In this document: in pieces, positions 1 through 64,000 of the stretch | Position numbering within the stretch: position 1 is the first letter of the stretch | Layout of the letters: each line of letters starts with the position of its first letter | From: Luteitalea sp. TBR-22 | Lineage (GTDB): Bacteria; Acidobacteriota; Vicinamibacteria; Vicinamibacterales; Vicinamibacteraceae | Direction: 5' to 3' | Length of the DNA: 64,000 bases | Assembly: GCF_016865485.1 (NCBI RefSeq) | Contig: NZ_AP024452.1 | Span: forward strand, 1,634,501-1,698,500 | Translations under genes and position numbers: made by a program | The notes under the pieces: generated by a model | The model's database searches: none | What the model saw: the letters and a program-made list of their open reading frames with translations, nothing else | Told to the model about the DNA's origin: nothing

Positions 1-2089
1 GCTGGTCCACCTCGGCGATCGACGAGCCGCCACGATCCTGCAGCCACAGGGAGAACCCGCCCTGCGAGCCGAGGCCCGGGATCGCCGGCGGCATCACCGC
101 GAAGGCCACCGCCTCCGGCGCCGTCGTGCGGAGGGCGCCGTTGACCCGGTTGACGATCGACCGCGCGTCCATGCCGTCGTGCTCCCGCTCCGCCCACGGC
201 GCGAGCTGCACGAAGTAGAAGGCGTTGTTGGAGGCGGTGACGCGGGTCAGCAGGCTGAAGCCGACGATCGTGTTGTAGTTGACCACGCCCGGCGTCTTCT
301 GCAGCATCGCGTCGATCTTGCGGGCCACGGCGTCGGTCCGATCGAGGGCGGCGGCAGGCGGCAACTGGACGTTGAGCAGGAAGTAGCCGTAGTCCTCCTC
401 GGGCAGGAAGCTGGCCGGCAGTCGTTTCCCGAGTCCGGCCGTCGCCAGCGCGAAGAGCGCCAGGATCGCCACCGCGATCAGCGGCTTGCGGATCAGGCCG
501 TGGCTCAGGCTGACGTACCCGCGCGTTGTCCGTTCGAGGCCGCGGTTGACCGCGCCGAACACCCGCGCCATCACCCCCGTCGACGGCGTGCGCGGCCGCA
601 GCAGCATGGCCGACAGGGCCGGCGACAAGGTCAGCGCGTTGAAGGCCGAGATCAGCACCGAGACGGCGATGGTGATCGCGAACTGCTGATTCAGCCGTCC
701 CTGGATGCCGCCCATCAGGCCGACCGGGATGAACACCGCCGCGAGGATCAGGGCGATGCCGATCACCGGGCCAGACACTTCGTGCATCGCCTTGATCGTC
801 GCGTCGCGCGGGCTCATCCCGTGCTCGATGTGCTGTTCCACCGCCTCGACGACGACGATCGCATCGTCGACGACCAGGCCGATCGCGAGCACCAGCCCGA
901 ACAGGGACAGCGTGTTGACCGAGAAGCCGAGCAGCGGGAAGACGGCGAAGGTGCCGATCAGCGAGACCGGCACCGCGAGCATCGGGATCAGCGTGGCGCG
1001 CCAGTTCTGGAGGAAGAGGAAGACGACGAGGATGACCAGCACCATCGCCTCGCCGAGGGTCTTGAGGATCTCCTTGATGCCCTCCGAGACCGGTGCCGTC
1101 GTGTCGAGGGTGTACCGGTAGTCGACGCCCTTCGGGAAGCGGTCGCGCAGCGTCGCCATCACCTCGCGCACACCGCGGGCGACCTCCAGCGAGTTCGACC
1201 CGGGCGCCTGGAAGACGGCGATGCCGACCCCTGGCTGCCCGTTCGACCGCCCGATCTGCTGGTAGTTCAGGGCGCCCAGTTCGACGCGCGCGACGTCACG
1301 CAGCCGCACGGTCGACCCGTCGGGCTCCGAGCGCAGGACGATGTTGCCGAACTCCTCGGCCGTGCGCAGTCGCCCGGCGGCGCGCACCGTGTAGGTCATC
1401 TCCTGGCCGGCCGGGGCCGGCCGGCCGCCGATCTGCCCGGCCGGATTGACCGTGCTCTGCTGACGCACCGCCTGCGCGATCTCGGGCACCGTCATCGACA
1501 TCGCCGCGAGTCGATCCGGCTGCAGCCAGATCCGCATCGCGTACTCGCCGGCGCCGAAGATCCGCACGTCGCCGACGCCGTTGACGCGGTAGAGCGCATC
1601 GACGACGTTGATGTTGGCGTAGTTGGCCAGGTACAGCGCGTCGTAACTGTTGGACGGCGAGTAGAGCGACACCAGCATCATCGGCAGGCCGGTGGACTTG
1701 CGCAGGGTGAAGCCGAACTGCGTCACCTCGGTGGGGAGGTTGGGCTGCGCCTGGGCCAGCCGGTTCTGCACGTTGACCTGGTCGATGTTCGGGTCGGTCT
1801 CGATGTCGAAGGTGACCGTCAGCTGCATCGAGCCGTCGTTGCCGTTGGTCGACTGCATGTACAGCATGTCGTCGACGCCGTTCATCTGCTGTTCGAGCGG
1901 CGTCGCCACCGACTGCTCGATGGTCTCGGCGTCGGCGCCGGTGTAGGTGCCGGTGACGATGATCTGGGGCGGCACGATGTCGGGGAACTGCGCCACCGGC
2001 AGCCCCTGCAACGAGACGATGCCGCCGATGACGGTGACGATCGCGATGACGATCGCGACGATCGGGCGACGGATGAAGAAGGTGGACAC
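1..2089 (-). CDS. RND efflux pump inner-membrane permease (HAE1/AcrB-like), 3' end outside the window
   Basis: The reverse strand is open from a GTG at 2089 to the window edge, giving about 696 residues of an RND permease. The protein starts VSTFFIRRPIVAIVIAIVTV, the usual first transmembrane segment. It continues with the porter-domain pattern LPVAQFPDIVPP and a VVDDAIVVVEAVEQH segment, which carries the transmembrane acidic residues that relay protons. The family pumps hydrophobic compounds out of the periplasm and inner membrane using the proton gradient, working with an adaptor and an outer-membrane channel. The GTG lies one base after the stop of the adaptor gene, so the two are co-transcribed. 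Family length is about 1,040 residues, so roughly a third is missing, and any channel gene would lie beyond the left edge. Confidence 0.93.
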   Translation of the reverse strand, partial: MSTFFIRRPIVAIVIAIVTVIGGIVSLQGLPVAQFPDIVPPQIIVTGTYTGADAETIEQSVATPLEQQMNGVDDMLYMQSTNGNDGSMQLTVTFDIETDPNIDQVNVQNRLAQAQPNLPTEVTQFGFTLRKSTGLPMMLVSLYSPSNSYDALYLANYANINVVDALYRVNGVGDVRIFGAGEYAMRIWLQPDRLAAMSMTVPEIAQAVRQQSTVNPAGQIGGRPAPAGQEMTYTVRAAGRLRTAEEFGNIVLRSEPDGSTVRLRDVARVELGALNYQQIGRSNGQPGVGIAVFQAPGSNSLEVARGVREVMATLRDRFPKGVDYRYTLDTTAPVSEGIKEILKTLGEAMVLVILVVFLFLQNWRATLIPMLAVPVSLIGTFAVFPLLGFSVNTLSLFGLVLAIGLVVDDAIVVVEAVEQHIEHGMSPRDATIKAMHEVSGPVIGIALILAAVFIPVGLMGGIQGRLNQQFAITIAVSVLISAFNALTLSPALSAMLLRPRTPSTGVMARVFGAVNRGLERTTRGYVSLSHGLIRKPLIAVAILALFALATAGLGKRLPASFLPEEDYGYFLLNVQLPPAAALDRTDAVARKIDAMLQKTPGVVNYNTIVGFSLLTRVTASNNAFYFVQLAPWAEREHDGMDARSIVNRVNGALRTTAPEAVAFAVMPPAIPGLGSQGGFSLWLQDRGGSSIAEVDQ

Positions 2090-2090
2090 G

Positions 2091-3305
2091 TCAGTGGCCC
2101 CCTGTGCCCGCGGCCGGCGACGCCGAAGGCGCCTCGGGTGGCGCGACCGACGTGCTGGCGGCGGCGCCCGTCGACGCGACGTCCACGAACGGCGTGGTGT
2201 TCACCCTGGTGCCCTCGGCCAACTGTCCGGCGTCGACGATGACCCGGTCGCCCGCCTGCAGCCCGCGCTCGACGACCCAGCGCGCCCCGACCCGCGGCCC
2301 GGTGGTGACGGGGCGCAGTTGCACGGTGCCCTCACGGGTCACGGTCCGGACCTGCGTGCCTCCCTGCGATTCGGACACCGCCCGCTGCGGGACCAGCAGC
2401 GCGCCGTCGAGCCGCCGCGTCGTGACCGTCACCCGACCGTACTGGCCGGGCCGCAGGACGCCCCGCGGATTGGGGAAGACGGCGCTTACCCGCATCGTGC
2501 CGGTCCTCGGATCGAACTGCCGGTCGGCGGCCTGGAAGCGGCCTGGCAGGGGATAGGCCGACCCGTCGGCGAGCACCAGCGTCAGGCCAGGACCGGCGGC
2601 CCAGAGGCGCCGCGCCGGGCCGTTGGTGTTGATGGCCTCGGCCAGTTCGAGGTACTCGCGTTCGCTGAGCGAGAAATAGGCGCGAATCGGGTCCACTTGC
2701 GACACCGTGGTCAGCAACGTCTGCGGCCCGACCAGGTCGCCGATCTGCGCGGTCGCGATCGCGGCGATGCCGTCGACGAGCGAGCGGACGCGCGTGAACT
2801 CCAGGTTCAGTCGTGCTCCCTCGACGCTGGCCTGCGCTGCGCTCACGGCCGCCTCCGCGACCCGCTGCGCCTGGATGTCGTTGTCGAGCTGACTCTGCGC
2901 GATGGCGCGCTCCCTGGCCAGCGGCGTGTTGCGGGCGACGTCCTGCGCGGCCCGCGCCAACTGCGCCCGCGTCTCGGCAAGCCGGGCCTCGGCCTGCGCG
3001 AGCGCCACCGCGAACGGGCGACGATCGATCTCGAACAGCACGTCGCCCTTGCGGACGCGTCCGCCCTCCTGATAGGCCCGCCGGACGAGGTACCCCGACA
3101 CCTGCGGGCGGATCTGGGCGTTCACCTGGCCGTCGAGCGTGGTGATCCACTCGCTCGAGACCTGCACCGTCTCGGGCGCAACCTGGACGACGGGGACGGT
3201 CGGCGGGGGAGGCGGCGCCGGTGCTGCCTCGTTGGTCGCACAGGCGGTGAGCAGCAAGGGAAGGATTCCGATAGCGGCCACGGCGCAGTAAGTTCGCGCG
3301 TTCAT
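2091..3305 (-). CDS. RND efflux periplasmic adaptor, lipoprotein (HlyD/MexA family)
   Basis: A 404-residue membrane-fusion protein. The N-terminus is a lipoprotein signal with lipobox LLTAC, placing the lipidated Cys at about residue 22. A biotinyl-lipoyl half-motif follows (PQVSGYLVRRAYQEGGRVRK), then an alpha-helical hairpin rich in Ala and Gln, then beta-barrel segments typical of the MexA group. Its role is to bridge the inner-membrane pump, encoded one base downstream, to an outer-membrane channel. It is transcribed divergently from the sigma-54 activator at 3471. A -24/-12 promoter core ends 13 bases before its ATG. No clear Shine-Dalgarno sequence precedes the start, which fits the very short leader predicted from that promoter. 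Confidence 0.93.
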   Translation of the reverse strand: MNARTYCAVAAIGILPLLLTACATNEAAPAPPPPPTVPVVQVAPETVQVSSEWITTLDGQVNAQIRPQVSGYLVRRAYQEGGRVRKGDVLFEIDRRPFAVALAQAEARLAETRAQLARAAQDVARNTPLARERAIAQSQLDNDIQAQRVAEAAVSAAQASVEGARLNLEFTRVRSLVDGIAAIATAQIGDLVGPQTLLTTVSQVDPIRAYFSLSEREYLELAEAINTNGPARRLWAAGPGLTLVLADGSAYPLPGRFQAADRQFDPRTGTMRVSAVFPNPRGVLRPGQYGRVTVTTRRLDGALLVPQRAVSESQGGTQVRTVTREGTVQLRPVTTGPRVGARWVVERGLQAGDRVIVDAGQLAEGTRVNTTPFVDVASTGAAASTSVAPPEAPSASPAAGTGGH

Positions 3306-3318
3306 GGTTCATCGGTGA

Positions 3319-3334
3319 AGCAATCCGCCGGCCA
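3319..3334 (-). promoter_or_regulatory. Candidate sigma-54 (-24/-12) promoter of the efflux operon
   Basis: On the minus strand this reads TGGCCGGCGGATTGCT. It keeps the invariant TGGC and TTGC blocks at the required 7-base spacing. Counting 12 bases from the -12 C puts the transcription start near 3308, three bases before the adaptor ATG, so the message would be nearly leaderless. The divergent gene encodes an activator with the GAFTGA sigma-54 contact loop. That linkage is why the match is taken seriously. Confidence 0.55.
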
Positions 3335-3414
3335 CATTCGCCTGAACAATTGGCAAGTGGTGCAGGCGCAATGATTTGAAGCATTCGAGACGCTTGGAGC
3401 CCGACAACGAAAAG

Positions 3415-3461
3415 TGTGTCTCCAGGCACATTGTGTTCCTGTGGGCACACTCTGTGGCACA
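3415..3461. promoter_or_regulatory. Tandem TGTG...CACA sites, probable activator-binding region
   Basis: Three imperfect dyads lie in a row: 3415-3430, 3432-3449 and 3453-3461, each bounded by TGTG and CACA. Read on the minus strand they are direct repeats that each begin TGTGCC. They sit about 107-153 bases upstream of the start predicted for the efflux promoter. That is the normal distance for the upstream sites of a sigma-54 activator. They also lie directly in front of the activator gene, so the protein may regulate itself. The binding role is inferred. Confidence 0.5.
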
Positions 3462-3470
3462 GTGCCTCGC

Positions 3471-4982
3471 ATGGCTGCGGGCATGCTGACGCCGGAGGTC
3501 TCCGAGCAACTGCTCCGCCTCGTGGGTTCGGTGCTCGACATCCGCCAGGTGTTTCCCGAAGTGTCGGCCGTCGTTCAGCCCGTCCTTGCCCACGACCGGT
3601 TGACCATGACCCTCCACGACGGTGCCCAGGCGCTCGTCTCGCACGCGTTCTCGAACGACGACGGTCCGGACCTGGTGCGGCTGAGCGGCACGCAGATCGA
3701 GACGCTGCAGGATGGGTGGTATCGGGTGGTCGACGACGTGCGAACGGCCACCGGCGCGCCGTGGGCCGACATCAGCCCTCCCGACTACGCGGCGCGCATC
3801 GCCGACGCGGGCTACCGGTCGTTCCTGTCGGTGCTCGTGCGCGGGCGACACCAGCGCTGTGCGCTGCATTTCTGGTCGCGGCGCGCCGCGGCCTACTCGG
3901 ATGCCGACGCGCCACTGGCGCGTCACATCGCCCTGCACCTCGCGCTGGGTCTCTCACACGAGCAGCTGGTCGAGGTCAGCGAGGCAGCGCGGGCGGCCCG
4001 ACGTCGGGCGAAGGCCCTGGCGCGTCGCGTGGAGGCGTTGTCGCAGGCGCTGGACTCGGAGCGTGGCCGGTCGCCCATGGTGGGCGTGTCTCCGGCCTGG
4101 CGCCGCGTCGTCACTTCGGCCACGCAGGTGGCCGCCACCGACACCACGGTGCTGCTGACCGGCGAGTCGGGCACCGGCAAGGAGGTGGTGGCGCGCTACA
4201 TCCACCGGGCCTCCGACCGGCGACTCGGGCCGTTGGTGGCCGTCAACTGCGCGGCGTTACCGGAGCCGCTGCTCGAGTCCGAGTTGTTCGGTCACGAGCG
4301 GGGCGCGTTCACCGGCGCGCTGCAGCGCAAGCCGGGACAGATCGAGCTGGCCGCCCGAGGCGTGCTCCTGCTAGACGAAGTCAGCGAGATGGCTCCTTCG
4401 GCGCAGGCCAAGCTGCTGCGGGTGTTGCAGGAGCGCGAGTTCACGCGCCTCGGCGGGACGCGGCCGGTCAAGGCCGACGTGCGGGTGATCGCGGCCACCA
4501 ATCGCGACCTGCGCGCGGCCGTGGCGCGCGGCGACTTCCGCGAGGACCTGTACTTCCGACTGCAGGTCTTCGGCATCCACCTGCCGCCATTGCGGGAGCG
4601 CCCCGAAGACATCGTCGCCCTCACCGCACACCTGCTCGAGGAACTGGGGCAGCACTTCGGGCGGGCGCCCGCCGGCATCACGCACGAGGCGAAGGTGGCG
4701 CTGCTGGCGCACCACTGGCGCGGCAACGTCCGGGAACTGCGCAACACGCTCGAGCGCGCCGCCATCGTCGCCGAGGGCGGGCTCATCACGCCGGAGCACC
4801 TGGCCCTGGAGCCCGTTGCGCGCAGCGAGCCGCCGGCGGCCACCGACGTGGCCACCATGGAGCGGCAGCTGATCGTGCGGGCGCTCGAGGAGACGCGCGG
4901 CAACAAGGCGCGCGCGGCGCGGCGCCTGGGCCTGTCGCGCAAGCAGCTGTACGGCCGCCTGGCGTTGTACGGGCTGAAGTAG
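3471..4982 (+). CDS. Sigma-54-dependent transcriptional activator (GAF, AAA+, Fis-type HTH)
   Basis: A 503-residue NtrC/NorR-type activator. The first ~185 residues look like a GAF sensory domain with no receiver aspartate, so it probably senses a small ligand. The AAA+ domain has Walker A GESGTGKE at about 231-238 and the sigma-54 contact loop GAFTGA at 278-283, followed by Walker B (LLLDEV) and arginine-finger regions. The C-terminal ~40 residues form a Fis-type helix-turn-helix ([20 protein letters not shown]). ATG 3471 is chosen because an upstream in-frame ATG at 3414 lies inside the operator-like repeats. The gene diverges from an RND efflux operon that carries a sigma-54 core, so the pump is the probable target. 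The ligand is unknown. Confidence 0.9.
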
Positions 4983-5068
4983 GCTCAGGGCTCAAAGGGC
5001 CCAAAGAGTCCGGCTGCACAGAAGCAGCGCCCGGCTCCCAGCTCGCAGCCCCCAGCCCCCAGCTCAGA
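4982..5068. repeat. Heptamer array between convergent genes
   Basis: GGCTCAG-type 7-mers follow the activator stop (4983-5003). Then come five 7-base units at 5034-5068 (GCTCCCA, GCTCGCA, GCCCCCA twice, GCTCAGA). The last unit covers the stop codon of the convergent TonB receptor gene. This is one of about fifteen such arrays in the window. Confidence 0.7.
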
Positions 5069-7775
5069 ACGTGTAGCGCACCGCGGCGCGCAGCAGCCGC
5101 GGGCTCACCCAGTTCAGCGGCTGGCCGAAGGTGGCGCCGGACTGCTCGACGTAGGGCTGGCCCGTGTCGGAATCGGCCACCGCCTGGTTGGTGACGTTGA
5201 AGCCCTCGAGGAAGATGCCCAGCGTGCGCCCCGCGCCGCCGAGGCGGAACGTCTTCTCGGCGCGCAGGTCGAGTCGGTTGATCGCCTCGGCGCGCCTGGT
5301 GCCCTGCGGCTCGACGCGCACGCCTTCCTGGCCCTGCGGCAGTCCCGTGATCCGCGCCCGTCGTCCCCACGCGTTGCCGGTCGTGTAGCGGTACACGGTG
5401 CTGATGTTCGCGCCGCCCAGCCACGGCAGCCTCACCGTGCCGAGCACCTTGGCTTCGTGCGTGGGATCGAACGTGGCGCGCCCGTCCGCGTTGATGAACG
5501 AGTTGGGGTTCACGAAGCGGCCGGGACTCCCGAGGTCGAAGCGTGCCGCGTTCACGTGCCACCGGTTGCCCACCGTGCCCTCGTTGCGCGACCACGTGTA
5601 CGACGCCTGCATCTGCCAGTTGCGGCTGAACGGTCGCCGCGCAATCACCTGCGCTGCCGCATAGTGGTTGTAGGCCTGGTCCGGGTTGCCGTACACGAAG
5701 CTGCGGTTGCCCGGGTTGGTCAACGCGAACACCTGCAGCAGCTGGCCATCGTCTGCCGTGTTGAGCCGGCCATCGGGGCCGGGATCCCGCCGCTCAACGG
5801 GGGTGTACGTCGACCCCTCGTCGAGCATCCCGAGGAAGTCGTCGAAGCGACGCACGATTCCCTGCGCGGTGAGCACGACCTTCCAGGGCAGTTCGTGATC
5901 GACGCCAACGACGTACTGGTCGACGCCGGAGTGCCTGAGGTCGTCGGCGACCCGGAAGCCGGGCCGCGGCGTGATCACCTGCGGCACGAATACGCCGTCG
6001 ACGTACAGCGAGAAGGTGTACGGACTGATGCCGCTGACGTCGGCCTGGGCGATGCGGCTGCTGAAGATGGTGTCGTGATAGCGGCCGTAGTGGACCCGCG
6101 CCACCGTGCGATGGTCGCCGCGCACGTCCCACGCCAGACCGACGCGAGGCGATACGGGCGTCGTCGCGAACACGTTGTCGATCTGCGGGACGCTGCCGCG
6201 GTTGATGTCGATGCGCAGGCCTGCCGAGAGCGTGAGGCGCCACGGCAACGACCAGGCATCCTGCACGAATGCCGAGAGGCGGCGTGTCGTGGCCAGCGAC
6301 ACGTCACCGGCCGAAGACTCGATACCGTACGGCTCGCTGCCGTTCATGTACACGGTCTGTCCGCCGTTCGGGCCGAACAATCCTGATGCCTCCGTCGCAT
6401 CGAACTCGAGGCCGGCCTTGAGGTCGTGCGCGCCGGCGCGCGTAGGTAGGTAGCGCGACAGCGTGGCCGTGAGCTCCTGCCGGCCCGTCAGGTTGTCGAA
6501 GTAGTAGAAGGCGGCGTTGCTCGTCATGCCCGTCTGCAGGTCGTAGATCGCGTAGTCGTTCTCGCGCGTCCGCGGGGCGTGTGGACCTTCGTACGAGTCC
6601 ACGTCCGAGCCGCTGTAGCGCACCTCGAGCAGCGAGCGATCGCCGAGCGTCCACGACGCACGAAGGTTCCAGGCCGACTGGTCGTAGCGGATGTCCGACG
6701 ACGCCTCGATCGGTGTCAGGCGATCGAGGTACTCGCCGGCCACCTCGCGCACCCCGGTCTGGACGAAGCCCTCGAGGCGCAGCGCCTTCGCAGGAGTGTG
6801 GGTGACCTTGCCGAGCCACTGCCATTCGCGTTCGTCGCGGGAGCCCTCGCCGAGGAAGCCGGCCGGCCGGTCGTCGTGTCGCGCGCCCTGCAGCCCCGTG
6901 AAGTACCACAGCCGGTCGCGCAGGATGGCGCCGCCCACCTGGCCGCTGCCTTCCCACCACGCGTTCACCTGGCGCGGGGCGAACGACGTTTGCAACTGCT
7001 GCTCGAGATCGCGCGTGTTGTTGGCCAGCCACTCCGGCTGGATGGTCCAGACCTCACCCAGGCCGGACGTGCGATTGCCGCCGGAGCGTAGCACGGTGTT
7101 GGCCACGACACCCGTCGAGCCGCCATACTCGGCGCCGGCGCCCAGGCCGGAGATGTGTACATGCTCGACCCAGTTGTGACTCACCTTCAACTGGGGATCC
7201 TGGAAGGAGGGATCGGTCATGTTCGTGCCATCGACGAACAGCGCGTTGCTCCGCTGGCTGCCGCCGAAGGCGACGTCGGCGGCGATGCCCGGCGCGAGGT
7301 TGATCAGGCGGGAGACGTCGCGCGAGGTCGGCAGGTTGAAGAGCAGGTCCTGGTCGAGGCGCACGGGAGCGGCGGCGCTCTTCACGTCGACGCCGGTCGC
7401 CGTGCCTTCCACGATCACCGAGTCCTCGACGCCGGCCGGTTCGAGCGTGATGTCGACGATCGCGGTGCCGCCTGCCGCCAGTCGCACACCGGTCCGGCGC
7501 GTCACCCGGAAGCCGCTGGCGACGCCCTCGATGTCGTACGTGCCCGGAGGGAGGTCGGCGGTCCGGAACTGCCCGTCACCCCCGGTGGAGACGACGCGAG
7601 TGCCGCCGATCAGCTGCGGGCTGGCCACCGACACGGTCGCCGCGGCGACGACCGCGCCCGAGCCGTCGCGCACCGTCCCGGCGACCGTCGCCTGCGAGAG
7701 CCCTTGCGCAGCCAGCGAACGCGGCAGGAATACCGTGAGGACGAGGAACACCGCGCCGGCGACCAGCCTGGACAT
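5064..7775 (-). CDS. TonB-dependent outer-membrane receptor with carboxypeptidase-like regulatory domain
   Basis: A protein of about 903 residues. Its Sec signal peptide is MSRLVAGAVFLVLTVFLPRS, with cleavage after LAA. Next is a carboxypeptidase-regulatory-like beta sandwich (VAGTVRDGSGAVVAAATVSV, GTYDIEGVASGFR), a plug domain (residues ~120-250), then a long beta barrel ending in the aromatic signature AVRYTF. Such Oar/SusC-like receptors import large substrates, often glycans or peptides, using TonB energy. ATG 7775 is preferred over an upstream in-frame start at 7835 because a GGGAG ribosome site lies just before it and the signal peptide begins there. No SusD partner is adjacent. The substrate cannot be told from the sequence. 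Confidence 0.92.
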   Translation of the reverse strand: MSRLVAGAVFLVLTVFLPRSLAAQGLSQATVAGTVRDGSGAVVAAATVSVASPQLIGGTRVVSTGGDGQFRTADLPPGTYDIEGVASGFRVTRRTGVRLAAGGTAIVDITLEPAGVEDSVIVEGTATGVDVKSAAAPVRLDQDLLFNLPTSRDVSRLINLAPGIAADVAFGGSQRSNALFVDGTNMTDPSFQDPQLKVSHNWVEHVHISGLGAGAEYGGSTGVVANTVLRSGGNRTSGLGEVWTIQPEWLANNTRDLEQQLQTSFAPRQVNAWWEGSGQVGGAILRDRLWYFTGLQGARHDDRPAGFLGEGSRDEREWQWLGKVTHTPAKALRLEGFVQTGVREVAGEYLDRLTPIEASSDIRYDQSAWNLRASWTLGDRSLLEVRYSGSDVDSYEGPHAPRTRENDYAIYDLQTGMTSNAAFYYFDNLTGRQELTATLSRYLPTRAGAHDLKAGLEFDATEASGLFGPNGGQTVYMNGSEPYGIESSAGDVSLATTRRLSAFVQDAWSLPWRLTLSAGLRIDINRGSVPQIDNVFATTPVSPRVGLAWDVRGDHRTVARVHYGRYHDTIFSSRIAQADVSGISPYTFSLYVDGVFVPQVITPRPGFRVADDLRHSGVDQYVVGVDHELPWKVVLTAQGIVRRFDDFLGMLDEGSTYTPVERRDPGPDGRLNTADDGQLLQVFALTNPGNRSFVYGNPDQAYNHYAAAQVIARRPFSRNWQMQASYTWSRNEGTVGNRWHVNAARFDLGSPGRFVNPNSFINADGRATFDPTHEAKVLGTVRLPWLGGANISTVYRYTTGNAWGRRARITGLPQGQEGVRVEPQGTRRAEAINRLDLRAEKTFRLGGAGRTLGIFLEGFNVTNQAVADSDTGQPYVEQSGATFGQPLNWVSPRLLRAAVRYTF

Positions 7776-7947
7776 GTCGTCTCCCGAGGACGTGGATTCG
7801 GGGGTGGCGCGGGGACATCGACGCGCGGCGAGCACCCGCCGGTCGCCATGAAGGAGGGGGGGGGCGACCCGACTGGTCCTGCGTGGGCTCGTCGGTGCGA
7901 GCGAGCCGAGCCGGCGGGGCCGGATCGGGACGTGCGTGCCGCGTGCA

Positions 7948-7986
7948 AACCCGTTCTAGATGGCGGCATCGTACACGCAACGGGTT
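7948..7986 (-). promoter_or_regulatory. Candidate promoter and operator of the TonB receptor gene at 7775
   Basis: On the minus strand a TTGCGT (-35, 7975-7980) and a TAGAAC (-10, 7953-7958) are 16 bases apart. An exact 8-base inverted repeat, AACCCGTT at 7948-7955 and AACGGGTT at 7979-7986, brackets and overlaps both boxes. This would suit repressor binding. The boxes are only moderate matches, so the call is tentative. The rest of the gap up to 8038 holds nothing recognisable. Confidence 0.3.
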
Positions 7987-8038
7987 CCCGGGGGCACTCC
8001 CGCTTCTGTGGACGGCGACGACGCGCCGCGGCGACCGG

Positions 8039-8677
8039 TCAGTCGGCCTTCACGCCGGCCAGCAGGGCGAGCTCGCGCCACTTCCAGTGACAGTCCACCT
8101 CGATGAACCCGATGGCGCGCAGCCACTGCAGTTGCATCTCCACCGGCGCCAGCTTGTTCGACGGGTCGTCCTGGGCCGGGGTGACGCCCAGCGCGTGCAG
8201 GAACCACGCGTGCATCGCGGGGGTGGCCGAGGCCACGTGCTCGAGGTTCAGGAACACGCCGCCCGGCACGAGGCGGTCGTGGATTTCGGCGTAGAGCGCC
8301 TGCTTGCGCGCGTCGGGCACGTGGTGGATGGCAAAGCTCGAGACGATGGCGTCGAAGGTGCCGAGGTCGGGCAGCGGCGTGTCGAGGTCGTGCCGCCGCA
8401 CTTCGACGCGCGGGTCGCTGCCGAAGCGTGCGTCGAGGCGGGCCAGCATCGTGTCGGAGAAGTCGACGGCGACACCGGTCGCCTCGGGCAGGTAGTCCAG
8501 GACCAGCCCGATGAGGCGACCTTCGCCGCTGCCGAGGTCGAGCACCCGCCGCGTCCGGGCCGGGATGCACTCGAGCAGCGCCGCCTCGCCTTCCTCCCGC
8601 CGCGGGATGCGGTAGGCAATCTGCAGGTAGCGCTCGGCGTGGCCGGCTTCGGTCCACAAATTGATGTCGTCGGTCAC
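8039..8677 (-). CDS. Class I SAM-dependent methyltransferase
   Basis: A 212-residue Rossmann-type methyltransferase. Motif I is VLDLGSGEGRLIGL (SAM-binding), motif II the acidic VAVDFSDTML, and motif IV/post region DAIVSSFAIHHV, followed by LVPGGVFLNLEHV. These are the marks of UbiE/Tam-like small-molecule methyltransferases. The start is a GTG at 8677 that overlaps the TGA of the upstream membrane-protein gene (GTGA), so the pair is translationally coupled. Length fits a bare methyltransferase domain. The acceptor substrate is unknown, and the membrane-protein partner gives no hint. Confidence 0.85.
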   Translation of the reverse strand: MTDDINLWTEAGHAERYLQIAYRIPRREEGEAALLECIPARTRRVLDLGSGEGRLIGLVLDYLPEATGVAVDFSDTMLARLDARFGSDPRVEVRRHDLDTPLPDLGTFDAIVSSFAIHHVPDARKQALYAEIHDRLVPGGVFLNLEHVASATPAMHAWFLHALGVTPAQDDPSNKLAPVEMQLQWLRAIGFIEVDCHWKWRELALLAGVKAD

Positions 8678-9513
8678 CAGCGGCTCCAGAAATGCGTGAA
8701 CGAGGCGGCGTGCAGGAACGCGAACCGGGCGATCCACGGCGTCCAGGCCATCTCGGCGCCAGCCGCGATGCGTGGTCCGGCCACCAGCAGCGTGAACGGG
8801 AACACGGTGGCGAGGATGGCCACGATCAGGCGTGGCGACAGCAACTCGCCGGCCGACATGATCGTCTCCGCTCCCGTGATCGACACCGTGCCGCCGCGGA
8901 AGAGAGCGTCGCCGACCAGCGCCAGCGGCAGCGCCGCCGTCCGGCGCAGCCATCGCGGCACCAAGGGCCCGGGCCAGGGCGGCTCGGCGCCGTCGGCGCG
9001 TGCGGGCATCAGCCCGACGGCCGACTGGATGGCCGACGCGATCAGGGCGTAGATGGACAACAGCGGCAGCCCCAGCGCCAGCATCGGCCAGCGCCGCCCG
9101 AGGGCCACGTCGCGATCGGTGTCCTCGGGGCCGCGCGTGAGCAGCACGAACAGCCACAGCCCGCCGAGCAGCAGGGCGCCGGGAGGCAGCGCCGCGACCG
9201 TCTCGAGCCAGCCAGCCCCGGCCGGCACCATGACCACGCCCGGCGGGGCCATGGGATCGCCGAGGGTCAGCAGGCTGACGGGGTCGCCGATCCAGCGGCG
9301 CAGGCCTTCCTCGAGCACGAAGATCCACAGCGCCAGCAGCAGGTCCTCGACCTGCAGCACGTGCCGCCGCGGGCTGGGTGGAGCGGCCTCTCCGCCCCCC
9401 GCGGCCCGCGCCGCAGCGTCGCGCCCGCCGCGGCGCCACCAGAACTGCCGCCACGTCCGCTGAAGGGTGGTGCTGGCCCGCGTGAGCAGACCGCCGCGCC
9501 GCTGGCTCGTCAT
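8674..9513 (-). CDS. Hypothetical integral membrane protein
   Basis: A 279-residue protein I do not recognise. A basic N-terminus (MTSQRRGGLLTRASTT) leads to about five hydrophobic segments: ~52-66, ~104-126, ~143-166, ~195-212 and ~225-247. The last third keeps Trp/Phe-rich stretches (FAFLHAASFTHFW). It overlaps the start of the methyltransferase gene by four bases, so they form a two-gene operon. It may be a permease-like or scaffold protein, but no family motif is visible. Confidence 0.7.
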   Translation of the reverse strand: MTSQRRGGLLTRASTTLQRTWRQFWWRRGGRDAAARAAGGGEAAPPSPRRHVLQVEDLLLALWIFVLEEGLRRWIGDPVSLLTLGDPMAPPGVVMVPAGAGWLETVAALPPGALLLGGLWLFVLLTRGPEDTDRDVALGRRWPMLALGLPLLSIYALIASAIQSAVGLMPARADGAEPPWPGPLVPRWLRRTAALPLALVGDALFRGGTVSITGAETIMSAGELLSPRLIVAILATVFPFTLLVAGPRIAAGAEMAWTPWIARFAFLHAASFTHFWSRW

Positions 9514-9567
9514 CTCACGATTGAAACGTCGCGGGCGGCCTCGTTGAACGAAGTCAGTGCCGTTGGT

Positions 9568-9631
9568 CGACTGCCGACCGCCGACTGCCGACTGCCGTCC
9601 CCCCGATTCCCGATTCCCGATTCCCGATTCC
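9568..9631. repeat. Two adjoining heptamer arrays (CGACTGC and CGATTCC)
   Basis: Four 7-base units of CGACTGC type (one varies as CGACCGC) at 9568-9595 are followed by four exact CGATTCC units at 9604-9631. They end 25 bases before the start codon at 9656. The first type recurs inverted at 37499-37545. Confidence 0.8.
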
Positions 9632-9655
9632 CGGCTCTTCCCCTACCATGTGCCC

Positions 9656-10090
9656 ATGCTGAAGACGCTCGCGGCGACGATGGTCGCCCTCTTCCTGGTG
9701 GGTGGGATGGCGCAGGCCCAATCGGCGGCGGCCGACGCGGTCAAGGCGGCCGACCTGGCGCGCTTCAAGGCGCAGACCAGCAATGACTTCGCGGCCCTCG
9801 GCCAGTTGCTCGCCGACGACCTCGTGTACACGCATTCGAGCGCGGCGGTGGACGGCAAGGCGAGCTTCATCGAAAGCATGCGGAGCGGGACGGTCAAGTA
9901 CGAGTCGATCGAGCCGCGCGACGTGGTCGTCCGCGTCTATGGCACGACCGCCGTCATCACGGGCGCCGGCCGTTTCCAGGTGACGGCCCGTGGGGAGAAG
10001 CTCGACAACCAGCTGCGGTACACGAACGTCTGGGTGCAGCGCGACGGCCGCTGGCAGATGGTGAGCTGGCAGAGCACGAAGATCCCCTGA
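9656..10090 (+). CDS. Secreted nuclear-transport-factor-2-like protein (SnoaL/DUF4440 type)
   Basis: A 144-residue protein. A clear Sec signal peptide (MLKTLAATMVALFLVGGMAQA, cleaved before Q) is followed by one NTF2-like cone fold. The family pattern is visible: LLADDLVYTHSSAAVDGKASFIE, then VVVRVYGTTAVITGAG, then the closing RYTNVWVQRDGRWQMVSWQ. Members include ketosteroid-isomerase-like enzymes and non-enzymatic binding proteins, and nothing here decides between them. ATG 9656 is chosen because upstream in-frame codons fall inside the heptamer repeats. It appears to be monocistronic. Confidence 0.85.
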   Translation: MLKTLAATMVALFLVGGMAQAQSAAADAVKAADLARFKAQTSNDFAALGQLLADDLVYTHSSAAVDGKASFIESMRSGTVKYESIEPRDVVVRVYGTTAVITGAGRFQVTARGEKLDNQLRYTNVWVQRDGRWQMVSWQSTKIP

Positions 10091-10099
10091 TCGGGAATT

Positions 10100-10213
10100 G
10101 CAGAATGGCAGAATTGCAGAATTGCAGAGGCGCCGCCAGACGTCGCGCTGCCGACACCGACGGCGGCGTCCTGAAATCCCGAAATTCTGAAATTCTGAAA
10201 TTCTGAAATTCTT
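10100..10213. repeat. Tandem 8-base repeats (GCAGAATT and AAATTCTG)
   Basis: Three GCAGAATK units plus a partial one (10100-10130), then five AAATTCTG-type units (10174-10213), fill the 134-base gap. They are A+T-rich islands in a 70% G+C genome, with an 8-base period instead of 7. The array ends 11 bases before the next ATG. Confidence 0.75.
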
Positions 10214-10224
10214 CGAGGCTCCCG

Positions 10225-11139
10225 ATGCAACTCGGATTCGTTTCCGCCATCCTCCCTGAACTGTCGCTCGACGAGGTGCTGGCTTTTGCAGCCGCCGAGC
10301 GGTTCGCCTGTGTCGAGGTGATGTGCTGGCCGGTCGGCAAGGCCGAGCGCAAGTACGCCGGCGTGACGCACGTCGACGTCACCGACTTCACGAAGTCGCA
10401 CGCCGAGGACGTGCTCGCCCGGTGCGCCAAGCACGGCGTCTCGATCTCGGCGCTCGGGTACTACCCGAACCTGCTCGACCCGGACCCGGTGGTCGCCGAC
10501 GTCGCGCGCGCGCAACTCGAGCGGGTGATCGTCGCCGCGCCGTTGCTCGGCCTGAAGACCGTCAACACGTTCGTGGGACGCGACTGGACGCGCAGCGTCG
10601 ACGACAACTGGCCGCGCTTCCTCGAGGTGTGGCGTCCGCTCCTGAAGCTGGCCGCCGACCATGGCGTGCGCATCGGCATCGAGAACTGCCCGATGTCGTT
10701 CACGAAGGACGAGTGGCCGGGCGGCAAGAACCTGTTCACCACGCCGGTCATCTGGCGCCGCGCGTTCGAGGACCTCGGCGCGGACAACCTCGGCCTGAAC
10801 TACGACCCGTCGCATTTCGCGTTGCAGCACATGGACCCGGTCAGCCCGCTCAAGGAGTTCCAGGACCGGCTGTTCCACGTCCACGCGAAGGACATCCGCA
10901 TCCGCCGCGACCGAATCGACGATGTCGGCATCTTCGCGCACCCGCTGGAGTGGCACCAGCCGCGCATTCCTGGCTACGGCGAGATCGACTGGGCGCGCTT
11001 CATGGGAGCGCTGATGCAGACCACCTACCGCGGTCCGGTCTGCATCGAGGTGGAGGACGCGACGTTCGGCAACACGCTCGAGGGCCGCAAGAGCGCGCTG
11101 CGCGTGTCGCGCAACGTGCTCGAACCGTACTTCGGCTGA
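10225..11139 (+). CDS. Sugar phosphate isomerase/epimerase (xylose isomerase-like TIM barrel)
   Basis: A 304-residue cytoplasmic protein of the AP-endonuclease-2/IolE-like superfamily. Metal-ligand regions are visible: VRIGIENCPM (Glu at strand 5), LGLNYDPSHF (Asp/His at strand 6), FHVHAKDI (His-x-His at strand 7) and YRGPVCIEVED (final Glu). The fold binds one or two divalent metals and isomerises or epimerises sugars and inositol derivatives. Unlike the paralogues at 11262 and 37724 it has no export signal. Downstream come DUF1080 and Gfo/Idh genes, a set typical of catabolism of modified sugars. The exact substrate is unknown. Confidence 0.9.
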   Translation: MQLGFVSAILPELSLDEVLAFAAAERFACVEVMCWPVGKAERKYAGVTHVDVTDFTKSHAEDVLARCAKHGVSISALGYYPNLLDPDPVVADVARAQLERVIVAAPLLGLKTVNTFVGRDWTRSVDDNWPRFLEVWRPLLKLAADHGVRIGIENCPMSFTKDEWPGGKNLFTTPVIWRRAFEDLGADNLGLNYDPSHFALQHMDPVSPLKEFQDRLFHVHAKDIRIRRDRIDDVGIFAHPLEWHQPRIPGYGEIDWARFMGALMQTTYRGPVCIEVEDATFGNTLEGRKSALRVSRNVLEPYFG

Positions 11140-11261
11140 GCCCGGCAATTTGACATTCGAGATTGGAAACTCTCGTGGGGCGCGGCTCCGCCGGCGCCCC
11201 TCGGGATGTCGCGCGCGGGATGGCCGGAGGCCACCCGCAGGTCAAGTTCCAATGTCGAATT

Positions 11262-12162
11262 TCACATTGCCAGCGCAGCGCGGAACTCGTCCAGGTAGCG
11301 CCGCACCTTCTCCTTCGGATCGCCCGGCCCGAGCGTCTCGATCGGCACGTAGCCGCGATAGCGCGCGTCCTTGAGGATGCGCGCGATCTGCTTCAGGTCG
11401 ACGCGCTCTTCCTTGTTGTTCCGGTAGACCAGTTCCTTCACCTGCCACGTGTAGGCGTACGGCGCCAGCATCGCGATCTCGGCGTAGGGGTCGTTGGTGG
11501 TCCGCAGGCTGCCGATGTCGACGTTCAGGCCGAACCACGGCGACGGGATGCGCCGGCGGATCTCCAGGTAGTCGGCGGCGACCTTCAGCGCGTCGTTGTG
11601 GTTCTGCAGCACGATCATCACGCCGCGCGCCTCGCCGGCCGTCACGCAGCGCTGGATCCCGTCGACGATCCAGTCCATCACCTGTGCCTTCGGCACGCCG
11701 TCGGGCATCACGCGCCCGTCGAACACGCGCAGGACCGGCGCGCCAAGCTTCGCGGCGACATCGACCCAGCGGGTCACGTGCGCGACGTCGGCATCGCGCT
11801 TGCCCGCGTCTGGCACCGCGAAGTCGTTGCGCACGCCGGTCCCGCTGATCGCCAACCCCAGGCTGAACGCCAGGTGCTTGATCCGGTAGATCAGCGTGTG
11901 GTCGGGTACCGCCGGATAGCCCTTGAAGTAGTAGCCGGTCGGGTCCACTGCGTCGAAGCCGATCTCGGCGCAGAACTCGATCACCTGCTCGAGCGACATC
12001 TGGCCGCTGGTGAGCGGGCCGTTGAACGAGTACAGGTTGCAGCTCGTCTTGATGCCGCGCGGGAAACCCAGGCACGACCGAGGCGTGCGCGGGACTCGCG
12101 GCGAAGGCAGGGAGCGCCAGGCCCGCGGCGGCACTGGCGAGGAACGAGCGTCGGGTCGGCAT
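11262..12162 (-). pseudogene. Tat-exported sugar phosphate isomerase/epimerase, interrupted by a single-base frameshift
   Basis: The start MPTRRSFLASAAAGLALPAF is a Tat signal (twin Arg, hydrophobic core, AHA cleavage). The enzyme body, GIKTSCNLYSFNGPLTSGQM onward, lies in another frame. One base too many between about 12050 and 12110 separates them; dropping one C of the CCC at 12067-12069 rejoins VVPGFP to RGIKTS. The body is complete and conserved: IVLQNHNDALK, FGLNVDIGSL, YTWQVKELV, YRGYVPIETLG. That suggests a recent mutation or a sequencing error. If real, only an internal start could yield an unexported protein. ATG 12162 is preferred over 12189 because the latter sits inside a heptamer array. 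Confidence 0.75.
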
Positions 12163-12176
12163 GGGTATGTTCTCGA

Positions 12177-12288
12177 CGGCCTTGGTCATTCGGCCTTGGG
12201 CCTTGGTGCGTGAAGACTTCGACCTTCAGCCCTGGCCCTTTGTCCCTGCATGGGGCATGAGCCATGAGCCATGACGAATTCGGAATTC
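12177..12288. repeat. Degenerate heptamer array between divergent genes
   Basis: Sixteen consecutive 7-base units can be cut in register, for example CGGCCTT, GGTCATT, CGGCCTT, GGGCCTT and later GCCATGA twice, CGAATTC, GGAATTC. It fills most of the space between the isomerase start (12162, minus) and the DUF1080 start (12317, plus). Any promoters for the two genes must lie inside or beside it. Confidence 0.6.
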
Positions 12289-12316
12289 GGCATCGCGGCA
12301 TTCTATAGTTCCCCCC

Positions 12317-13030
12317 ATGCGCCCTCTCCTCGCCCTCGCTTTCGGCCTGTTGATCCCCACCGTTGCCGCCGCCCAATCGCGTCCCGAGTGGACGCCGCTG
12401 TTCAACGGCAAGGACCTCACCGGCTGGACCAACATCAACACCGACCCCGACACCTGGTTCGTGAAGGACGGCATGCTGATGACCACGGGCAAGCCGCTGG
12501 GCGTGATGTGCAGCGACAAGATGTACGAGAACTTCGTGCTCCACATCGAGTGGATGCACCACGAGGCCGGCGGCAACTCCGGCGTGTTCATCTGGAGCGC
12601 CGCGCGTCCCTCACCCGAGGGGCGCCTGCCGGACGGCCTCGAAGTGCAGATGCTGGAGGTCGACTGGCCGAAGCTGCACGTGAAGGACGGCGTGATGCCG
12701 ACCGACGACTACGTGCATGGCGAGCTGTTCGGCGTCGGCGGCGTGCAGATCATCCCCGACAACCCGCGCGGTCCGCGCAGCAAGTCGATCGAGAAGCGGG
12801 CCCTGCCGCGCGAGAACTGGAACGTCTACGACCTGGTCGCCGTGGATGGCGTCGCCAAGCTGTCGGTCAACGGCAAGTTCGTCAACGGCATCCGCAACTC
12901 GTCGCGCCGCAAGGGCTACCTGTGCATGGAGGCCGAGGGCGCGCCGATCCAGTGGCGCAACGCCTGGATCATGGAACTTCCAGGCGGCGTGACGACGCCG
13001 GACATGATTGCGCCGGAGCGGGGCAAGTGA
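12317..13030 (+). CDS. Secreted DUF1080 (3-keto-disaccharide hydrolase-type) protein
   Basis: A 237-residue protein with a signal peptide (MRPLLALAFGLLIPTVAAA) and one DUF1080 jelly-roll domain. The hallmark opening EWTPLFNGKDLTGWTNIN is present, along with WFVKDGMLM, the NFVLHIEWMHH strand and GGNSGVFIW. These concanavalin-like domains bind or hydrolyse carbohydrates; characterised members cleave 3-keto-glycosides. The next gene, an SGNH hydrolase, follows closely, and a Gfo/Idh oxidoreductase of the kind that makes 3-keto sugars follows that. The trio could act on one substrate, which is inference from the neighbourhood. Confidence 0.9.
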   Translation: MRPLLALAFGLLIPTVAAAQSRPEWTPLFNGKDLTGWTNINTDPDTWFVKDGMLMTTGKPLGVMCSDKMYENFVLHIEWMHHEAGGNSGVFIWSAARPSPEGRLPDGLEVQMLEVDWPKLHVKDGVMPTDDYVHGELFGVGGVQIIPDNPRGPRSKSIEKRALPRENWNVYDLVAVDGVAKLSVNGKFVNGIRNSSRRKGYLCMEAEGAPIQWRNAWIMELPGGVTTPDMIAPERGK

Positions 13031-13039
13031 ACCCACTGG

Positions 13040-13067
13040 CGGGAGTCGGGAATCGGGAGTGGGGAGT
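13040..13067. repeat. Heptamer array CGGGAGT x4
   Basis: Four units, CGGGAGT, CGGGAAT, CGGGAGT, GGGGAGT. It is the reverse complement of the ACTCCCG array at 50822-50863. It lies between the DUF1080 stop and the likely start of the SGNH gene. Confidence 0.7.
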
Positions 13068-13773
13068 GGCCAAGAGGGCGTCGGGCGCCGCTCCTCGAGG
13101 CCGCCGCGCCGCCCTCAAGGGGGCCGTCCTCGTCGCAGTTGCTGTCGCCGGGCTTGCGGTGCCGGCGTGGGCGCAGGTCGCGGTCGCCGAGGACCGCTGG
13201 GCGAAGGAGATCGCGGCGTTCGAGGCCGAGGACGCCACCCGCCCGTTTCCCGAGGGCGGCACGGTGTTCGTCGGCAGTTCCAGCATCAGGCTCTGGGACC
13301 TCGCCACGGCCTTCCCGGGGCGGCCGGTGCTCAACCGCGGCTTCGGCGGCACGCAGATCGGCGACTCGGTCAGGCACGTCGAGCGCCTCGTCCTGCGGCA
13401 CAGGCCGGCGACGGTGATCTTCTACGCCGGCGACAACGATCTCGCCGCCGGTCGCACGCCACAACAGGTGCAGGCCGACTTCCATGCCTTCGTGACCCGG
13501 GTCCACACCGCGTTGCCGCGCACCCGCATCGCGTTCATTGCCATCAAGCCGAGCCTGGCGCGCTGGGCGCTCATCGCGAAGGTCCGCGAGGCGAACCGAC
13601 TGGTGCGCGCCGAGTGCGACCGTGACGATCGCCTCGGCTACGTCGACGTCGACGGGCCGATGCTCGGCTGGGACGGCAAGCCGCGGCCCGACCTGTTCAT
13701 CCAGGACGGCCTGCACCTCTCGGCGAAGGGCTACGCGCTCTGGAACACGCTGGTGGCGCCGTTTCTCGAATAG
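13066..13773 (+). CDS. Secreted SGNH/GDSL-type hydrolase
   Basis: About 235 residues. After a basic N-terminus the hydrophobic signal GAVLVAVAVAGLAVPAWA ends before Q. The SGNH blocks are all present: block I GTVFVGSSSIRLW (nucleophile Ser), block II NRGFGGTQIGD, block III IFYAGDNDL, and block V DGLHLSAKGY (Asp/His). The family is esterases, often sugar deacetylases. GTG 13066 is chosen because the in-frame alternative GTG 13027, which overlaps the DUF1080 stop as GTGA, would translate a heptamer array. Both remain possible. A paralogue lies at 21780. Confidence 0.87.
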   Translation: MAKRASGAAPRGRRAALKGAVLVAVAVAGLAVPAWAQVAVAEDRWAKEIAAFEAEDATRPFPEGGTVFVGSSSIRLWDLATAFPGRPVLNRGFGGTQIGDSVRHVERLVLRHRPATVIFYAGDNDLAAGRTPQQVQADFHAFVTRVHTALPRTRIAFIAIKPSLARWALIAKVREANRLVRAECDRDDRLGYVDVDGPMLGWDGKPRPDLFIQDGLHLSAKGYALWNTLVAPFLE

Positions 13774-13786
13774 CGCGCGACAGGCG

Positions 13787-13810
13787 GCCTGGAGCCTGTA
13801 GCCTGTAGCC
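13787..13810. repeat. Heptamer array GCCTGTA x3
   Basis: GCCTGGA, GCCTGTA, GCCTGTA, then GCC directly against the ATG of the next gene at 13811. The inverted form recurs at 52425-52452. Confidence 0.6.
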
Positions 13811-14869
13811 ATGATCCATCGCGTCGCCGTCCTCGGCCTCGGCCACTGGTATTCCGCCTACGGGCTCGCGCGCGCGCTGCCCGAGTACCCGCAGGCGACG
13901 CTTGTCGCGGCCGCAGATCCCGACCCGCGGCGGCTGTCCACCTACTGCGACACGTTCCGCTGCGAGGCCGTCGCCGACTACACCGACGTCCTGTCGCGTG
14001 AGGACGTCGACATCGTGCACATCGCGGCACCGGTGCGCGACATCCCCGAGTTGACCATGCGGGCGGCCCGCGCCGGCAAGCACATCGTGATGGGCAAGCC
14101 GATGGCGATGACCGTCGCGCAAGCCGACGAGATGGTCCGCGTCGTCGAGGCCAGCGGCGTCACGTGCGTGCCCTTCCAGGGGTTGATGCGGCTCCGGCAC
14201 CAGGCCATCAAGGCCCGCGTGGCGGCCGGCGAGATCGGCGACCTGGCCGTCATGCACCAGACCGGCCGGTGGGCGATCGCCGAGGACTGGTACATGTCGG
14301 GCACGCCCGGCTGGTTCGTCGATCCCGCGCAGGTCCCCGGCGGCGCCTTCATCGACGAGGGCATCTACTGGATCGACCTGTTCCGGTGGCTCGCGGGCAG
14401 CGAGGTGGTGGAGGTCGATGCACGGATGCGCAACATCGTCCATCGCGACCTGCCGGTGGAGGACTGGGGGTTCGCGGTGTTCACGTTCGCCAACGGCGTC
14501 ACGGCGACGCTCGAGGCGTCGTGGACGATCAACGCGCCGCGGGTGACGGGCCCCTCGCCCAAGCGCAACAGCGTGGTGCGACTCGAACTGGTCGGCACGC
14601 GGGGCGAGTTGATGGAGCAGTGGTTCCGCTCGCCCGGTGGCGCCGTGCTCAAGGCGGGCGCCGAGGACTGGGTGTTCGAGCGCGTCAGCGAGGAGGCCTT
14701 CGGCCCGGCCACGCCGATGCCGCTGCATCACCTGATCACGTGCGTCGAGCAGGGCGTGACGCCCGCGGCGACCATCCGCGACGCGCGCGACTCGTTCGTC
14801 GTGGCCATGGCGGCCTACGAGTCGGCACGGCAGGGGCGCCCGGTGCGGCTCGACCTCGCCCCACGGTGA
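13811..14869 (+). CDS. Gfo/Idh/MocA family oxidoreductase
   Basis: A 352-residue NAD(P)-dependent sugar or inositol oxidoreductase with an N-terminal Rossmann fold (VAVLGLGHWYSAYGLARAL; AAADPDPRRL). The conserved catalytic Lys sits in GKHIVMGKPMAM, where the usual EKP reads GKP. The C-terminal domain holds the substrate-site region DEGIYWIDLFRWLAG, with the HDxxDxxR-like helix, and the closing beta sheet. It has no signal peptide, so it is cytoplasmic. It follows isomerase, DUF1080 and SGNH genes on the same strand, fitting a pathway for oxidised or 3-keto sugars. The substrate is unknown. Confidence 0.92.
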   Translation: MIHRVAVLGLGHWYSAYGLARALPEYPQATLVAAADPDPRRLSTYCDTFRCEAVADYTDVLSREDVDIVHIAAPVRDIPELTMRAARAGKHIVMGKPMAMTVAQADEMVRVVEASGVTCVPFQGLMRLRHQAIKARVAAGEIGDLAVMHQTGRWAIAEDWYMSGTPGWFVDPAQVPGGAFIDEGIYWIDLFRWLAGSEVVEVDARMRNIVHRDLPVEDWGFAVFTFANGVTATLEASWTINAPRVTGPSPKRNSVVRLELVGTRGELMEQWFRSPGGAVLKAGAEDWVFERVSEEAFGPATPMPLHHLITCVEQGVTPAATIRDARDSFVVAMAAYESARQGRPVRLDLAPR

Positions 14870-14877
14870 CCTGCCGG

Positions 14878-14905
14878 CCGGGGCTGGCCGAGGAGCCGGC
14901 CCCGG
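14878..14905 (+). terminator. Strong hairpin after the oxidoreductase gene
   Basis: An 11-base stem (one G-U pair) with a 6-base loop starts 9 bases after the stop codon. No T-run follows, so it may be a non-canonical terminator or an mRNA-end stabiliser. The remaining bases to 15118 show no gene and no promoter I can defend; the sigma gene's ribosome site is at 15107-15112. Confidence 0.35.
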
Positions 14906-15118
14906 GAACCTGCAACCCGGTGTCGTCACGGCGTTCGGTCCGTCACGGCACCGTCGTTGGATAGGACACGAGCCACGTCCAGCCGTTCCCGAGTCCCATC
15001 CCGGGGCGGCCGTGAGGAATCAGGTCCGCACGAGGCGGAGCGTGGCAGGGAGCCCCATGCAGGCGACACGCCTTCCTCGTCGCTCGTCGCGCGTGCCCAC
15101 GTCTCCGGGAGGCGCGCC

Positions 15119-15727
15119 GTGAGTACGATCCACCGCTCCCACGCCTCGCCCGCGCCGCCGCCGCCGAGCACGCAGCAAGCGTTCCGTCACCTGATGCGCC
15201 GTGCACAGGATGGCGACGGTTCGGCGCTGCACCTGCTCTTCGCGCAGCATGTCGGGCCGCTGCGGCGCTGGGCCCGTGGTCGCCTGCCCCGCTGGGCGCG
15301 CACCGTGGCCGACACCGCCGATCTCGTGCAGGAGGCGCTCGTGCAGACGCTGCGTCGGCTCGGCGACTTCGAGCCGCAGGGCCACCAGGCGCTGCAGGCC
15401 TACCTGCGCCGCGCCGTCGACAACCGCATCCATGACGAGTTCCGGCGTATCGCCCGTCGTGGCCTTGCGGCGACCCTCGACGAGGCGCACGCCGACACGC
15501 GGCCCTCGCCACTCGAGGAGGCCGTGGCGCAGGAGACCGAGGCCCGCTATCGCCAGGCGCTCGCTCGCCTGCGCCCGGGTGATCGGCGACTGGTCGTGGC
15601 GCGCGTCGAGCTGGGGTATTCGCTCGAACAACTCGCCCTGATGACCAACCGCCCGCGCGTGGACACCGCGCGGGTTGCCCTCCGGCGCGCCCTCGAGCGG
15701 CTCGCGCTGGAGATGGCGCGTGCCTGA
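15119..15727 (+). CDS. ECF-type RNA polymerase sigma factor, paired with a Ser/Thr kinase
   Basis: A 202-residue sigma-70-family factor. Region 2 is visible as FAQHVGPLRRWARGRL ... TADLVQEALVQTLRRLGDFEP, with LRRAVDNRIHDEFRR at its end. Region 4 is ALARLRPGDRRLVVARVELGYSLEQLA, followed by a helix-turn-helix. GTG 15119 has a GGGAGG site 6 bases before it. No anti-sigma gene is adjacent. Instead the Ser/Thr kinase gene begins 8 bases before this stop. Kinase-linked ECF factors are known to be switched on by phosphorylation, so that control is likely here (inference). The enzyme fusion at 18057 is the natural target. Confidence 0.88.
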   Translation: MSTIHRSHASPAPPPPSTQQAFRHLMRRAQDGDGSALHLLFAQHVGPLRRWARGRLPRWARTVADTADLVQEALVQTLRRLGDFEPQGHQALQAYLRRAVDNRIHDEFRRIARRGLAATLDEAHADTRPSPLEEAVAQETEARYRQALARLRPGDRRLVVARVELGYSLEQLALMTNRPRVDTARVALRRALERLALEMARA

Positions 15728-18035
15728 CCAGACTGCCGCCCTGCCACCGGCAGGGCGGACGCGACGGGCAGGCGACACCGTCCCCACGGTACGGGCGGCG
15801 GTGGCGGCGGTCGTCGATGGCCGGCCGGTTGCGTGGGACGACGCGGAGCAGCGCGGACGGACGCCGCTCGAACGGCGCATGACCCGCCGGCTGCGTGACC
15901 TGACGCTGCTGGTCGGGCTCGACCCGCCGGGCGACGGCGCGACGCTGTCCTCCGGGCTGCATCGCCTGTGCGTTGCGATTGCGGCAATCGCGACCCTGCA
16001 GTGGTTCGCCGGGATCAGCGCCGTGATCGTCCTGGCCTGGGCCGGTGGCTCGGCGGCGTGGCACGCGGTGCTGCCGTTCGCGCTCGCGCTGCTGGCCAGC
16101 CTGGCGTGGCGGCTTCGGCCCCGGCAGGCGCCCGGCGCATCGGACCTGTGCCTCCTGCTGGCCGCCTGGGCGGCGCGCGGGCCGATGGAGGCGCTCGCCG
16201 CTTCCTCGCCCACGTGGGCGCTCCTGGTGGCACCTCTCCGCGTGCTGCACGTCGAAGCGGCGTTGCCCGTCCTGCTCATCGGCGTGGCGCTCGCGCGCAC
16301 GACGCGCCCGCGCTTCACGTGGCGCGAGCGCGCCAGCCGGGCGCTGGCGCTCCTTGCGGTCGGCTCGTCGGTTGCCCTGGCGCCGGCTGCATCGGCGGCC
16401 CGGTTCCCCTGGGCGACGCTGGCGTGTGCCGGCGTGTGGGCGCTGATTTCGCTGGTCGTGCTCTGGCGCTGGGGAGGTCTGCAGCAACGGGTCCTGCCGG
16501 GGGAGGCCTCGCGCGTGGCCGGCAGCTGGACGGCTGCCCTGAGGGCGACGCTGCTCGATGCGCTGGCGGCATGGCGCGGCACCCACACGTCCCGGCTCGC
16601 GGCACTCACGGCCACCGTGCACCGGGCGCGCACGCCGCGCGAGATCGCGTCAGAGCTGGCCCGACACGTCGTCGACGTGACGGGCGCATCGCGGGCCTTC
16701 GTCCTGGTGCCGGACAGGCCGGCATGGCTGCCGCTCGCCGGCGACACGGTGACACTGCCGGCCGCGTCGGCGCTGGTGGCCCTGCTCGAAGGCACCGACC
16801 ATGCGGTCCGTGTCGACGCCGCCTCGCGCATGTTCGCGTGGCTGCCGGAGGCGGACCGGCGCTGGGTGGTCGAGGCCGGCGTGGCCGTCGTGGCGCGCCT
16901 GGCGGCACCCGACGGGCACACCGTCGGCGCCATCCTGGTCGGGACGCGGGCCGACGGTCGGGCCAGCTCGCGTCGCGCGCTCGCGTTCGTCTCCGCAGCG
17001 GCGGGCACGGCCGGCGTGGCGCTCGCGACGCTGGCGACGACGGCCGGGGGCGATGCGCCACGGGTGTGCGCCGCCGCCGACGAACTGCCCTACGAATGCC
17101 AGGCCTGCGGGCGGCTGTCGCCGGAGGCGGCACGTTGCGCGTGTGGCGGGGCGACGGTCCTGGCGGCGCTGCCGGCCGTCCTCAACGAGGCCTTCGCGTT
17201 GGAACGCCGCATCGGCCGCGGCGGCATGGGCGTCGTCTACCGGGCGTACGACACGCGCCTCGATCGACTCGTGGCCCTGAAGACGCTGCCGGCGCTGGCA
17301 CCGCCGGCGGCCCAGGCCCTGCAGGCGGAGGCGCGCGCGATGGCGGCGCTCGAGCACCCGTCGATCGCGTCGCTGTACGGGCTCGAGCGATGGCGGGGGA
17401 CGCCGGTGCTCGTGGTGGAGTACCTCGCGGGCGGCACGCTGGCCTCGCGCATCGCGACCGGCCCGATGCGTCCCGGCGACGTCGTGGTGCTCGCGCGGGT
17501 CCTCGCCGAGGCGCTGGCCACGCTGCACGCCCGCGGCTGGCTGCACGGCGACATCAAGCCGAGCAACATCGGCCTCACCCGCGACGGCGTGCCCAAGTTG
17601 CTCGACTTCGGTCTCACGCGCTGGCACGCGATGGCGGCGCCGGGGCCGGGCGGGTCGGGCACGGTTCGACCTGCCGACGGCACCCGCAGCGGCGCGCTCG
17701 CCGGCACGCCCCTCTATCTCTCTCCCGAGGCACTCGACGGTCACCCCGCAGGCGACGCCGACGACGTGTGGGCGCTCGCACTCGTCATCGTCGAGCTGAT
17801 CACCGGCGTGCATCCCTTCCGGGCCGACACGCTCGACGCGGTGGCGGACCGCGTGCGGGCGCACCCGACGATCGACGTGCGCCACTGGGCGCCGGCCACC
17901 CCGCCCTGGCTGGCCGAGGCGCTCGCGGCCGCGCTTCACCCCGATCGCCGCCAGCGCCTGACTCGCGCCCGTGTCCTGGCCGACGTGCTCGAGCGGCCTG
18001 CCAGTGCCCACGAGCACGGCGCCGCCGCATCCTGA
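15720..18035 (+). CDS. Membrane Ser/Thr protein kinase with N-terminal multi-TM sensor, GAF-like domain and zinc ribbon
   Basis: A 771-residue protein starting at a GTG that overlaps the sigma gene by 8 bases. Order: a short cytoplasmic N-tail; about six or seven hydrophobic helices (~80-260); a GAF-like domain (~290-445); a Cys4 zinc ribbon (CQACG ... CACGG, ~460-476); then a C-terminal Hanks-type kinase. The kinase has the P-loop GRGGMGVVY (499-507), catalytic Lys521, an HGDIKPSN catalytic loop (Asp611; Arg of HRD replaced by Gly) and DFG at 629-631, so it should be active. The kinase at the C-terminus behind membrane and GAF sensors reverses the PknB order. It probably phosphorylates the sigma factor and perhaps the downstream enzyme. 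Confidence 0.9.
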   Translation: MPDQTAALPPAGRTRRAGDTVPTVRAAVAAVVDGRPVAWDDAEQRGRTPLERRMTRRLRDLTLLVGLDPPGDGATLSSGLHRLCVAIAAIATLQWFAGISAVIVLAWAGGSAAWHAVLPFALALLASLAWRLRPRQAPGASDLCLLLAAWAARGPMEALAASSPTWALLVAPLRVLHVEAALPVLLIGVALARTTRPRFTWRERASRALALLAVGSSVALAPAASAARFPWATLACAGVWALISLVVLWRWGGLQQRVLPGEASRVAGSWTAALRATLLDALAAWRGTHTSRLAALTATVHRARTPREIASELARHVVDVTGASRAFVLVPDRPAWLPLAGDTVTLPAASALVALLEGTDHAVRVDAASRMFAWLPEADRRWVVEAGVAVVARLAAPDGHTVGAILVGTRADGRASSRRALAFVSAAAGTAGVALATLATTAGGDAPRVCAAADELPYECQACGRLSPEAARCACGGATVLAALPAVLNEAFALERRIGRGGMGVVYRAYDTRLDRLVALKTLPALAPPAAQALQAEARAMAALEHPSIASLYGLERWRGTPVLVVEYLAGGTLASRIATGPMRPGDVVVLARVLAEALATLHARGWLHGDIKPSNIGLTRDGVPKLLDFGLTRWHAMAAPGPGGSGTVRPADGTRSGALAGTPLYLSPEALDGHPAGDADDVWALALVIVELITGVHPFRADTLDAVADRVRAHPTIDVRHWAPATPPWLAEALAAALHPDRRQRLTRARVLADVLERPASAHEHGAAAS

Positions 18036-18056
18036 CCGTTCCTGACGAGGCTTGCG

Positions 18057-20630
18057 ATGCTGACCATTCCCGACCAGACGTGGACCGCGCTCGCCGAGGT
18101 GCTGCAGGTGGAGAAGGCCGTCCTGCAGGCGGTGGCGCAGGTGGAGTCGGGCGGCTCGGGCTTCCTCGACACGCAACCGCCGCGGCCGAAGGTGCTCTTC
18201 GAAGGCCACTACTTCCACAGGCTGACCGGCGGACGGTTCTCCGCGTCGCACCCGACGCTCAGCTTTCCGAAATGGACGCGGAAGTACTACGCCAGGACCG
18301 GACTGGGTGAGTGGGCGCGGCTCGATCAGGCGATCGCGCTCGACCGCGCCGCGGCCCTGCAGTCGGCCAGCTGGGGCGCGTTCCAGATCATGGGCGCGAA
18401 TTTCGCCGACGCCGGGTGCGTCGACGTGGAAGCGTTCGTCACGGCGCAGTGGACCAGCGCCGACACGCAACTGGAGTGCTTCACGCGATTCATCGGGCGC
18501 GCCTGGTACCTCGATCCGCTGCGCGCGAAGGACTGGGCGACCTTCGCCCGCCGGTACAACGGGCCCGGCTACGCCGAGAACCAGTACGACGTGAAGTTGT
18601 CACGTGCCTACGACGCGTGGGTGGCTGCTGCGTCGGCCTCGCCGCGGGGGCACCGGACCATGCAGGGACTGCTGGCGCGCGGCGGCGCGTCACGCCCGCC
18701 GGGCAGGCCGATCGCGCCGTCCTCGTCGGTTGCGACGCGCGCGCCGCTGCTGCGTCTGGTGCGCGCCGATGCGCTCGACCTGCGTGACTGGCCGTACCGA
18801 CCGCGCGTCGGCCAGGCGCCCCCGGCCTCGTGCTGGCCCGCACGCCTGCGTCCCGTCTCGCAGCAGGGGCGATCCAGCGCCTGCACGGGATTCGCGCTGG
18901 CCACCGTGATCGAGTACCTGCTCGACCGCGCCGGGCGCCAGGTCGAGACGATCTCGGGGCACATGCTCTACGACATGGCCCGCCGCTACGACGAGTGGGC
19001 CGACAACGACGCGCAGGATCAGGGGTCGTCGCTGCGTGGCGCGCTGCGCGGCTGGTACTACCACGGCGCGAGCGCCGCCTCGCTCTGGCGTGGCGCGTCG
19101 ATGCCGGGCGCCAGCCTCGACGACGACGACTGGTGGCTCGATGCCGTGAAGCGGCCGCTGGGCGCGTACTTCCGCGTCCAGGCCGACATGGTCCCCGACA
19201 TGCACAGCGCCCTGGCCGAGACCGGTGTGTTGTACGCCAGCGCCCTCACCCACGCCGGCTGGGACGCCCTGCATCACGCCACCGCGACGCCGGTGCCCGC
19301 CACCGTCGAGTCAATCCCGGTGATCGAGCCACGCGAGGGCCTGCCCGACGCCGGGCATGCCTTCGCCATCGTGGGCTACACCGAGCACGGGTTCGTCGTG
19401 CACAACTCCTGGGGTGACCGCTGGGGCGCCGGTGGCTTTGCCATCCTGTCGTACGCCGACTGGCGGCAGAACGCGATGGACTGCTGGGTGGCCCAACTCG
19501 GTGTCGTCACCGACGAGCATCGGGCCGTCGCCGAGGCGCCCACCCTCCGCGTCGATGTCGCCTCCGGACGCGTGGAGCTCTCGAGCAACCCGCAACTGGC
19601 GACCCACGAGATCGCCCCCTTCGTCGTGACCGTGGATGCCGAGGGCCGGTTCTGTACGCGGGGCCGCTTCCGCACCAACGCCGACGACGTCGACCTGCTC
19701 GTCGAGGAGCACCTGCCCCGCGCCTGCGACCGCTGGGGCTGTGCCGACGGCGTCGATGTCGCGATCATCGCGCACGACGGGCTGACCGGCGAGGACGGTG
19801 CGATCGGCCGCGCCCTGCACTGGATCCCGACGATGTACTCGGCGGCCATCCTGCCCGTGTTCCTGCTCTGGGAAACCGATGCCGCCGGCGGCGTGCGCAA
19901 GCTGCTCGAAGCCAAGGTGGCGTCCGACGACGCGCCGGCCAGGCCGATGCCGTGGCGCGCGGTCACGCCGTCGGCGTTGCTGGCCTGGCACGACGAGCGG
20001 ATCGAGGGGCGGCTCCGGCAGCCCGGGCGCGCGCTCTGGCGCGAGGTCCATGACCACGCCGTCGCCATTGCGACGGCCGGGGACGCGGCGTTCCTGACGC
20101 TGGCCGAGCGCCTGCGGGCGCGGGCCCGGCGGCGGTCGCTGCCACCGCTGCGGTTGCACCTGGTGGCGCACTCGGCTGGCGCGCTCGTGGCGACGCATGC
20201 CGTCCCGGAGATCGCCAGGCGACGGCTCGACCTGCGCACCATGTCGCTGATCGCCCCGGCCGTCGGCGTCGAGACGTTCACCAGCGTGGCCGGGCCGGCC
20301 CTCGCGGCCCGCGACGTCCGCCTGCTCGTCGCTCACCTCACCGACGCGGCCGAGCGCAGTGACGCGACGTGCGCACCCTACGGCCGTTCGTTGCTGTGGC
20401 TGGTGTCACGGGTGCTCGAGGAGGAACCGGGCACGCCGTTACTGGGGCTCGAGGCGCACCTGGCGCCAGCGATCCTCGAGCGGGAGTGGGGGAGCCGGAC
20501 GATACGCCAGGCCTCGCCCGGTGGCGTGACGCCGGCCGGGCAGCGCGTCGCGACGGCGACGACGCACGGCAGCCTGCCCGAGGACCCGGCCGTGGTCCAG
20601 GCGATCGTCAGGCACATCAAGGGGGGCTGA
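18057..20630 (+). CDS. Three-enzyme fusion: N-acetylmuramidase, papain-like protease, alpha/beta hydrolase
   Basis: An 857-residue protein without a signal peptide. Residues 1-185 match the endolysin-type N-acetylmuramidase domain (DUF3380): Glu30 in AQVESGGSGF, EGHYFHRLTGGRF, SWGAFQIMGANF, RRYNGPGYAENQYD. Residues ~245-500 form a papain-like C1 peptidase: Gln270 and Cys276 in QQGRSSACTGFA (spacing as in papain), His434 in GHAFAIVGY, Asn450 in HNSWGDRWG. Residues ~540-857 resemble an alpha/beta hydrolase: AIIAHDGL near the first strands, nucleophile elbow AHSAG (Ser706), and a likely catalytic His837 in TTHGSLPEDP. All three sites look intact. The gene follows the kinase gene by 21 bases. Targets could be cell wall, protein and lipid or ester, suggesting a lytic effector; this role is inferred. 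Confidence 0.87.
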   Translation: MLTIPDQTWTALAEVLQVEKAVLQAVAQVESGGSGFLDTQPPRPKVLFEGHYFHRLTGGRFSASHPTLSFPKWTRKYYARTGLGEWARLDQAIALDRAAALQSASWGAFQIMGANFADAGCVDVEAFVTAQWTSADTQLECFTRFIGRAWYLDPLRAKDWATFARRYNGPGYAENQYDVKLSRAYDAWVAAASASPRGHRTMQGLLARGGASRPPGRPIAPSSSVATRAPLLRLVRADALDLRDWPYRPRVGQAPPASCWPARLRPVSQQGRSSACTGFALATVIEYLLDRAGRQVETISGHMLYDMARRYDEWADNDAQDQGSSLRGALRGWYYHGASAASLWRGASMPGASLDDDDWWLDAVKRPLGAYFRVQADMVPDMHSALAETGVLYASALTHAGWDALHHATATPVPATVESIPVIEPREGLPDAGHAFAIVGYTEHGFVVHNSWGDRWGAGGFAILSYADWRQNAMDCWVAQLGVVTDEHRAVAEAPTLRVDVASGRVELSSNPQLATHEIAPFVVTVDAEGRFCTRGRFRTNADDVDLLVEEHLPRACDRWGCADGVDVAIIAHDGLTGEDGAIGRALHWIPTMYSAAILPVFLLWETDAAGGVRKLLEAKVASDDAPARPMPWRAVTPSALLAWHDERIEGRLRQPGRALWREVHDHAVAIATAGDAAFLTLAERLRARARRRSLPPLRLHLVAHSAGALVATHAVPEIARRRLDLRTMSLIAPAVGVETFTSVAGPALAARDVRLLVAHLTDAAERSDATCAPYGRSLLWLVSRVLEEEPGTPLLGLEAHLAPAILEREWGSRTIRQASPGGVTPAGQRVATATTHGSLPEDPAVVQAIVRHIKGG

Positions 20631-20652
20631 CGGCGAGGGCGCCGGCCGCACG

Positions 20653-21546
20653 TCAATCGATGCGTGTGAACGAGATGCCGGCGCCGCCGCCCGGCACGGC
20701 CATCGGGCCCACGGCGAAGCGCTGCGCGCCACGGCCGACGGTGACCGCACGGCCGGAGATGAGCCCCACGCCCGCGCCGAAGATCACGTCGCTGGCGAAG
20801 TGGCGATTGGCCTGCAGTCGCGATGCCGCGACGTAGGTGGCCACCGCGTACGCCGGCGCGCCGACCTTCCAGCCGAAGTGCCGGTGGAGCACGGCGGCGT
20901 TGGCGAACGTGCCCGACGCGTGTCCTGACGGGAACGACCAGTCGGTGCCGTCGGGCCGCGTGCGGTTCACCGAGAGCTTCAGACCCTGCGTGAAGACCGT
21001 GTTCACCAGCTGCGCGCGCACCAGATCGGCGCCGACCACGGCCGCGCGCTCGTGCTTCAGCGCCCGACCGATGCCGTACGTGACCCACGCCCCGCCGAAC
21101 TGCACGGCGAAGCCGCCCAGCACCTTGCCCGGTCCGAGGACGGTGGCCAGCGTGGGCGACGACGAGAAGTACTCGGTGATGCGGTAGTCGTACGGGTGGA
21201 TCAGCGCTGCCGAAGCGCTTGCGGTCAGCATGATGACCGCGTTGTCCACCGAGGCGGTCTGCCGCAGGTCGCCGCGCAGGCTCGTGACGAGCGAGGCCAT
21301 CGACGGCATCCGGAGGGGCCTGCCTGGCGCAACGGCCGTCGTGTCGCCGGCCGCCGAAGCCGCCGTGGTCGCATCAGCCGGCGCCGCGTCCCCGTCGGTG
21401 GTGGCCGGCGAGATCGACGTCGCCGGCGTTGCCGCGTTGCCGCCGACGTCGGCGACGGTCGCGACCACCGGCGCATCCTGGGCGCTGGCCACGACGGGGC
21501 ACGACGCAAACAGGGCGGCGAGGACGAGGACGTGTCGGTGTCGCAT
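20653..21546 (-). CDS. Secreted PAP2-family phosphatase
   Basis: A 297-residue protein with signal peptide MRHRHVLVLAALFASCPVVASA, then an Ala/Thr/Asp-rich linker (~25-75) and a PAP2 phosphatase domain. The three phosphatase motifs are complete: KLSVNRTRP (KxxxxxxRP), FPSGHAS (PSGH) and SRLQANRHFASD (SRxxxxxHxxxD). The family removes phosphate from lipids such as undecaprenyl diphosphate or phosphatidate in the envelope. It converges on the three-enzyme fusion gene, with 22 bases between their stops, and diverges from the SGNH gene at 21780. Confidence 0.9.
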   Translation of the reverse strand: MRHRHVLVLAALFASCPVVASAQDAPVVATVADVGGNAATPATSISPATTDGDAAPADATTAASAAGDTTAVAPGRPLRMPSMASLVTSLRGDLRQTASVDNAVIMLTASASAALIHPYDYRITEYFSSSPTLATVLGPGKVLGGFAVQFGGAWVTYGIGRALKHERAAVVGADLVRAQLVNTVFTQGLKLSVNRTRPDGTDWSFPSGHASGTFANAAVLHRHFGWKVGAPAYAVATYVAASRLQANRHFASDVIFGAGVGLISGRAVTVGRGAQRFAVGPMAVPGGGAGISFTRID

Positions 21547-21707
21547 GAACGGGGAGCCTCGTCACTCTACCTCATCGGGGGCGTCGTGCACCACAGGGAG
21601 CCGTCACCGGTTGTGCGATCGAAGGCTGACCATCGTTAGGGATGGATGGCGGGGGAGTGGACGTTCGCGCGTCCAGCCGCCTGGCTCGCGCCAGGCGTGC
21701 CGCATGT

Positions 21708-21738
21708 CACGCGTGCCAGGGGAGAGCTGGCACGCGTG
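21708..21738. promoter_or_regulatory. Perfect 12-base inverted repeat upstream of the SGNH gene
   Basis: CACGCGTGCCAG (21708-21719) is repeated exactly in inverse at 21727-21738 with a 7-base spacer, 41 bases before the ATG at 21780. Shorter TGGCRCG copies surround it. It could be a two-fold operator or an mRNA hairpin; no T-run follows. The rest of the 233-base divergent region holds nothing I recognise. Confidence 0.45.
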
Positions 21739-21779
21739 GCGCGGCACATCTGGCGCGGCGCGTGCCATGATGCGGCACC

Positions 21780-22514
21780 ATGGCCACATCCCCTCGACTG
21801 GCAGCCTCGCTGGCGCTGCTGCTCACGGTGCTGGCATGCGCGTCGCCACGCGCCGAGGCGCAGGCCGCGCTGGCGCCTGCCACGCCCCAGCCCCTCGACC
21901 TCAGTCGCTTCGAGAAGGACATCCTCGCATTCGAGGCCGCCGATCGCGCGACGCCTCCGCCGCAGGGGGCCATCCTGTTCGTCGGCAGCAGCATCTTCCG
22001 CCTGTGGAAGGATCTGCCCACGCAGATGGCGCCGCTGCCGGTCATCAACCGTGCCTTCGGCGGGTCGCGCACCCCCGAGCAGCTGCACTACTTCGAGCGC
22101 ATCGTCCTGCCCTATCGGCCGCGCGTCATCGTGTACTACTGCGGCAGCAACGACGTGAACGCCGGCGAGACCGCCCAAGCCATCGCCGCGCGCGTCGAGC
22201 AGTTCTCGGAGCGGGTGCGGACGGCCCTGCCGGGCACGCGCGTGTACTTCGCCTCGATCATCAAGGCGCCCCAGAAGCGCGATCGCTGGGACGTGGTCGA
22301 CCGCGCCAACGCGCTGGTGCGCGCCCATGCCGACACGGCACCGGGTCGTGGCTACATCGACCTCAATCCGGCGCTGCAGGACGAGCGGGGCGAGCCGCTG
22401 ATGGACCTCTATCTCGCCGACCGGTTGCACTACCTGCCGCCGGCCTACGAGCGCATCTCGGCCGTCGTCAAGCCGGTCGTCGCGCAGGCCTGGAGCGAGG
22501 TGGCACGGCCCTGA
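21780..22514 (+). CDS. Secreted SGNH/GDSL-type hydrolase (paralogue of the 13066 gene)
   Basis: A 244-residue protein with signal peptide MATSPRLAASLALLLTVLACASPRAEA. SGNH blocks: GAILFVGSSIFRLW (Ser), NRAFGGSRTPEQ (Gly), VIVYYCGSNDVNAGE (Asn) and LADRLHYLPPAYE (Asp/His). The Ala/Cys pattern near residue 20 could also fit a lipoprotein, but no good lipobox is present. Block order and the FEKDILAFEAADRATPPP linker mirror the 13066 gene (WAKEIAAFEAEDATRPFP), showing a shared ancestor. It is probably an exported esterase or deacetylase. Confidence 0.9.
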   Translation: MATSPRLAASLALLLTVLACASPRAEAQAALAPATPQPLDLSRFEKDILAFEAADRATPPPQGAILFVGSSIFRLWKDLPTQMAPLPVINRAFGGSRTPEQLHYFERIVLPYRPRVIVYYCGSNDVNAGETAQAIAARVEQFSERVRTALPGTRVYFASIIKAPQKRDRWDVVDRANALVRAHADTAPGRGYIDLNPALQDERGEPLMDLYLADRLHYLPPAYERISAVVKPVVAQAWSEVARP

Positions 22515-22530
22515 TCTGGCCGCCGCGATG

Positions 22531-22551
22531 CCCGACACCCGACACCTGAGG
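22531..22551. repeat. Short heptamer array CCCGACA x2
   Basis: CCCGACA, CCCGACA, CCTGAGG, directly before the TTG start at 22560. The same CCCGACA unit appears twice near 37635-37653. Confidence 0.4.
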
Positions 22552-22559
22552 CCGTCGCC

Positions 22560-23411
22560 TTGCATGCCGACACCGACCGGCCTTCCCTGAGCGCCTGGTG
22601 GCGCACGGCATGCCTGGCGCTCTGCGTGGTTGCCGGCGGCGTCCCCGTCGTCGCGCCGGCCACTGCGGGCCTGGCGGGCGCGCCTGACCAGTCGGCCCCG
22701 GCACCCTCGCTGGCGGTCTCGCGACAACTGCGCGACATGATGACGCCGGCCGGACGCGTGCGTTTCGACCTCTACCGGCCCGCGACCTTGCCCGCCGGGC
22801 CGCGTCCGCTCGTCGTCGTCGCGCACGGGTTCTGGCGCAGTCGTGCGCAGATGGCCGGCTGGGGGCGACACCTCGCCACGCAGGGCTACGTCGTCGCCGT
22901 CCCCGACCTGCCGGCGTGGTCCGATCACGCGCGCAACGGCCGCGCCCTGCAGGCCCTCGTCGCCTCGCTGCTGGCGTGGCCGCCGGATGCGGTGCCGATG
23001 GACCGGGCCCGCGTGGCGCTCGTGGGGTTCTCGGCCGGAGGGCTGGCGGCGCTGCTGGCCGCCGCCGACGATCCGAGCGTCCTCGTGTGGGTCGGACTCG
23101 ACCCCGTGGATCGCGATGGGCTGGGGGTGCGGGCCGCGGCGCGCCTGCGCGCTCGTGCCGTGGTACTGCAGGCCGAGCCCTCGGCGTGCAACGGGAGGGG
23201 CAACGCCCGCAGCCTCGTCGCGGCGCTGGGAGATCGGGTCGAGGTGATCCGCATCCCGGGGGCGACCCACGTCGACGCCGAGTGGCCGACCAGCCTCGCG
23301 GCACGTGCCGCGTGCGGCGGGACCGATGCGGGGCGACGCCAGGCGTTCGTGCAGGCGGCCACCGATGCCCTGGAGCGCGCGTTCGGTGCACCGTCGGGCG
23401 CCCGGCCCTGA
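22560..23411 (+). CDS. Secreted alpha/beta hydrolase (dienelactone hydrolase/chlorophyllase-like)
   Basis: A 283-residue protein that starts at a TTG. It has a signal-type segment (WWRTACLALCVVAGGVPVVA) and an alpha/beta hydrolase fold: LVVVAHGFWRSRAQM (oxyanion strand), nucleophile elbow GFSAGG (Ser), acid region VGLDPVDRDG and the late GATHVDAEWP with the probable His. Related enzymes hydrolyse ester or lactone bonds. It is co-directional with the SGNH gene 45 bases upstream, so both may be exported esterases of one operon. The TTG start is the only in-frame option before the signal. Confidence 0.83.
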   Translation: MHADTDRPSLSAWWRTACLALCVVAGGVPVVAPATAGLAGAPDQSAPAPSLAVSRQLRDMMTPAGRVRFDLYRPATLPAGPRPLVVVAHGFWRSRAQMAGWGRHLATQGYVVAVPDLPAWSDHARNGRALQALVASLLAWPPDAVPMDRARVALVGFSAGGLAALLAAADDPSVLVWVGLDPVDRDGLGVRAAARLRARAVVLQAEPSACNGRGNARSLVAALGDRVEVIRIPGATHVDAEWPTSLAARAACGGTDAGRRQAFVQAATDALERAFGAPSGARP

Positions 23412-23424
23412 GCGTTCGGCCGCC

Positions 23425-24195
23425 TCAGGCCTTGCTGACCCTCAGCACGGCGAGGTAGCCGCGAAACAGCACCGGCCGCGCGCGCTGCCCGAAGGCGCCG
23501 GGGATCGTCGCCCCGCACCACGCGCGGATGTCGTCGACGACGGCGCCTCGTCCCACCGCGTCCCGCACGTTGGTCTCGGTGAGCATGTAATCGACGAAGA
23601 AGTCGGGGGTGAGCGTGATCGGGATGGCGAAGTCCTCGCCGCGCTCGACGCGGAAGCCGCGCGCCCGCTCGGCCAGGATGGACGGCGAGAGCGGCGTGGC
23701 CTGCCCGGCCGGGTAGGGATGCCGCGTCGTGAACGTCTCGAACCACGATTCGAGGCCGTCGCCGTCGGCGAAGCTGCGGGCGGTGGCGAAGTCGTACACG
23801 GCCAGGCAGCCGCCGGGAGCGAGCACGCGCCGCGCCTCCGGCCAGACGGCCTCGAGATCACGTGCGTAGTTGAGCGACCCCGCGGCGGCCAGCAGGTCGA
23901 CCGAGCCGGTCTGGAAGGGCATGGCCTCGGCGGCCGCGGCGACGAATGACAGATCGGGGTGCAGGCGACGCGCGGTGCGGACCATCGCCTCGGCCGGGTC
24001 GAACCCCACGCACGTGGTCGCGAGGGTCCGCAGCGGCTGCGTCGAGAGCCCGGCGCCGCACCCCACGTCCACGGCCACGTCGTGTCGCCGACCGGCGAGC
24101 CAGTCGTGCAACAGGGCGAGGACCCGGGGGTGGACGGGCGGTCGCGCGGCGGCGTACCCGGCGGCCATGCGAACGTCGCTGAACGGGTTGGTCAT
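23425..24195 (-). CDS. Class I SAM-dependent methyltransferase (UbiE-like)
   Basis: A 256-residue methyltransferase starting MTNPFSDVRMAAGYAAARPP. Motif I is VAVDVGCGAGLSTQPL, the acidic motif is CVGFDPAEAMV, then LSFVAAAAEAMPF, and motif IV is DLLAAAGSLNYA. The C-terminal half (ITLTPDFFVDYMLTETNVRDAV) is of the type seen in ubiquinone/menaquinone-like and trans-aconitate methyltransferases. It stands alone: the neighbour at 23411 is convergent and DUF892 lies 158 bases upstream on the same strand. That 158-base gap (24196-24353) holds nothing clear. The substrate is unknown. Confidence 0.88.
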   Translation of the reverse strand: MTNPFSDVRMAAGYAAARPPVHPRVLALLHDWLAGRRHDVAVDVGCGAGLSTQPLRTLATTCVGFDPAEAMVRTARRLHPDLSFVAAAAEAMPFQTGSVDLLAAAGSLNYARDLEAVWPEARRVLAPGGCLAVYDFATARSFADGDGLESWFETFTTRHPYPAGQATPLSPSILAERARGFRVERGEDFAIPITLTPDFFVDYMLTETNVRDAVGRGAVVDDIRAWCGATIPGAFGQRARPVLFRGYLAVLRVSKA

Positions 24196-24353
24196 GCACG
24201 CGGATTGTAGGGCAGCCGCGTCGCACCCTGCCCAGCGTTTCTGCACCGACGGCAGCCACACCGCGGGAGGGGCGGGTGCGCGGCAGATGGCACGGCGCGG
24301 GAGGTCCTGCTCCCGCGCCCCATGCGGGCACGGCGGGCGCTGGCCCGCCGATC

Positions 24354-25058
24354 CTAGCGCTTGCGTGCGCCGGTCGCCTTCGCGCCGCGAGCGCTGGTCC
24401 GGCTCGTGGTGCTGCGCGACGTGCTGCGTCCGCCGCCGCGGGTCGTCGCCGCCGCGACCGTGCGCCCCGACGCCCCGGTCCCGGTCGCGCGCCGGCCGCC
24501 CGTCGCGGAGCGTCCCTGCGGCTCGGCCTGGGCCTCCTCGGCTTCCGACTCGTCGTCGGTCGAGCTCGAGGCGGCGTCGCGGTTGATGCCCCCTTCGGCG
24601 ATCGCCGTCAGCTTCTCGTCGGTGGCCTTCTCCTCGTCGAGCGTCTCGCGCAGCAGGCGAGCCGCCTCGTCGTGGCCCATCGCCTCGGCCCACGCCACGA
24701 GCGTGCCGTACGCGGCCATCTCGTAGTGCTCGACGCGTTGTGCCGAGGCAATCAGCAGCGCGTCCATGGTGGCGTCCTCGGTCTCTTCCTCGAGCGCGCT
24801 CTTGGCTTCCTCGAGGATGCCGGCCATGCCGTCGCAGTGCTTGCCGCGGGGCTTCTCGCCGAGGCTCTCGAACACCCGCGTCAGGCGTTCGACCTGCGCC
24901 TTGGTCTCCTGGATGTGCTGCTCGAAGGCGGCGCGCAGTTGCGGGGAACTGGCAGCCTTGGCGACGCGGGGAAGGGCCCGCGTGATCTGCTTCTCGGCGT
25001 CGAACGCGTCGCGCAGCTCGTCGAGGAAGGCGTCGTGAAGGGATCCTGACATCGGCAT
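24354..25058 (-). CDS. DUF892 ferritin-like protein (YciE/YciF family) with a basic C-terminal tail
   Basis: A 234-residue protein. Residues ~5-165 are a ferritin-like four-helix bundle of the DUF892/YciF type: HDAFLDELRDAFDAEKQIT, then FEQHIQETKAQVERL, IASAQRVEHYEMAAYGTL and ETLDEEKATDEKL, which carry the Glu/His metal ligands. The last ~55 residues form a low-complexity Ser/Thr/Arg/Gly/Lys tail that is absent from the usual ~165-residue family length. It could bind DNA, as tails of Dps and histone-like proteins do. The ATG has AAGGAG at good spacing, and a sigma-54 promoter core lies 50 bases upstream. Family members are stress-induced. Confidence 0.88.
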   Translation of the reverse strand: MPMSGSLHDAFLDELRDAFDAEKQITRALPRVAKAASSPQLRAAFEQHIQETKAQVERLTRVFESLGEKPRGKHCDGMAGILEEAKSALEEETEDATMDALLIASAQRVEHYEMAAYGTLVAWAEAMGHDEAARLLRETLDEEKATDEKLTAIAEGGINRDAASSSTDDESEAEEAQAEPQGRSATGGRRATGTGASGRTVAAATTRGGGRSTSRSTTSRTSARGAKATGARKR

Positions 25059-25107
25059 TGTCTCGTGCTCCTTGGGGAATGAACCTCGGAGGTTCGAGCA
25101 CTGCCAC

Positions 25108-25123
25108 TGCAAGGCCGGAGCCA
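25108..25123 (-). promoter_or_regulatory. Candidate sigma-54 promoter of the DUF892 gene
   Basis: The minus strand reads TGGCTCCGGCCTTGCA, an exact TGGC-N7-TTGCA core. The predicted start is about 25097, leaving a 39-base leader with an AAGGAG ribosome site before ATG 25058. Geometry and orientation are both as expected for RpoN control. The activator is not evident nearby, although a hybrid histidine kinase is divergent. Confidence 0.5.
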
Positions 25124-25304
25124 AGCGGCGCGGGGCGACAAAAGGTACGGGAAAGGAGCCGCCGACGGATGCGGCGTCGTCCTGATCGGCTACAGGATGT
25201 CGGCGCGTGCAGCAGCGGCATCCCGGCGCGCGGGCCCTTCAAGCCGATCCACCGCGCGCCGATTCCGATCACAGGCCGTCGTCCTCCGCGCGCCGGCGCC
25301 GCGC

Positions 25305-27779
25305 ATGCCCACCCTCGACGCCAGCTCCCTCGCTCATTCCCGCCTCCACGAAGCGCTCGGCGCTGCGGCGCAGGGAATTCTCGACCACGACCTGGTCACC
25401 GACGAAGTGTCGCTGTCGCCCGAGTTCCTCGGCAGGCTGAGCCTGCCACCCGGGCAGACCATCGGCCACTGGACGCAGTGGTGCGCGCTGGTCCACGAAG
25501 AGGACCGCCGGTACTTCGAGGTGCTGCGGGCCACGGTGGCGGCGGGCCGGCTCATGGAGCCCGCGCAGGACTTCCGCCTGCGGCGCGTCGACGGGTCGTG
25601 GGGGACGTTCCGGGCGATCGGCCGCACGCTGACCGTCGACAAGGACGGGCGCGGCCGTCACATGACGGTGATCATCGCCGACGTCACCGAGGCGCGTGCC
25701 GAGCAGGCGCGCCTGCGGCACCTGGCCGCCTCGTACGCCACGCTCAGCGAACTGAACCACGCCATCGTCCACGCGAGATCAGAGGAGGAACTGCTGTTGC
25801 GGCTCTGCCAGGCGGCTGTCGTGTCGGGCGGGTTCACGATGGCGTTCGTGGCGATGATCAACGAGGTGTCGGGCGCCGTGGAGCCGCAGGCGGCCTACGG
25901 CGACGAGTGGGGCTACCTCGAGGGCATCCATGTGTCGGCGTCGGCCGACACGCCGTACGGCCACGGGCCGACCGGCACCGCCATCCGCGAGAACCGGCCG
26001 TACTGGTGCCAGCAGTTCATGGAGGACCCCGGCACGCTCCCCTGGCGCGATCGCTGCCCTGACGGCCCGCCATGGGGCTCGGCCGCCGCGCTGCCGCTGC
26101 GCCGCAACGGCGAGGCGGTCGGCGCGCTCACGCTCTACATGCGCCAGACCGGCGCGTTCGACGAGGACACGCAACGCCTGCTGACCATGATGGTCAACGA
26201 CGTGAACTTCGCGCTCGACCATTTCGCGCGCGAGGCCGCCGGGCGACGGATGCAACGCGAGGCCGACGCCACGCGTGCCCAGCTCGAGGCGACCATCGAC
26301 GCCATGCCCGACCTGATCTTCGAGATCGGGCTCGACGGCCGCTTCTACAACTACCACTCGCCGCGGGTCGACCTGCTGGCGGTGCCCCCCGAGGCGTTCC
26401 TCGGGCGCACCATGCAGGAGACGATGCCGCCCGCCGTGGTCGGCAAGATCGAGGCGGCCCTCGACGAAGCGCACCGCACTGGCTACTCGTCGGGCACCTG
26501 CTACGAACTGCAACTGGCCGGCGGTGCGCGGTGGTTCGACATGTCGATTGCCCGCAAGCGGGTCACCGAGGGCGAGGGGCCGAGGTTCATCGCCGTCGTC
26601 CGCGACGTGACGGCGGCGCGGGCCGCCGAGGCCGAGCGCGCGCACCTCGAGGCGCAGCTGCGGCACTCGCAGAAGCTCGAGGCCCTCGGCCAACTGGCCG
26701 GTGGGCTGGCGCACGACCTCAACAACGTGCTCACGCCCATCCTCATCAACACGCCCCAGGTGCGCGCTGCGGTCACCGACGCCGCGGCGAGGGAACTGCT
26801 CGACACGACCGAGCAGTGCGCGCGGCGCGGCGCCGACATCATCCGCCGTCTGCTGATGTTCGCGCGCGGCGTCCCTGGCGAACGCAAGCCCGTGAGCGTG
26901 GCCGACGTCTGCCGCGACATGGCCAAGATCGCGCGCGAGACCTTCGCGCGCAACATCGCCGTGCACGTGGAGGTGCCAGACGACGTCTGGGCCATCCAGG
27001 GCGACCTCACGCAGGTCCATCAGGTGCTGATGAACCTCTGCGTCAACGCGCGCGACGCGATGCCGGAGGGCGGAACGCTCACCCTCGACGCCGCCAACGT
27101 CACGGTGGTCGATCCGCCGCAGGACGGCGCCTCCTCCCCGGCCCCGGGCCCCTTCGTCCGCGTCTGCGTGCGCGACACCGGCGCCGGCATGAGCGCCGCC
27201 CAGATCGAGCGCATCTTCGAACCCTTCTACACCACCAAGCCGATCGGCAAGGGCTCCGGGCTCGGCCTGGCGACGGTGCGGGGCATCGTGCGCAGCCATG
27301 GCGGCTTCGTCACCGTGGCGAGCACGCCCGGCGTCGGCACCGCGTTCGCCGTCCACTTCCCGCCGGCCGTCGCGCCGCAGGCCACGGCCGCGTCCGAGTC
27401 GGCGGCGCCGCGCCGCGGACGCGGCGAGCTGCTGCTGGTGGTCGACGACGAGGCGACGGTGCGCAGCAGTGTGCGCCGCTGCCTGGTGTCGCACGGATAC
27501 AAGGTGGCCGTGGCAGGCCACGGGCGCGAGGGGGCAGAGCTGTTCGCGCTGCGGGCCGCCGAGGTCCGCGTGGTGATCAGCGACATGATGATGCCGGCGA
27601 TGGACGGGCTGGCGATGCTGGCCGCGATTCGCGCGATCCGACCGGACGTCAAGTTCATCCTGATGAGCGGCCTGCTCGATCGCGCGACCCCACGCGGCCA
27701 GGCGCCCGACGTGGTGCTCAGCAAGCCGTTCGACCCCGACGCACTCCTCGCGGCCGTCGGCCGGCTGTGTGACGTCTGA
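25305..27779 (+). CDS. Hybrid sensor histidine kinase (PAS, GAF, PAS, HisKA, HATPase, receiver)
   Basis: An 824-residue soluble sensor with no membrane segment. Order: PAS (~10-130), GAF (~145-310), PAS (~330-455), HisKA with H-box GGLAHDLNN, HATPase with N-box NLCVNARDAM, G1 VRDTGAGM and G2 GSGLGLATV, then a C-terminal receiver with acidic LVVDDE, phospho-acceptor in VVISDMMMPAMDG, and the conserved LSKPF Lys. It should autophosphorylate and pass phosphate to its own receiver. ATG 25305 is preferred because the upstream in-frame part is Arg/Ala-rich and unlike a domain. The last codons (Asp-Val-stop) lie in a heptamer-like stretch beside the IS5 insertion. Confidence 0.9.
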   Translation: MPTLDASSLAHSRLHEALGAAAQGILDHDLVTDEVSLSPEFLGRLSLPPGQTIGHWTQWCALVHEEDRRYFEVLRATVAAGRLMEPAQDFRLRRVDGSWGTFRAIGRTLTVDKDGRGRHMTVIIADVTEARAEQARLRHLAASYATLSELNHAIVHARSEEELLLRLCQAAVVSGGFTMAFVAMINEVSGAVEPQAAYGDEWGYLEGIHVSASADTPYGHGPTGTAIRENRPYWCQQFMEDPGTLPWRDRCPDGPPWGSAAALPLRRNGEAVGALTLYMRQTGAFDEDTQRLLTMMVNDVNFALDHFAREAAGRRMQREADATRAQLEATIDAMPDLIFEIGLDGRFYNYHSPRVDLLAVPPEAFLGRTMQETMPPAVVGKIEAALDEAHRTGYSSGTCYELQLAGGARWFDMSIARKRVTEGEGPRFIAVVRDVTAARAAEAERAHLEAQLRHSQKLEALGQLAGGLAHDLNNVLTPILINTPQVRAAVTDAAARELLDTTEQCARRGADIIRRLLMFARGVPGERKPVSVADVCRDMAKIARETFARNIAVHVEVPDDVWAIQGDLTQVHQVLMNLCVNARDAMPEGGTLTLDAANVTVVDPPQDGASSPAPGPFVRVCVRDTGAGMSAAQIERIFEPFYTTKPIGKGSGLGLATVRGIVRSHGGFVTVASTPGVGTAFAVHFPPAVAPQATAASESAAPRRGRGELLLVVDDEATVRSSVRRCLVSHGYKVAVAGHGREGAELFALRAAEVRVVISDMMMPAMDGLAMLAAIRAIRPDVKFILMSGLLDRATPRGQAPDVVLSKPFDPDALLAAVGRLCDV

Positions 27780-27780
27780 G

Positions 27781-27797
27781 TAACGTCTAACGTCTAA
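27781..27797. repeat. Left fragment of an AACGTC heptamer array, split by the IS element
   Basis: TAACGTC, TAACGTC, TAA directly after the kinase gene. Joining it to 29073 and dropping one CTAA copy restores an unbroken 7-base register with the right fragment. Confidence 0.75.
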
Positions 27798-29068
27798 GAG
27801 CTTGCTGAAAAACTAAGCCCGAGGGATCGACACCGTCGATCCCGGGTACTACGATGGCGGACATGCGCGGAGACGACCGTCAGCCCACGTCGATGTTCAG
27901 CTATGTGTCGGCCGAGGACCGCGTGCCCAAAGACCATCCGCTGCGGCCGATCCGCGCGCTGGTGGACGAGATCCTCCGTGACATGTCGCGCGACTTCGAC
28001 GGGCTGTATGCCCGTGTTGGCCGCCCGTCGATTCCGCCGGAGCGCCTGCTGCGGGCGCAGTTGCTCCAGCTGTTCTACTCCATCCGCAGCGAGCGGCTGC
28101 TCATGGAGCAGCTCGACTACAACATCCTGTTTCGCTGGTTCGTCGGCCTCGAGATGGACGAGCCGATCTGGGTGCCGACGGTGTTCACCAAGAATCGCGA
28201 CCGCGTGCTGAATCAGGAGGTCGCGCGCCAGTTCCTGGGGCGCGTCGTCGAGCGCGCGTCGGCCTGGATGTCCGACGAGCACTTCTCGGTCGATGGCACG
28301 CTGCTGGAGGCGTGGGCCAGCCACAAGAGCTTTCAGCCGAAGGACGGGCCGCCGGGCGGCGGCGACGGGCGCGATTTCCGCGGCCAGACGCGCACCAACG
28401 ACACGCACGCGTCCAAGACAGACCCTGATGCGCGGCTGTACCGCAAGACGTTTCAGGGCGAGGCGCGCTTGGCGTACCTCGGGCATGTGCTCATGGAGAA
28501 CCGGCACGGCCTGATCGTGGACGGCATGGCCACCACCGCCGATGGCCACGCCGAGCGCGATGCCGCGTTGCTCCTGCTGCACCGGCACGCGCGCGCCGGT
28601 CGCGCGCGGACCGTCGGCGCCGACAAGCAGTACGACACGCACGATTTCGTGGGCCTCACGCGGCAGCTCGGGTACACGCCGCATATCAGCCAGAACGTGA
28701 AGCGACGCGGCGGCAGCGCCATCGATGGCCGCACCACCCGCCATGACGGCTACACCAGGAGTCAGGCGTGTCGGCCGCGCATCGAGCGCGTCTTCGGCTG
28801 GCTGAAACCGCTGGCCGGCTTGCGCAAGGTGAAACTCCGGGGGCTTGAGAAGGTCGACAGCCTGTTCGTGTTTGCCTGCGCCGCCTTCAACCTGCGGCGG
28901 CTGCCGAAGCTGATGGCCGGCGTGCCGGCGACCGCGTGACGCGGCCGCCGACCGCGCGGCGACCCGCCGCGCCGGTCGCGACGAGGCCGCGTGCGGGCGC
29001 GGATCGGCCGTGTCGGCCGCGGTCAGCACGTGGAAGATAGCCCTCATGGCCAGTTCTTCAGCAAGCTC
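27798..29068 (+). mobile_element. Intact IS5-type insertion sequence, 1,271 bp
   Basis: The left end GAGCTTGCTGAAAAACT and the inverted right end GAGCTTGCTGAAGAACT match at 16 of 17 bases. The flanks carry a direct 4-base target duplication, CTAA (27794-27797 and 29069-29072), the YTAR-type target known for the IS5 group. A single intact transposase gene fills the element. It sits in non-coding repeat DNA between two convergent signalling genes and disrupts neither. The near-identical ends and intact ORF suggest a recent, possibly still active, copy. Confidence 0.92.
27854..28939 (+). CDS. IS5-family transposase (DDE)
   Basis: A 361-residue transposase. The N-terminal DUF772-type region covers DHPLRPIRALVDEILRDMS and GRPSIPPERLLRAQLLQLFY (about 25-95). 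The DDE catalytic core has Asp147 in FSVDGTLLEAW, Asp257 in GADKQYD and Glu311 in RPRIERVFGWLK. No frameshift or internal stop is seen, so it should be functional. Start is ATG 27854; an in-frame ATG nine bases later (MRGDD) is also possible. It is the only gene in the element. Confidence 0.95.
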   Translation: MADMRGDDRQPTSMFSYVSAEDRVPKDHPLRPIRALVDEILRDMSRDFDGLYARVGRPSIPPERLLRAQLLQLFYSIRSERLLMEQLDYNILFRWFVGLEMDEPIWVPTVFTKNRDRVLNQEVARQFLGRVVERASAWMSDEHFSVDGTLLEAWASHKSFQPKDGPPGGGDGRDFRGQTRTNDTHASKTDPDARLYRKTFQGEARLAYLGHVLMENRHGLIVDGMATTADGHAERDAALLLLHRHARAGRARTVGADKQYDTHDFVGLTRQLGYTPHISQNVKRRGGSAIDGRTTRHDGYTRSQACRPRIERVFGWLKPLAGLRKVKLRGLEKVDSLFVFACAAFNLRRLPKLMAGVPATA

Positions 29069-29111
29069 CTAACGTCTAACGTCAAACGTCAAACGTCAAA
29101 CGTCAAACGTC
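29069..29111. repeat. Right fragment of the AACGTC heptamer array
   Basis: After the CTAA duplication come two TAACGTC and four exact AAACGTC units. The last unit supplies bases of the final Val codon and of the stop codon of the gene ending at 29110. The same unit recurs at 54244-54285 and, inverted and degenerate, at 44922-45019. Confidence 0.85.
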
Positions 29112-30258
29112 AAACGTCATGCGTGCCCGGCACCCGCACGAGCAGCGGCTCGGCGATGCCGATGGTGCGCACGTACCCGCACAGGATCTCGAGCAGGGCC
29201 GGCGAGATCACCTGGCCGGCGGGCGCCAGGGTGAGGCCGCCGTGGGCGCGCACCGGCTCCTCGAGCACCATCCCTGCCTCGAGGTCGGCGACGTTCACGC
29301 TCACGACGTGCGACCCCGCGCCGGTCAGCCGGTAGGTCAGCAGCGCGTCGAGCAGTCGCGCCGGCGCGAGCTGGCGGGCCCGCAGGGCGTCGATCGCCTG
29401 GTCGCGGTCCTCGCCACGCGCCACCGCCGTGTCGAGCAGCATCGCGGCGCGCAGCAGTTGCGCCCCGAGCTGTTCCGGGCGCATCGCGTCGAGGGGCGTG
29501 GCCACCGGCCCGGCGTCGGTCGCCCCGGTGATCATCGCCCCCACGTCCTGCAGTCCCGGCAGCGTCGCCAGCAGCATCGCGGTCGTGTGTGTCACGTCCT
29601 CGAACTGCTGGCGCTCGGCCGCATCGGCCGGGTGACCGGCGACGAAGCGATCGATGGTCGCCTTGTCGAAGCCGATCGCGCCCAGGCCGGCCAGGGCCGC
29701 CGCCAGCTCGTAGCGATCGGCGCCGGGGATCGACAGCGTGTCGCACATGTGACGCACCGCCCGTTGCAGCCGGCGCAGCCAGTGCTCGAGCGGCGGATTG
29801 GTCCTCGTCACGAGCGCCTGCAGGGCGGTCGCCAGCGAGGCGTCCGCGGGCGTGGCGGTCGTCGACGTGGCGTTGTACCTGGCGATGGCGGCCTCGATGC
29901 ACGCCCACAGCGCCGGCGTCGCGCAGGGCTTGAGCAGCACCCGGAAGATCTCGGCCTCGTTGACCGCCGCGACCAGTTCCAGCAGGTCGGCCTTGCCGGT
30001 GAAGAGGATGCGGACCGTGCGGGGGGCGAGGGCCTTGATGCGGACCAGCAGGTCGAGGCCGTTCATGCCCGGCATGTGGTAGTCGGTGAAGACCGCGGTG
30101 AATGGCGGGCCGGCTTCCACCAGCGCGAGTGCCTCGCTGGCCGTGGCGGCCACCGACACGTCGAGCTGCGCCTTCAACTGTCGATGGTAGGCCGTGCGGA
30201 CCAGCCGGTCGTCGTCGACCAGCAGCACGCGCGGGCGGACCAGCCACGGGGCGGTCAC
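29110..30258 (-). CDS. Response regulator with a degenerate HD-type output domain
   Basis: A 382-residue protein. Residues ~8-125 are a complete receiver (VLLVDDDRLVR, phospho-acceptor in FTDYHMPGMNG, FTGK, LLKPC). The rest is helical and follows the HD-GYP outline (RYELAAALAGLGAIGFDKATIDRF ... FEDVTHTTAMLL). The catalytic His-Asp of that family is missing (LAGLG where LHDIG is expected), so cyclic-di-GMP hydrolysis is unlikely. The GTG start overlaps the TGA of the HDOD gene, showing coupling. It may act through protein contacts. The last codons, GAC GTT TGA, fall in a heptamer array. Confidence 0.82.
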   Translation of the reverse strand: MTAPWLVRPRVLLVDDDRLVRTAYHRQLKAQLDVSVAATASEALALVEAGPPFTAVFTDYHMPGMNGLDLLVRIKALAPRTVRILFTGKADLLELVAAVNEAEIFRVLLKPCATPALWACIEAAIARYNATSTTATPADASLATALQALVTRTNPPLEHWLRRLQRAVRHMCDTLSIPGADRYELAAALAGLGAIGFDKATIDRFVAGHPADAAERQQFEDVTHTTAMLLATLPGLQDVGAMITGATDAGPVATPLDAMRPEQLGAQLLRAAMLLDTAVARGEDRDQAIDALRARQLAPARLLDALLTYRLTGAGSHVVSVNVADLEAGMVLEEPVRAHGGLTLAPAGQVISPALLEILCGYVRTIGIAEPLLVRVPGTHDV

Positions 30259-31475
30259 GACTCGAGCTCCAGCAGGCGCGGCCACGTGGCGCCGTCGATG
30301 GGGCACCCGATGGCCGCCAGGTAGTCGCCATCGAGCTCGTTCGGCGTCGCCGCGTCGCGGGCGTGCTCGAGCCGGTTGGCGAGGTGGACGAGCCCGAGCG
30401 CCACCGACGCCGACGCGCCGCCGTATCGCGGATCGTGATGGAAGGCCACGGCCTCGACGATGGCGTCGGGCAGGCCCCAGAGGGCGAGCAGGTGCCCGCC
30501 GACCCAGTCGTGCGGCGCGCCGATGAGGATCGTCTCGGCGACGCGCAGCGGCACCTCGCCGGACTCGACCAGGTCCTGGGCCTGGCGGTACTTGTCGGGG
30601 AAGTTGATCGCCAGCACCAGCTTGCCGACGTCGTGCAGCAGGCCCGCGGCGCGTGCGGCGCCGATCGCGTCGTGCCCGAGGCGGAAGTGGTGGCCCAGCG
30701 CGGCGGCGCGCCGCGCCGTCCGCAGGCCGTGCGAGAACAGGCGGGCCAGGCCGAGGCGCTCGAGCGTCTGCGCGTCGGCCTGCGAGAGCCACTGCTGTTG
30801 CACGAGCACGGCGCCCACAGTGTCGAGCCCGAGCAGCGTGACCGCCAGCGCTGCGTCGCTCACCGGTTGCCGCAGCCCGAGGAGCGGACTGTTGACGACA
30901 TGCAGCAGTTCCGCGGTCGCCCCGGCATCCTGCTCGACGAGCGCCCCGACTCGCGCGACCGACGGATCGGGGCCGCGGAGTTCCGCGAGCAACTGCTGCA
31001 GCACCTGCGGCACGCTGGGCAGGACCTCGAGGCCGAGGACCAGCGTCTTCAGCGTCTCGTCGCACAGCAGGCCCCGCACCCGCAGCGACTGCTGGAGCGC
31101 CAGGGCGACGGCCCCGGCTCGGGTGTCGCGGGGCAGGCAGGTGTGCGCATGGCGGAGCGCGTCGACGGCCCGTGGCGCGTCGGCCAGGGCCAGCGCCACG
31201 CGGAGCACCTCGGGATGGTGGGCCTGGGCGTGCGCGAGCACCGTGGGCGGCTCCCCGGGCACCACCTCGCACACGGCCGCGTCGATCTCGAGCGTCTCCA
31301 GGGCGTAGAGCGCCTCGTCCACGCTGTCGACCACCGACACCTGCCACCCTGGCACGCGCGCCAGTTCGCGGCCGAGCGCGTCGCGCCGGGCCGGCGACGC
31401 TGCCTGCAGCAGCACATGGATGCCGGACGTGCCGGACTGCCGGGGCCGGCCGCGCCGTCCGGCTCGCGCCACCAT
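30255..31475 (-). CDS. HDOD-domain signalling protein with degenerate N-terminal receiver
   Basis: A 406-residue protein. The first ~125 residues have the size and strand pattern of a receiver (IHVLLQAASPARRDALGREL; AAVCEVVPG) but lack the phospho-acceptor Asp. Residues ~140-390 are an HDOD domain: LPSVPQVLQQLLAEL, IARV-like VARVGALVEQD, VNSPLLGL, and AAGLLHDVGKLVL. HDOD proteins act in signalling, often near chemotaxis or cyclic-di-GMP circuits. It starts 3 bases after the kinase-like gene and overlaps the next gene by four bases, so the three genes form one operon. Confidence 0.87.
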   Translation of the reverse strand: MVARAGRRGRPRQSGTSGIHVLLQAASPARRDALGRELARVPGWQVSVVDSVDEALYALETLEIDAAVCEVVPGEPPTVLAHAQAHHPEVLRVALALADAPRAVDALRHAHTCLPRDTRAGAVALALQQSLRVRGLLCDETLKTLVLGLEVLPSVPQVLQQLLAELRGPDPSVARVGALVEQDAGATAELLHVVNSPLLGLRQPVSDAALAVTLLGLDTVGAVLVQQQWLSQADAQTLERLGLARLFSHGLRTARRAAALGHHFRLGHDAIGAARAAGLLHDVGKLVLAINFPDKYRQAQDLVESGEVPLRVAETILIGAPHDWVGGHLLALWGLPDAIVEAVAFHHDPRYGGASASVALGLVHLANRLEHARDAATPNELDGDYLAAIGCPIDGATWPRLLELES

Positions 31476-31478
31476 CGC

Positions 31479-32156
31479 TCAGGCCTCCGCCACCGACAGC
31501 GCCAGCGACTCGCGCTGGCCCTCGGCCGTGACCCCGAGTTCCACGACCGGACCGCGAACCACCGCGTCGACGAGGATGCGGCTTGCCTCGACGGTCATGC
31601 CGCCACGACGCTCTGCGAGGCGACGAGCGGCCTCGAGCATCGCGCGAGCGAACGCCACGCCGATTGCTCGCGGGTTGCCTTTCACCCGGGGAAGGTCCGG
31701 GGGCAGCACCGTGTCGACCTCGGCGATGTACTTCCACGCGTTTCGGGTGAGCGTCGTCACCGAGGGGACCAGCGTGCCCAGGTCGACGGCTTGCTCGGCG
31801 GTGCCCGCCTGGCTGAATTCCGCGATGGCCCGCACGACGGCGGATGCGCGCTGGGCTGCGTCAGCCGAGTCGGCCAGGGCGGCCTGCAGTTCGTCGGGTG
31901 GGTACCGATCCTTCAGGGCCGACAGGGCCTGCTGGAGGGCGGCGAGGTCGGCCGGTGCGGCCTCGGGCGACAGGCGCTCGGCCTGCGCGCACAGTTCGCT
32001 CACCACGGCCAGGCCGTCCTCGAGGTAGCGAAGGTTGTGAACGAGGGCCTGCAGCGGCGAGGCGACCTCGTGCGCCAGGCCCGCGGCGAGCAGGCCCAGG
32101 GTTTCGAGGCGCTCGCCATCGGTCATCGGCGCGGCGGCGCTGGGCGAGGTCTCCAC
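31479..32156 (-). CDS. Truncated or degenerate histidine kinase-like protein
   Basis: A 225-residue protein with a recognisable dimerisation/H-box segment (TLGLLAAGLAHEVASPLQALVHNL, His near residue 30) and coiled-coil helices. The ATPase half is reduced: an N-box-like VKGNPRAIGVAFARAML is present, but no DTGxG (G1) or GxGLG (G2) box, so ATP binding is doubtful. It could serve as a phosphotransfer or docking protein for the receiver two genes downstream. Start is GTG 32156; an in-frame ATG at 32126 is an alternative. It diverges from hemN over a 162-base gap. Confidence 0.75.
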   Translation of the reverse strand: METSPSAAAPMTDGERLETLGLLAAGLAHEVASPLQALVHNLRYLEDGLAVVSELCAQAERLSPEAAPADLAALQQALSALKDRYPPDELQAALADSADAAQRASAVVRAIAEFSQAGTAEQAVDLGTLVPSVTTLTRNAWKYIAEVDTVLPPDLPRVKGNPRAIGVAFARAMLEAARRLAERRGGMTVEASRILVDAVVRGPVVELGVTAEGQRESLALSVAEA

Positions 32157-32290
32157 CCCCGGGTTATCGGCGGAGCGGCGCCGAACTGCATCACGCACAG
32201 GCGCGGGGAACCTCGCGGCGCGCGCGGAGAATCCCCCGCGCCGGGGCCACGACAGCGGCTGGATCTGCCGGATTCCCGGCATTCGGCCTG

Positions 32291-32306
32291 TGGCCCGTGC
32301 CTTGCA
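32291..32306 (+). promoter_or_regulatory. Candidate sigma-54 promoter of the heme operon
   Basis: TGGCCCGTGCCTTGCA keeps the TGGC-N7-TTGCA core. The predicted start is about 32317, just before GTG 32319, so either the message is leaderless or translation begins at the in-frame GTG 32376. The rest of the 32157-32318 gap shows no clear FNR box or sigma-70 promoter. Confidence 0.4.
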
Positions 32307-32318
32307 CGAAGGGAGGTC

Positions 32319-33773
32319 GTGCCAGGCCTGATCCAGCACGGTGTCTCCTCCCTGTCCACGCCGGGCACGCTCCCCGTGCCCGGCGACCTCGATGGACAGG
32401 CCGTCACGCTCGACCTCCTTCGTCGGTACGACCGACCGGGGCCCCGGTACACGTCGTACCCGACGGCGGTCGAGTTCCACGAAGGCTTCGGCGCCGACGC
32501 CTACGCCACGCACCTGGCGCGCGCCGCGGCGCAGCCCGACGCGCCGCTCTCGCTGTACGTGCACCTGCCGTTCTGCGAGTCGCGCTGTGCGTTCTGCGGC
32601 TGCTCGGTGATCGTCACCAAGAAGCGCCACGTCGCCGAGCAGTACCTCGGGTACCTGGTGCGCGAGATCGGGATGGTCGCGGCCGCTCTGCGCGGCCGTC
32701 GTCGCGTCGTGCAGTACCACTGGGGCGGCGGCACGCCGAGCTACCTGTTGCCCTCGCAGATGCGCGTCCTGCACGAGGCCGTCCGCGAGCACTTCGACCT
32801 GGACCTGTCGGGGGAGCTCGCCCTCGAGGTCGACCCGCGCGTCACCTCCTTCGAGCAGCTCGAGACCCTGCGGGCCCTCGGCTTCAACCGCCTGTCGCTC
32901 GGCGTCCAGGACTTCGACCCGGGCGTGCAGGAAGCGGTCAACCGCATCCAGGGCGTCGAGGCGACTCGCGCGTTGGTCGAGCGCGCCCGTGACCTCGGGT
33001 TCGGCTCGATCAACGTCGATCTGATCTACGGCCTGCCGAGGCAGGAACTCGATTCGTTCGCGCGCACGGTGGACACCGTCATCGGCCTGCGTCCCGACCG
33101 CGTGGCGGCGTACTCGTTCGCGCACGTGCCGTGGATTCGCGCCCACCAGAAGCTGCTCAAGGTGGAGGAGCTGCCCTCGGCCGACCGCAAGCTGCAGTTG
33201 TTCGTCGACGCGCGCGCCCGCTTCCTCGCGGCCGGGTACGTGCCGATCGGCATGGACCACTTCGCGCTGCCCGGCGACGAACTCGCGCATGCCGCGGCGG
33301 CCGGCCGGCTGCACCGCAACTTCATGGGCTACACGACCCGCCCGGCGGCCGACATGATCGGCCTGGGCGTGTCGGCCATCGGCGACGTGGCCGGGGCGTT
33401 CGCCCAGAACACCAAGAAGCTCAGTGCCTACTACGCGGCCATCACCGAGGGGCGCTTCCCGGTCGAGCGCGGCTACGCCCTCGACGAGGACGACCATCTC
33501 CGTCGCCACGTGGTCACGCAGCTGATGTGCAACCTGCACCTCGACACCCGAGAGGTGGAGCGTCGCTTCGGCGTCGACTTCGACGGGTACTTCGCCAGGG
33601 AACGCGGCGAGCTGGCCGAGGGCCCGATGGCCCACGGCTTCCTCGTCGACGAGGGAGGGCGTCTGCGCGTCACGCCGCGGGGCCGCCTGTTCGTCCGCAA
33701 CATCTGCATGATCTTCGACCGGCACCTGCGCGAGAAGCGCGCCGCCACGCCGGTCTTCTCCAGGACCGTCTAG
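32319..33773 (+). CDS. hemN: Oxygen-independent coproporphyrinogen III oxidase (radical SAM)
   Basis: A 484-residue HemN. The family opening DLLRRYDRPGPRYTSYPTAV is followed by the radical-SAM cluster motif CESRCAFCGC (Cx3Cx2CxC). Further blocks are YHWGGGTPSYL, EVDPRVTS, RLSLGVQDFDP, INVDLIYGLPRQ, the HemN C-terminal domain with GLGVSAIGDVAGAFAQN, and NICMIFDRHLREK near the end. Length fits true HemN, not the shorter HemW. It converts coproporphyrinogen III to protoporphyrinogen IX using SAM, without oxygen. The start is uncertain: GTG 32319 has GGGAGG too close, and GTG 32376 is the alternative. hemH follows two bases after its stop. Confidence 0.94.
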   Translation: MPGLIQHGVSSLSTPGTLPVPGDLDGQAVTLDLLRRYDRPGPRYTSYPTAVEFHEGFGADAYATHLARAAAQPDAPLSLYVHLPFCESRCAFCGCSVIVTKKRHVAEQYLGYLVREIGMVAAALRGRRRVVQYHWGGGTPSYLLPSQMRVLHEAVREHFDLDLSGELALEVDPRVTSFEQLETLRALGFNRLSLGVQDFDPGVQEAVNRIQGVEATRALVERARDLGFGSINVDLIYGLPRQELDSFARTVDTVIGLRPDRVAAYSFAHVPWIRAHQKLLKVEELPSADRKLQLFVDARARFLAAGYVPIGMDHFALPGDELAHAAAAGRLHRNFMGYTTRPAADMIGLGVSAIGDVAGAFAQNTKKLSAYYAAITEGRFPVERGYALDEDDHLRRHVVTQLMCNLHLDTREVERRFGVDFDGYFARERGELAEGPMAHGFLVDEGGRLRVTPRGRLFVRNICMIFDRHLREKRAATPVFSRTV

Positions 33774-33775
33774 GC

Positions 33776-34834
33776 ATGTCCGCACTCCTCGAAGCCACGG
33801 GCGTCTCCCCCGCGCTCCACGCGCCCGTCGTCCCGCACGCGTTCGACGCTCCTCCGGTGGGCGTGCTGCTGTTCAACATGGGCGGCCCCGGCACGCTGGC
33901 CGACGTCGAGCCGTTCCTCGTCAACCTGTTCTCCGACCGCGACATCATCGAGCTGCCGATGGGCGCTCTGCTGCAGCCCCTGGTCGCGCGCATCATCGCC
34001 AAGGCGCGCGGCAACGGCGTGCGACGCAACTACGCCTCGATCGGCGGCGGCTCGCCGCAGCTCCGGCTGACGCGTGCGCAGGCGCAGGCCCTCGAGGCCC
34101 GCCTCGATCGCGACGGCGATCGCCGCCATGTCGTCGAGGTGGCCATGCGGTACTGGCAGCCGGGCACCGAGGAGGCGCTCGAGCGGCTCGCGGCGGCGGG
34201 CGTGTCGCGCATCGTCACGCTGACCCTCTATCCGCACTACTCGCGGGCGACCACCGGGTCCTCTCGCAAGGAGTTCGAGCGCGTGCTGGCGCAGCCGAAG
34301 TGGCGTGATCGCTTCGAGGTCAGCCACGTGGAGGCCTATCCCGATCATCCGCGCTACCTCGACGCGATGGCCGACACGGTGCGCCGCGCGCTGGCCGGGT
34401 TCCCGGAGGCGCGTCGCGACGGCGCCACGATCCTGTTCAGCGCGCACGGCCTGCCGCAGAAGTTCATCGATGAGGGCGATCCCTACGTGGAGCACACCCA
34501 TCGCACCGTGCAGGGCATCCTGGACCGCCTGCAGGTGCCCAATCCACACGTCATCGGCTTCCAGTCGCGGACCGGGCCCGTGACGTGGATCGGGCCGGGC
34601 ACCGAGGACGTGCTGCGCGAACTGGCCGGCAAGGGCGTGAAGGACGTGCTCATGGTGCCGGTCTCGTTCGTGTCGGACCACATCGAGACGCTCTACGAGG
34701 TCGACCAGCTGTTCCGCGACGACGCGCTGGCGGCCGGGATCGTCGACTATCGGCGCAGCGAGGCGCTCAACACGCACCCGCTGTTCATCGAGGCGCTGGC
34801 CGACCTGGTGTCGCGTCAGCTGGTCACGGCGTGA
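33776..34834 (+). CDS. hemH: Ferrochelatase
   Basis: A 352-residue ferrochelatase. Family blocks are GVLLFNMGGPGTLADVEPFLVNLFSD at the N-terminus, RRNYASIGGGSPQLRLT, AMRYWQPGTEEAL, and TLTLYPHYSRATTGSS. The metal-site His lies in ILFSAHGLPQKFI, and the acidic path in VPVSFVSDHIETLYEVD. It inserts iron into protoporphyrin IX (or coproporphyrin in other lineages). With hemN upstream and a protoporphyrinogen oxidase downstream, the protoporphyrin route is the more likely. The ATG follows hemN by two bases and its own stop overlaps the next GTG, so translation of all three is coupled. Confidence 0.95.
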   Translation: MSALLEATGVSPALHAPVVPHAFDAPPVGVLLFNMGGPGTLADVEPFLVNLFSDRDIIELPMGALLQPLVARIIAKARGNGVRRNYASIGGGSPQLRLTRAQAQALEARLDRDGDRRHVVEVAMRYWQPGTEEALERLAAAGVSRIVTLTLYPHYSRATTGSSRKEFERVLAQPKWRDRFEVSHVEAYPDHPRYLDAMADTVRRALAGFPEARRDGATILFSAHGLPQKFIDEGDPYVEHTHRTVQGILDRLQVPNPHVIGFQSRTGPVTWIGPGTEDVLRELAGKGVKDVLMVPVSFVSDHIETLYEVDQLFRDDALAAGIVDYRRSEALNTHPLFIEALADLVSRQLVTA

Positions 34835-36264
34835 GCACCACGCTCGTCCCCGGGCGCCCGGCCCGCGTCGCGATCGTCGGCGGCGGCATCGCCGGGCTGG
34901 CGGTGGCACACGCGCTGCGGCAACAGGGGGCCGGCGCGCGGGGCGTCGAGGTGGTCGTGCTCGAGCGCGGCCAGCGACCCGGCGGCAACATCAGGACCGA
35001 CGTGATCGACGGCTTCACCTGCGAGTGGGGGCCGAACGGCTTCCTGGACAACGCGCCAGCCACGCTCGCTCTCGTCGACGATCTCGGCCTGCGGCCACGG
35101 CTGCAGCCGAGCGACGACCGGGCGCGTCGTCGCTTCATCTGGCGCAACGGCCGCCTGCACCCGCTGCCCGGCGGTCCGATCGACTTCCTCGCCAGCAGCC
35201 TGCTGTCGTGGCCCGGCAAGCTCCGCATCGCGATGGAACCCTTCGCGAGCCGTCGTCCCGACGGCGACGAGTCGATCCACGCCTTCGCGTCGCGTCGCAT
35301 CGGGCGCGAGGCCGCCGACGTGCTGATCGACTCCATGGTGTCGGGCGTGTTCGGGGGCGACGCGCGCGCCCTGTCGCTGCGCGCCTGCTTCCCGAAGATG
35401 TGGCAGCTCGAGACCGACCACGGCGGGCTGTTCCGGGCGCTTCTGGCACGGCGACGGCAGCATCCCCGCCGCAACGGCGAGGCGATCGGATCGCCGCTCG
35501 GCCGGCTGACGTCGTTCGTCGGCGGCTCGGAAGACCTGGTGCGCGGACTCGCCACGCGCCTCGGCGACGTCGTGCGGACGGGCGTGGACGTGCAGGCGGT
35601 GTCCAGGAACCCGCAGGGCTACACCATCGCCATCGAAGGCGACGCGCCGCTGCATGCCGATGCGGTCGTCCTGGCCAGCGGGTCGGCGACGACCGCCCGC
35701 ATGGTGCGGGGCCTCGACGCGGGGCTGGCCGACACGCTCGCCGCGATCCCCAGCGCGACGATGGTGGTGGCGTGCGTGGGGTTCCGCGAGGACCAACTGC
35801 CGGCGCCGCTCGACGGCTTCGGCTACCTGGTGCCGCGCAGCGAGGGCATCAGGACGCTGGGCGTGTTGTGGGACTCGTCGGTGTACCCGGGCCGCGCCCC
35901 GCAGGGGCACGTGCTGATGCGCGCGATGCTCGGCGGCGCGACCGATCCCGGCGCGATCGACCTCGACGACCAGGCACTGCTCGACGTGGTGCGCGGCGAC
36001 CTGCGCCGGATCATGCGCATCGAGGTCGCGCCGACGTTCGTCAAGGTGTTCCGGCACGCGCTCGGCATCCCGCAGTACACCGTCGGCCACCTCGCGCGGC
36101 TCGATGCGGCGGAGGCGCGGCTGGCCGCCCTGCCCGGTCTGCTGCTGGCCGGCAACGCCTATCGCGGCGTGGCCATCAACGCCTGCATCGCCGATGCAGC
36201 GGACGTGGCGTCGCGCGCCCTTGCGGTGTGCAGCGCGGTCCCCGCGCCCCTCGCTACCGTGTGA
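34831..36264 (+). CDS. hemG: Protoporphyrinogen oxidase, FAD-dependent (HemG/HemY type)
   Basis: A 477-residue FAD-dependent oxidase of the HemY/PPOX type. The dinucleotide motif is VAIVGGGIAGLAVAHAL, then VVVLERGQRPGGNIRT. The PPOX-specific FTCEWGPNGFLD follows, then FIWRNGRLHPLP, a mid region MVSGVFGGDARALSLRACFPKM, and the C-terminal FAD motif LLLAGNAYRGVAINACIADA. It oxidises protoporphyrinogen IX to protoporphyrin IX using oxygen, which pairs oddly with an oxygen-independent hemN; the combination occurs in facultative and microaerobic bacteria. The GTG start overlaps the hemH stop by four bases. Confidence 0.93.
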   Translation: MSTTLVPGRPARVAIVGGGIAGLAVAHALRQQGAGARGVEVVVLERGQRPGGNIRTDVIDGFTCEWGPNGFLDNAPATLALVDDLGLRPRLQPSDDRARRRFIWRNGRLHPLPGGPIDFLASSLLSWPGKLRIAMEPFASRRPDGDESIHAFASRRIGREAADVLIDSMVSGVFGGDARALSLRACFPKMWQLETDHGGLFRALLARRRQHPRRNGEAIGSPLGRLTSFVGGSEDLVRGLATRLGDVVRTGVDVQAVSRNPQGYTIAIEGDAPLHADAVVLASGSATTARMVRGLDAGLADTLAAIPSATMVVACVGFREDQLPAPLDGFGYLVPRSEGIRTLGVLWDSSVYPGRAPQGHVLMRAMLGGATDPGAIDLDDQALLDVVRGDLRRIMRIEVAPTFVKVFRHALGIPQYTVGHLARLDAAEARLAALPGLLLAGNAYRGVAINACIADAADVASRALAVCSAVPAPLATV

Positions 36265-36343
36265 GGCCGTCCGCCGCCCGGAGGGGCGGCCGGCCCGTGC
36301 CGGGTATCCCACCTGCACAATGTGCTCCATGGTTCTCTCGTGC

Positions 36344-37498
36344 ATGCCGCGTATCCACGTCGCCCGCCTGTTGTCCCTCGTCCTGATCGGGGCCGTGGCG
36401 CCCGCAGCGGCGCAGGCGCCGCTGCGCACCGCCCCGACGGTCGCGTGGGCGGCGACGGCCGGCTTCCGTGACTGGGGAGCCGTCGTGAAGGTCGGCGACC
36501 TCGTGATCGGCGCCAACGTCAACGGCCGCGGCGGGCTGTACGCCGTCGACGACGCGACGGGCAAGGTGAAGTGGAGGGTCGGCACCGAGCATGGCTCGGA
36601 GGCGCCGGTCAGCGACGGCCGGGTGGTGGTGATGCCGTGGTGGCAGGCCGAGGCGATCGCCGCGTACGCGGTGACGACGGGCAAGCCGATGTGGCGCGTG
36701 CCGTTCCGGTTCGTGCGGACCAACCCGATCGCGCTCGCAGACGGCCTGGTGATCGCGCAGAACGGCACCGACGGATCGCTCCACGCGTTCGACGTCGCAA
36801 CCGGCGCCGAGCGGTGGACGCTGAAGATCACGACCCGGTTCTGGGCCTGCGGCGCGGCGCCGGTGATTGCCGATGGCACGATCTACGTCGCCAGCGGCGT
36901 GCAGACGCCCGCCGACGCGAAGAAGGACTACTTCCTGCACGCGATCGACCTGCAGACAGGCCAGGAGCGTTGGCGCTACAACCCGCAACCGGAGTACCCC
37001 AACGCCGGCACGTGCCTCACCGCCATCGTCCCGGTGGGCGACACCATCGTGGCCACCGGCGACGCCTACCTCTATGGCATCGATCGACAGACCGGGCGGC
37101 ACAAGTACCGGGCCGAGCCGCGCGACCACGGTCGCCGCGAGCCGTTGTTCGGTCTCGTGTCAGCTGGTGCCTACGTGTTCGGCATGAGTCGCGGGCAGAT
37201 CTCGGCCTTCGACCCGCGCAGCGGCCGCGTCGCCTGGCAGCTCGACGGCGCCTTCCGCGACGGCTTCGCGGCCATGGCCGCTGCAGATGGCGTGCTCTAT
37301 TTCCAGGGGTTCCTGCCGGCGCGCGACGCGGCGCGTGGCGAGGCCAACGGCATCCTGCACGCGATCGACGTGGCGACGCGTGAGTTCCTGTGGGACTTCA
37401 CCTATCGGACCGAGGAGCCGTGGTCGTTCCACCGCGTGACGCCGTTCGACGGTGGCCTGTACGTGGACACGTACAAGGTGCTGCTCAAGCTGAAGTAG
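36344..37498 (+). CDS. Secreted PQQ-binding-like beta-propeller protein
   Basis: About 384 residues with a signal peptide (MPRIHVARLLSLVLIGAVAP, cleavage near AQA). The body is a chain of WD/PQQ-like blades with repeating GxLYAVDxxTGKxxW patterns: LYAVDDATGKVKW, LHAFDVATGAERW, LHAIDLQTGQERW, LYGIDRQTGRHKY, ISAFDPRSGRVAW, LHAIDVATREFLW. That is at least six blades. No quinoprotein dehydrogenase active-site residues are apparent, so it is probably a scaffold or binding protein, as in BamB-like proteins. In-frame ATGs at 36320 and 36329 are alternative starts. The gap after hemG holds nothing else. Confidence 0.87.
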   Translation: MPRIHVARLLSLVLIGAVAPAAAQAPLRTAPTVAWAATAGFRDWGAVVKVGDLVIGANVNGRGGLYAVDDATGKVKWRVGTEHGSEAPVSDGRVVVMPWWQAEAIAAYAVTTGKPMWRVPFRFVRTNPIALADGLVIAQNGTDGSLHAFDVATGAERWTLKITTRFWACGAAPVIADGTIYVASGVQTPADAKKDYFLHAIDLQTGQERWRYNPQPEYPNAGTCLTAIVPVGDTIVATGDAYLYGIDRQTGRHKYRAEPRDHGRREPLFGLVSAGAYVFGMSRGQISAFDPRSGRVAWQLDGAFRDGFAAMAAADGVLYFQGFLPARDAARGEANGILHAIDVATREFLWDFTYRTEEPWSFHRVTPFDGGLYVDTYKVLLKLK

Positions 37499-37545
37499 CG
37501 GCAGTCGGCAGTCGGCAGTCGGCAGTCGGCGGTCGGCAGTCGGCC
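37499..37545. repeat. Heptamer array CGGCAGT x6
   Basis: Four exact CGGCAGT units, one CGGCGGT, one CGGCAGT and a partial, starting at the first base after the stop codon. It is the reverse complement of the array at 9568-9595, including the single variant unit. C-rich irregular repeats continue to about 37705, and no gene is seen in 37546-37723. Confidence 0.85.
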
Positions 37546-37723
37546 GCGTCGGTCAGGCGGAGGGCCGCCGGGTCCTCAGCGCACACGCCGCCCGCGTTGG
37601 TGCCGGGCCCACGGTATCGGCAGGTACCCGGCCCCCCGACACCCGCCCGACACCCGGTCGCCAGCCCCGAGCCCCCCTGTCCTCCTGCCCCCAGCCCCCG
37701 GGCCGTGCGATACAGTCGCACCC

Positions 37724-38662
37724 ATGCAACGTCGCGACTTCCTCTCCCGTGCAGCCGCGCTCGGCGCGGCGGCCGTGCCATCACTCGTCTCCGCCCAGGC
37801 CCCGGCGCCCGCCGCCGGCGCGCCGCCGCGTCCGGCCCCGCGGCCCGAGCCCAATCCGTCGCCCGCCGGCCTGCCGCTCACGGTGCGTGTCGGCATGACC
37901 GACTGGAACCTCGGCAAGCGCGGGGACATCACCAAGATCGCGCTGGCGCGCGAACTGGGCCTCGATGGCATCCAGGTGAGCCTGACGTTCCCCACCGACG
38001 GCTCGCCGCACCTGCGGCAACCGGAGACGCAGCTGGCCTTCCGGCGCGCGGCGCTCCAGCACGGGGTGCAGATCTGCTCGCTGGCCATCGGCAATCCGGG
38101 CAAGTCGCGGCTGCCGTTCCACACCAATCCGGCCTCGGCGGTGCTGCTCGTGGAGGCCGTCGAGGTGGCGCGCAACATCGGGACCACCAACATCCTCCTG
38201 CCGATCCTCGGCGACAGCCACATCGACATGACCAGCCAGGCGCAGGTGGACACCTTCATCGCGATGATGCGTGAGGTGGCGCGCTACGCGGAGAAGGCCG
38301 GGGTCGTCATCGCGCTGGAGGACTGGATTTCGGCCGAGGACAACCTGCGGCTCCTCGACGGGATCGGGTCTGACTTCGTGGGCGTGTACCACGACACGCG
38401 CAACCTGAAGCGGCGCGGGCACAACCCGTACGGGGAGCCGGCGAAGCTCGGGAAGCGGATCGACCAGGTGCACGTGAAGAACGGCGACAGGTTGATGCAC
38501 GAGCCCGAGGAGATCGACTGGCCGCGCCTCGCGCAGGAGTACGTCGACATCGGTTACCGGGGCTGGTACGTGCTGGAAACCGGATCGCCGACGGGGGACT
38601 TCGTGGCCGACACGAAGGCCAACATCGCCTACGTGCGCAAGACGTTCCGGATGCCGGCCTGA
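37724..38662 (+). CDS. Tat-exported sugar phosphate isomerase/epimerase
   Basis: A 312-residue protein with a Tat signal (MQRRDFLSRAAALGAAAVPS) and a Pro/Ala-rich linker (~26-48), then a xylose-isomerase-like TIM barrel. Metal-ligand regions: VVIALEDWIS (Glu), FVGVYHDTRN (Asp/His), RIDQVHVKNGD (His) and YRGWYVLETGSPTGDF (Glu). It is the intact counterpart of the frameshifted gene at 11262. Export through Tat suggests that it folds with its metal in the cytoplasm and then acts in the periplasm. The substrate is unknown. Confidence 0.92.
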   Translation: MQRRDFLSRAAALGAAAVPSLVSAQAPAPAAGAPPRPAPRPEPNPSPAGLPLTVRVGMTDWNLGKRGDITKIALARELGLDGIQVSLTFPTDGSPHLRQPETQLAFRRAALQHGVQICSLAIGNPGKSRLPFHTNPASAVLLVEAVEVARNIGTTNILLPILGDSHIDMTSQAQVDTFIAMMREVARYAEKAGVVIALEDWISAEDNLRLLDGIGSDFVGVYHDTRNLKRRGHNPYGEPAKLGKRIDQVHVKNGDRLMHEPEEIDWPRLAQEYVDIGYRGWYVLETGSPTGDFVADTKANIAYVRKTFRMPA

Positions 38663-38666
38663 AGAA

Positions 38667-38785
38667 TAATGCCGAATGCCGGGAATGCCGGGAATGCCGG
38701 GAATGCCGGAATGTCGCAAGGCGGCTGGCAGGCGGCAGGTGGAGGTCGACGCCGGAGGCTCGGAGGCCGAAGGCCGAATACCGGC
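38667..38785. repeat. Tandem 9-base repeat followed by degenerate heptamers
   Basis: Three GGGAATGCC-type 9-mers with partial units (38667-38714), then 7-base units such as GGCGGCT, GGCAGGC, GGCAGGT, GAGGCTC, GGAGGCC and GAAGGCC to about 38785. They follow the stop of the isomerase gene. The gap then continues into the TonB receptor promoter region. Confidence 0.65.
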
Positions 38786-38869
38786 GGTGATCCCGCACGC
38801 CCCACGTTGTGACAAACGCGGGGCCGCACGATCGATCAGTAACGACGGCGCGCTGCGCCGCGTTTCACG

Positions 38870-38898
38870 TTGACAGGCCGGTCGCTCCTCCGTACCTT
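38870..38898 (+). promoter_or_regulatory. Candidate sigma-70-type promoter of the second TonB receptor gene
   Basis: A consensus -35 TTGACA (38870-38875) is followed after 17 bases by TACCTT (38893-38898), about 70 bases before the ATG. The -10 matches the E. coli consensus at only three positions, but the exact -35 and spacing in a G+C-rich gap are notable. Confidence 0.45.
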
Positions 38899-38968
38899 GA
38901 GCGCGACAACTCCAAGTGATCGACGCGGCACGTCGCCGCGTCGAAGTCCCCCCCGTCCGGAGGCGCTC

Positions 38969-41900
38969 ATGTTCCGCGTCGTTGCCTGGCTGAGGCCCAT
39001 CGTGGGCCTGCTGCTCCTGGCTGTCCTAGGCATCGCTCCCCATCCCGTCGAGGCACAGGCCATCTACGGCACCGTCACCGGGCAGGTGATCGACGACTCC
39101 GGGGCGGCGATTCCCGGCGCGACCATCGCGCTGGTCAACGAAGCCACAGGGCTGCGCCTCGAGGCCGTCAGCGACGAGACCGGCGCGTACACCGTGCGCA
39201 ACGTCACGGCCGGGCCGTACACGCTGCGCGCCTCGCTCCAGGGCTTCAAGGAGTACGTGCAGACGGGCATCCCGGTGACGCCCGGCGGGATCGTCCGCGT
39301 CGAGCCCAAGCTCGAGGTGGGCGCGCTGACCGAGTCGGTGACCGTGACCACCGAGGCGGCGCTGCTCAAGACCGACAAGGCCGACGTCAGCGTCGACCTG
39401 CGTCCCGAGGAGGTGGTCAACCTCCCGTTGAACCAGTACCGCAACTACCAGGCGCTGATGAACCTGGTGCCGGGCGCGACACCGCCGGCGCTGCAGAACG
39501 CGCAGACCGACACGCCGGGCCGCGCGCTCACCACCAACGTCAACGGCACGGCGCGCAACACCAACACGACGCGCATCGACGGCGCCGCCTCGATCAACGT
39601 CTGGCTGCCGCACCACGCCGGCTACATCGCCCCCGCCGAGACGATCGAGAACGTCAACATCTCGACCAACAGCTTCGATGCGGCCTCGGGCATGACCGGC
39701 GGCGCGGCGATGTCGGTGGCCACCAAGTCGGGCACCAACCAGCTGCGTGGCTCGGCGTTCTACTTCCGCAACCAGGACGAGTTCAACGCGCGCCAGGGGT
39801 ACTTCGATCCGGTCAAGCTCGATGCCAGCACCTCGATCATGGGCGGCACGGTCGGCGGCCCCGTGGTGAAGAACCGCCTGTTCTACTTCGGCGGCTGGGA
39901 GCGCAACCTCCAGAACCAGAGCCGCTTCGACCAGTTCACCGTGCCGACGGCGAAGATGCGGCAGGGCGACTTCAGCGAAGTGCTGGCGTTCAACCCGAAC
40001 TTCCGCATCTACGATCCCAGGACCGGCAACCTCGCCACCGGCGCCGGCCGTGAGGTGTTCCCGGGAGCGGTGATCCCGGCCGACCGGATCAGCGCGATCT
40101 CGCGGCAGATCCAGGCACTGTACCCGGCGCCCAACAATGCGGGCACCAACAACGGCCTGCAGAACAACTACTTCGCCGCCCGATCCCCCGAGGCGACGCG
40201 CGACAACTACGACGTGAAGGTCAACTGGAACCGCACGTCCGCGCACCAGATCTGGGCCAAGTACTCGATGATGGACGCCTCGGTGCAGGATCTGTTCTAC
40301 CTGCCCTTCGAGCAGGCCGGCGGCGGCGACACGCAGGTGTACCTCGGCACGGTCGGCAACACCTGGACGCTCAGCCCGACCCTCATCCTCGACGGCAACG
40401 CCGGCTTCAACATCATGAAGCACGCGTCGCAGGGGCCCGACTACGGCACCAACTACGGCACCGACGTGTTCGGCATCCCCGGGCTGAACCAGCAGGGCCT
40501 GACCGGCAACAGCGCCACGGTTCCCGAGCGCCACAGCGGCATGCCGGTCTTCGAGACGGGCCTCGGCATCCTCGGCAACAACGCCACGTGGACGCCCGTG
40601 GTGCGTGACGAACGCAGCTACACCGCGTCGGTCAACCTCACCAAGGTGGCCGGTCGCCACGAGATCCGCACCGGCTTCGACTTCGTGCGCCTCGAGCTGA
40701 CGCACTGGCAGCCCGAGATCGGCAACCCGCGCGGCGCGCTGACCTTCGCCGGCGGCTACACCGGCACGCCGGGCTACGCCGGCGTCGGCGGCTGGAACTC
40801 GTACGCGGCGTTCCTGCTCGGCGAGTTCGGCAGCTACAGCAAGAGCGTCCAGTTCGAGGAGATGACGGGGCGCGAGAACCAGTTCGGCGTGTACGTGTCC
40901 GATCGCTGGCAGGTCAACGAGAAGCTGACGCTGAACCTCGGCCTGCGCTACGAGAACTACCCGCTGTTCCACCGCGCCAATCGCGGACTCGAACTGCTCG
41001 ACTTCAACACGTTCAACGTCGCGCTCGGCGGCCTCGGCGGCAACCCGACCGACCTCGGCCTCAAGACCAGCAACACGCTGTTCGCGCCGCGCCTCGGCGT
41101 CGCCTATCGCGTCAACGACGACACCGTGGTGCGCGGCGGCTTCGGCCGGACGTTCAACCCGATGCCGTGGTCGCGCCCGATCCGCGACCCGTACCCGCTC
41201 GTGATCGCCTACAGCGGCGCCGGCGCCAACGGGTTCGTCTCGGCAGGGAACCTCGCCACGGGCATCCCCGGAGCGCCCAACCCCGACATCGCGAGCGGCA
41301 ACGTGCTGCTGCCGCGCGGCGTCGCGATGCGCTCGCCCAACCCGAACAACATCGACCGCGGCACCATCGACTCCTGGAACGTGTTCGTCGAGCGTCGCTT
41401 GCCGCTCGACCTGGCGGTGAGCGCCGGCTACGTCGGCACGGCCACCCGCGGCGGCTACGCCGACATCAACCAGAACTACGCCGAGTCGGGCGGCAACGCA
41501 GCGCGCCAGTACTTCGCGCGTGCCAACAACGCCAACATCCTCGACTGGGGCTCGTTTGCGATCGCCAACTACCACTCGCTGCAGGTGGCGCTGAACCGTC
41601 CCTTCAAGAACGGCCTGCTCCTCAAGGGCGCCTACACCTGGAGCAAGGCGCTCAACCAGGTCGACGATGACGGCCGCGCGGTGGTGACCTGGAGCCAGCC
41701 GTCGCAGTTCGAGCGCAACTACGCCTACGCGGGCTACGACCGCCCGCACATGCTGCAGCTCGGCTTCGTCTACGAGCTGCCGTTCGCGCGCGAGGCCTCC
41801 GGCGTGCTGCCGCTCCTCATCAAGAACTGGCAGATCAACGGCATCGGCTCATGGCTGTCGGGCACGCCGTTCTCGGTCGGGGGCGACAACGGCCTGCTGC

Positions 41901-42262
41901 AGCAGCAGGGCGGCTTCCAGTCGGCCAACGTCACCGGCGAACTGAAGGGCGGCTTCGGCGAGGCCGGCCCCGACGAGCCCTGGTACGACCCGTCGCAGTT
42001 CAGCCAGCCGGGCAACGCGTGGGGCAACAGCGGGCGCAACGCGTTCCGCGGGCCGTCGAACTGGAACCTCGACTTCTCGCTCTTCCGGGCCTTCCCGTTC
42101 GGCCGCTACCGCCTCGAGTTCCGCGCCGAAGCCGCCAACGTCTTCAACCACGCGCAGTGGGCCAATCCGGTGACCGGGCTGACCGACCCCAACTTCATGC
42201 GCATCCGCACCCTGGCGCGCAGCCCGCGCACGGTGCAGCTGGGGCTCCGCTTCCAGTTCTAG
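38969..42262 (+). CDS. TonB-dependent receptor with carboxypeptidase-like regulatory domain (Oar-like)
   Basis: A 1,097-residue outer-membrane receptor. Signal peptide MFRVVAWLRPIVGLLLLAVLG is followed by a carboxypeptidase-regulatory domain (GTVTGQVIDDSGAAIPGATI; GPYTLRASLQGFKEY). The plug domain covers VNLPLNQYRNYQALMNLVPG to SGTNQLRGSAFYFRNQD. A 22-strand-type barrel then ends QLGLRFQF. It closely fits the Oar group that is abundant in Acidobacteria. The ATG has GGAGG five bases before it, a TTGACA promoter upstream and a strong hairpin after the stop, so it is a one-gene unit. The ligand is unknown; the downstream secreted amidohydrolase may share it. Confidence 0.93.
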   Translation: MFRVVAWLRPIVGLLLLAVLGIAPHPVEAQAIYGTVTGQVIDDSGAAIPGATIALVNEATGLRLEAVSDETGAYTVRNVTAGPYTLRASLQGFKEYVQTGIPVTPGGIVRVEPKLEVGALTESVTVTTEAALLKTDKADVSVDLRPEEVVNLPLNQYRNYQALMNLVPGATPPALQNAQTDTPGRALTTNVNGTARNTNTTRIDGAASINVWLPHHAGYIAPAETIENVNISTNSFDAASGMTGGAAMSVATKSGTNQLRGSAFYFRNQDEFNARQGYFDPVKLDASTSIMGGTVGGPVVKNRLFYFGGWERNLQNQSRFDQFTVPTAKMRQGDFSEVLAFNPNFRIYDPRTGNLATGAGREVFPGAVIPADRISAISRQIQALYPAPNNAGTNNGLQNNYFAARSPEATRDNYDVKVNWNRTSAHQIWAKYSMMDASVQDLFYLPFEQAGGGDTQVYLGTVGNTWTLSPTLILDGNAGFNIMKHASQGPDYGTNYGTDVFGIPGLNQQGLTGNSATVPERHSGMPVFETGLGILGNNATWTPVVRDERSYTASVNLTKVAGRHEIRTGFDFVRLELTHWQPEIGNPRGALTFAGGYTGTPGYAGVGGWNSYAAFLLGEFGSYSKSVQFEEMTGRENQFGVYVSDRWQVNEKLTLNLGLRYENYPLFHRANRGLELLDFNTFNVALGGLGGNPTDLGLKTSNTLFAPRLGVAYRVNDDTVVRGGFGRTFNPMPWSRPIRDPYPLVIAYSGAGANGFVSAGNLATGIPGAPNPDIASGNVLLPRGVAMRSPNPNNIDRGTIDSWNVFVERRLPLDLAVSAGYVGTATRGGYADINQNYAESGGNAARQYFARANNANILDWGSFAIANYHSLQVALNRPFKNGLLLKGAYTWSKALNQVDDDGRAVVTWSQPSQFERNYAYAGYDRPHMLQLGFVYELPFAREASGVLPLLIKNWQINGIGSWLSGTPFSVGGDNGLLQQQGGFQSANVTGELKGGFGEAGPDEPWYDPSQFSQPGNAWGNSGRNAFRGPSNWNLDFSLFRAFPFGRYRLEFRAEAANVFNHAQWANPVTGLTDPNFMRIRTLARSPRTVQLGLRFQF

Positions 42263-42302
42263 TCGACCTCCGCTCGCTCGCGCGAGCTCGGTCGACAACG
42301 CT

Positions 42303-42333
42303 CTCGCGAGGCGGCGTCACGCCGCCTCGCGAG
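42303..42333 (+). terminator. Perfect 14-bp hairpin after the TonB receptor gene
   Basis: CTCGCGAGGCGGCG is repeated exactly in inverse around a 3-base TCA loop, 41 bases after the stop codon. Only a weak TTCT follows. It is likely a terminator or an mRNA 3'-end stabiliser. The G+C content of the stem makes it very stable. Confidence 0.6.
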
Positions 42334-42346
42334 TTCTGGTCAGGCT

Positions 42347-42367
42347 CGAGGCTCAGGGCTCAGGGCC
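42347..42367. repeat. Short heptamer array GGCTCAG x2
   Basis: A CTCGAGGCTCAGGGCTCAGG stretch between the two hairpins holds two GGCTCAG units, the type also seen at 4983-5003 and, inverted, near 55491-55511. Confidence 0.45.
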
Positions 42368-42398
42368 ATCCTGAGTCCTGGGCGGGCCTCAGCACTCA

Positions 42399-42428
42399 CG
42401 GCCGCAGGACTCGTCCTGCGGCCGTTTT
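42399..42428 (+). terminator. Intrinsic terminator abutting the amidohydrolase start
   Basis: A perfect 12-base stem with a 2-base loop (CGGCCGCAGGAC and its inverse) is followed by TTTTCGTT, the canonical form. It ends 15 bases before the ATG at 42444. Either the amidohydrolase gene has a promoter inside this stretch, or the hairpin is an attenuator controlling read-through into it. Confidence 0.7.
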
Positions 42429-42443
42429 CGTTACAAGGCCTCC

Positions 42444-43538
42444 ATGTCGCGACTCCCGCTTCCCACCGCCGTTGCCTGCCTGGCCCTCGTCCTGGTGTCG
42501 ATCGGGCTGGCGTCTCCGTCGGCTCAGGCTCCGGCGGCGCCCGGCGGTTTCGAAGCCATCCGCAAGATCGACGTGCATGCGCACGTCTACGAGGACATTC
42601 CGGCCGTCACGGTGATGCTGGCGCGCATCAACCTGCGCCTGGTCAACATCAGCAACCCGGGGACCGACGGGTTCCTCGACCTGATGCACCGCTTCAACGC
42701 CTCACTGGTGCAGGCGCACCCCCGCGAGTTCTCCTGGGCGTCGACCTTCGACCTCACCACGCGCGATCAGCCGCAGTACGGCGCGCGCGTCGCGGCCGCA
42801 CTCGACGAGTCGTTCGCGCAGGGCGCGGTCATGGTGAAGATCTGGAAGGAGGTCGGGCTCGAGCTGAAGCGACCCGACGGGACGTTCCTCCTGCCGGACG
42901 ACCCGCTGCTCGACCCCGTCTATCGCCATCTCGCCGACCGACGGAAGCCACTGCTCGCGCACCTGGCCGAGCCGCTCGAGGCGTGGCTGCCGCTCGATCC
43001 CGGCGGCGCGTATCACGCCTACTACTCGAAGAACCCCCAGTGGCATCTGTACCGGAAGGGCGGGTTCCCGAGCCACCAGGCCCTGATGGACTCGCGCGAC
43101 CACATCCTGGTGAAGCACCCCGGGCTGGTCGTCATCGGTGCGCACCTCGGGTCGATGGAGCACGACGTGGACGAGGTCGCACGGCGGCTCGATCGCTATC
43201 CGAACTTCCACGTCGAGGTGTCGGCTCGGACGCGATCTCTGGCGCGCCAGTCGTCTGCCAAGGTGCGGGCATTCTTCCTGAAGTACCAGGACCGGATCCT
43301 CTACGGCACCGACCAGTCGTGGCGCCCCTACCGGACGCCGGCCGTCGTCCCGACCGACGCCGAGCGCGCCGCCTTTGCCGCCTCGCTCGAGGCGCAGTAC
43401 CGGCGCGACTGGGCGTACTACGCAGGGACGGGGCCGATGGAGTACGGCACCACGAAGACCCAGGCGCTGGCGCTGCCGCGCGAGGTGCTGGAGAAGTTCT
43501 ACTGGAAGAACGCCGAACGGTTGATTGGCGTGAAGTGA
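42444..43538 (+). CDS. Secreted amidohydrolase-superfamily protein (TIM-barrel, amidohydrolase_2 type)
   Basis: A 364-residue protein with signal peptide MSRLPLPTAVACLALVLVSIGLASPSAQA. Metal-site motifs: IRKIDVHAHVYED (HxH), VMVKIWKEVGLE (Lys region), KPLLAHLAEP (His), LVVIGAHLGSMEHD (His) and ILYGTDQSWR (Asp). The architecture matches the ACMSD/decarboxylase-like amidohydrolase_2 group, which can be hydrolases or non-oxidative decarboxylases. A paralogue with the same layout is at 56708. It may be controlled by the terminator just upstream. Confidence 0.9.
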   Translation: MSRLPLPTAVACLALVLVSIGLASPSAQAPAAPGGFEAIRKIDVHAHVYEDIPAVTVMLARINLRLVNISNPGTDGFLDLMHRFNASLVQAHPREFSWASTFDLTTRDQPQYGARVAAALDESFAQGAVMVKIWKEVGLELKRPDGTFLLPDDPLLDPVYRHLADRRKPLLAHLAEPLEAWLPLDPGGAYHAYYSKNPQWHLYRKGGFPSHQALMDSRDHILVKHPGLVVIGAHLGSMEHDVDEVARRLDRYPNFHVEVSARTRSLARQSSAKVRAFFLKYQDRILYGTDQSWRPYRTPAVVPTDAERAAFAASLEAQYRRDWAYYAGTGPMEYGTTKTQALALPREVLEKFYWKNAERLIGVK

Positions 43539-43547
43539 GCCGCGACG

Positions 43548-43589
43548 GCCTGCGTCGGTCGGCCTCCGGCCTGCGACGGCCGGTCGGCA
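43548..43589. repeat. Degenerate heptamer array between convergent genes
   Basis: Six 7-base units (GCCTGCG, TCGGTCG, GCCTCCG, GCCTGCG, ACGGCCG, GTCGGCA) begin nine bases after the amidohydrolase stop. The units can also pair as imperfect hairpins. Confidence 0.4.
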
Positions 43590-43616
43590 TCCCGGCAACC
43601 GCGGCAGTGCCGCATC

Positions 43617-44912
43617 CTACGACCCTCGCGCCCACTCCGGCGGGTTGCTGAGGCGGTAGAGCATCTCGCCGGCCTTGCGCACCAGCAGCACGCCTTCATC
43701 CTCGCGATCGGCGAAGGCTTCCTTGTCGATCGTCGCCGGGTCGCGGTAGCCCAGGTTGATCTGCCGGCAGATGTGCTCGGGGATCCGGCTGGCCACCGTC
43801 ACCGTGATGCGGCAGCGCTCGACGCCGTCCTCGTAGGTGCCCACGCCGCGCACGTGCGTCGAGTGCGCGAGCACGCCCCAGGGCTTGCCCTTGAATCGAT
43901 CCCACTGGCCGCGGAAGTAGTCCCGGCAGTGATAGCCCACCTCGAGCAGCAAGCGCCCGTGCGTGACCGACACCTCCGAGATGTGCGGGGCGTAGATGAT
44001 CAACTCCCCGCCGTCGGCGACGACGGGCTCGAGCTTGTACATGCCCTTGCCACCGGTCCAGAGGTCCTCGTACATCGGCGGCACGCACGACAGCACCGTG
44101 TGGAACGGGCGGTCCTTGTAGACGATGTGTGTCCGCCGCGAGACCTCGCTGGCCTCGGTCCAGGCGGCCTCGGGCGTGCCGCCCACGATGCCCGCGAGGC
44201 TGCCGTCGGGCCGCACCACCAGGCACACGCACGCCTTGGGCACCGGCACCAGCGCGCCAGCCGCATCGACAACCTTGCGCACCGGCGTCCACTTGCTGCC
44301 GATGATCATCGGGTTGGTCACCACGGCGCCCAGCCAGTGGAAGAAGTTCAGGATGTCGGGCCCGCTGACGCCGGGAAACAGGTACTTGTTGCCGCCCGAG
44401 AAGCCGACCACCTCGTGCGGGAACACCGGCCCGATGATGACGATGCGGTCGTAGTCGAGGACGCGCCTGTTGATCTCGACGGGCACGTCGATGTCGAACG
44501 CGCCATCGGTGAGCTCGTGGATGCGCGCGGCCGAGAGCACGCCGACGCGCTGGAGCGCCGCGGGGTTGTCCCACTCGTGGTTGTAGAACGCCACGTCGCG
44601 ATACCGCGTCTGCCGCGCCTCCATCGTCATGTCGAGGCGACGACAGATGGCCTCCTCGGACATCGGCTGGTGGGTGCCCAGGGCGATCATCACGTCGATG
44701 CGGGCGACGGCGCCGGCGAGTTGATCGAAGAGCTGACGGAAGACCAGGCCCACCGGGGCCGTTCGCGTGCCGTCGGGCACGATGGCCAGCACGCGCTGGC
44801 CGCGCCACTCGTCGACCGGGCAGGTGCGCGCCAGGACGGCGGCGACCTCATCGACCGAGACGGCCGTGCCGGGCGCGGCGATGGCAGACGGACATTGGGC
44901 AGCGTCGATCAC
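43617..44912 (-). CDS. LarA-family (nickel-pincer) racemase-like protein
   Basis: A 431-residue LarA/DUF2088 protein. Signature blocks are VLAIVPDGTRTAPVG, VMIALGTHQPMSEE (catalytic-type His), and FPHEVVGFSGGNKYLFPGVSG, with the His and the Lys that anchors the nickel-pincer cofactor. Later come NPMIIGSKWTPVRK and MYKLEPVVADGGELIIYAPH. LarA homologues racemise or epimerise 2-hydroxy acids. The cofactor synthesis genes larB, larC and larE are not in the window, so they must be elsewhere if this enzyme is active. Relatives act on varied hydroxy acids, so the substrate is left open. Confidence 0.88.
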   Translation of the reverse strand: MIDAAQCPSAIAAPGTAVSVDEVAAVLARTCPVDEWRGQRVLAIVPDGTRTAPVGLVFRQLFDQLAGAVARIDVMIALGTHQPMSEEAICRRLDMTMEARQTRYRDVAFYNHEWDNPAALQRVGVLSAARIHELTDGAFDIDVPVEINRRVLDYDRIVIIGPVFPHEVVGFSGGNKYLFPGVSGPDILNFFHWLGAVVTNPMIIGSKWTPVRKVVDAAGALVPVPKACVCLVVRPDGSLAGIVGGTPEAAWTEASEVSRRTHIVYKDRPFHTVLSCVPPMYEDLWTGGKGMYKLEPVVADGGELIIYAPHISEVSVTHGRLLLEVGYHCRDYFRGQWDRFKGKPWGVLAHSTHVRGVGTYEDGVERCRITVTVASRIPEHICRQINLGYRDPATIDKEAFADREDEGVLLVRKAGEMLYRLSNPPEWARGS

Positions 44913-44921
44913 GGGGGGGAT

Positions 44922-45019
44922 CTTAACGCTTAACGTTTGACGTTTGACGGTTGACGGCTGACGGTTGACGGTTGACGTTCGGCGCCTGACGGTTGGCGGT
45001 TGACGTTCGACGGTGAGCG
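44922..45019. repeat. Long heptamer array, GTTGACG type (14 units)
   Basis: Fourteen in-register 7-base units run through most of the gap: CTTAACG twice, TTTGACG twice, then GTTGACG-type units with one to three changes, ending near GTGAGCG. The core TGACGTT is the reverse complement of the AACGTCA unit at 29084 and 54244. It lies between the racemase start and the GNAT stop. Confidence 0.75.
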
Positions 45020-45054
45020 CGTGAGGTCACCGGTGGACCCTGGCGGGTCACACG

Positions 45055-45963
45055 TCACCCGAACTCCGGTCCCACGATCGCGAAGAGTCGGGCAGGGTCG
45101 GCCACCGGACGACCATCGCCGCGGTACATGCGGGTGAACGGGCGCTGGGCGGTAAAACCCAGGGCCTCGAGCCCGTCGCGCCAACTGGCACGGCCGCCGA
45201 CGATGTCGATGACGATCGCCGGTGGAGCCGCTGATGCCAGGCACGAGCGGAGCAGGCCGAGGGCCACGCCCGTCGATGGCGCCACCACCGGCCCGAGGTG
45301 CGTGAACTGGTGACCGGGTCGGCCCAGCAGCACGCCGTCGATGCCCGCCGGACCTTCGTGCACCCACGCCAGATCCGGGGCGCCTTCGATCAGCCACGCG
45401 AGGAGGGCGCGCCTGTCGAGCCCGGTCGCCCTCGCGTCGACGACGGCGATGGCGGCAAGGTCGCCGGGCGTCGCGGGCCGGACGCCCGTCACGCTTCCGG
45501 CCGGCACGGGCGCGTGCGACAGCCGTTCGAGGCGCGTGAGCGTGCCCGCCTCGACGAAGCCGAGCTTCTCGTAAAGAGGACGGCCGAGCGGCGTCGCATC
45601 CAGGCCGACGACGGGCACGTCGGCCACCGAGGCCAGGCCGCGTTCGAGCAGCGCCGTGCCGAGACCCTGCCCGCGGGACTCCGGCTCGACCAGCACCATC
45701 GACAGCCAGGCGACGTCGGCATCCGGGACGAGGATCGGCGGGCGGGCGCCGAAGTCGACGCCAGCATCGTCCCGCCACCTGCGGAATCGGGTCGTGGCCA
45801 CCGAGCCGGTCACATGGCCGTCGGCGGTCGTCGCGACGATCGCGCGACCGGAGGTGCCATCGAGGAAGCGGGCCCAGTCACGGGCGGTCTGGTTCCACCG
45901 GCTCAGCCGGCACAGGCGCAGGCCGGCGTCGATGTCGGCCTGGGTCATGGATCTGAATGGCAT
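45055..45963 (-). CDS. GNAT-family N-acetyltransferase (tandem acetyltransferase domains)
   Basis: A 302-residue protein. The N-terminal GNAT domain is complete: MTQADIDAGLRLCRLSRWNQ, WLSMVLVEPESRGQGLGTALL (acetyl-CoA loop) and GLDATPLGRPLYEKLGFVEAG. The C-terminal half (VRPATPGDLAAIAVVDARA ... RMYRGDGRP) looks like the second, ligand-binding acetyltransferase-like domain of the YitI type. ATG 45963 is chosen because the domain begins there. The divergent epimerase starts 41 bases away, so the two genes share a very short promoter region. The substrate is unknown. Confidence 0.88.
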   Translation of the reverse strand: MPFRSMTQADIDAGLRLCRLSRWNQTARDWARFLDGTSGRAIVATTADGHVTGSVATTRFRRWRDDAGVDFGARPPILVPDADVAWLSMVLVEPESRGQGLGTALLERGLASVADVPVVGLDATPLGRPLYEKLGFVEAGTLTRLERLSHAPVPAGSVTGVRPATPGDLAAIAVVDARATGLDRRALLAWLIEGAPDLAWVHEGPAGIDGVLLGRPGHQFTHLGPVVAPSTGVALGLLRSCLASAAPPAIVIDIVGGRASWRDGLEALGFTAQRPFTRMYRGDGRPVADPARLFAIVGPEFG

Positions 45964-46004
45964 GGCAAGTGGTGGGGCCGTGGGCGATCTAGAATGCGCC
46001 CCAC

Positions 46005-47063
46005 ATGCCCGACGCGTCTTCCTCAAGTACATCATGGCCCACCTCGATCGTCGACGAGGCCCGACTCGACGACCTCCTGAGCACCCCCACGCCGGCGGCT
46101 GTCGAAGCCCTGCGCCGCCTGCCGGGCGACGTCATCGTGCTCGGGGTGGCGGGCAAGATGGGGCCGACGCTGGCGCGGATGGTCCGCCGCGCCGCTGACG
46201 AGGCCGGGACGCCGCGACGGGTCATCGGCGTATCGCGTTTCTCCGAGCCTGCCCACCAGGCGGCGTTGCAGGCGGTGGGCGTCGAGACCATCCGCTGCGA
46301 CCTGCTCGATGAGGCGGCGGTCGCCGCGCTGCCCGACGCGCCGAACGTGATCTACATGGCCGGCCGGAAGTTCGGATCCACGGGTGTCGAGTCGCTCACG
46401 TGGGCGATGAACACGTGGCTGCCGGCCGTCGTCTGCAAGCGTTACGCGGCCAGTCGCATCGCGGCGTTCTCCACCGGCAACGTCTACGGACTCACGGCCG
46501 CGGGACGCGGCGGCTCACGGGAGGACGACACGCCCGCGCCGGTCGGCGAGTACGCCATGAGTTGCCTCGGGCGCGAGCGGATGTTCGAGCATTTCAGCCG
46601 CACGCACGGCACGCCGGTCAGCATCCTGCGCCTGAACTACGCCACGGAGATGCGCTACGGGCTGCTCGTCGACCTGGCGCGCAAGGTGATGGCGGGCACG
46701 CCGATCGATCTCGCGATGGGCTACTTCAACGTGATCTGGCAGGGCGACGCCAATGGCATGGCCATCGCCTCGCTGCTCCACGCGTCGTCGCCGCCGTACG
46801 TGGTCAACCTCGCCGGGCCCGAGGAACTCACGGTGCGGGCGGTGTGCGCAGCCTTCGGCGAGCGGTTCTCACGCCCGCCGGTCCTGGTGGGCGCCGAGGC
46901 CCCGGACGCGCTCCTCAGCAACGGGGCGAAGGGCTGGCGAGACCTGGGCGCGCCGCGGGTGCCGCTCGCGCAACTGATCGACTGGACGGCCGACTGGGTG
47001 GCGCGCGGCGGCGCCAGCCTCGGCAAGCCGACGCACTTCGAGTCGCGGGACGGGCGGTTCTGA
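46005..47063 (+). CDS. NAD-dependent epimerase/dehydratase-family protein
   Basis: A 352-residue short-chain-dehydrogenase-type protein. The cofactor loop is VIVLGVAGKMGPTLARMV, a variant of GxxGxxG. VIGVSRFSEP follows, then NVIYMAGRKFG and a Ser/Thr strand RIAAFSTGNVYG. The usual catalytic YxxxK reads YAMSC followed by LGRERMFEHF, so the Lys is absent at the normal place. It may work by a modified mechanism. The C-terminal part (PYVVNLAGPEELTVRAVC) is substrate-binding. Its TGA overlaps the next ATG, so it is the first of a three-gene operon with a DapA-like lyase and an amidohydrolase. Confidence 0.88.
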   Translation: MPDASSSSTSWPTSIVDEARLDDLLSTPTPAAVEALRRLPGDVIVLGVAGKMGPTLARMVRRAADEAGTPRRVIGVSRFSEPAHQAALQAVGVETIRCDLLDEAAVAALPDAPNVIYMAGRKFGSTGVESLTWAMNTWLPAVVCKRYAASRIAAFSTGNVYGLTAAGRGGSREDDTPAPVGEYAMSCLGRERMFEHFSRTHGTPVSILRLNYATEMRYGLLVDLARKVMAGTPIDLAMGYFNVIWQGDANGMAIASLLHASSPPYVVNLAGPEELTVRAVCAAFGERFSRPPVLVGAEAPDALLSNGAKGWRDLGAPRVPLAQLIDWTADWVARGGASLGKPTHFESRDGRF

Positions 47064-48106
47064 TGGAGACGCGGATTCGCACGGTACTCGCGTCGGGCGT
47101 GGCCATCCCGGCGCATCCCCTGGCCCTGTCTCCGGAGGGCCGTTTCGACGAGCGGCGACAGCGCGCCCTGACGCGGTACTACGCCACGGCCGGCGCCGGC
47201 GGCCTCGCGGTCGGCGTGCACACGACGCAGTTCGCGATCCGGCGGGCCGACGTCGGCCTCTTCGAGCCCGTGCTGTCGCTGGCGCGCGAGGAGATGGACC
47301 GCGCCGACGCCACCCGCGAGGTCCCGCTCGTCCGCATCGGCGGCGTGTGCGGCGACACGCGACAGGCATGTGCCGAGGCGGAATTGCTGTCGTCGCTCGG
47401 CTATCACGCCGGGTTGCTCAGCCTCGCGGCGCTGTCGACCGCCGACGATGACGCGCTGGTCGCGCACTGCGAGGCGGTCGCGGCGCGCATCCCCGTCGTC
47501 GGCTTCTATCTCCAGCCCTCGGTCGGTGGCCGGCGCCTGCCGTACTCGTTCTGGCGTCGCTTCGCCGAGATCCCCGGCGTCGTGGCCATCAAGATCGCGC
47601 CGTTCAACCGGTACCAGACGCTCGACGTCGTGCGCGCCGTGATGGACGCCGGGCGCGACGACATCACCCTCTACACCGGCAACGACGACAACATCGTCGC
47701 CGACCTCGTCACGGCGTTTCCGGGGCCGGGCGGCCAGACCCGCCGCATCGCCGGCGGCCTGCTCGGGCACTGGGCCGTGTGGACGTCCGGGGCCGTGCGG
47801 TTGCTGGCCGAGTGCCAGGCGGCCGCGGCCGCGCCTGCCGTGCCGGCGTCGCTGCTGGCCACCGGCGTCGAGGTGACCGATGCCAACGCGGCCTTCTTCG
47901 ACGCCGCCAACGGCTTTGCCGGCTGCATCGCCGGCATCCACGAGGTCCTGCGCCGGCAGGGCCTGCTGGCGACGACCCGGTGCCTCGACGCGCACGAGGT
48001 GCTGAGCCCCGGGCAGGCCGACGAGATCGATCGCGTGTACCGCGCCTACCCGCACCTGGCCGACGACGAGTTCGTGGCCGCGCACCTGGACGACTGGTTG
48101 CGATGA
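47063..48106 (+). CDS. Dihydrodipicolinate synthase (DapA)-like aldolase/lyase
   Basis: A 347-residue protein of the DapA/N-acetylneuraminate lyase superfamily. It keeps the Schiff-base Lys in VVAIKIAPFNRYQT and the TIM-barrel course (LTRYYATAGAGGLAVGVH; VVGFYLQPSVGGRRLPYSFW; ITLYTGNDDNIV). The GTTGE and YNxPxRT motifs of true DapA are replaced, so it is not the lysine enzyme but probably a keto-acid aldolase or dehydratase of catabolism. The start overlaps the epimerase stop (ATG at its final base) and its own stop overlaps the next ATG. Confidence 0.87.
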   Translation: METRIRTVLASGVAIPAHPLALSPEGRFDERRQRALTRYYATAGAGGLAVGVHTTQFAIRRADVGLFEPVLSLAREEMDRADATREVPLVRIGGVCGDTRQACAEAELLSSLGYHAGLLSLAALSTADDDALVAHCEAVAARIPVVGFYLQPSVGGRRLPYSFWRRFAEIPGVVAIKIAPFNRYQTLDVVRAVMDAGRDDITLYTGNDDNIVADLVTAFPGPGGQTRRIAGGLLGHWAVWTSGAVRLLAECQAAAAAPAVPASLLATGVEVTDANAAFFDAANGFAGCIAGIHEVLRRQGLLATTRCLDAHEVLSPGQADEIDRVYRAYPHLADDEFVAAHLDDWLR

Positions 48107-49830
48107 GGCGGCGCGCGCTGCTGGGGCTGACGATCGTCGCTGGCCTCGCCTGGGCCCTGCTCGCGCCACTCGCGGCGCAGCGCACGGGAGACCCTGCCGA
48201 TCTCGTGGTCGTCAACGGCACGGTCGTCACCCTCGATCGCGCCGACAGTCGGGCGCAGGCGATCGCCATTCACCACGGCCGCATCGTGGCGGTGGGCAGC
48301 GACGCGGCGGTGCGCGCGTGGGCCGGGCCGTCGACCCAGGTGATCGACGCGCGCGGTCGCACCGTCATTCCTGGGCTGATCGACAGCCACGTGCATGCGC
48401 TCGGCGCGGCGCCAGTGGAGGCCGTGCGACCGTTCCGGACGCTGTCGTCGGTGCAGGAACTGCAGGCGTGGATCCGCGACGAAGCGACGCGTTCGCCGGG
48501 GACGGGCTGGATCTGGAGCCCGCGCGTGTATCCGACGCGGCTGAAGGAAGGGCGCTTTCCGACCCGTGAGGAACTCGACGCGGCCGTCGCGGACCGTCCG
48601 GTCGTCGCCGATGGCGCCTATGCCTTCGTGCTGAACACGGCGGCACTGCGCGCGGCAGGCATCACCGCCGAGGCGCCGGACCCGGCAGGCGCGCAGATCG
48701 TGCGTGGCCCCGGCGGCGAGCCGACCGGGCTGCTGCGCAACGCCCGCAGCGCCCTGTCCCGCTACCTGCCGGCGCCCACGGCGGCGCTGCCGCTCGCGGA
48801 GATCGAGGCGTTGCATCGCGTGTACCTCGAGTCGGGCATCACCAGTGTGATCGAGCGCGGCGCCACCGTGGCCGGCTATCGCGCGTACGAGGCGCTGAAG
48901 GCGAGCGGACGTCTCCACGTGCGCGCCACCGTCACGCTGATGCTCCCGGCCGGCCTGCAGGTCTCCGACGTGGCGCGGGTGATCGACGCGCTGCCGCTGC
49001 AGCCGGGCCAGGGTGACGATCGGCTGAAGGTCGGGCCGCTGAAGCTCACCGTCGATGGCGGGATCCTGCTCGGCACCTCGTACATGCGTGAGCCATACGG
49101 GCCACGGTCGCGCGCCCTCTACGGCGTGCAGGGCGATGACTACCGCGGCTTCCTGTCTGCCTCGCCCGCGGTCATCCACGAGGTGATGAAGGTCGGCCAC
49201 GCGCGTGGGTGGCAGATGAGCGCCCACGTGACCGGTGATGCCGGCGTGGACGTGGTGCTCGATGCGTTCGAGGCGGCGCAGCGCGCGCACCCGCGCCCCG
49301 ACCCGAGGCACACGTTGATCCACGCCTACTTTCCGACGCCCGAGGTGGCCAGGCGCGTGGCGGCACTCGGCGTGCAGGTGGACACGCAGCCGGCCTGGTT
49401 CTACAAGGACGCCGACGCGCTGCTCGGCGCGCTCGGCTCGCCGCGCCTGCAGCACTTCATCGGCGTGAAGACGTGGCGGGATGCGGGCGTGCGCGTCGCG
49501 CTCAACACCGACCACATGTTCGGCGCCGACCGCGACACGGCGATGAACCCCTTCAACCCGTTCCTGACGATCGCCACGGCGGTCACGCGTCGCACCGAGT
49601 CGGGACGACGGATCGGCGCGGCGGAGGCGGTCAGCCGCCTCGAGGCCCTGCGCATGATGACCATCGACGCGGCCGCCCTGAGCTTCGACGAGGCCAACCG
49701 TGGATCGATCGAGGTGGGGAAGCTGGGCGACCTCGCCATCCTCTCCGACGACCTGCTCACCTGCCCGGCAGACCGGATTCGGCACATCAAGGCCGACGTG
49801 ACGATCGTCGGCGGGCAGGTGGTGCGGTAG
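48103..49830 (+). CDS. Secreted amidohydrolase family 3 protein
   Basis: A 575-residue protein with an export signal (MRRRALLGLTIVAGLAWALLAPLAA). The sequence DLVVVNGTVVTLDRADSRAQAIAI and VIPGLIDSHVHALG (metal HxH) open the barrel. Later motifs are VGPLKLTVDGGILLGTS, MSAHVTGDAGVDVVLD (His), TLIHAYFPTP (His) and VALNTDHMFGADRD (Asp). This is the amidohydrolase_3 group, which includes N-substituted formamide deformylase-like enzymes and LAF3 homologues. The ATG overlaps the DapA-like stop as ATGA. The operon may cleave an amide outside the cell and process the product inside (inference). Confidence 0.9.
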   Translation: MRRRALLGLTIVAGLAWALLAPLAAQRTGDPADLVVVNGTVVTLDRADSRAQAIAIHHGRIVAVGSDAAVRAWAGPSTQVIDARGRTVIPGLIDSHVHALGAAPVEAVRPFRTLSSVQELQAWIRDEATRSPGTGWIWSPRVYPTRLKEGRFPTREELDAAVADRPVVADGAYAFVLNTAALRAAGITAEAPDPAGAQIVRGPGGEPTGLLRNARSALSRYLPAPTAALPLAEIEALHRVYLESGITSVIERGATVAGYRAYEALKASGRLHVRATVTLMLPAGLQVSDVARVIDALPLQPGQGDDRLKVGPLKLTVDGGILLGTSYMREPYGPRSRALYGVQGDDYRGFLSASPAVIHEVMKVGHARGWQMSAHVTGDAGVDVVLDAFEAAQRAHPRPDPRHTLIHAYFPTPEVARRVAALGVQVDTQPAWFYKDADALLGALGSPRLQHFIGVKTWRDAGVRVALNTDHMFGADRDTAMNPFNPFLTIATAVTRRTESGRRIGAAEAVSRLEALRMMTIDAAALSFDEANRGSIEVGKLGDLAILSDDLLTCPADRIRHIKADVTIVGGQVVR

Positions 49831-49831
49831 G

Positions 49832-50785
49832 TCAGCGGAAAGCGGCCGGTATCGCGGCCAGCAGGCCGGCGTCCATGGCCCAGATGATCGCCCCGCCGGC
49901 GCCGAGCAGCAGCACACCGAAGATGGCGACTGCAGCCACGGAACTCGGCAGGGCGGTGGCGCGCCACGACAACTCGGACGGCGGGCCGAGGGCCACCGTC
50001 ACGCGCGTCGCCGCCAGGCCGCCGGGTCCGGGCACGATGGCCTGCAGTTCCGGCGACCAATGGCCCACGACCGACACCTCCTGGCCGACCGGCACCAGGC
50101 CTTCGTCCATCTGCAACGAGGCCGGGGCGGTGGCGCCCTCGCGGCCCCAGTCGAGTCGCACACCGCGCGGCTGCGGCTCGACATGCGCCGCGGTCATCGC
50201 CGAGAAGATGGACGGCAGGGTGCTGACCGAGAACGGCTGGAACCTGGTCGCCCCGACCCACGCCTGGGCATTGGCACGGACCTCCGGTGGTCGCGGCATG
50301 TCCTTGCGCACGTCGACGAGGTCGGGCAGTGCCAGCACGCGCACCGACCGGCCACCGGATTCCACGACGAAGGGCTGCGTAGCGAGGCCGAGCCACATCA
50401 CCGTGATGCCTCGTCGCTGCCCGAACGACAGCTTGTGTCGCCGGTAGAGGCGGTACTCGTAGGCCACGCAGGGCGTGCCCGTCAGCGGCGACACGAACGG
50501 GGTGCCACTCTCGGGGCGCGCGACGCCGGTGACCATCATCGGGCCGCCCTCGACCGGTGGCGTTCCGGTCGCCGCGCGCGCGAGGATGGCATCGCGCGAC
50601 TGGTCGCCCTGGCCGTACCCGCGGATCAGGTGCAGGAAATTCGAGGCGCCCAGGGTGATCAGCGACGACGCCAGCACCGACGCCCACGGCCGGAGTGGCT
50701 CGGCGATGTCGTCGCCGAACGCGCGCTCCAGGGCGAACGACAGGCCGGCGATTGCGGCGAGGTGACCGAGGCAGCCGATCACCAT
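49832..50785 (-). CDS. Membrane protein with GIDE/MULAN-like domain
   Basis: A 317-residue protein. Two hydrophobic N-terminal segments (~1-20 and ~32-52) and one C-terminal segment (~283-308) flank a soluble middle part. That part resembles the GIDE domain of mitochondrial MULAN E3 ligases (MMVTGVARPESGTPFVSPLTG, then PCVAYEYRLYRRHK), a match made from memory of the pattern. No RING finger is present, so it is not a ubiquitin ligase. Bacterial GIDE-type proteins have no established role. The gene converges with the amidohydrolase, only one base between stops. Confidence 0.7.
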   Translation of the reverse strand: MVIGCLGHLAAIAGLSFALERAFGDDIAEPLRPWASVLASSLITLGASNFLHLIRGYGQGDQSRDAILARAATGTPPVEGGPMMVTGVARPESGTPFVSPLTGTPCVAYEYRLYRRHKLSFGQRRGITVMWLGLATQPFVVESGGRSVRVLALPDLVDVRKDMPRPPEVRANAQAWVGATRFQPFSVSTLPSIFSAMTAAHVEPQPRGVRLDWGREGATAPASLQMDEGLVPVGQEVSVVGHWSPELQAIVPGPGGLAATRVTVALGPPSELSWRATALPSSVAAVAIFGVLLLGAGGAIIWAMDAGLLAAIPAAFR

Positions 50786-50805
50786 GTCATGCCTCGGATC
50801 TCATG

Positions 50806-50868
50806 CCCGCACTCCCGCACTCCCGACTCCCGACTCCCGACTCCCGACTCCCGACTCCCGACTCCCGT
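50806..50868. repeat. Heptamer array CCCGACT x6 with two 8-base units
   Basis: Two CCCGCACT 8-mers are followed by six exact CCCGACT 7-mers (50822-50863) and a partial. The array ends 7 bases before the FAD oxidase stop and fills most of the 90-base gap. The inverse form is at 13040-13067. Confidence 0.85.
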
Positions 50869-50875
50869 TCCCCCC

Positions 50876-52369
50876 TCATGCCGGCTGGACGTTGGCGTTC
50901 AGGCGGAAGAGGTTCGTCGGGTCGTACTGCTTCTTCACCGCGACCATGCGCGGGAAGTTCTCGCGATAGTTGGCGTTGAGCACGGCGCGCGACTCGTCGT
51001 TCACCTCGTTGATGTAGAAGCCGCTGGTGAGTGGCTCGATCGTCGCCCAGTACTTCTTCGCCCACGCCATGTGCGGCGCCCCGTCATCGCCCACCTTCCA
51101 CGAGACGGCGGCCATCAGCGCGTGCTGCGCGTGCCGATGCGGGAACGCGCACGTGCCGACCGGCGGCCGCCCGATCGCACCGCCCGAGTGCTGCGTGAAC
51201 ACGCCGGTCGAGCGGGCCGGGTGCGGCTCGAAGCCGTCGATGATCCCGGAGATCAACTTCTCGCTGATGCCGGTGGTGAAGCCACTCTTCATGTACTCGC
51301 CCATGGTCCGCGCGTCGGTGTAGTCGCCCGACTTCTGGAAGTCCACGTAGCGCTGCACCTTGATCGTGTTGGCCATGGGCGTGCCGAGCGTGCGGAGCAC
51401 CGCGAGGTCGCGGTCGGCGTTGTCGCCGCAGTAGCACACGTGCAGCAGCGCGATGCCGCCCTTGCCGCCCGGGGGCTGCGACATCACGAAGTCCACGTAG
51501 ACCTCGTCCGGGGCCTTCTGCGACCACTCGGCATACACGCGCAGCAGGTCGCGGGCACGGTCGATCGGGAACACCACTTCGCCTCCCGTCACCGTGCCGG
51601 AGAAGGGATGGAGCTGGAACTCGAAGTTGGTGACGATGCCGAAGTTGCCGCCGCCGCCGCGGACGCCCCAGTACAGGTCGGGGTTCTCGGTCGGGTCGCC
51701 GCGCCGCACCGACCCGTCGGCCGTCACGACGTCGACGCCGACGACGTTGTCGACGGCGAGGCCGAACTTGCGCGCGAGCCGGCCGAAGCCGCCGCCGGTG
51801 GTCAGGCCGCCGACGCCGGTGTGCGACACGGTGCCGAGCGGCGTCACCATGCCGTGTGCCGCGGCTTCGTGGTCGACCAGGCCGAGCAGCGTGCCGCCCT
51901 CGACGTACGCACGCCTCGCCTTCGGGTCGACGCGCACGCCGCGCATGTTCGAGAGGTCGATCTGCATGCCCTTGTCGCAGGTCGACATGCCGGAGAAGCT
52001 GTGGCCGCCGCACTTGACCGCGAGCAGCAGGCCGTGGGCCGAGGCGAAGCTCACGGCGCGCCTGACGTCGGCGGTGCCGGTCGGCTGGACGATGAGCGCG
52101 GGGCGCCTGTCGATCGACGGGTTGAGCACGCGCCGCGCCGTCTCGTACCCGGGGGAGGAGGCGAGCAGCACCGGGCCGCGCAGGCTCGCGGCGAGGTCCT
52201 TGATGGCCGAGGCCGGCAGCGTGACGGGGCGTCCGTCGCCGCGCACGGCGTCCAGATCGCCTGTGGCGACGGCAGCCGCCTGGTACAGGCCGGCAAACGA
52301 GGGCCGTGCCGCAAGCGGCAGGAGTCCCGAGACGGCCGCAGCCGACTGCAGGAACGTACGTCGATGCAT
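50876..52369 (-). CDS. Tat-exported FAD-linked oxidase (berberine-bridge-enzyme-like)
   Basis: A 497-residue VAO/PCMH-fold flavoprotein. The Tat-like signal is MHRRTFLQSAAAVSGLLPLA. The FAD domain has ALIVQPTGTADVRRAVSFA, then KCGGHSFSGMST, whose His normally carries the 8-alpha FAD bond. GVGGLTTGGGFGRLARKFGL and VRGGGGNFGIVTNFEF follow. The C-terminal BBE motif is NYRENFPRMVAVKKQYDPTNLFR. The second covalent Cys of bicovalent BBE enzymes is not seen in the SHTGVGGL region, so FAD is probably bound once. Likely an oxidase of alcohols or sugars outside the cytoplasm. GGAGG precedes the ATG. Confidence 0.92.
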   Translation of the reverse strand: MHRRTFLQSAAAVSGLLPLAARPSFAGLYQAAAVATGDLDAVRGDGRPVTLPASAIKDLAASLRGPVLLASSPGYETARRVLNPSIDRRPALIVQPTGTADVRRAVSFASAHGLLLAVKCGGHSFSGMSTCDKGMQIDLSNMRGVRVDPKARRAYVEGGTLLGLVDHEAAAHGMVTPLGTVSHTGVGGLTTGGGFGRLARKFGLAVDNVVGVDVVTADGSVRRGDPTENPDLYWGVRGGGGNFGIVTNFEFQLHPFSGTVTGGEVVFPIDRARDLLRVYAEWSQKAPDEVYVDFVMSQPPGGKGGIALLHVCYCGDNADRDLAVLRTLGTPMANTIKVQRYVDFQKSGDYTDARTMGEYMKSGFTTGISEKLISGIIDGFEPHPARSTGVFTQHSGGAIGRPPVGTCAFPHRHAQHALMAAVSWKVGDDGAPHMAWAKKYWATIEPLTSGFYINEVNDESRAVLNANYRENFPRMVAVKKQYDPTNLFRLNANVQPA

Positions 52370-52424
52370 GGAATGCCTCCAGAGGCACTAACGCCGGACG
52401 GGCACGAAGTGAACGGACGGGCCG

Positions 52425-52452
52425 GCTACCGGCTGCAGGCTACAGGCTGCCT
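52425..52452. repeat. Heptamer array GCTACAG type (4 units)
   Basis: GCTACCG, GCTGCAG, GCTACAG, GCTGCCT, upstream of the FAD oxidase gene. It is the inverse of the GCCTGTA array at 13787-13807. Confidence 0.6.
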
Positions 52453-52502
52453 CTGGCGCGCCGGTCCATGGCGGACACCTCGGAGAGGCGTCCCTACCAA
52501 CA

Positions 52503-54173
52503 CTACGGCTCTTGGGCGCGCGTGCCGTACGGGGGCGGGCCGAGCGGTGTGACCGTCCAGTCACCGGCCGCGAAGCGCTCGCCCTGCATCAGCTCCGCGC
52601 CGAGGCGCAGGCGCGGCGCCGCGCCGCTCCCGGTGATCCGGTACAGCCAGTGCGGTTCGACGACGAACCACTCGGGGAACTCGTTCAGGCGCACGTAGTT
52701 CTTCGAGAGGTTGATGACGCGCCGATGGCGCGCGATGTCGAACTGCAGGCGCGCCTCGCCGACGCCGCCCACATGCAGGCGCAGCGCGTCGCCTTCGCGC
52801 ACGGCCCCGAGCTGCAGTCCCGTGGCCTTGTCGGCCGGCATCACCCCCTGGCTCTTCATCAGCGCCCACAGCAGCAGCGTCCGGTTGAAATTGCCTTCGC
52901 CGTACCAGTCCTCGAGATGGCCGTCGGCGCGCTGCATGTCGAGCATGAGGCGGGTCTCGGACTCGATCCAGTCCAGCGCCGCCGGCACCGGCTCCCGGTT
53001 GACCAGGTACAGCGCGCTCTCGATCGCGTCGGCATAGCCGTCGAAGGACCCGAGCGGCAGGTTGGCGTCGGGCGGGCGTGGCTCCCACACCTGGCGGCGA
53101 TACTTCGGCAGGTTGCCGAGCACGCGGCGCACGGCGTCGCGGTAGGTCGTGTCGCCGGTGACCTGGTAGTACGTGTACATCGCCCCATACACGTAGCCCC
53201 AGTTGTCCGAGAGCGTGCGGTCGATCGGCGCCAGCGTGCGGGCATCGACCTGGTTGTACAGCATGCCGTCCGGGTTGGCCGACTGCAGGATCCGATCGAG
53301 CATCGTCTTCACGGCGGCGCCGTACCGCGCCGCCCGGTCGGACTGCAGGTCGGCCTCGAGGGCGTAGAGCAGCGTCAGGCCGACGACCAGCTCGTTGCCG
53401 TGGTCGCGGAGGCGGAGCTGCGTCTCTCCGCCATGGGCGACGAAGTCCCACTTGGTGGACGGCACGCCGAAGTTTCCAGGCAGCACTTCCTCGACGTAGG
53501 CATCACCGATGCGCCGCGCCCACGCCAGGTAGCGCGGGTCGCCGGTCATCGTGGAGAGGCGCACGAGCACCTGCAGGAAGTCGCCGTTCAGTTCGCTGTC
53601 GACGGCCGGGATCCGCCCCCAGCGCGTCTCGTGGGGCGCGCGCTCCATGGCGTCGGCGATCATGTCGGCCATGCGGTGGAACCACGCCGTCCGGCCGAGC
53701 AGCTCGGTCACGGTGATGAGGCCGTCCTTGGCGTACTCGCCGGCGCCGAACAGGCTGGCTGGTCCCAGCGTCCGCGTCGCGATGTCGTAGTTGCCGGGCA
53801 CCGAACCGTCCGCCGTCATGTAGCGGACCTCGTTGCGCAGTATCTCCATCATCCGGCCCTCGTACACGGCCGGATCGGTGAACCGCGCCGTGAGGATCAG
53901 GTACGGATACAGGTCGGCGGAGAAGTTGTGCGGCGTCGCGACGCGCGCCTGGCCCGTCACGCGATCGGGCATCAACGTGGTGACGGGGTCGGCGTCGCGC
54001 AGCCAGGCCTGCAACGTGCGCTGGCAGGCGGCCATCGCGGTGGCGTAGTCGGCGGCGCGCGCCCGGGCCTCGTCCCCCGCGGAGCGCTCCTGCGCGCCGA
54101 TGCCCGCGCAGGTGGCGATCCCGAGCGCCGCGGCCACTGCCACCCGGCCGGCTCGGCGAGCCAGCGTTCCCAT
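52503..54173 (-). CDS. Secreted protein, probable alpha/alpha-barrel glycoside-active enzyme (unassigned)
   Basis: A protein of about 556 residues with a signal peptide (MGTLARRAGRVAVAAALGIA). It has long amphipathic helix pairs with WARRIGDAYVEEVLPGNFG, YVYGAMYTYYQVTGD, SFDGYADAIESALYLVNREP and DWIESETRLMLDMQRADGHLEDW, then a C-terminal beta region. The aromatic- and Asp-rich loops resemble (alpha/alpha)6-barrel hydrolases or lyases acting on glycans, but no family motif is decisive. ATG 54173 gives a clean signal; 54191 is an alternative in-frame start. It shares strand with three more secreted enzymes. Confidence 0.75.
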   Translation of the reverse strand: MGTLARRAGRVAVAAALGIATCAGIGAQERSAGDEARARAADYATAMAACQRTLQAWLRDADPVTTLMPDRVTGQARVATPHNFSADLYPYLILTARFTDPAVYEGRMMEILRNEVRYMTADGSVPGNYDIATRTLGPASLFGAGEYAKDGLITVTELLGRTAWFHRMADMIADAMERAPHETRWGRIPAVDSELNGDFLQVLVRLSTMTGDPRYLAWARRIGDAYVEEVLPGNFGVPSTKWDFVAHGGETQLRLRDHGNELVVGLTLLYALEADLQSDRAARYGAAVKTMLDRILQSANPDGMLYNQVDARTLAPIDRTLSDNWGYVYGAMYTYYQVTGDTTYRDAVRRVLGNLPKYRRQVWEPRPPDANLPLGSFDGYADAIESALYLVNREPVPAALDWIESETRLMLDMQRADGHLEDWYGEGNFNRTLLLWALMKSQGVMPADKATGLQLGAVREGDALRLHVGGVGEARLQFDIARHRRVINLSKNYVRLNEFPEWFVVEPHWLYRITGSGAAPRLRLGAELMQGERFAAGDWTVTPLGPPPYGTRAQEP

Positions 54174-54243
54174 CCCGCTGTGTGCGTGCATGCGTGCGTC
54201 CACCCGCCAGGCCCGACGCCACTCGTCGAGCATTCAAGCATCC

Positions 54244-54292
54244 AAACGTCAAACGTCAAACGTCAAACGTCAAACGTCAAACGTCAGACGTT
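54244..54292. repeat. Heptamer array AAACGTC x6
   Basis: Six exact AAACGTC units (54244-54285) plus a variant AGACGTT that runs into the stop codon of the serine-hydrolase gene. Same unit as the array split by the IS at 27781-29111. Confidence 0.88.
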
Positions 54293-55445
54293 ACCGAATT
54301 GCCCCGATGACCCGGCGCAGCAGTTCCGCCGCGTCGTCCCGGTGCCAGCGGACGACGATGACCAGGTCGTGCCCGGGCGAGACGATGACGTGATTGCCGC
54401 CGGCGCCGAGCGCTTCGAAGGCCGTCCGCGGCGCGCCGGGGAAGTGCTCGCCGCGGGTGTTCAGCCACCAGAGATAGCCGTAATCCGGGCCATGCGCGCT
54501 CGGAGTGAGGGCAGCGCGCACGTACGCCGACGGCACGATCTGGCGCTCGCCCCACCGGCCACCGCGAAGCCAGAGGTAGCCGACGCGCGCCAGGTCGTAG
54601 GCGCTCACCCACAGGCCGCCGCCCCAGCGCGTGCCGCCGCTCACCGAGGCCATGCGCACCCCGCCCTCGGTGACGTAGCTGTTGTGATACGGCACCCACT
54701 TCCACGTGCTCGACGCGCCGATCGGCTCCATCACCTCGGTCCGGAACACCTCGGGCACGGGGCGGTGGAACACCCGCAACAACGACAGCGCGAGTCGGTT
54801 CACGCGCACGTCGTTGTACTCGTAGAAGCTGCCCGGCGCGCCCAGCGTGCGGGGCTTCCGCTCGCCCGCGCCGAACGCCTCGCGCCCCACGAAGTCGTGC
54901 GCCTTTCCCCACATCGCGCCTTCCCACTCGCTCTCCTGCTGCAGGTGCATCGCCCAGGTCACCCGGGCATTGCGCGGCGAGTCGTAGCCGCCGTCCTTGA
55001 CGATGGCGCCGACCGGGTCGTCGACCCGCAGCAATCCCTCGCGGACCGCGATGCCCGTCACGGTGGAGAGCATGCTCTTGGCCACCGAGTAGGTCGGATC
55101 GACGGCCGACGGATCGCCGAAGGTGCCCACGACGTAGCCCTTGTGGATCACGGCGCCGTTGGTCCCGGCACGTCGCGTCGGCACCGAGCCCAGCAGGCTC
55201 CCGAACGTCGCTTCCTGGTCGGAGAAGTCGATGGCCCGCGTCGTCGGCGACGCCTCCGCGTATCGCAGGGCATCGGCGAGGCGCTCGGCATCCATGCCCG
55301 TCTCGGCCGGCGCCTTGCTCGCCCACGCGCCAGCCGGCGGGAAATATGCGTCACCCTGCGCCCGCACCACCGGCCGCGTGCCGACGAGCGACAGTGCCAT
55401 GAGCGCCACTGCCAGCACGCCCTTGAACCTTGCCCCGCCCGTCAT
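54291..55445 (-). CDS. Secreted serine hydrolase (class C beta-lactamase fold)
   Basis: A 384-residue protein. After the signal (FKGVLAVALMALSLVGTRPV, cleavage near RAQ) comes a penicillin-binding-protein-like fold with nucleophile motif SVAK in DPTYSVAKSMLSTVTG. YEYND supplies the YxN Tyr, and a late GAGGNHVIVSP stands at the KTG position. Such proteins are often esterases or D-aminopeptidases, not antibiotic-resistance enzymes. ATG 55445 is used because the in-frame start at 55472 falls in a heptamer array. It is co-directional with the sialidase-like gene upstream. Confidence 0.88.
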   Translation of the reverse strand: MTGGARFKGVLAVALMALSLVGTRPVVRAQGDAYFPPAGAWASKAPAETGMDAERLADALRYAEASPTTRAIDFSDQEATFGSLLGSVPTRRAGTNGAVIHKGYVVGTFGDPSAVDPTYSVAKSMLSTVTGIAVREGLLRVDDPVGAIVKDGGYDSPRNARVTWAMHLQQESEWEGAMWGKAHDFVGREAFGAGERKPRTLGAPGSFYEYNDVRVNRLALSLLRVFHRPVPEVFRTEVMEPIGASSTWKWVPYHNSYVTEGGVRMASVSGGTRWGGGLWVSAYDLARVGYLWLRGGRWGERQIVPSAYVRAALTPSAHGPDYGYLWWLNTRGEHFPGAPRTAFEALGAGGNHVIVSPGHDLVIVVRWHRDDAAELLRRVIGAIR

Positions 55446-55448
55446 CCC

Positions 55449-55525
55449 TTGCCTTTCCCCTTCATCCTTCACCCTTGCTCCTGGTTCCCTGAGCCCTGGG
55501 CCCTGAGCCGTAAGCCGTACGCCGC
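55449..55525. repeat. Degenerate heptamer array (11 units, CCT/CCG-ending)
   Basis: In-register 7-mers TTGCCTT, TCCCCTT, CATCCTT, CACCCTT, GCTCCTG, GTTCCCT, GAGCCCT, GGGCCCT, GAGCCGT, AAGCCGT, ACGCCGC fill the gap up to three bases before the sialidase stop. Confidence 0.6.
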
Positions 55526-55527
55526 GA

Positions 55528-56637
55528 CTACGGCTCCCACACCGTGGCGCCGATGAAGCGCTCGGTGTCGCCGACGTTGTAGTAGTACACGGTCACGAGC
55601 TTGCCGTCGGGCCGCTGCACGGTGCGCGTGTACCCGAGGTCCCACGTGCCGCCGTCCTCGCGCAGCACGACCTCGTCGTCCCACGTGCGGCCCTCGTCCT
55701 TGCTCACGCGGGCGCGGATGCCGTAGGGCTCGGCGCGATAGCCGTAGGTGATCACGAGGCGTCCGTCCTTCAGGCGCAGCAGGCTCGGCGGGTTGCCGCG
55801 GCCCGTGTCGGGGACGGCGCGCACGACGTGCTGCCACGAACTGCCGTTGTCGTCGGAACGGTATAACTCGATGAAGCGCCGGTACCGCACCGACGTGAGC
55901 AACGTGGTCGGCGACAGCCTGACGCTGGAGGGCATGATGCCGAACTCGTTGTCGGCGGGCTCGTCGTGCACGTAGGCCAGGCGTGTCCACGTGCGACCGC
56001 CGTCGGTCGTGCGTGCCGCAATCACGCGTCCTTCCTTCTGGTTTGCCTTGGCCGCCGTGAGGAACAGCGTCATCGAGCGCGGGCCGTCGACGAGGTAGTC
56101 GGTGCGGGCGGCGATGCCGGGGGTTCCGAAGTCGGGCAGCGCGTACGGGCCCTTCCAATGGTGACCGCGGTCGGTGGAGTAGTAGAACCGCGACGGACCG
56201 ACGTGGATGCTGGCCATCCGCGCCGTGAACACGAAGTCCGGGTGCGTGAACGGGATGTCGCCCGGACTCTCGGTCACCGGCCGGCCCGCCTCGACGGGCA
56301 CGCCGGCCTGCTGCACGCCTGGTGGCGGCTTGAGGTCCTCGGGATGCTCGATGGCCCAGGTCTGGCCGCCGTCCAGGCTGCGCGCCAACAGGTGCTCGGC
56401 GGGGCGCGTGTAGTCGATCGAGTGTCCGCCCTTGTTGTCCTTGAAGTACCCGGCCTCGAAACCGACGAGGATCTCGTTTCCCCAGCTCCAGATGCCATGA
56501 TTGGCGGGCCAGCCGCCGTACCGGCCGGCGACCTTGTACACATCGACGTGTTGCACCGAACGCGCCGGGCGCGGCGCAGCCGACAGGGCGACCACTGCCA
56601 GGGGCAGGGCCGCCATCGCGAGGAGGGCACGAGGCAT
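55528..56637 (-). CDS. Secreted sialidase-like BNR/Asp-box beta-propeller protein
   Basis: A 369-residue protein with signal peptide MPRALLAMAALPLAVVALSA. Five Asp-box repeats are visible: SLDGGQTW, STDRGHHW, TTDGGRTW, SDDNGSSW, SKDEGRTW, as in a six-blade sialidase propeller. Arg-containing strands such as GYRAEPYGIRARVSKDEG and a Tyr pair (VTVYYYNVGD) sit where the catalytic pocket would be. An exo-alpha-sialidase or related glycosidase is likely but not proven. ATG 56637 lies 70 bases from the divergent amidohydrolase start. Confidence 0.85.
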   Translation of the reverse strand: MPRALLAMAALPLAVVALSAAPRPARSVQHVDVYKVAGRYGGWPANHGIWSWGNEILVGFEAGYFKDNKGGHSIDYTRPAEHLLARSLDGGQTWAIEHPEDLKPPPGVQQAGVPVEAGRPVTESPGDIPFTHPDFVFTARMASIHVGPSRFYYSTDRGHHWKGPYALPDFGTPGIAARTDYLVDGPRSMTLFLTAAKANQKEGRVIAARTTDGGRTWTRLAYVHDEPADNEFGIMPSSVRLSPTTLLTSVRYRRFIELYRSDDNGSSWQHVVRAVPDTGRGNPPSLLRLKDGRLVITYGYRAEPYGIRARVSKDEGRTWDDEVVLREDGGTWDLGYTRTVQRPDGKLVTVYYYNVGDTERFIGATVWEP

Positions 56638-56707
56638 GCGAGAGTCTCGCACCAATCGGGACGAGGCGGTAGGGGCCGGACCACGGCACCGTCGGCACGG
56701 CAGGACG

Positions 56708-57850
56708 ATGATCATCCTCGCCATCGGCGCGTGCCTCGGAGGCGGGGCGGCCTGGAGCCTTGGGCAGGACCGTGATCAGGATCCGCCGATGGGGCAGGCC
56801 ATCTTCGTGGGCGACACGGTGCTCAAGCCCTACGACCCGGTGCCGTCGCTGGTCACCACGGCCACCGATGTCCGTCGCGCGAAGTTCCCGGCCACCGACA
56901 TCCACGCGCACTGGCCGGCATCGGTCGAGCCCGCGGCGCTGCTGAAGGCGATGGACGACCTCGGCGTCGAGCGCGCGGTCAACCTGAGCGGGGGCTTCGG
57001 CCCGCAGCTCGAACGCATGTTGGCGCGCTATCACACGGCTGCGCCTGGGCGCCTGGTGATCTTCGGCAACGTCGACTTCTCGCGCATCGACGAGCCCACC
57101 TTCGCCGCCGACGCCGTCGCCATGCTCGAGCGCGGCAAGGCGCAGGGCATGGCGGGCCTCAAGATCTTCAAGAACCTCGGGCTGACCATCAAGGACCGCA
57201 GCGGGCGCGTGGTGCCGATCGACGACCCGCGCATCGACCCGATCTGGGCCGCGTGCGGGCGCCTCGGCCTGCCGGTGCTGATCCACTCGGCCGATCCGGT
57301 CGCCTTCTTCGCGCCCATCGACGAGCGCAACGAGCGCTGGCTCCAGTTGAAGCGTCACCCGGACTGGAGCTTCTTCGGGCCGGCGTTTCCCTCACGTGAC
57401 GACGTCCTGGCGCAGCGCGATCGCGTCATCGCGAAGCACCGCGGCACGACGTTCATCGGCGCGCACCTCGGCGACAACGCCGAGGACCTCGCGGCCCTCG
57501 AGGCGCGCCTGGCCCGCTACCCGAACTTCGTCGTCGATCTGTCGGCGCGCGAGGCGGAGCTGGGCCGCCAGCCGTACACCGCGCGGCGCTTCCTCGTCAA
57601 ATGGCAGGACCGCGTGCTGTTCGGCACCGACCGCTACCCCGGACGCGCCGACCAGCCCCGTCACCGGCTGTACTACCGGCTGCTCGAGACCGACGACGAG
57701 TACTTCAGGTACTACGACCACCCGTTCCCGCCGACCGGGGAGTGGCGGGTGTACGGGCTCCACCTTCCGGACGCGGCGCTGCGGAAGATCTACCAGTCCA
57801 ACGCCGATCGGGTGCTCGGGTGGCGGGTGCGCGATCGCGCGGTCCGGTGA
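56708..57850 (+). CDS. Secreted amidohydrolase_2-type TIM-barrel protein (paralogue of the 42444 gene)
   Basis: A 380-residue protein with signal-like MIILAIGACLGGGAAWSLG. Motifs: FPATDIHAHWPA (HxH), MAGLKIFKNLGL (Lys), LPVLIHSADP (His), TTFIGAHLGDNAEDL (His) and VLFGTDRYPG (Asp). Every block aligns with the 42444 amidohydrolase, showing a gene family in this genome. The gene starts at ATG 56708, divergent from the sialidase-like gene. It may be an exported hydrolase or decarboxylase; the substrate is unknown. Confidence 0.88.
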   Translation: MIILAIGACLGGGAAWSLGQDRDQDPPMGQAIFVGDTVLKPYDPVPSLVTTATDVRRAKFPATDIHAHWPASVEPAALLKAMDDLGVERAVNLSGGFGPQLERMLARYHTAAPGRLVIFGNVDFSRIDEPTFAADAVAMLERGKAQGMAGLKIFKNLGLTIKDRSGRVVPIDDPRIDPIWAACGRLGLPVLIHSADPVAFFAPIDERNERWLQLKRHPDWSFFGPAFPSRDDVLAQRDRVIAKHRGTTFIGAHLGDNAEDLAALEARLARYPNFVVDLSAREAELGRQPYTARRFLVKWQDRVLFGTDRYPGRADQPRHRLYYRLLETDDEYFRYYDHPFPPTGEWRVYGLHLPDAALRKIYQSNADRVLGWRVRDRAVR

Positions 57851-57971
57851 GGCCCTGACCACTGACGCGCCCCAGTTTTCACAGTTCTGTCACGCCCGCC
57901 GACGCGCTGCCTCCGTCCATACTGCGAAGGCACGGGCCGGCGCTCGTGTCCCCCTTGCAGGAGCCCTCATC

Positions 57972-58700
57972 GTGATCGTCCTCCGTCGTCTCGCGCTCAC
58001 CGGCGCCCTCGGCACATGGGTGTTGGTCGCACCCGCATCTCCGGCCCTGGCGGCCGACGGCGCCGCGTCGCGCCCGGCGCTCGGCGGCGCGTGGCAGCTC
58101 AATCGCGAGCTCTCGAGTCCCCAGGGCGGTGGTCCCGGCGGCGAGCTCGGGCCTGGCGGCGGGCGCGGTGGGCGCGGCGGCCCCGGGGGCGGCATGGGTG
58201 GCCCGGGCGGGGGCATGGGTGGACCTGGTGGCGGCATGGGTGGGCCTGGCGGGCCCATGGGCGGGCCCGGCGGTGGCGGCATGGGCGGTGGCCGCGGCGG
58301 CCCCGGCGGCGGGCCGCCCGACCAGCAGGAGATGCAGCGGATGCGCGACCTCATGCGCGAGTTGATGACCGCCCCGGTTCGCCTCACCATCGTGCAGCGC
58401 GACGACACGGTCAGCTTCACCGACGACGAAGGCCACGTGCGGAAGTTCGTGGCCAACGGCAAGGCGGAGAAGCACCAGTTGACGAGCGGGACGCTGTCGA
58501 CCAAATCGCGCTGGAAGGATGGCGCCCTGGTCGTCGAGTGGGAGACCGGTCGGGGCCCAACCATGGTTCGTCGCTACCGCATCGAGCCCACCGCCAGGCA
58601 ACTGGTCGTCGAGACGACGATGAAGGGCGGGCGGGAGGGCGGCGATCGCCCGCCGATCACGCACGTGTACGATCCGGTGGAACAGCTCGCGCAGGATTGA
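57972..58700 (+). CDS. Secreted Gly/Met/Pro-rich repeat protein of unknown function
   Basis: A 242-residue protein starting at a GTG, with AGGAG nine bases before it. A signal peptide (RRLALTGALGTWVLVAPASP, cleavage after LAA) is followed by LGGAWQLNRELSSP and a low-complexity block (~51-115). That block is built from GGPGGGM repeats, with an RGGRGG patch. The C-terminal ~120 residues fold as beta strands (VRLTIVQRDDTVSFTDDEG, LVVEWETGRGPTMVRRYRI). The C-terminal part is shared with other secreted acidobacterial proteins, judging by recall. The gene has no obvious operon partner. Its function is unknown. Confidence 0.78.
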   Translation: MIVLRRLALTGALGTWVLVAPASPALAADGAASRPALGGAWQLNRELSSPQGGGPGGELGPGGGRGGRGGPGGGMGGPGGGMGGPGGGMGGPGGPMGGPGGGGMGGGRGGPGGGPPDQQEMQRMRDLMRELMTAPVRLTIVQRDDTVSFTDDEGHVRKFVANGKAEKHQLTSGTLSTKSRWKDGALVVEWETGRGPTMVRRYRIEPTARQLVVETTMKGGREGGDRPPITHVYDPVEQLAQD

Positions 58701-58780
58701 CATTCGGCCGCTCGCGGCCGATGTTCGACGAGAGACGGCTGATGCGAGCCCCGCCCGGGGGCTCGCCTGCCCGTGTATCC

Positions 58781-59389
58781 ATGACCTGTGCCCTGCACGA
58801 ACTGACACCCCTCGCACCGCCACTGGTCTACGTGATCGACGGCGAGGATCGGATACAGACCCTCAACGAGGCCTACCTGGCCGACGCGAGCACCTGGGGC
58901 GGCGACCCCGACGCCGTGCGACAGGCCCTGGTGGGGCAGGTCCTCTGGCAGGTCCTGCCCGGCGTGGGCGAATGGTACGGGCCCCTGGTGCGGCGCGCCC
59001 GCGCCGACCAGCGGGAGGTGTGCTTCCCCTTCCGCTGCGACACGCCCGACTTCCGGCGCCTGATGCGGATGCGCATCACGCCGCAGCCCCGGGGCGCGGT
59101 GGCCTTCGAGTCCTCGCTCGTCGGCGTCCAGCCGCGCGCGCACGTCGAGGTCCTCGAGGGCACCGGCGCCTCGGGCGGCTCGATCGTGACGATGTGTTCG
59201 TGGTGCAAGCGCGTCGATGCCGACGGGGCGTGGCTCGAGGTCGAGGAGGCGCTGGCACGCCTCGGGGCCGACGCCTACCACCTCCCTGCCCTGTCGCACG
59301 GGATCTGCCCGCGCTGCCTGGGAGAGCTGACCGCGCTGGCGCAATCCCCCGACGCGACGCTCTCCATCGATCTTCCCGAGGCGCCCTAG
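58781..59389 (+). CDS. PAS-like sensor protein with C-terminal Cys4 motif
   Basis: About 202 residues. The N-terminal part (LVYVIDGEDRIQTLNEAYLAD ... VLWQVLPGVGEWYGPLVRRA) is a PAS fold. The C-terminal part has CSWCKRV and, 35 residues on, SHGICPRCLGEL, a CxxC pair of pairs that would bind zinc or iron-sulphur. The same tail is known at the end of many PAS and receiver proteins. There is no kinase domain, so it may bind a partner. In-frame ATGs at 58721 and 58742 are alternative starts. No ribosome site decides between them. Confidence 0.72.
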   Translation: MTCALHELTPLAPPLVYVIDGEDRIQTLNEAYLADASTWGGDPDAVRQALVGQVLWQVLPGVGEWYGPLVRRARADQREVCFPFRCDTPDFRRLMRMRITPQPRGAVAFESSLVGVQPRAHVEVLEGTGASGGSIVTMCSWCKRVDADGAWLEVEEALARLGADAYHLPALSHGICPRCLGELTALAQSPDATLSIDLPEAP

Positions 59390-59419
59390 TGGCCCGATGG
59401 CCGACGGCGTGCCGCCGGC

Positions 59420-60835
59420 CTACTCGAAGATCTTGCCCGGGTTGAGGATCCCGTCGGGGTCCAGCGCCTGCTTGATCGCGCGCATCATCGCGATGGCGCC
59501 GTCGCCGGCTTCCTCGCGCAGGAAGCCGATCTTGTGCAGGCCGATGCCGTGCTCGCCGGAACAGGTGCCGCCGAGGGCGAGAGCGCGGCGCACCAGGGCG
59601 TGATTGAGGCCCTCGGCCGTGCGCCAGTCGTCCTCGTTGCCCGGCCGCACCAGGTACCCGAAGTGGAAGTTGCCGTCGCCGACGTGCCCGAGCAGGTAGT
59701 GGGGGAGCCCCGATGCCTCGGCCTCGGCGGCCGACGCGACCAGGCAGTCGGCGAGCCGGGAGATCGGCAGGCACGTGTCGGTGGAGATGACGCGGCGCCC
59801 GGGATTGGTGTGCAGGGCGGCGAAGTAGGCGTTGTGACGCGCCGTCCACAGTCGGGCGCGCTCCTCGGGCGAGGTCGCCCACGCGAAGGCCTCGCCGCCG
59901 TGCTCGGCGGCCAGCGCCTGCACGGTGCGCGCCTGCTCCTCGACCTCGTGGGCCGAGCCGTGGAACTCCATCAGCAACAGCGGCTGTTCCGGCAGCGACA
60001 GGCGCGAGTGGACGTTGACCATGCGCACGCCCTGCGCGTCGAGGAACTCGCAGCGCGCAATCGGGATGCCGAGCTGCACGATGGCCATCGCCGTCCGGAT
60101 GGCGGGCTCGATGGCCGGGAACGAGCAGGTCGCGGCACTTACGGCCTCGGGCAGCGGATGCAGGCGCAGCGTCACCTCGGTGATGACGCCGAGCGTGCCC
60201 TCGCTGCCGACCATCAGGCGTGTCAGGTCGTAGCCGGCGCTGCTCTTGCGGGCCCGCGTCCCGGTCCGGATCACCTCGCCGCGCGCGGTCACGACCTCCA
60301 GTGCGAGGACGTTCTCGCGCATCGTGCCGTAGCGCACCGCGTTGGTGCCGCTGGCGCGCGTCGCGCACATGCCGCCGATGGTCGCGTCGGCGCCGGGATC
60401 GACCGGGAAGAACAACCCGCGGCCTTCGAGCGCGCGGTTGACCGCCGTACGCACCACGCCCGGCTGCACGGTGATCGTCATGTCCTCGGCGTGCACCGCC
60501 AGGATGCGGGTCATGCGCCCGAGATCGAGGCTGATGCCGCCACGCACGGGCAGCAGGTGGCCCTCGAGCGACGTGCCCGCCCCGAACGGGATGACGGGCG
60601 TGCGATGCGCGGCCGCGAGGCGCACCGCATCGACGACGTCGGCGGTGGACTCGGCAAACACCACGGCGGCCGGCAGCGGCGTATGCGTGAAGGCGGACTC
60701 GTCGCGGCCGTGCTGCTCACGCACCGAGGCGACCGTGGAGCAGCGAGCGCCGAACCGCCGGGCGAGCGCCTCGAGCAGCGCCGGGGGCACGTCGGCCGGC
60801 GCCTGGTGCGCAGCGGGGGAGTCGGGGGCGATCAT
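59420..60835 (-). CDS. FAD-linked 2-hydroxy-acid dehydrogenase (GlcD/D-lactate dehydrogenase type)
   Basis: A 471-residue VAO-type flavoenzyme: PVIPFGAGTSLEGHLLPVRGGISLDL and GADATIGGMCATRASGTNAVRYGTM form the FAD site. MVGSEGTLGVITEVTLRLHP follows. The C-terminal oxidase domain holds HVGDGNFHFGYLVRP (metal-binding His pair) and GTCSGEHGIGLHK, ending ALDPDGILNPGKIFE. It oxidises glycolate or D-lactate in the cytoplasm. No GlcE or GlcF partner lies here, so the single-chain D-lactate dehydrogenase form is likely. The stop converges with the PAS-like gene 30 bases away. Confidence 0.92.
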   Translation of the reverse strand: MIAPDSPAAHQAPADVPPALLEALARRFGARCSTVASVREQHGRDESAFTHTPLPAAVVFAESTADVVDAVRLAAAHRTPVIPFGAGTSLEGHLLPVRGGISLDLGRMTRILAVHAEDMTITVQPGVVRTAVNRALEGRGLFFPVDPGADATIGGMCATRASGTNAVRYGTMRENVLALEVVTARGEVIRTGTRARKSSAGYDLTRLMVGSEGTLGVITEVTLRLHPLPEAVSAATCSFPAIEPAIRTAMAIVQLGIPIARCEFLDAQGVRMVNVHSRLSLPEQPLLLMEFHGSAHEVEEQARTVQALAAEHGGEAFAWATSPEERARLWTARHNAYFAALHTNPGRRVISTDTCLPISRLADCLVASAAEAEASGLPHYLLGHVGDGNFHFGYLVRPGNEDDWRTAEGLNHALVRRALALGGTCSGEHGIGLHKIGFLREEAGDGAIAMMRAIKQALDPDGILNPGKIFE

Positions 60836-60862
60836 GGGCGGCGCCGGTGTGCGGCCGACTCC

Positions 60863-62662
60863 CTACCGGTCACCCCTGGCGGGAGCCGGCCTCAGGACGA
60901 CGTAGGTGGGCAGCCCGATCGAGTCGAAGCGGGAGAGCAGGCTGCGCGCCGGCTCGGCGTCGGGATCCTCGGCCTGCACCTTGATCTTCACGTACGAGGC
61001 CAGCGCCGCCTTCACGCCGGCATCCTCGAACGTGGTCGCGTCCATCGTCAGGCAGTTCTTGCACCACGTCGCCCAGAAGTCGATGAGGACCGGCTTGTTC
61101 TCGCGCTCGGCCTGCGCCAGGCCCTCGGCCAGCGACGCCGTCCAGCCGCCCTTCAGCTTCTCCTCGACGCTGCGCGCCACGGCCCCCGCCTCGACGCGGC
61201 GGTTGTCGAACAGCGTCCACGCCAGGTGGGCATAGTAGGCCGCCGTCACCAGGATCAGCACGCCCATCGCCTGCTTGACGCGCACCATCCACGCGCCGGG
61301 CCTCGGCAGCGCGGCCATGCCGGCGCCAGCGAGCGGCCACGGCAGCGCCATCCCGAGTCCGAGCACGAACGGCAGCGCGAGGGCGAGGGTCGTGCCTCCG
61401 GCGTAGAGGCTGCTGGCAAACAGGATCACCTGGATGACGACCGGCGCCACGCACGCCCCGGCGAGCAGCGCGGCGACCGCCCCCATCGTGAAGGCCAGCA
61501 GCATCGACCCTCGGCGGCCCTGCGTCGACGGCCCCTGCGCGAGATTGGAGAAGTCGATCAGGATCACGTCGAACATCGCCAGCGCGAGCACGACGAACAG
61601 GATCGCGATCCCGAGGTTGAACCACGGCGACGCGTTCAGCGTGCCGAACGTCCCGGCGGTGAGGATGACCACCAGGCCGAGGACGCCGTACACCAGGGCC
61701 ATCGCGGCGCCGTAGGCCGACCCCAGCAGGAACCCGCGTCGCCGCGATCCGGCCTGCGCGCCCGCGCCGATGATGGCGAGGTTGATGGGCACCATCGGCA
61801 GGACGCACGGCGTCAGGTTCAGCGCGAGGCCGCCGAGCAGCACGATGACGAGGATCGCGATCGGGCCCTTGCCCTCGAGCAGCCCCTGCTGCCGCACGCC
61901 GCGCCCGGCGTCCTCGATGAAGCGGGTGAAGTCTGCTGCCGACAGGTAGCCGCCGGTGGTGCCCTGGACCGTGAAGCGGTCGAGCGTCTTCAGCACGTCG
62001 GCGTCGCTCGTGACCGACGGGGCCGACCGCCCGATCGACCGCGGCCCCGGCGCGGCGCCGGGCGCGACGCGACGACCCGCGTCGAGGGCGGCGAGCACGG
62101 GCGCCGGCGTCGTTCCGGCGGCCGGCGCGCCCGGCGCGACCTCGATCGTCCAGGACACGGTCGCCGTCTGCGGCGCGAAGCAGATCTTGTCGTCGCAGGC
62201 CTGGTACCGCAGGCGCCCCGGCACGACGATCGGTCCCGCGGCGGCGCCGGCCGCGACGGCGACCTCCGCGCCGACCACGAAGGCGTGATCGAAGACCGCC
62301 AGGGGCTGTGGCTGCCCTTCCTGCACGAAGTCCACGGGCGTCGGGTAAATCAGTTGCCGCACCTCCACACCTGCCGGGGCATCGACGGAGAGCACCGTGG
62401 CGATGAGCGACGGGTCGCGGGGCGCGTCCGACTGCACGTGCAGGCCTTCGGGCAGCGAGACGGCCAGGGCGAGACGGGTGGTGCCGCCCGGCGGGACGCG
62501 GGCAGCCTCGACGTGAGGCGTCACCTCGGCCTTCGGGCGGCGCATCTGCGCGTCGGCGGCGGTCGCCGCGGCCGCGAGGCACACCAGGGCGGTCAGGAGG
62601 GCGGTTGCCGCGCGGCGCGACAGGTCACCGAGTCGGGGCGAGGGCACCGGGAAGGACGTCAC
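60863..62662 (-). CDS. dsbD: Protein-disulfide reductase DsbD (thiol:disulfide interchange)
   Basis: A 599-residue three-part protein. The N-terminal part after the signal is the periplasmic DsbD-alpha domain, with CDDKICFAPQ holding its Cys pair. The membrane part has eight helices (~265-500) with the conserved LNLTPCVLPMVP. The C-terminal thioredoxin domain carries WATWCKNC (Cys-x-x-Cys, ~545). It moves reducing power from thioredoxin across the membrane to periplasmic partners, including cytochrome-maturation proteins. The GTG start at 62662 begins VTSFPVPSPR ahead of the signal. It is 27 bases upstream of the GlcD-type gene. Confidence 0.9.
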   Translation of the reverse strand: MTSFPVPSPRLGDLSRRAATALLTALVCLAAAATAADAQMRRPKAEVTPHVEAARVPPGGTTRLALAVSLPEGLHVQSDAPRDPSLIATVLSVDAPAGVEVRQLIYPTPVDFVQEGQPQPLAVFDHAFVVGAEVAVAAGAAAGPIVVPGRLRYQACDDKICFAPQTATVSWTIEVAPGAPAAGTTPAPVLAALDAGRRVAPGAAPGPRSIGRSAPSVTSDADVLKTLDRFTVQGTTGGYLSAADFTRFIEDAGRGVRQQGLLEGKGPIAILVIVLLGGLALNLTPCVLPMVPINLAIIGAGAQAGSRRRGFLLGSAYGAAMALVYGVLGLVVILTAGTFGTLNASPWFNLGIAILFVVLALAMFDVILIDFSNLAQGPSTQGRRGSMLLAFTMGAVAALLAGACVAPVVIQVILFASSLYAGGTTLALALPFVLGLGMALPWPLAGAGMAALPRPGAWMVRVKQAMGVLILVTAAYYAHLAWTLFDNRRVEAGAVARSVEEKLKGGWTASLAEGLAQAERENKPVLIDFWATWCKNCLTMDATTFEDAGVKAALASYVKIKVQAEDPDAEPARSLLSRFDSIGLPTYVVLRPAPARGDR

Positions 62663-62774
62663 CCCTGCATCGTAGCAAGCACGGGCCGGTCCAGGGGCCG
62701 ACCAGGCCCGGGCGGCGCGCGGTTGGCGGCCGGGTGAGAAAGAGGTGCCCGGGCGTTCACGCCGCAGCGGACCG

Positions 62775-63026
62775 TCATGCCCGTCGACGGGCTGCCGGCG
62801 CCAGGCCCGCCGCTGCCGCCGGCGCTCCGTCCCGGTCCTCGATGACGAAGTCGGCCTGATGTCCGCGGTCGCGGCAGTCGTCGTGCGGGTCATCGACGAT
62901 CAACAGCGCACGCGACGTCCAGGTGCGGTACAGGCCGACGCGGCAGCCGCAGGGCAGGACCCGCACCAGCAGGCACTGCGCCACCTCGAGCCGTTCCGCC
63001 GCGGTCATCATGCGTCCCACTGTCAT
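62775..63026 (-). CDS. Small Cys-rich hypothetical protein
   Basis: An 83-residue protein with GAGG six bases before its ATG. Its core CGCRVGLYRTWTSRALLIVDD ends in a Cys (HDDCRDRGHQ) and a His, so a CxC...C...H zinc site is possible. The tail is Ala-rich. I recall similar small proteins in other acidobacteria but cannot name a family. It precedes dsbD by about 110 bases with nothing else seen between them, and follows the regulator gene. Confidence 0.55.
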   Translation of the reverse strand: MTVGRMMTAAERLEVAQCLLVRVLPCGCRVGLYRTWTSRALLIVDDPHDDCRDRGHQADFVIEDRDGAPAAAAGLAPAARRRA

Positions 63027-63151
63027 CGGCCACCTCGTCGCGCTCGGCAGGCACTCGGCAGTTTCGACGGTGGGCGTGTTGGGAATCGGTGACACGTTGA
63101 TGGCGCCGCCGACACGGCGGTCGGCGCTGCCGGCGCGCGGCGTCGGCGCGG

Positions 63152-63877
63152 CTACTCGGCGTCGGCGAACTTGTAGCCCACGCCCCAGGCGGTGAGGATC
63201 AGGGCGGGCTGGCGGGGATCGCCCTCGAGCTTCTTCCGCAGGCGGCTCACCACGGTGTCCACGGTGCGCTCGGTGACGTATGCATCGTCCTTCCACACCG
63301 TCTGGAGGAGGCGGGCGCGGCTGAACACGATGCCCCGACGCGCCACGAGCTGGTGCAGGAGGTCGAACTCCTGGCGCGTCAGGTCGACGGGTGCGCCGTC
63401 GACGAGCACCTGCCGACGGTCGATGTCCATCGTCACGTGCGGGGCGAGCCGCAGCACGGTGGAGGGCGGCGTCGTCGGGTCGGCGCCGTCGGGCTGCGTG
63501 CGCCGCATCAGCGCGGCCACGCGGGCCTGCAGTTCCCTGACGCCGAACGGCTTGGTGAGGTAGTCGTCGGCGCCGCTGTCGAGGCCGATGACGATGTCGG
63601 CCTCGGAATCGCGTGCCGTGAGGATCAGGATGGGCGTGCCGGTGTTCACGCCGGCGGTCCGCACGGCGCGGCACAGCGAGATGCCATCCAGCCCCGGCAG
63701 CATCACGTCGAAGACCAGCAGGTCGAACTTCTGCGCGCGGGCGACGTCGAGCGCGTCGCGGCCATCGCCGATGTCCTCGACGCTGAAGCCGGCCAGCCCC
63801 AGGTGCAGGTGCAGCAACTCCCGGATGGCGGCGTCGTCCTCGACGACGAGCACGCGTCGGCCCTCGACATGCGACAT
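63152..63877 (-). CDS. OmpR/PhoB-family response regulator
   Basis: A 241-residue two-domain regulator. The receiver has VLVVEDDAAIR, the phospho-acceptor Asp in LLVFDVMLPGLDG, the Thr in ILILTARDSE and the Lys in DYLTKPFGVREL. After a linker, the winged helix-turn-helix DNA-binding domain is complete (VDLTRQEFDLLHQLVARRGIVFSRARLLQTVW ... ERTVDTVVSRLRKKLEGDPRQP). The start MSHVEGRR is chosen; an in-frame ATG at 63892 is the alternative. The partner kinase is not in this window. The 125-base gap to the next gene holds nothing recognisable. Confidence 0.93.
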   Translation of the reverse strand: MSHVEGRRVLVVEDDAAIRELLHLHLGLAGFSVEDIGDGRDALDVARAQKFDLLVFDVMLPGLDGISLCRAVRTAGVNTGTPILILTARDSEADIVIGLDSGADDYLTKPFGVRELQARVAALMRRTQPDGADPTTPPSTVLRLAPHVTMDIDRRQVLVDGAPVDLTRQEFDLLHQLVARRGIVFSRARLLQTVWKDDAYVTERTVDTVVSRLRKKLEGDPRQPALILTAWGVGYKFADAE

Positions 63878-63937
63878 GGCAGTGGGGCCCATGGTACGCC
63901 AGTGGGCGCCGCGGGCCGTGGCGGGTGAGCGGCGCGG

Positions 63938-64000
63938 TCAGCGCGTGCCGGCGACCACCGCCTGGCCGAGCGCCAGCCCGCCGTCGTTGGGCGGCACCTG
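63938..64000 (-). CDS. hypF: Carbamoyltransferase HypF-like, last 20 codons (5' part outside window)
   Basis: The last 63 bases read QVPPNDGGLALGQAVVAGTR and a TGA. The pattern VPPNDGGLALGQA is the conserved C-terminal signature of HypF, which makes the cyanide ligands of [NiFe] hydrogenase from carbamoyl phosphate. The rest lies beyond the right edge, so gene length and partners are unseen. Confidence rests on this one strong motif. Confidence 0.72.
   Translation of the reverse strand, partial: QVPPNDGGLALGQAVVAGTR

Follow-up and report, generated by a model that had tools for sequence, protein, structure and literature searches.

The matched section of PMC10359306 gives YTAR as the duplication motif of IS5 from E. 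coli. Insertion sequences specific for REP sequences, ISPpu9 and ISPsy8 among others, are described in the part of PMC1525189 that was retrieved, and heptameric intergenic repeats are reported from Xanthomonas and Nostoc in the corresponding part of PMC4692102, which states that the Xanthomonas repeats do not, in general, occur together with insertion sequences or transposable elements. In addition, the retrieved portion of PMC4679880 describes TAACTGA repeats of the Beggiatoaceae that can overlap stop codons. None of the literature matches listed concerned insertion sequences in heptamer or tandem repeats.

The locus described here lies in a window of 64,000 nucleotides from Luteitalea sp. 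TBR-22, by which we mean the whole stretch of DNA that was analysed, and consists of an IS5-family element within an array of the heptamer TAACGTC. As far as the retrieved sections of PMC4692102 and PMC4679880 describe them, the Xanthomonas, Nostoc and Beggiatoaceae repeats are likewise short intergenic 7-base arrays, and the Beggiatoaceae repeats additionally share TAA-bearing units able to overlap stop codons, but the unit sequences and the hosts differ. The element itself resembles the IS5 family (NF033581) in its transposase profile, inverted ends and 4-bp YTAR duplication, and differs only in having landed in a heptamer array. With the REP-specific elements, as presented in the retrieved part of PMC1525189, it shares a position within a dispersed intergenic repeat; however, their association is recurrent and specific whereas the present case is one copy with its mapped relatives elsewhere. 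We consider it highly probable that this is an ordinary IS5-family insertion at a CTAA site that the array happened to supply, with no recognition of the array itself. The features of the locus are as follows.

25197..27779, + strand: upstream hybrid histidine kinase gene with PAS, GAF, HisKA, HATPase and receiver domains (open reading frame, domain profiles)
27781..27797, + strand: left part of the heptamer array, two TAACGTC units and TAA (sequence)
27794..27797, + strand: CTAA, left copy of the target duplication (sequence)
27798..29068, + strand: IS5-family insertion sequence of 1,271 bp (profile search, genome-wide DNA search, end comparison)
27798..27814, + strand: left terminal inverted repeat of 17 bases, matching the right end at 16/17 (end comparison)
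27854..28939, + strand: intact transposase of 361 aa with DUF772 and DDE_Tnp_1, NCBIfam transpos_IS5_4 (profile matches)
29052..29068, - strand: right terminal inverted repeat (end comparison)
29069..29072, + strand: CTAA, right copy of the target duplication (sequence)
29070..29119, + strand: right part of the heptamer array, two TAACGTC units, five AAACGTC units and one extra base (sequence)
29110..30300, - strand: downstream convergent response regulator gene with an HD_5 match, its 5' boundary putative (open reading frame, domain profiles)

All features of IS5 membership are present in this element. The transposase scores 263.3 bits against NF033581 (transpos_IS5_4, cut-off 140) and exceeds the Pfam cut-offs for both DUF772 and DDE_Tnp_1, the outermost 17 bases at each end form an inverted repeat with 16/17 matches, and a 4-bp YTAR duplication flanks it. 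Residues D147, D257 and E311, which we take to be the catalytic D, D and E, are invariant across six aligned transposases including this one, and a DDE transposase presumably carried out cutting and joining. Assignment to the IS1182 family was rejected (NF033551, 189.9 bits, below the cut-off of 270). Because of the 263-bit IS5 score, and because close relatives have the same ends and 4-bp duplications, the element is not a chance pattern. An earlier note made from the sequence had proposed an IS5-type element of this length with such ends between two CTAA copies, and both the profile search and the end comparison agree with it.

The array can be followed closely on both sides of the insertion. 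On the left, TAACGTC units at 27781-27787 and 27788-27794 are followed by TAA, and on the right, units at 29070-29076 and 29077-29083 are followed by five AAACGTC units that reach 29118. As the earlier note had it, the repeat junction GTCTAACG supplies the YTAR target, and joining the flanks via a single CTAA gives an unbroken 7-base register; the left edge that it gave (27781) holds, but its right edge (29111) was too short, as the array runs to 29119. Taking out the element and one CTAA leaves a rebuilt intergenic gap of 55 bp (1,330 minus 1,275), all of it array except one base. The locus suggests that the array predates the insertion. The histidine kinase gene ends with GAC GTC TGA at 27779, the array starting one base later, while the response regulator gene ends with GAC GTT TGA and has its stop codon (29110-29112) within the array. 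Both convergent genes thus end in Asp-Val-stop spelled by array-like GACGTC/GACGTT units (27771-27779 and 29110-29118). The HD_5 match of the response regulator is barely above its cut-off (27.3 vs 27.2 bits). Both genes are unbroken, and the insertion was presumably harmless to the host. An empty allele, looked for through the downstream gene in four genus-mates, was not seen among its matches, which are partial, at most 37% identical (39% in the genus as a whole, outside the gene itself) and mainly in the receiver domain, and the empty site is a reconstruction only.

The register does not by itself single out this locus, since arrays built from one unit can always be joined in register. Twelve same-unit array pairs lying 0.3-4 kb apart were found in the window plus 80 sample stretches, one of them enclosing the focal element. 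Lag-7 matches across the joined pairs were 31/35 at the focal site and 27-34/35 at the 11 others, and the insert ends were inverted at 16/17 positions at the focal site vs at most 10/17 elsewhere.

The element is sparsely represented in its own genome (6.47 Mb, one contig), where a single further full copy, 82% identical in DNA, has CTAG on either side and lies outside any array. A search of the genome with PF01609 found only these two, and a third DNA match of 44 bases is negligible. One genus-mate (G001) has three copies with 89-90% protein identity and duplications of CTAG, CTAG and CTAC, none of them in an array. A second (G002) has a 58% relative with a CTAG duplication and no array, a third (G003) has a partial copy (L037) whose single visible end is followed by CTAG, and no copy was found in a fourth (G004). 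Values of dN/dS for three pairs of copies, which share sequences among them, are 0.07-0.10, and selection has therefore maintained the transposase. With a dS of 0.65 between them, the copies of the own genome are separate lineages rather than products of a recent burst. Location in an array is thus seen for 1/2 full copies in the own genome and for 1/5 close copies when G001 is included; several copies recurrently in one repeat, the pattern of the REP-specific type, are not found for this element.

Target preference was assessed in a wider set of relatives. One search gave 77 loci, and another, across 193 genomes, found 17 places distributed over 14 of them. The 60 rows used for end mapping comprise those 17 places and 43 of the 77 loci, with 34 short or partial matches and the partial copy L037 omitted. 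Removing 11 rows without ends by a strict motif and 5 duplicates left 44 elements, the focal one included; the ends of two of them (L099 and L103, 27% identity) are doubtful, and an element dropped from the set (L137) is flanked by CTAG on either side, with no array. Identical 4-bp flanks occur in 31/44 elements (CTAG 16, TTAG 6, CTAA 5, TTAA 2, CTAC 1, TTAT 1), and 29 of these 31 are YTAR. Among the remaining 13, with unlike flanks, YTAR stands on both sides in 7. A short-period array surrounds only the focal element, whose lag-match run is 35 vs 10 for the next. Two elements (L134, L084) have two copies of a 7-base unit in their flanks at a distance of over 70 bp from the insertion, which we counted as chance. 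At the DNA level, 250 plasmid records contain relatives with 60-80% identity, and one record has a relative at 80-90%. Most of the 44 elements come from genomes of unmeasured array content, so their absence from arrays weighs little; what is informative on an array preference is the group of five close copies from two array-rich genomes.

The genome has a GC content of about 70%, and YTAR is scarce in it. The window holds 17 YTAR sites, whereas base composition predicts about 331, an order-1 model about 104 and an order-2 model about 55. This shortfall is mostly the known avoidance of TA and stop-like words, with CTAG accounting for most of the rest: CTAG occurs 8 times vs 45 expected, while CTAA, at 6 vs 6.4 expected (order-2), is close to expectation. 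Leaving out one site within the element and one duplicated copy, 15 window sites remain; 3 of these are in the focal array and 2 (44923, 44930) border another heptamer array. Across an even 1.6-Mb sample of the genome, 32/439 YTAR sites lie in or at most 7 bp from arrays of period 7 to 9, which with their margins cover 8,988 bp (0.56%); the mask adds 7 bp on each side, making this 7.3% share generous, but it misses degenerate arrays. A 400-kb sample of G001 gave 19/187. Arrays therefore hold 7-10% of YTAR sites in the two evenly sampled genomes, and about one insertion in 12-14 would be expected to land in an array without any recognition of it. By simple arithmetic from these shares and the intergenic share given below, one or both of the two own copies would lie in an array with a probability of about 0.14-0.17, and one or more of the five close copies of both genomes with a probability of about 0.38, so no targeting is needed. 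The suggestion of the earlier note that such arrays may act as safe landing sites is not supported in any special sense and reduces to a passive effect, the 7-10% share of a scarce motif. When the flanks of other copies were inspected, as it had advised, the other full copy, the three G001 copies and 43/44 mapped elements proved to lie outside arrays, the outcome that it had named as refuting its proposal.

Few heptamers carry this target. Three exact AACGTCN units occur at 25 places in the genome (the focal one and 24 others), and the CTAA-bearing TAACGTC form occurs within the matched pattern at only two of them, the focal site and 5757544. Likewise, only 2 of the 27 unit types with three exact copies contain YTAR (AACGCCT and AACGTCT, one array each).

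Selection rather than mechanism might also have placed the element here, if insertions occur anywhere with YTAR and those in intergenic arrays survive. The sparing of both neighbours agrees with such a haven, as does the location of arrays mainly outside predicted genes (14/149 merged arrays mostly coding). By a home-made gene prediction for the 1.6-Mb sample (1,250 genes, 88% coding), 25/288 intergenic YTAR sites are in arrays, but 263/288 are outside and other gaps are far commoner. The 11 other array pairs, with insert ends inverted at no more than 10/17, also speak against it, and no result favours arrays over other gaps; we regard this explanation as unlikely. Slippage that lengthened all or part of the array once the element had entered a shorter repeat is very unlikely. 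The two sides are unlike, the left having TAACGTC only and the right TAACGTC followed by AAACGTC, which would fit such an expansion, but in-register units flank the CTAA copies on either side, and 24 further AACGTCN places vs one other full copy indicate that arrays form without the element. Least credible is targeting of heptamer arrays by the transposase, or through a DNA structure that it favours, in the manner of the insertion sequences that target REP sequences (described in the retrieved part of PMC1525189), since apart from that precedent only one copy exactly inside an array speaks for it, while the other own copy, the three G001 copies and 43/44 mapped elements lie outside short-period arrays and, by eye, no element splits an array in 16 TAACGTC-bearing stretches of G054. 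The array insertion is a single event with which a mild array preference would be compatible.

The preferred reading is thus that of a chance landing on a scarce target. An IS5-family element would have transposed into a CTAA that arose from the junction between TAACGTC repeats, its transposase using and duplicating a 4-bp YTAR site and presumably recognising those four bases and not the array. As YTAR is rare, arrays with TAA-containing units would take a share of insertions beyond their length, and a place between the stop codons of two convergent genes would have made this insertion harmless.

The heptamer arrays, which are numerous and in some families have fixed borders, are a more interesting feature of this genome than the insertion. 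The 1.6-Mb sample contains 174 period-7 runs of at least 12 matches vs 2 in one order-2 shuffle, only 13 and 10 runs of periods 8 and 9, and 122 period-7 arrays with three exact copies in the 27 unit types. Other 7-base arrays lie in the window at 9602, 37499, 44933, 50806 and 54243, and also in the genome samples (L139-L218). By the home-made prediction, median distances from arrays are 40 bp to gene 3' ends (n=139) and 78 bp to gene starts (n=119). Arrays of CTGAGCC (L263-L283) often start after a fixed TGCTTT, the pattern TGCTTTCTGAGCCNTGAGCC occurring 21 times and the backwards pattern not at all. An inverted GGCTC-type stretch lies at most 60 bases upstream in 7/21 of these cases vs 22/420 control 60-mers, which in those seven amounts to two arrays facing round a short core; there are hints that CTGAGCC arrays are dispersed units and not the outcome of slippage at each site alone. 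Arrays of CGGCAGT share a common tail, CGGCAGTCGGCGGTCGGCAGTC, at 9 places genome-wide (backwards pattern 0), two of them in the window at 9569-9590 (- strand) and 37520-37541 (+ strand). Additionally, arrays of different heptamer families abut in one gap at four loci (L147, L193, L198, L202), for example GGGCCTT then AAACGTC. Matches to the rve profile number six in the genome; at five of them no run of period 7 to 9 lies within 1.5 kb on each side, a distance possibly short of the ends of a long element, and at the sixth (L222) a GGGCCTT array stands 523 bp before the match.

Such arrays also occur beyond the genus. TAACGTC arrays are frequent in G054, from another family of the order, where the 16 stretches read by eye (L227-L242) cover 20 of 25 counted places and related heptamers such as TGACTTC precede many arrays. 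Among 193 genomes of the class, 5 have matches to AACGTCN arrays, in three cases solely as GAACGTC; the reversed pattern, used as a control, likewise matched 12 genomes, with 44 matches in G142, probably through other heptamer arrays.

The focal insertion provides a clean, rebuildable empty site. A transposon within a repeat need not imply targeting where its target is rare genome-wide, and short repeats containing a rare target can hold a disproportionate share of its targets. By extension, though we think it improbable, TAA-unit heptamer arrays in YTAR-poor, very GC-rich genomes could form a noticeable passive reservoir of harmless IS5 targets that lowers the cost of carriage. If true, heptamer arrays would shape the load of insertion sequences passively, through composition alone.
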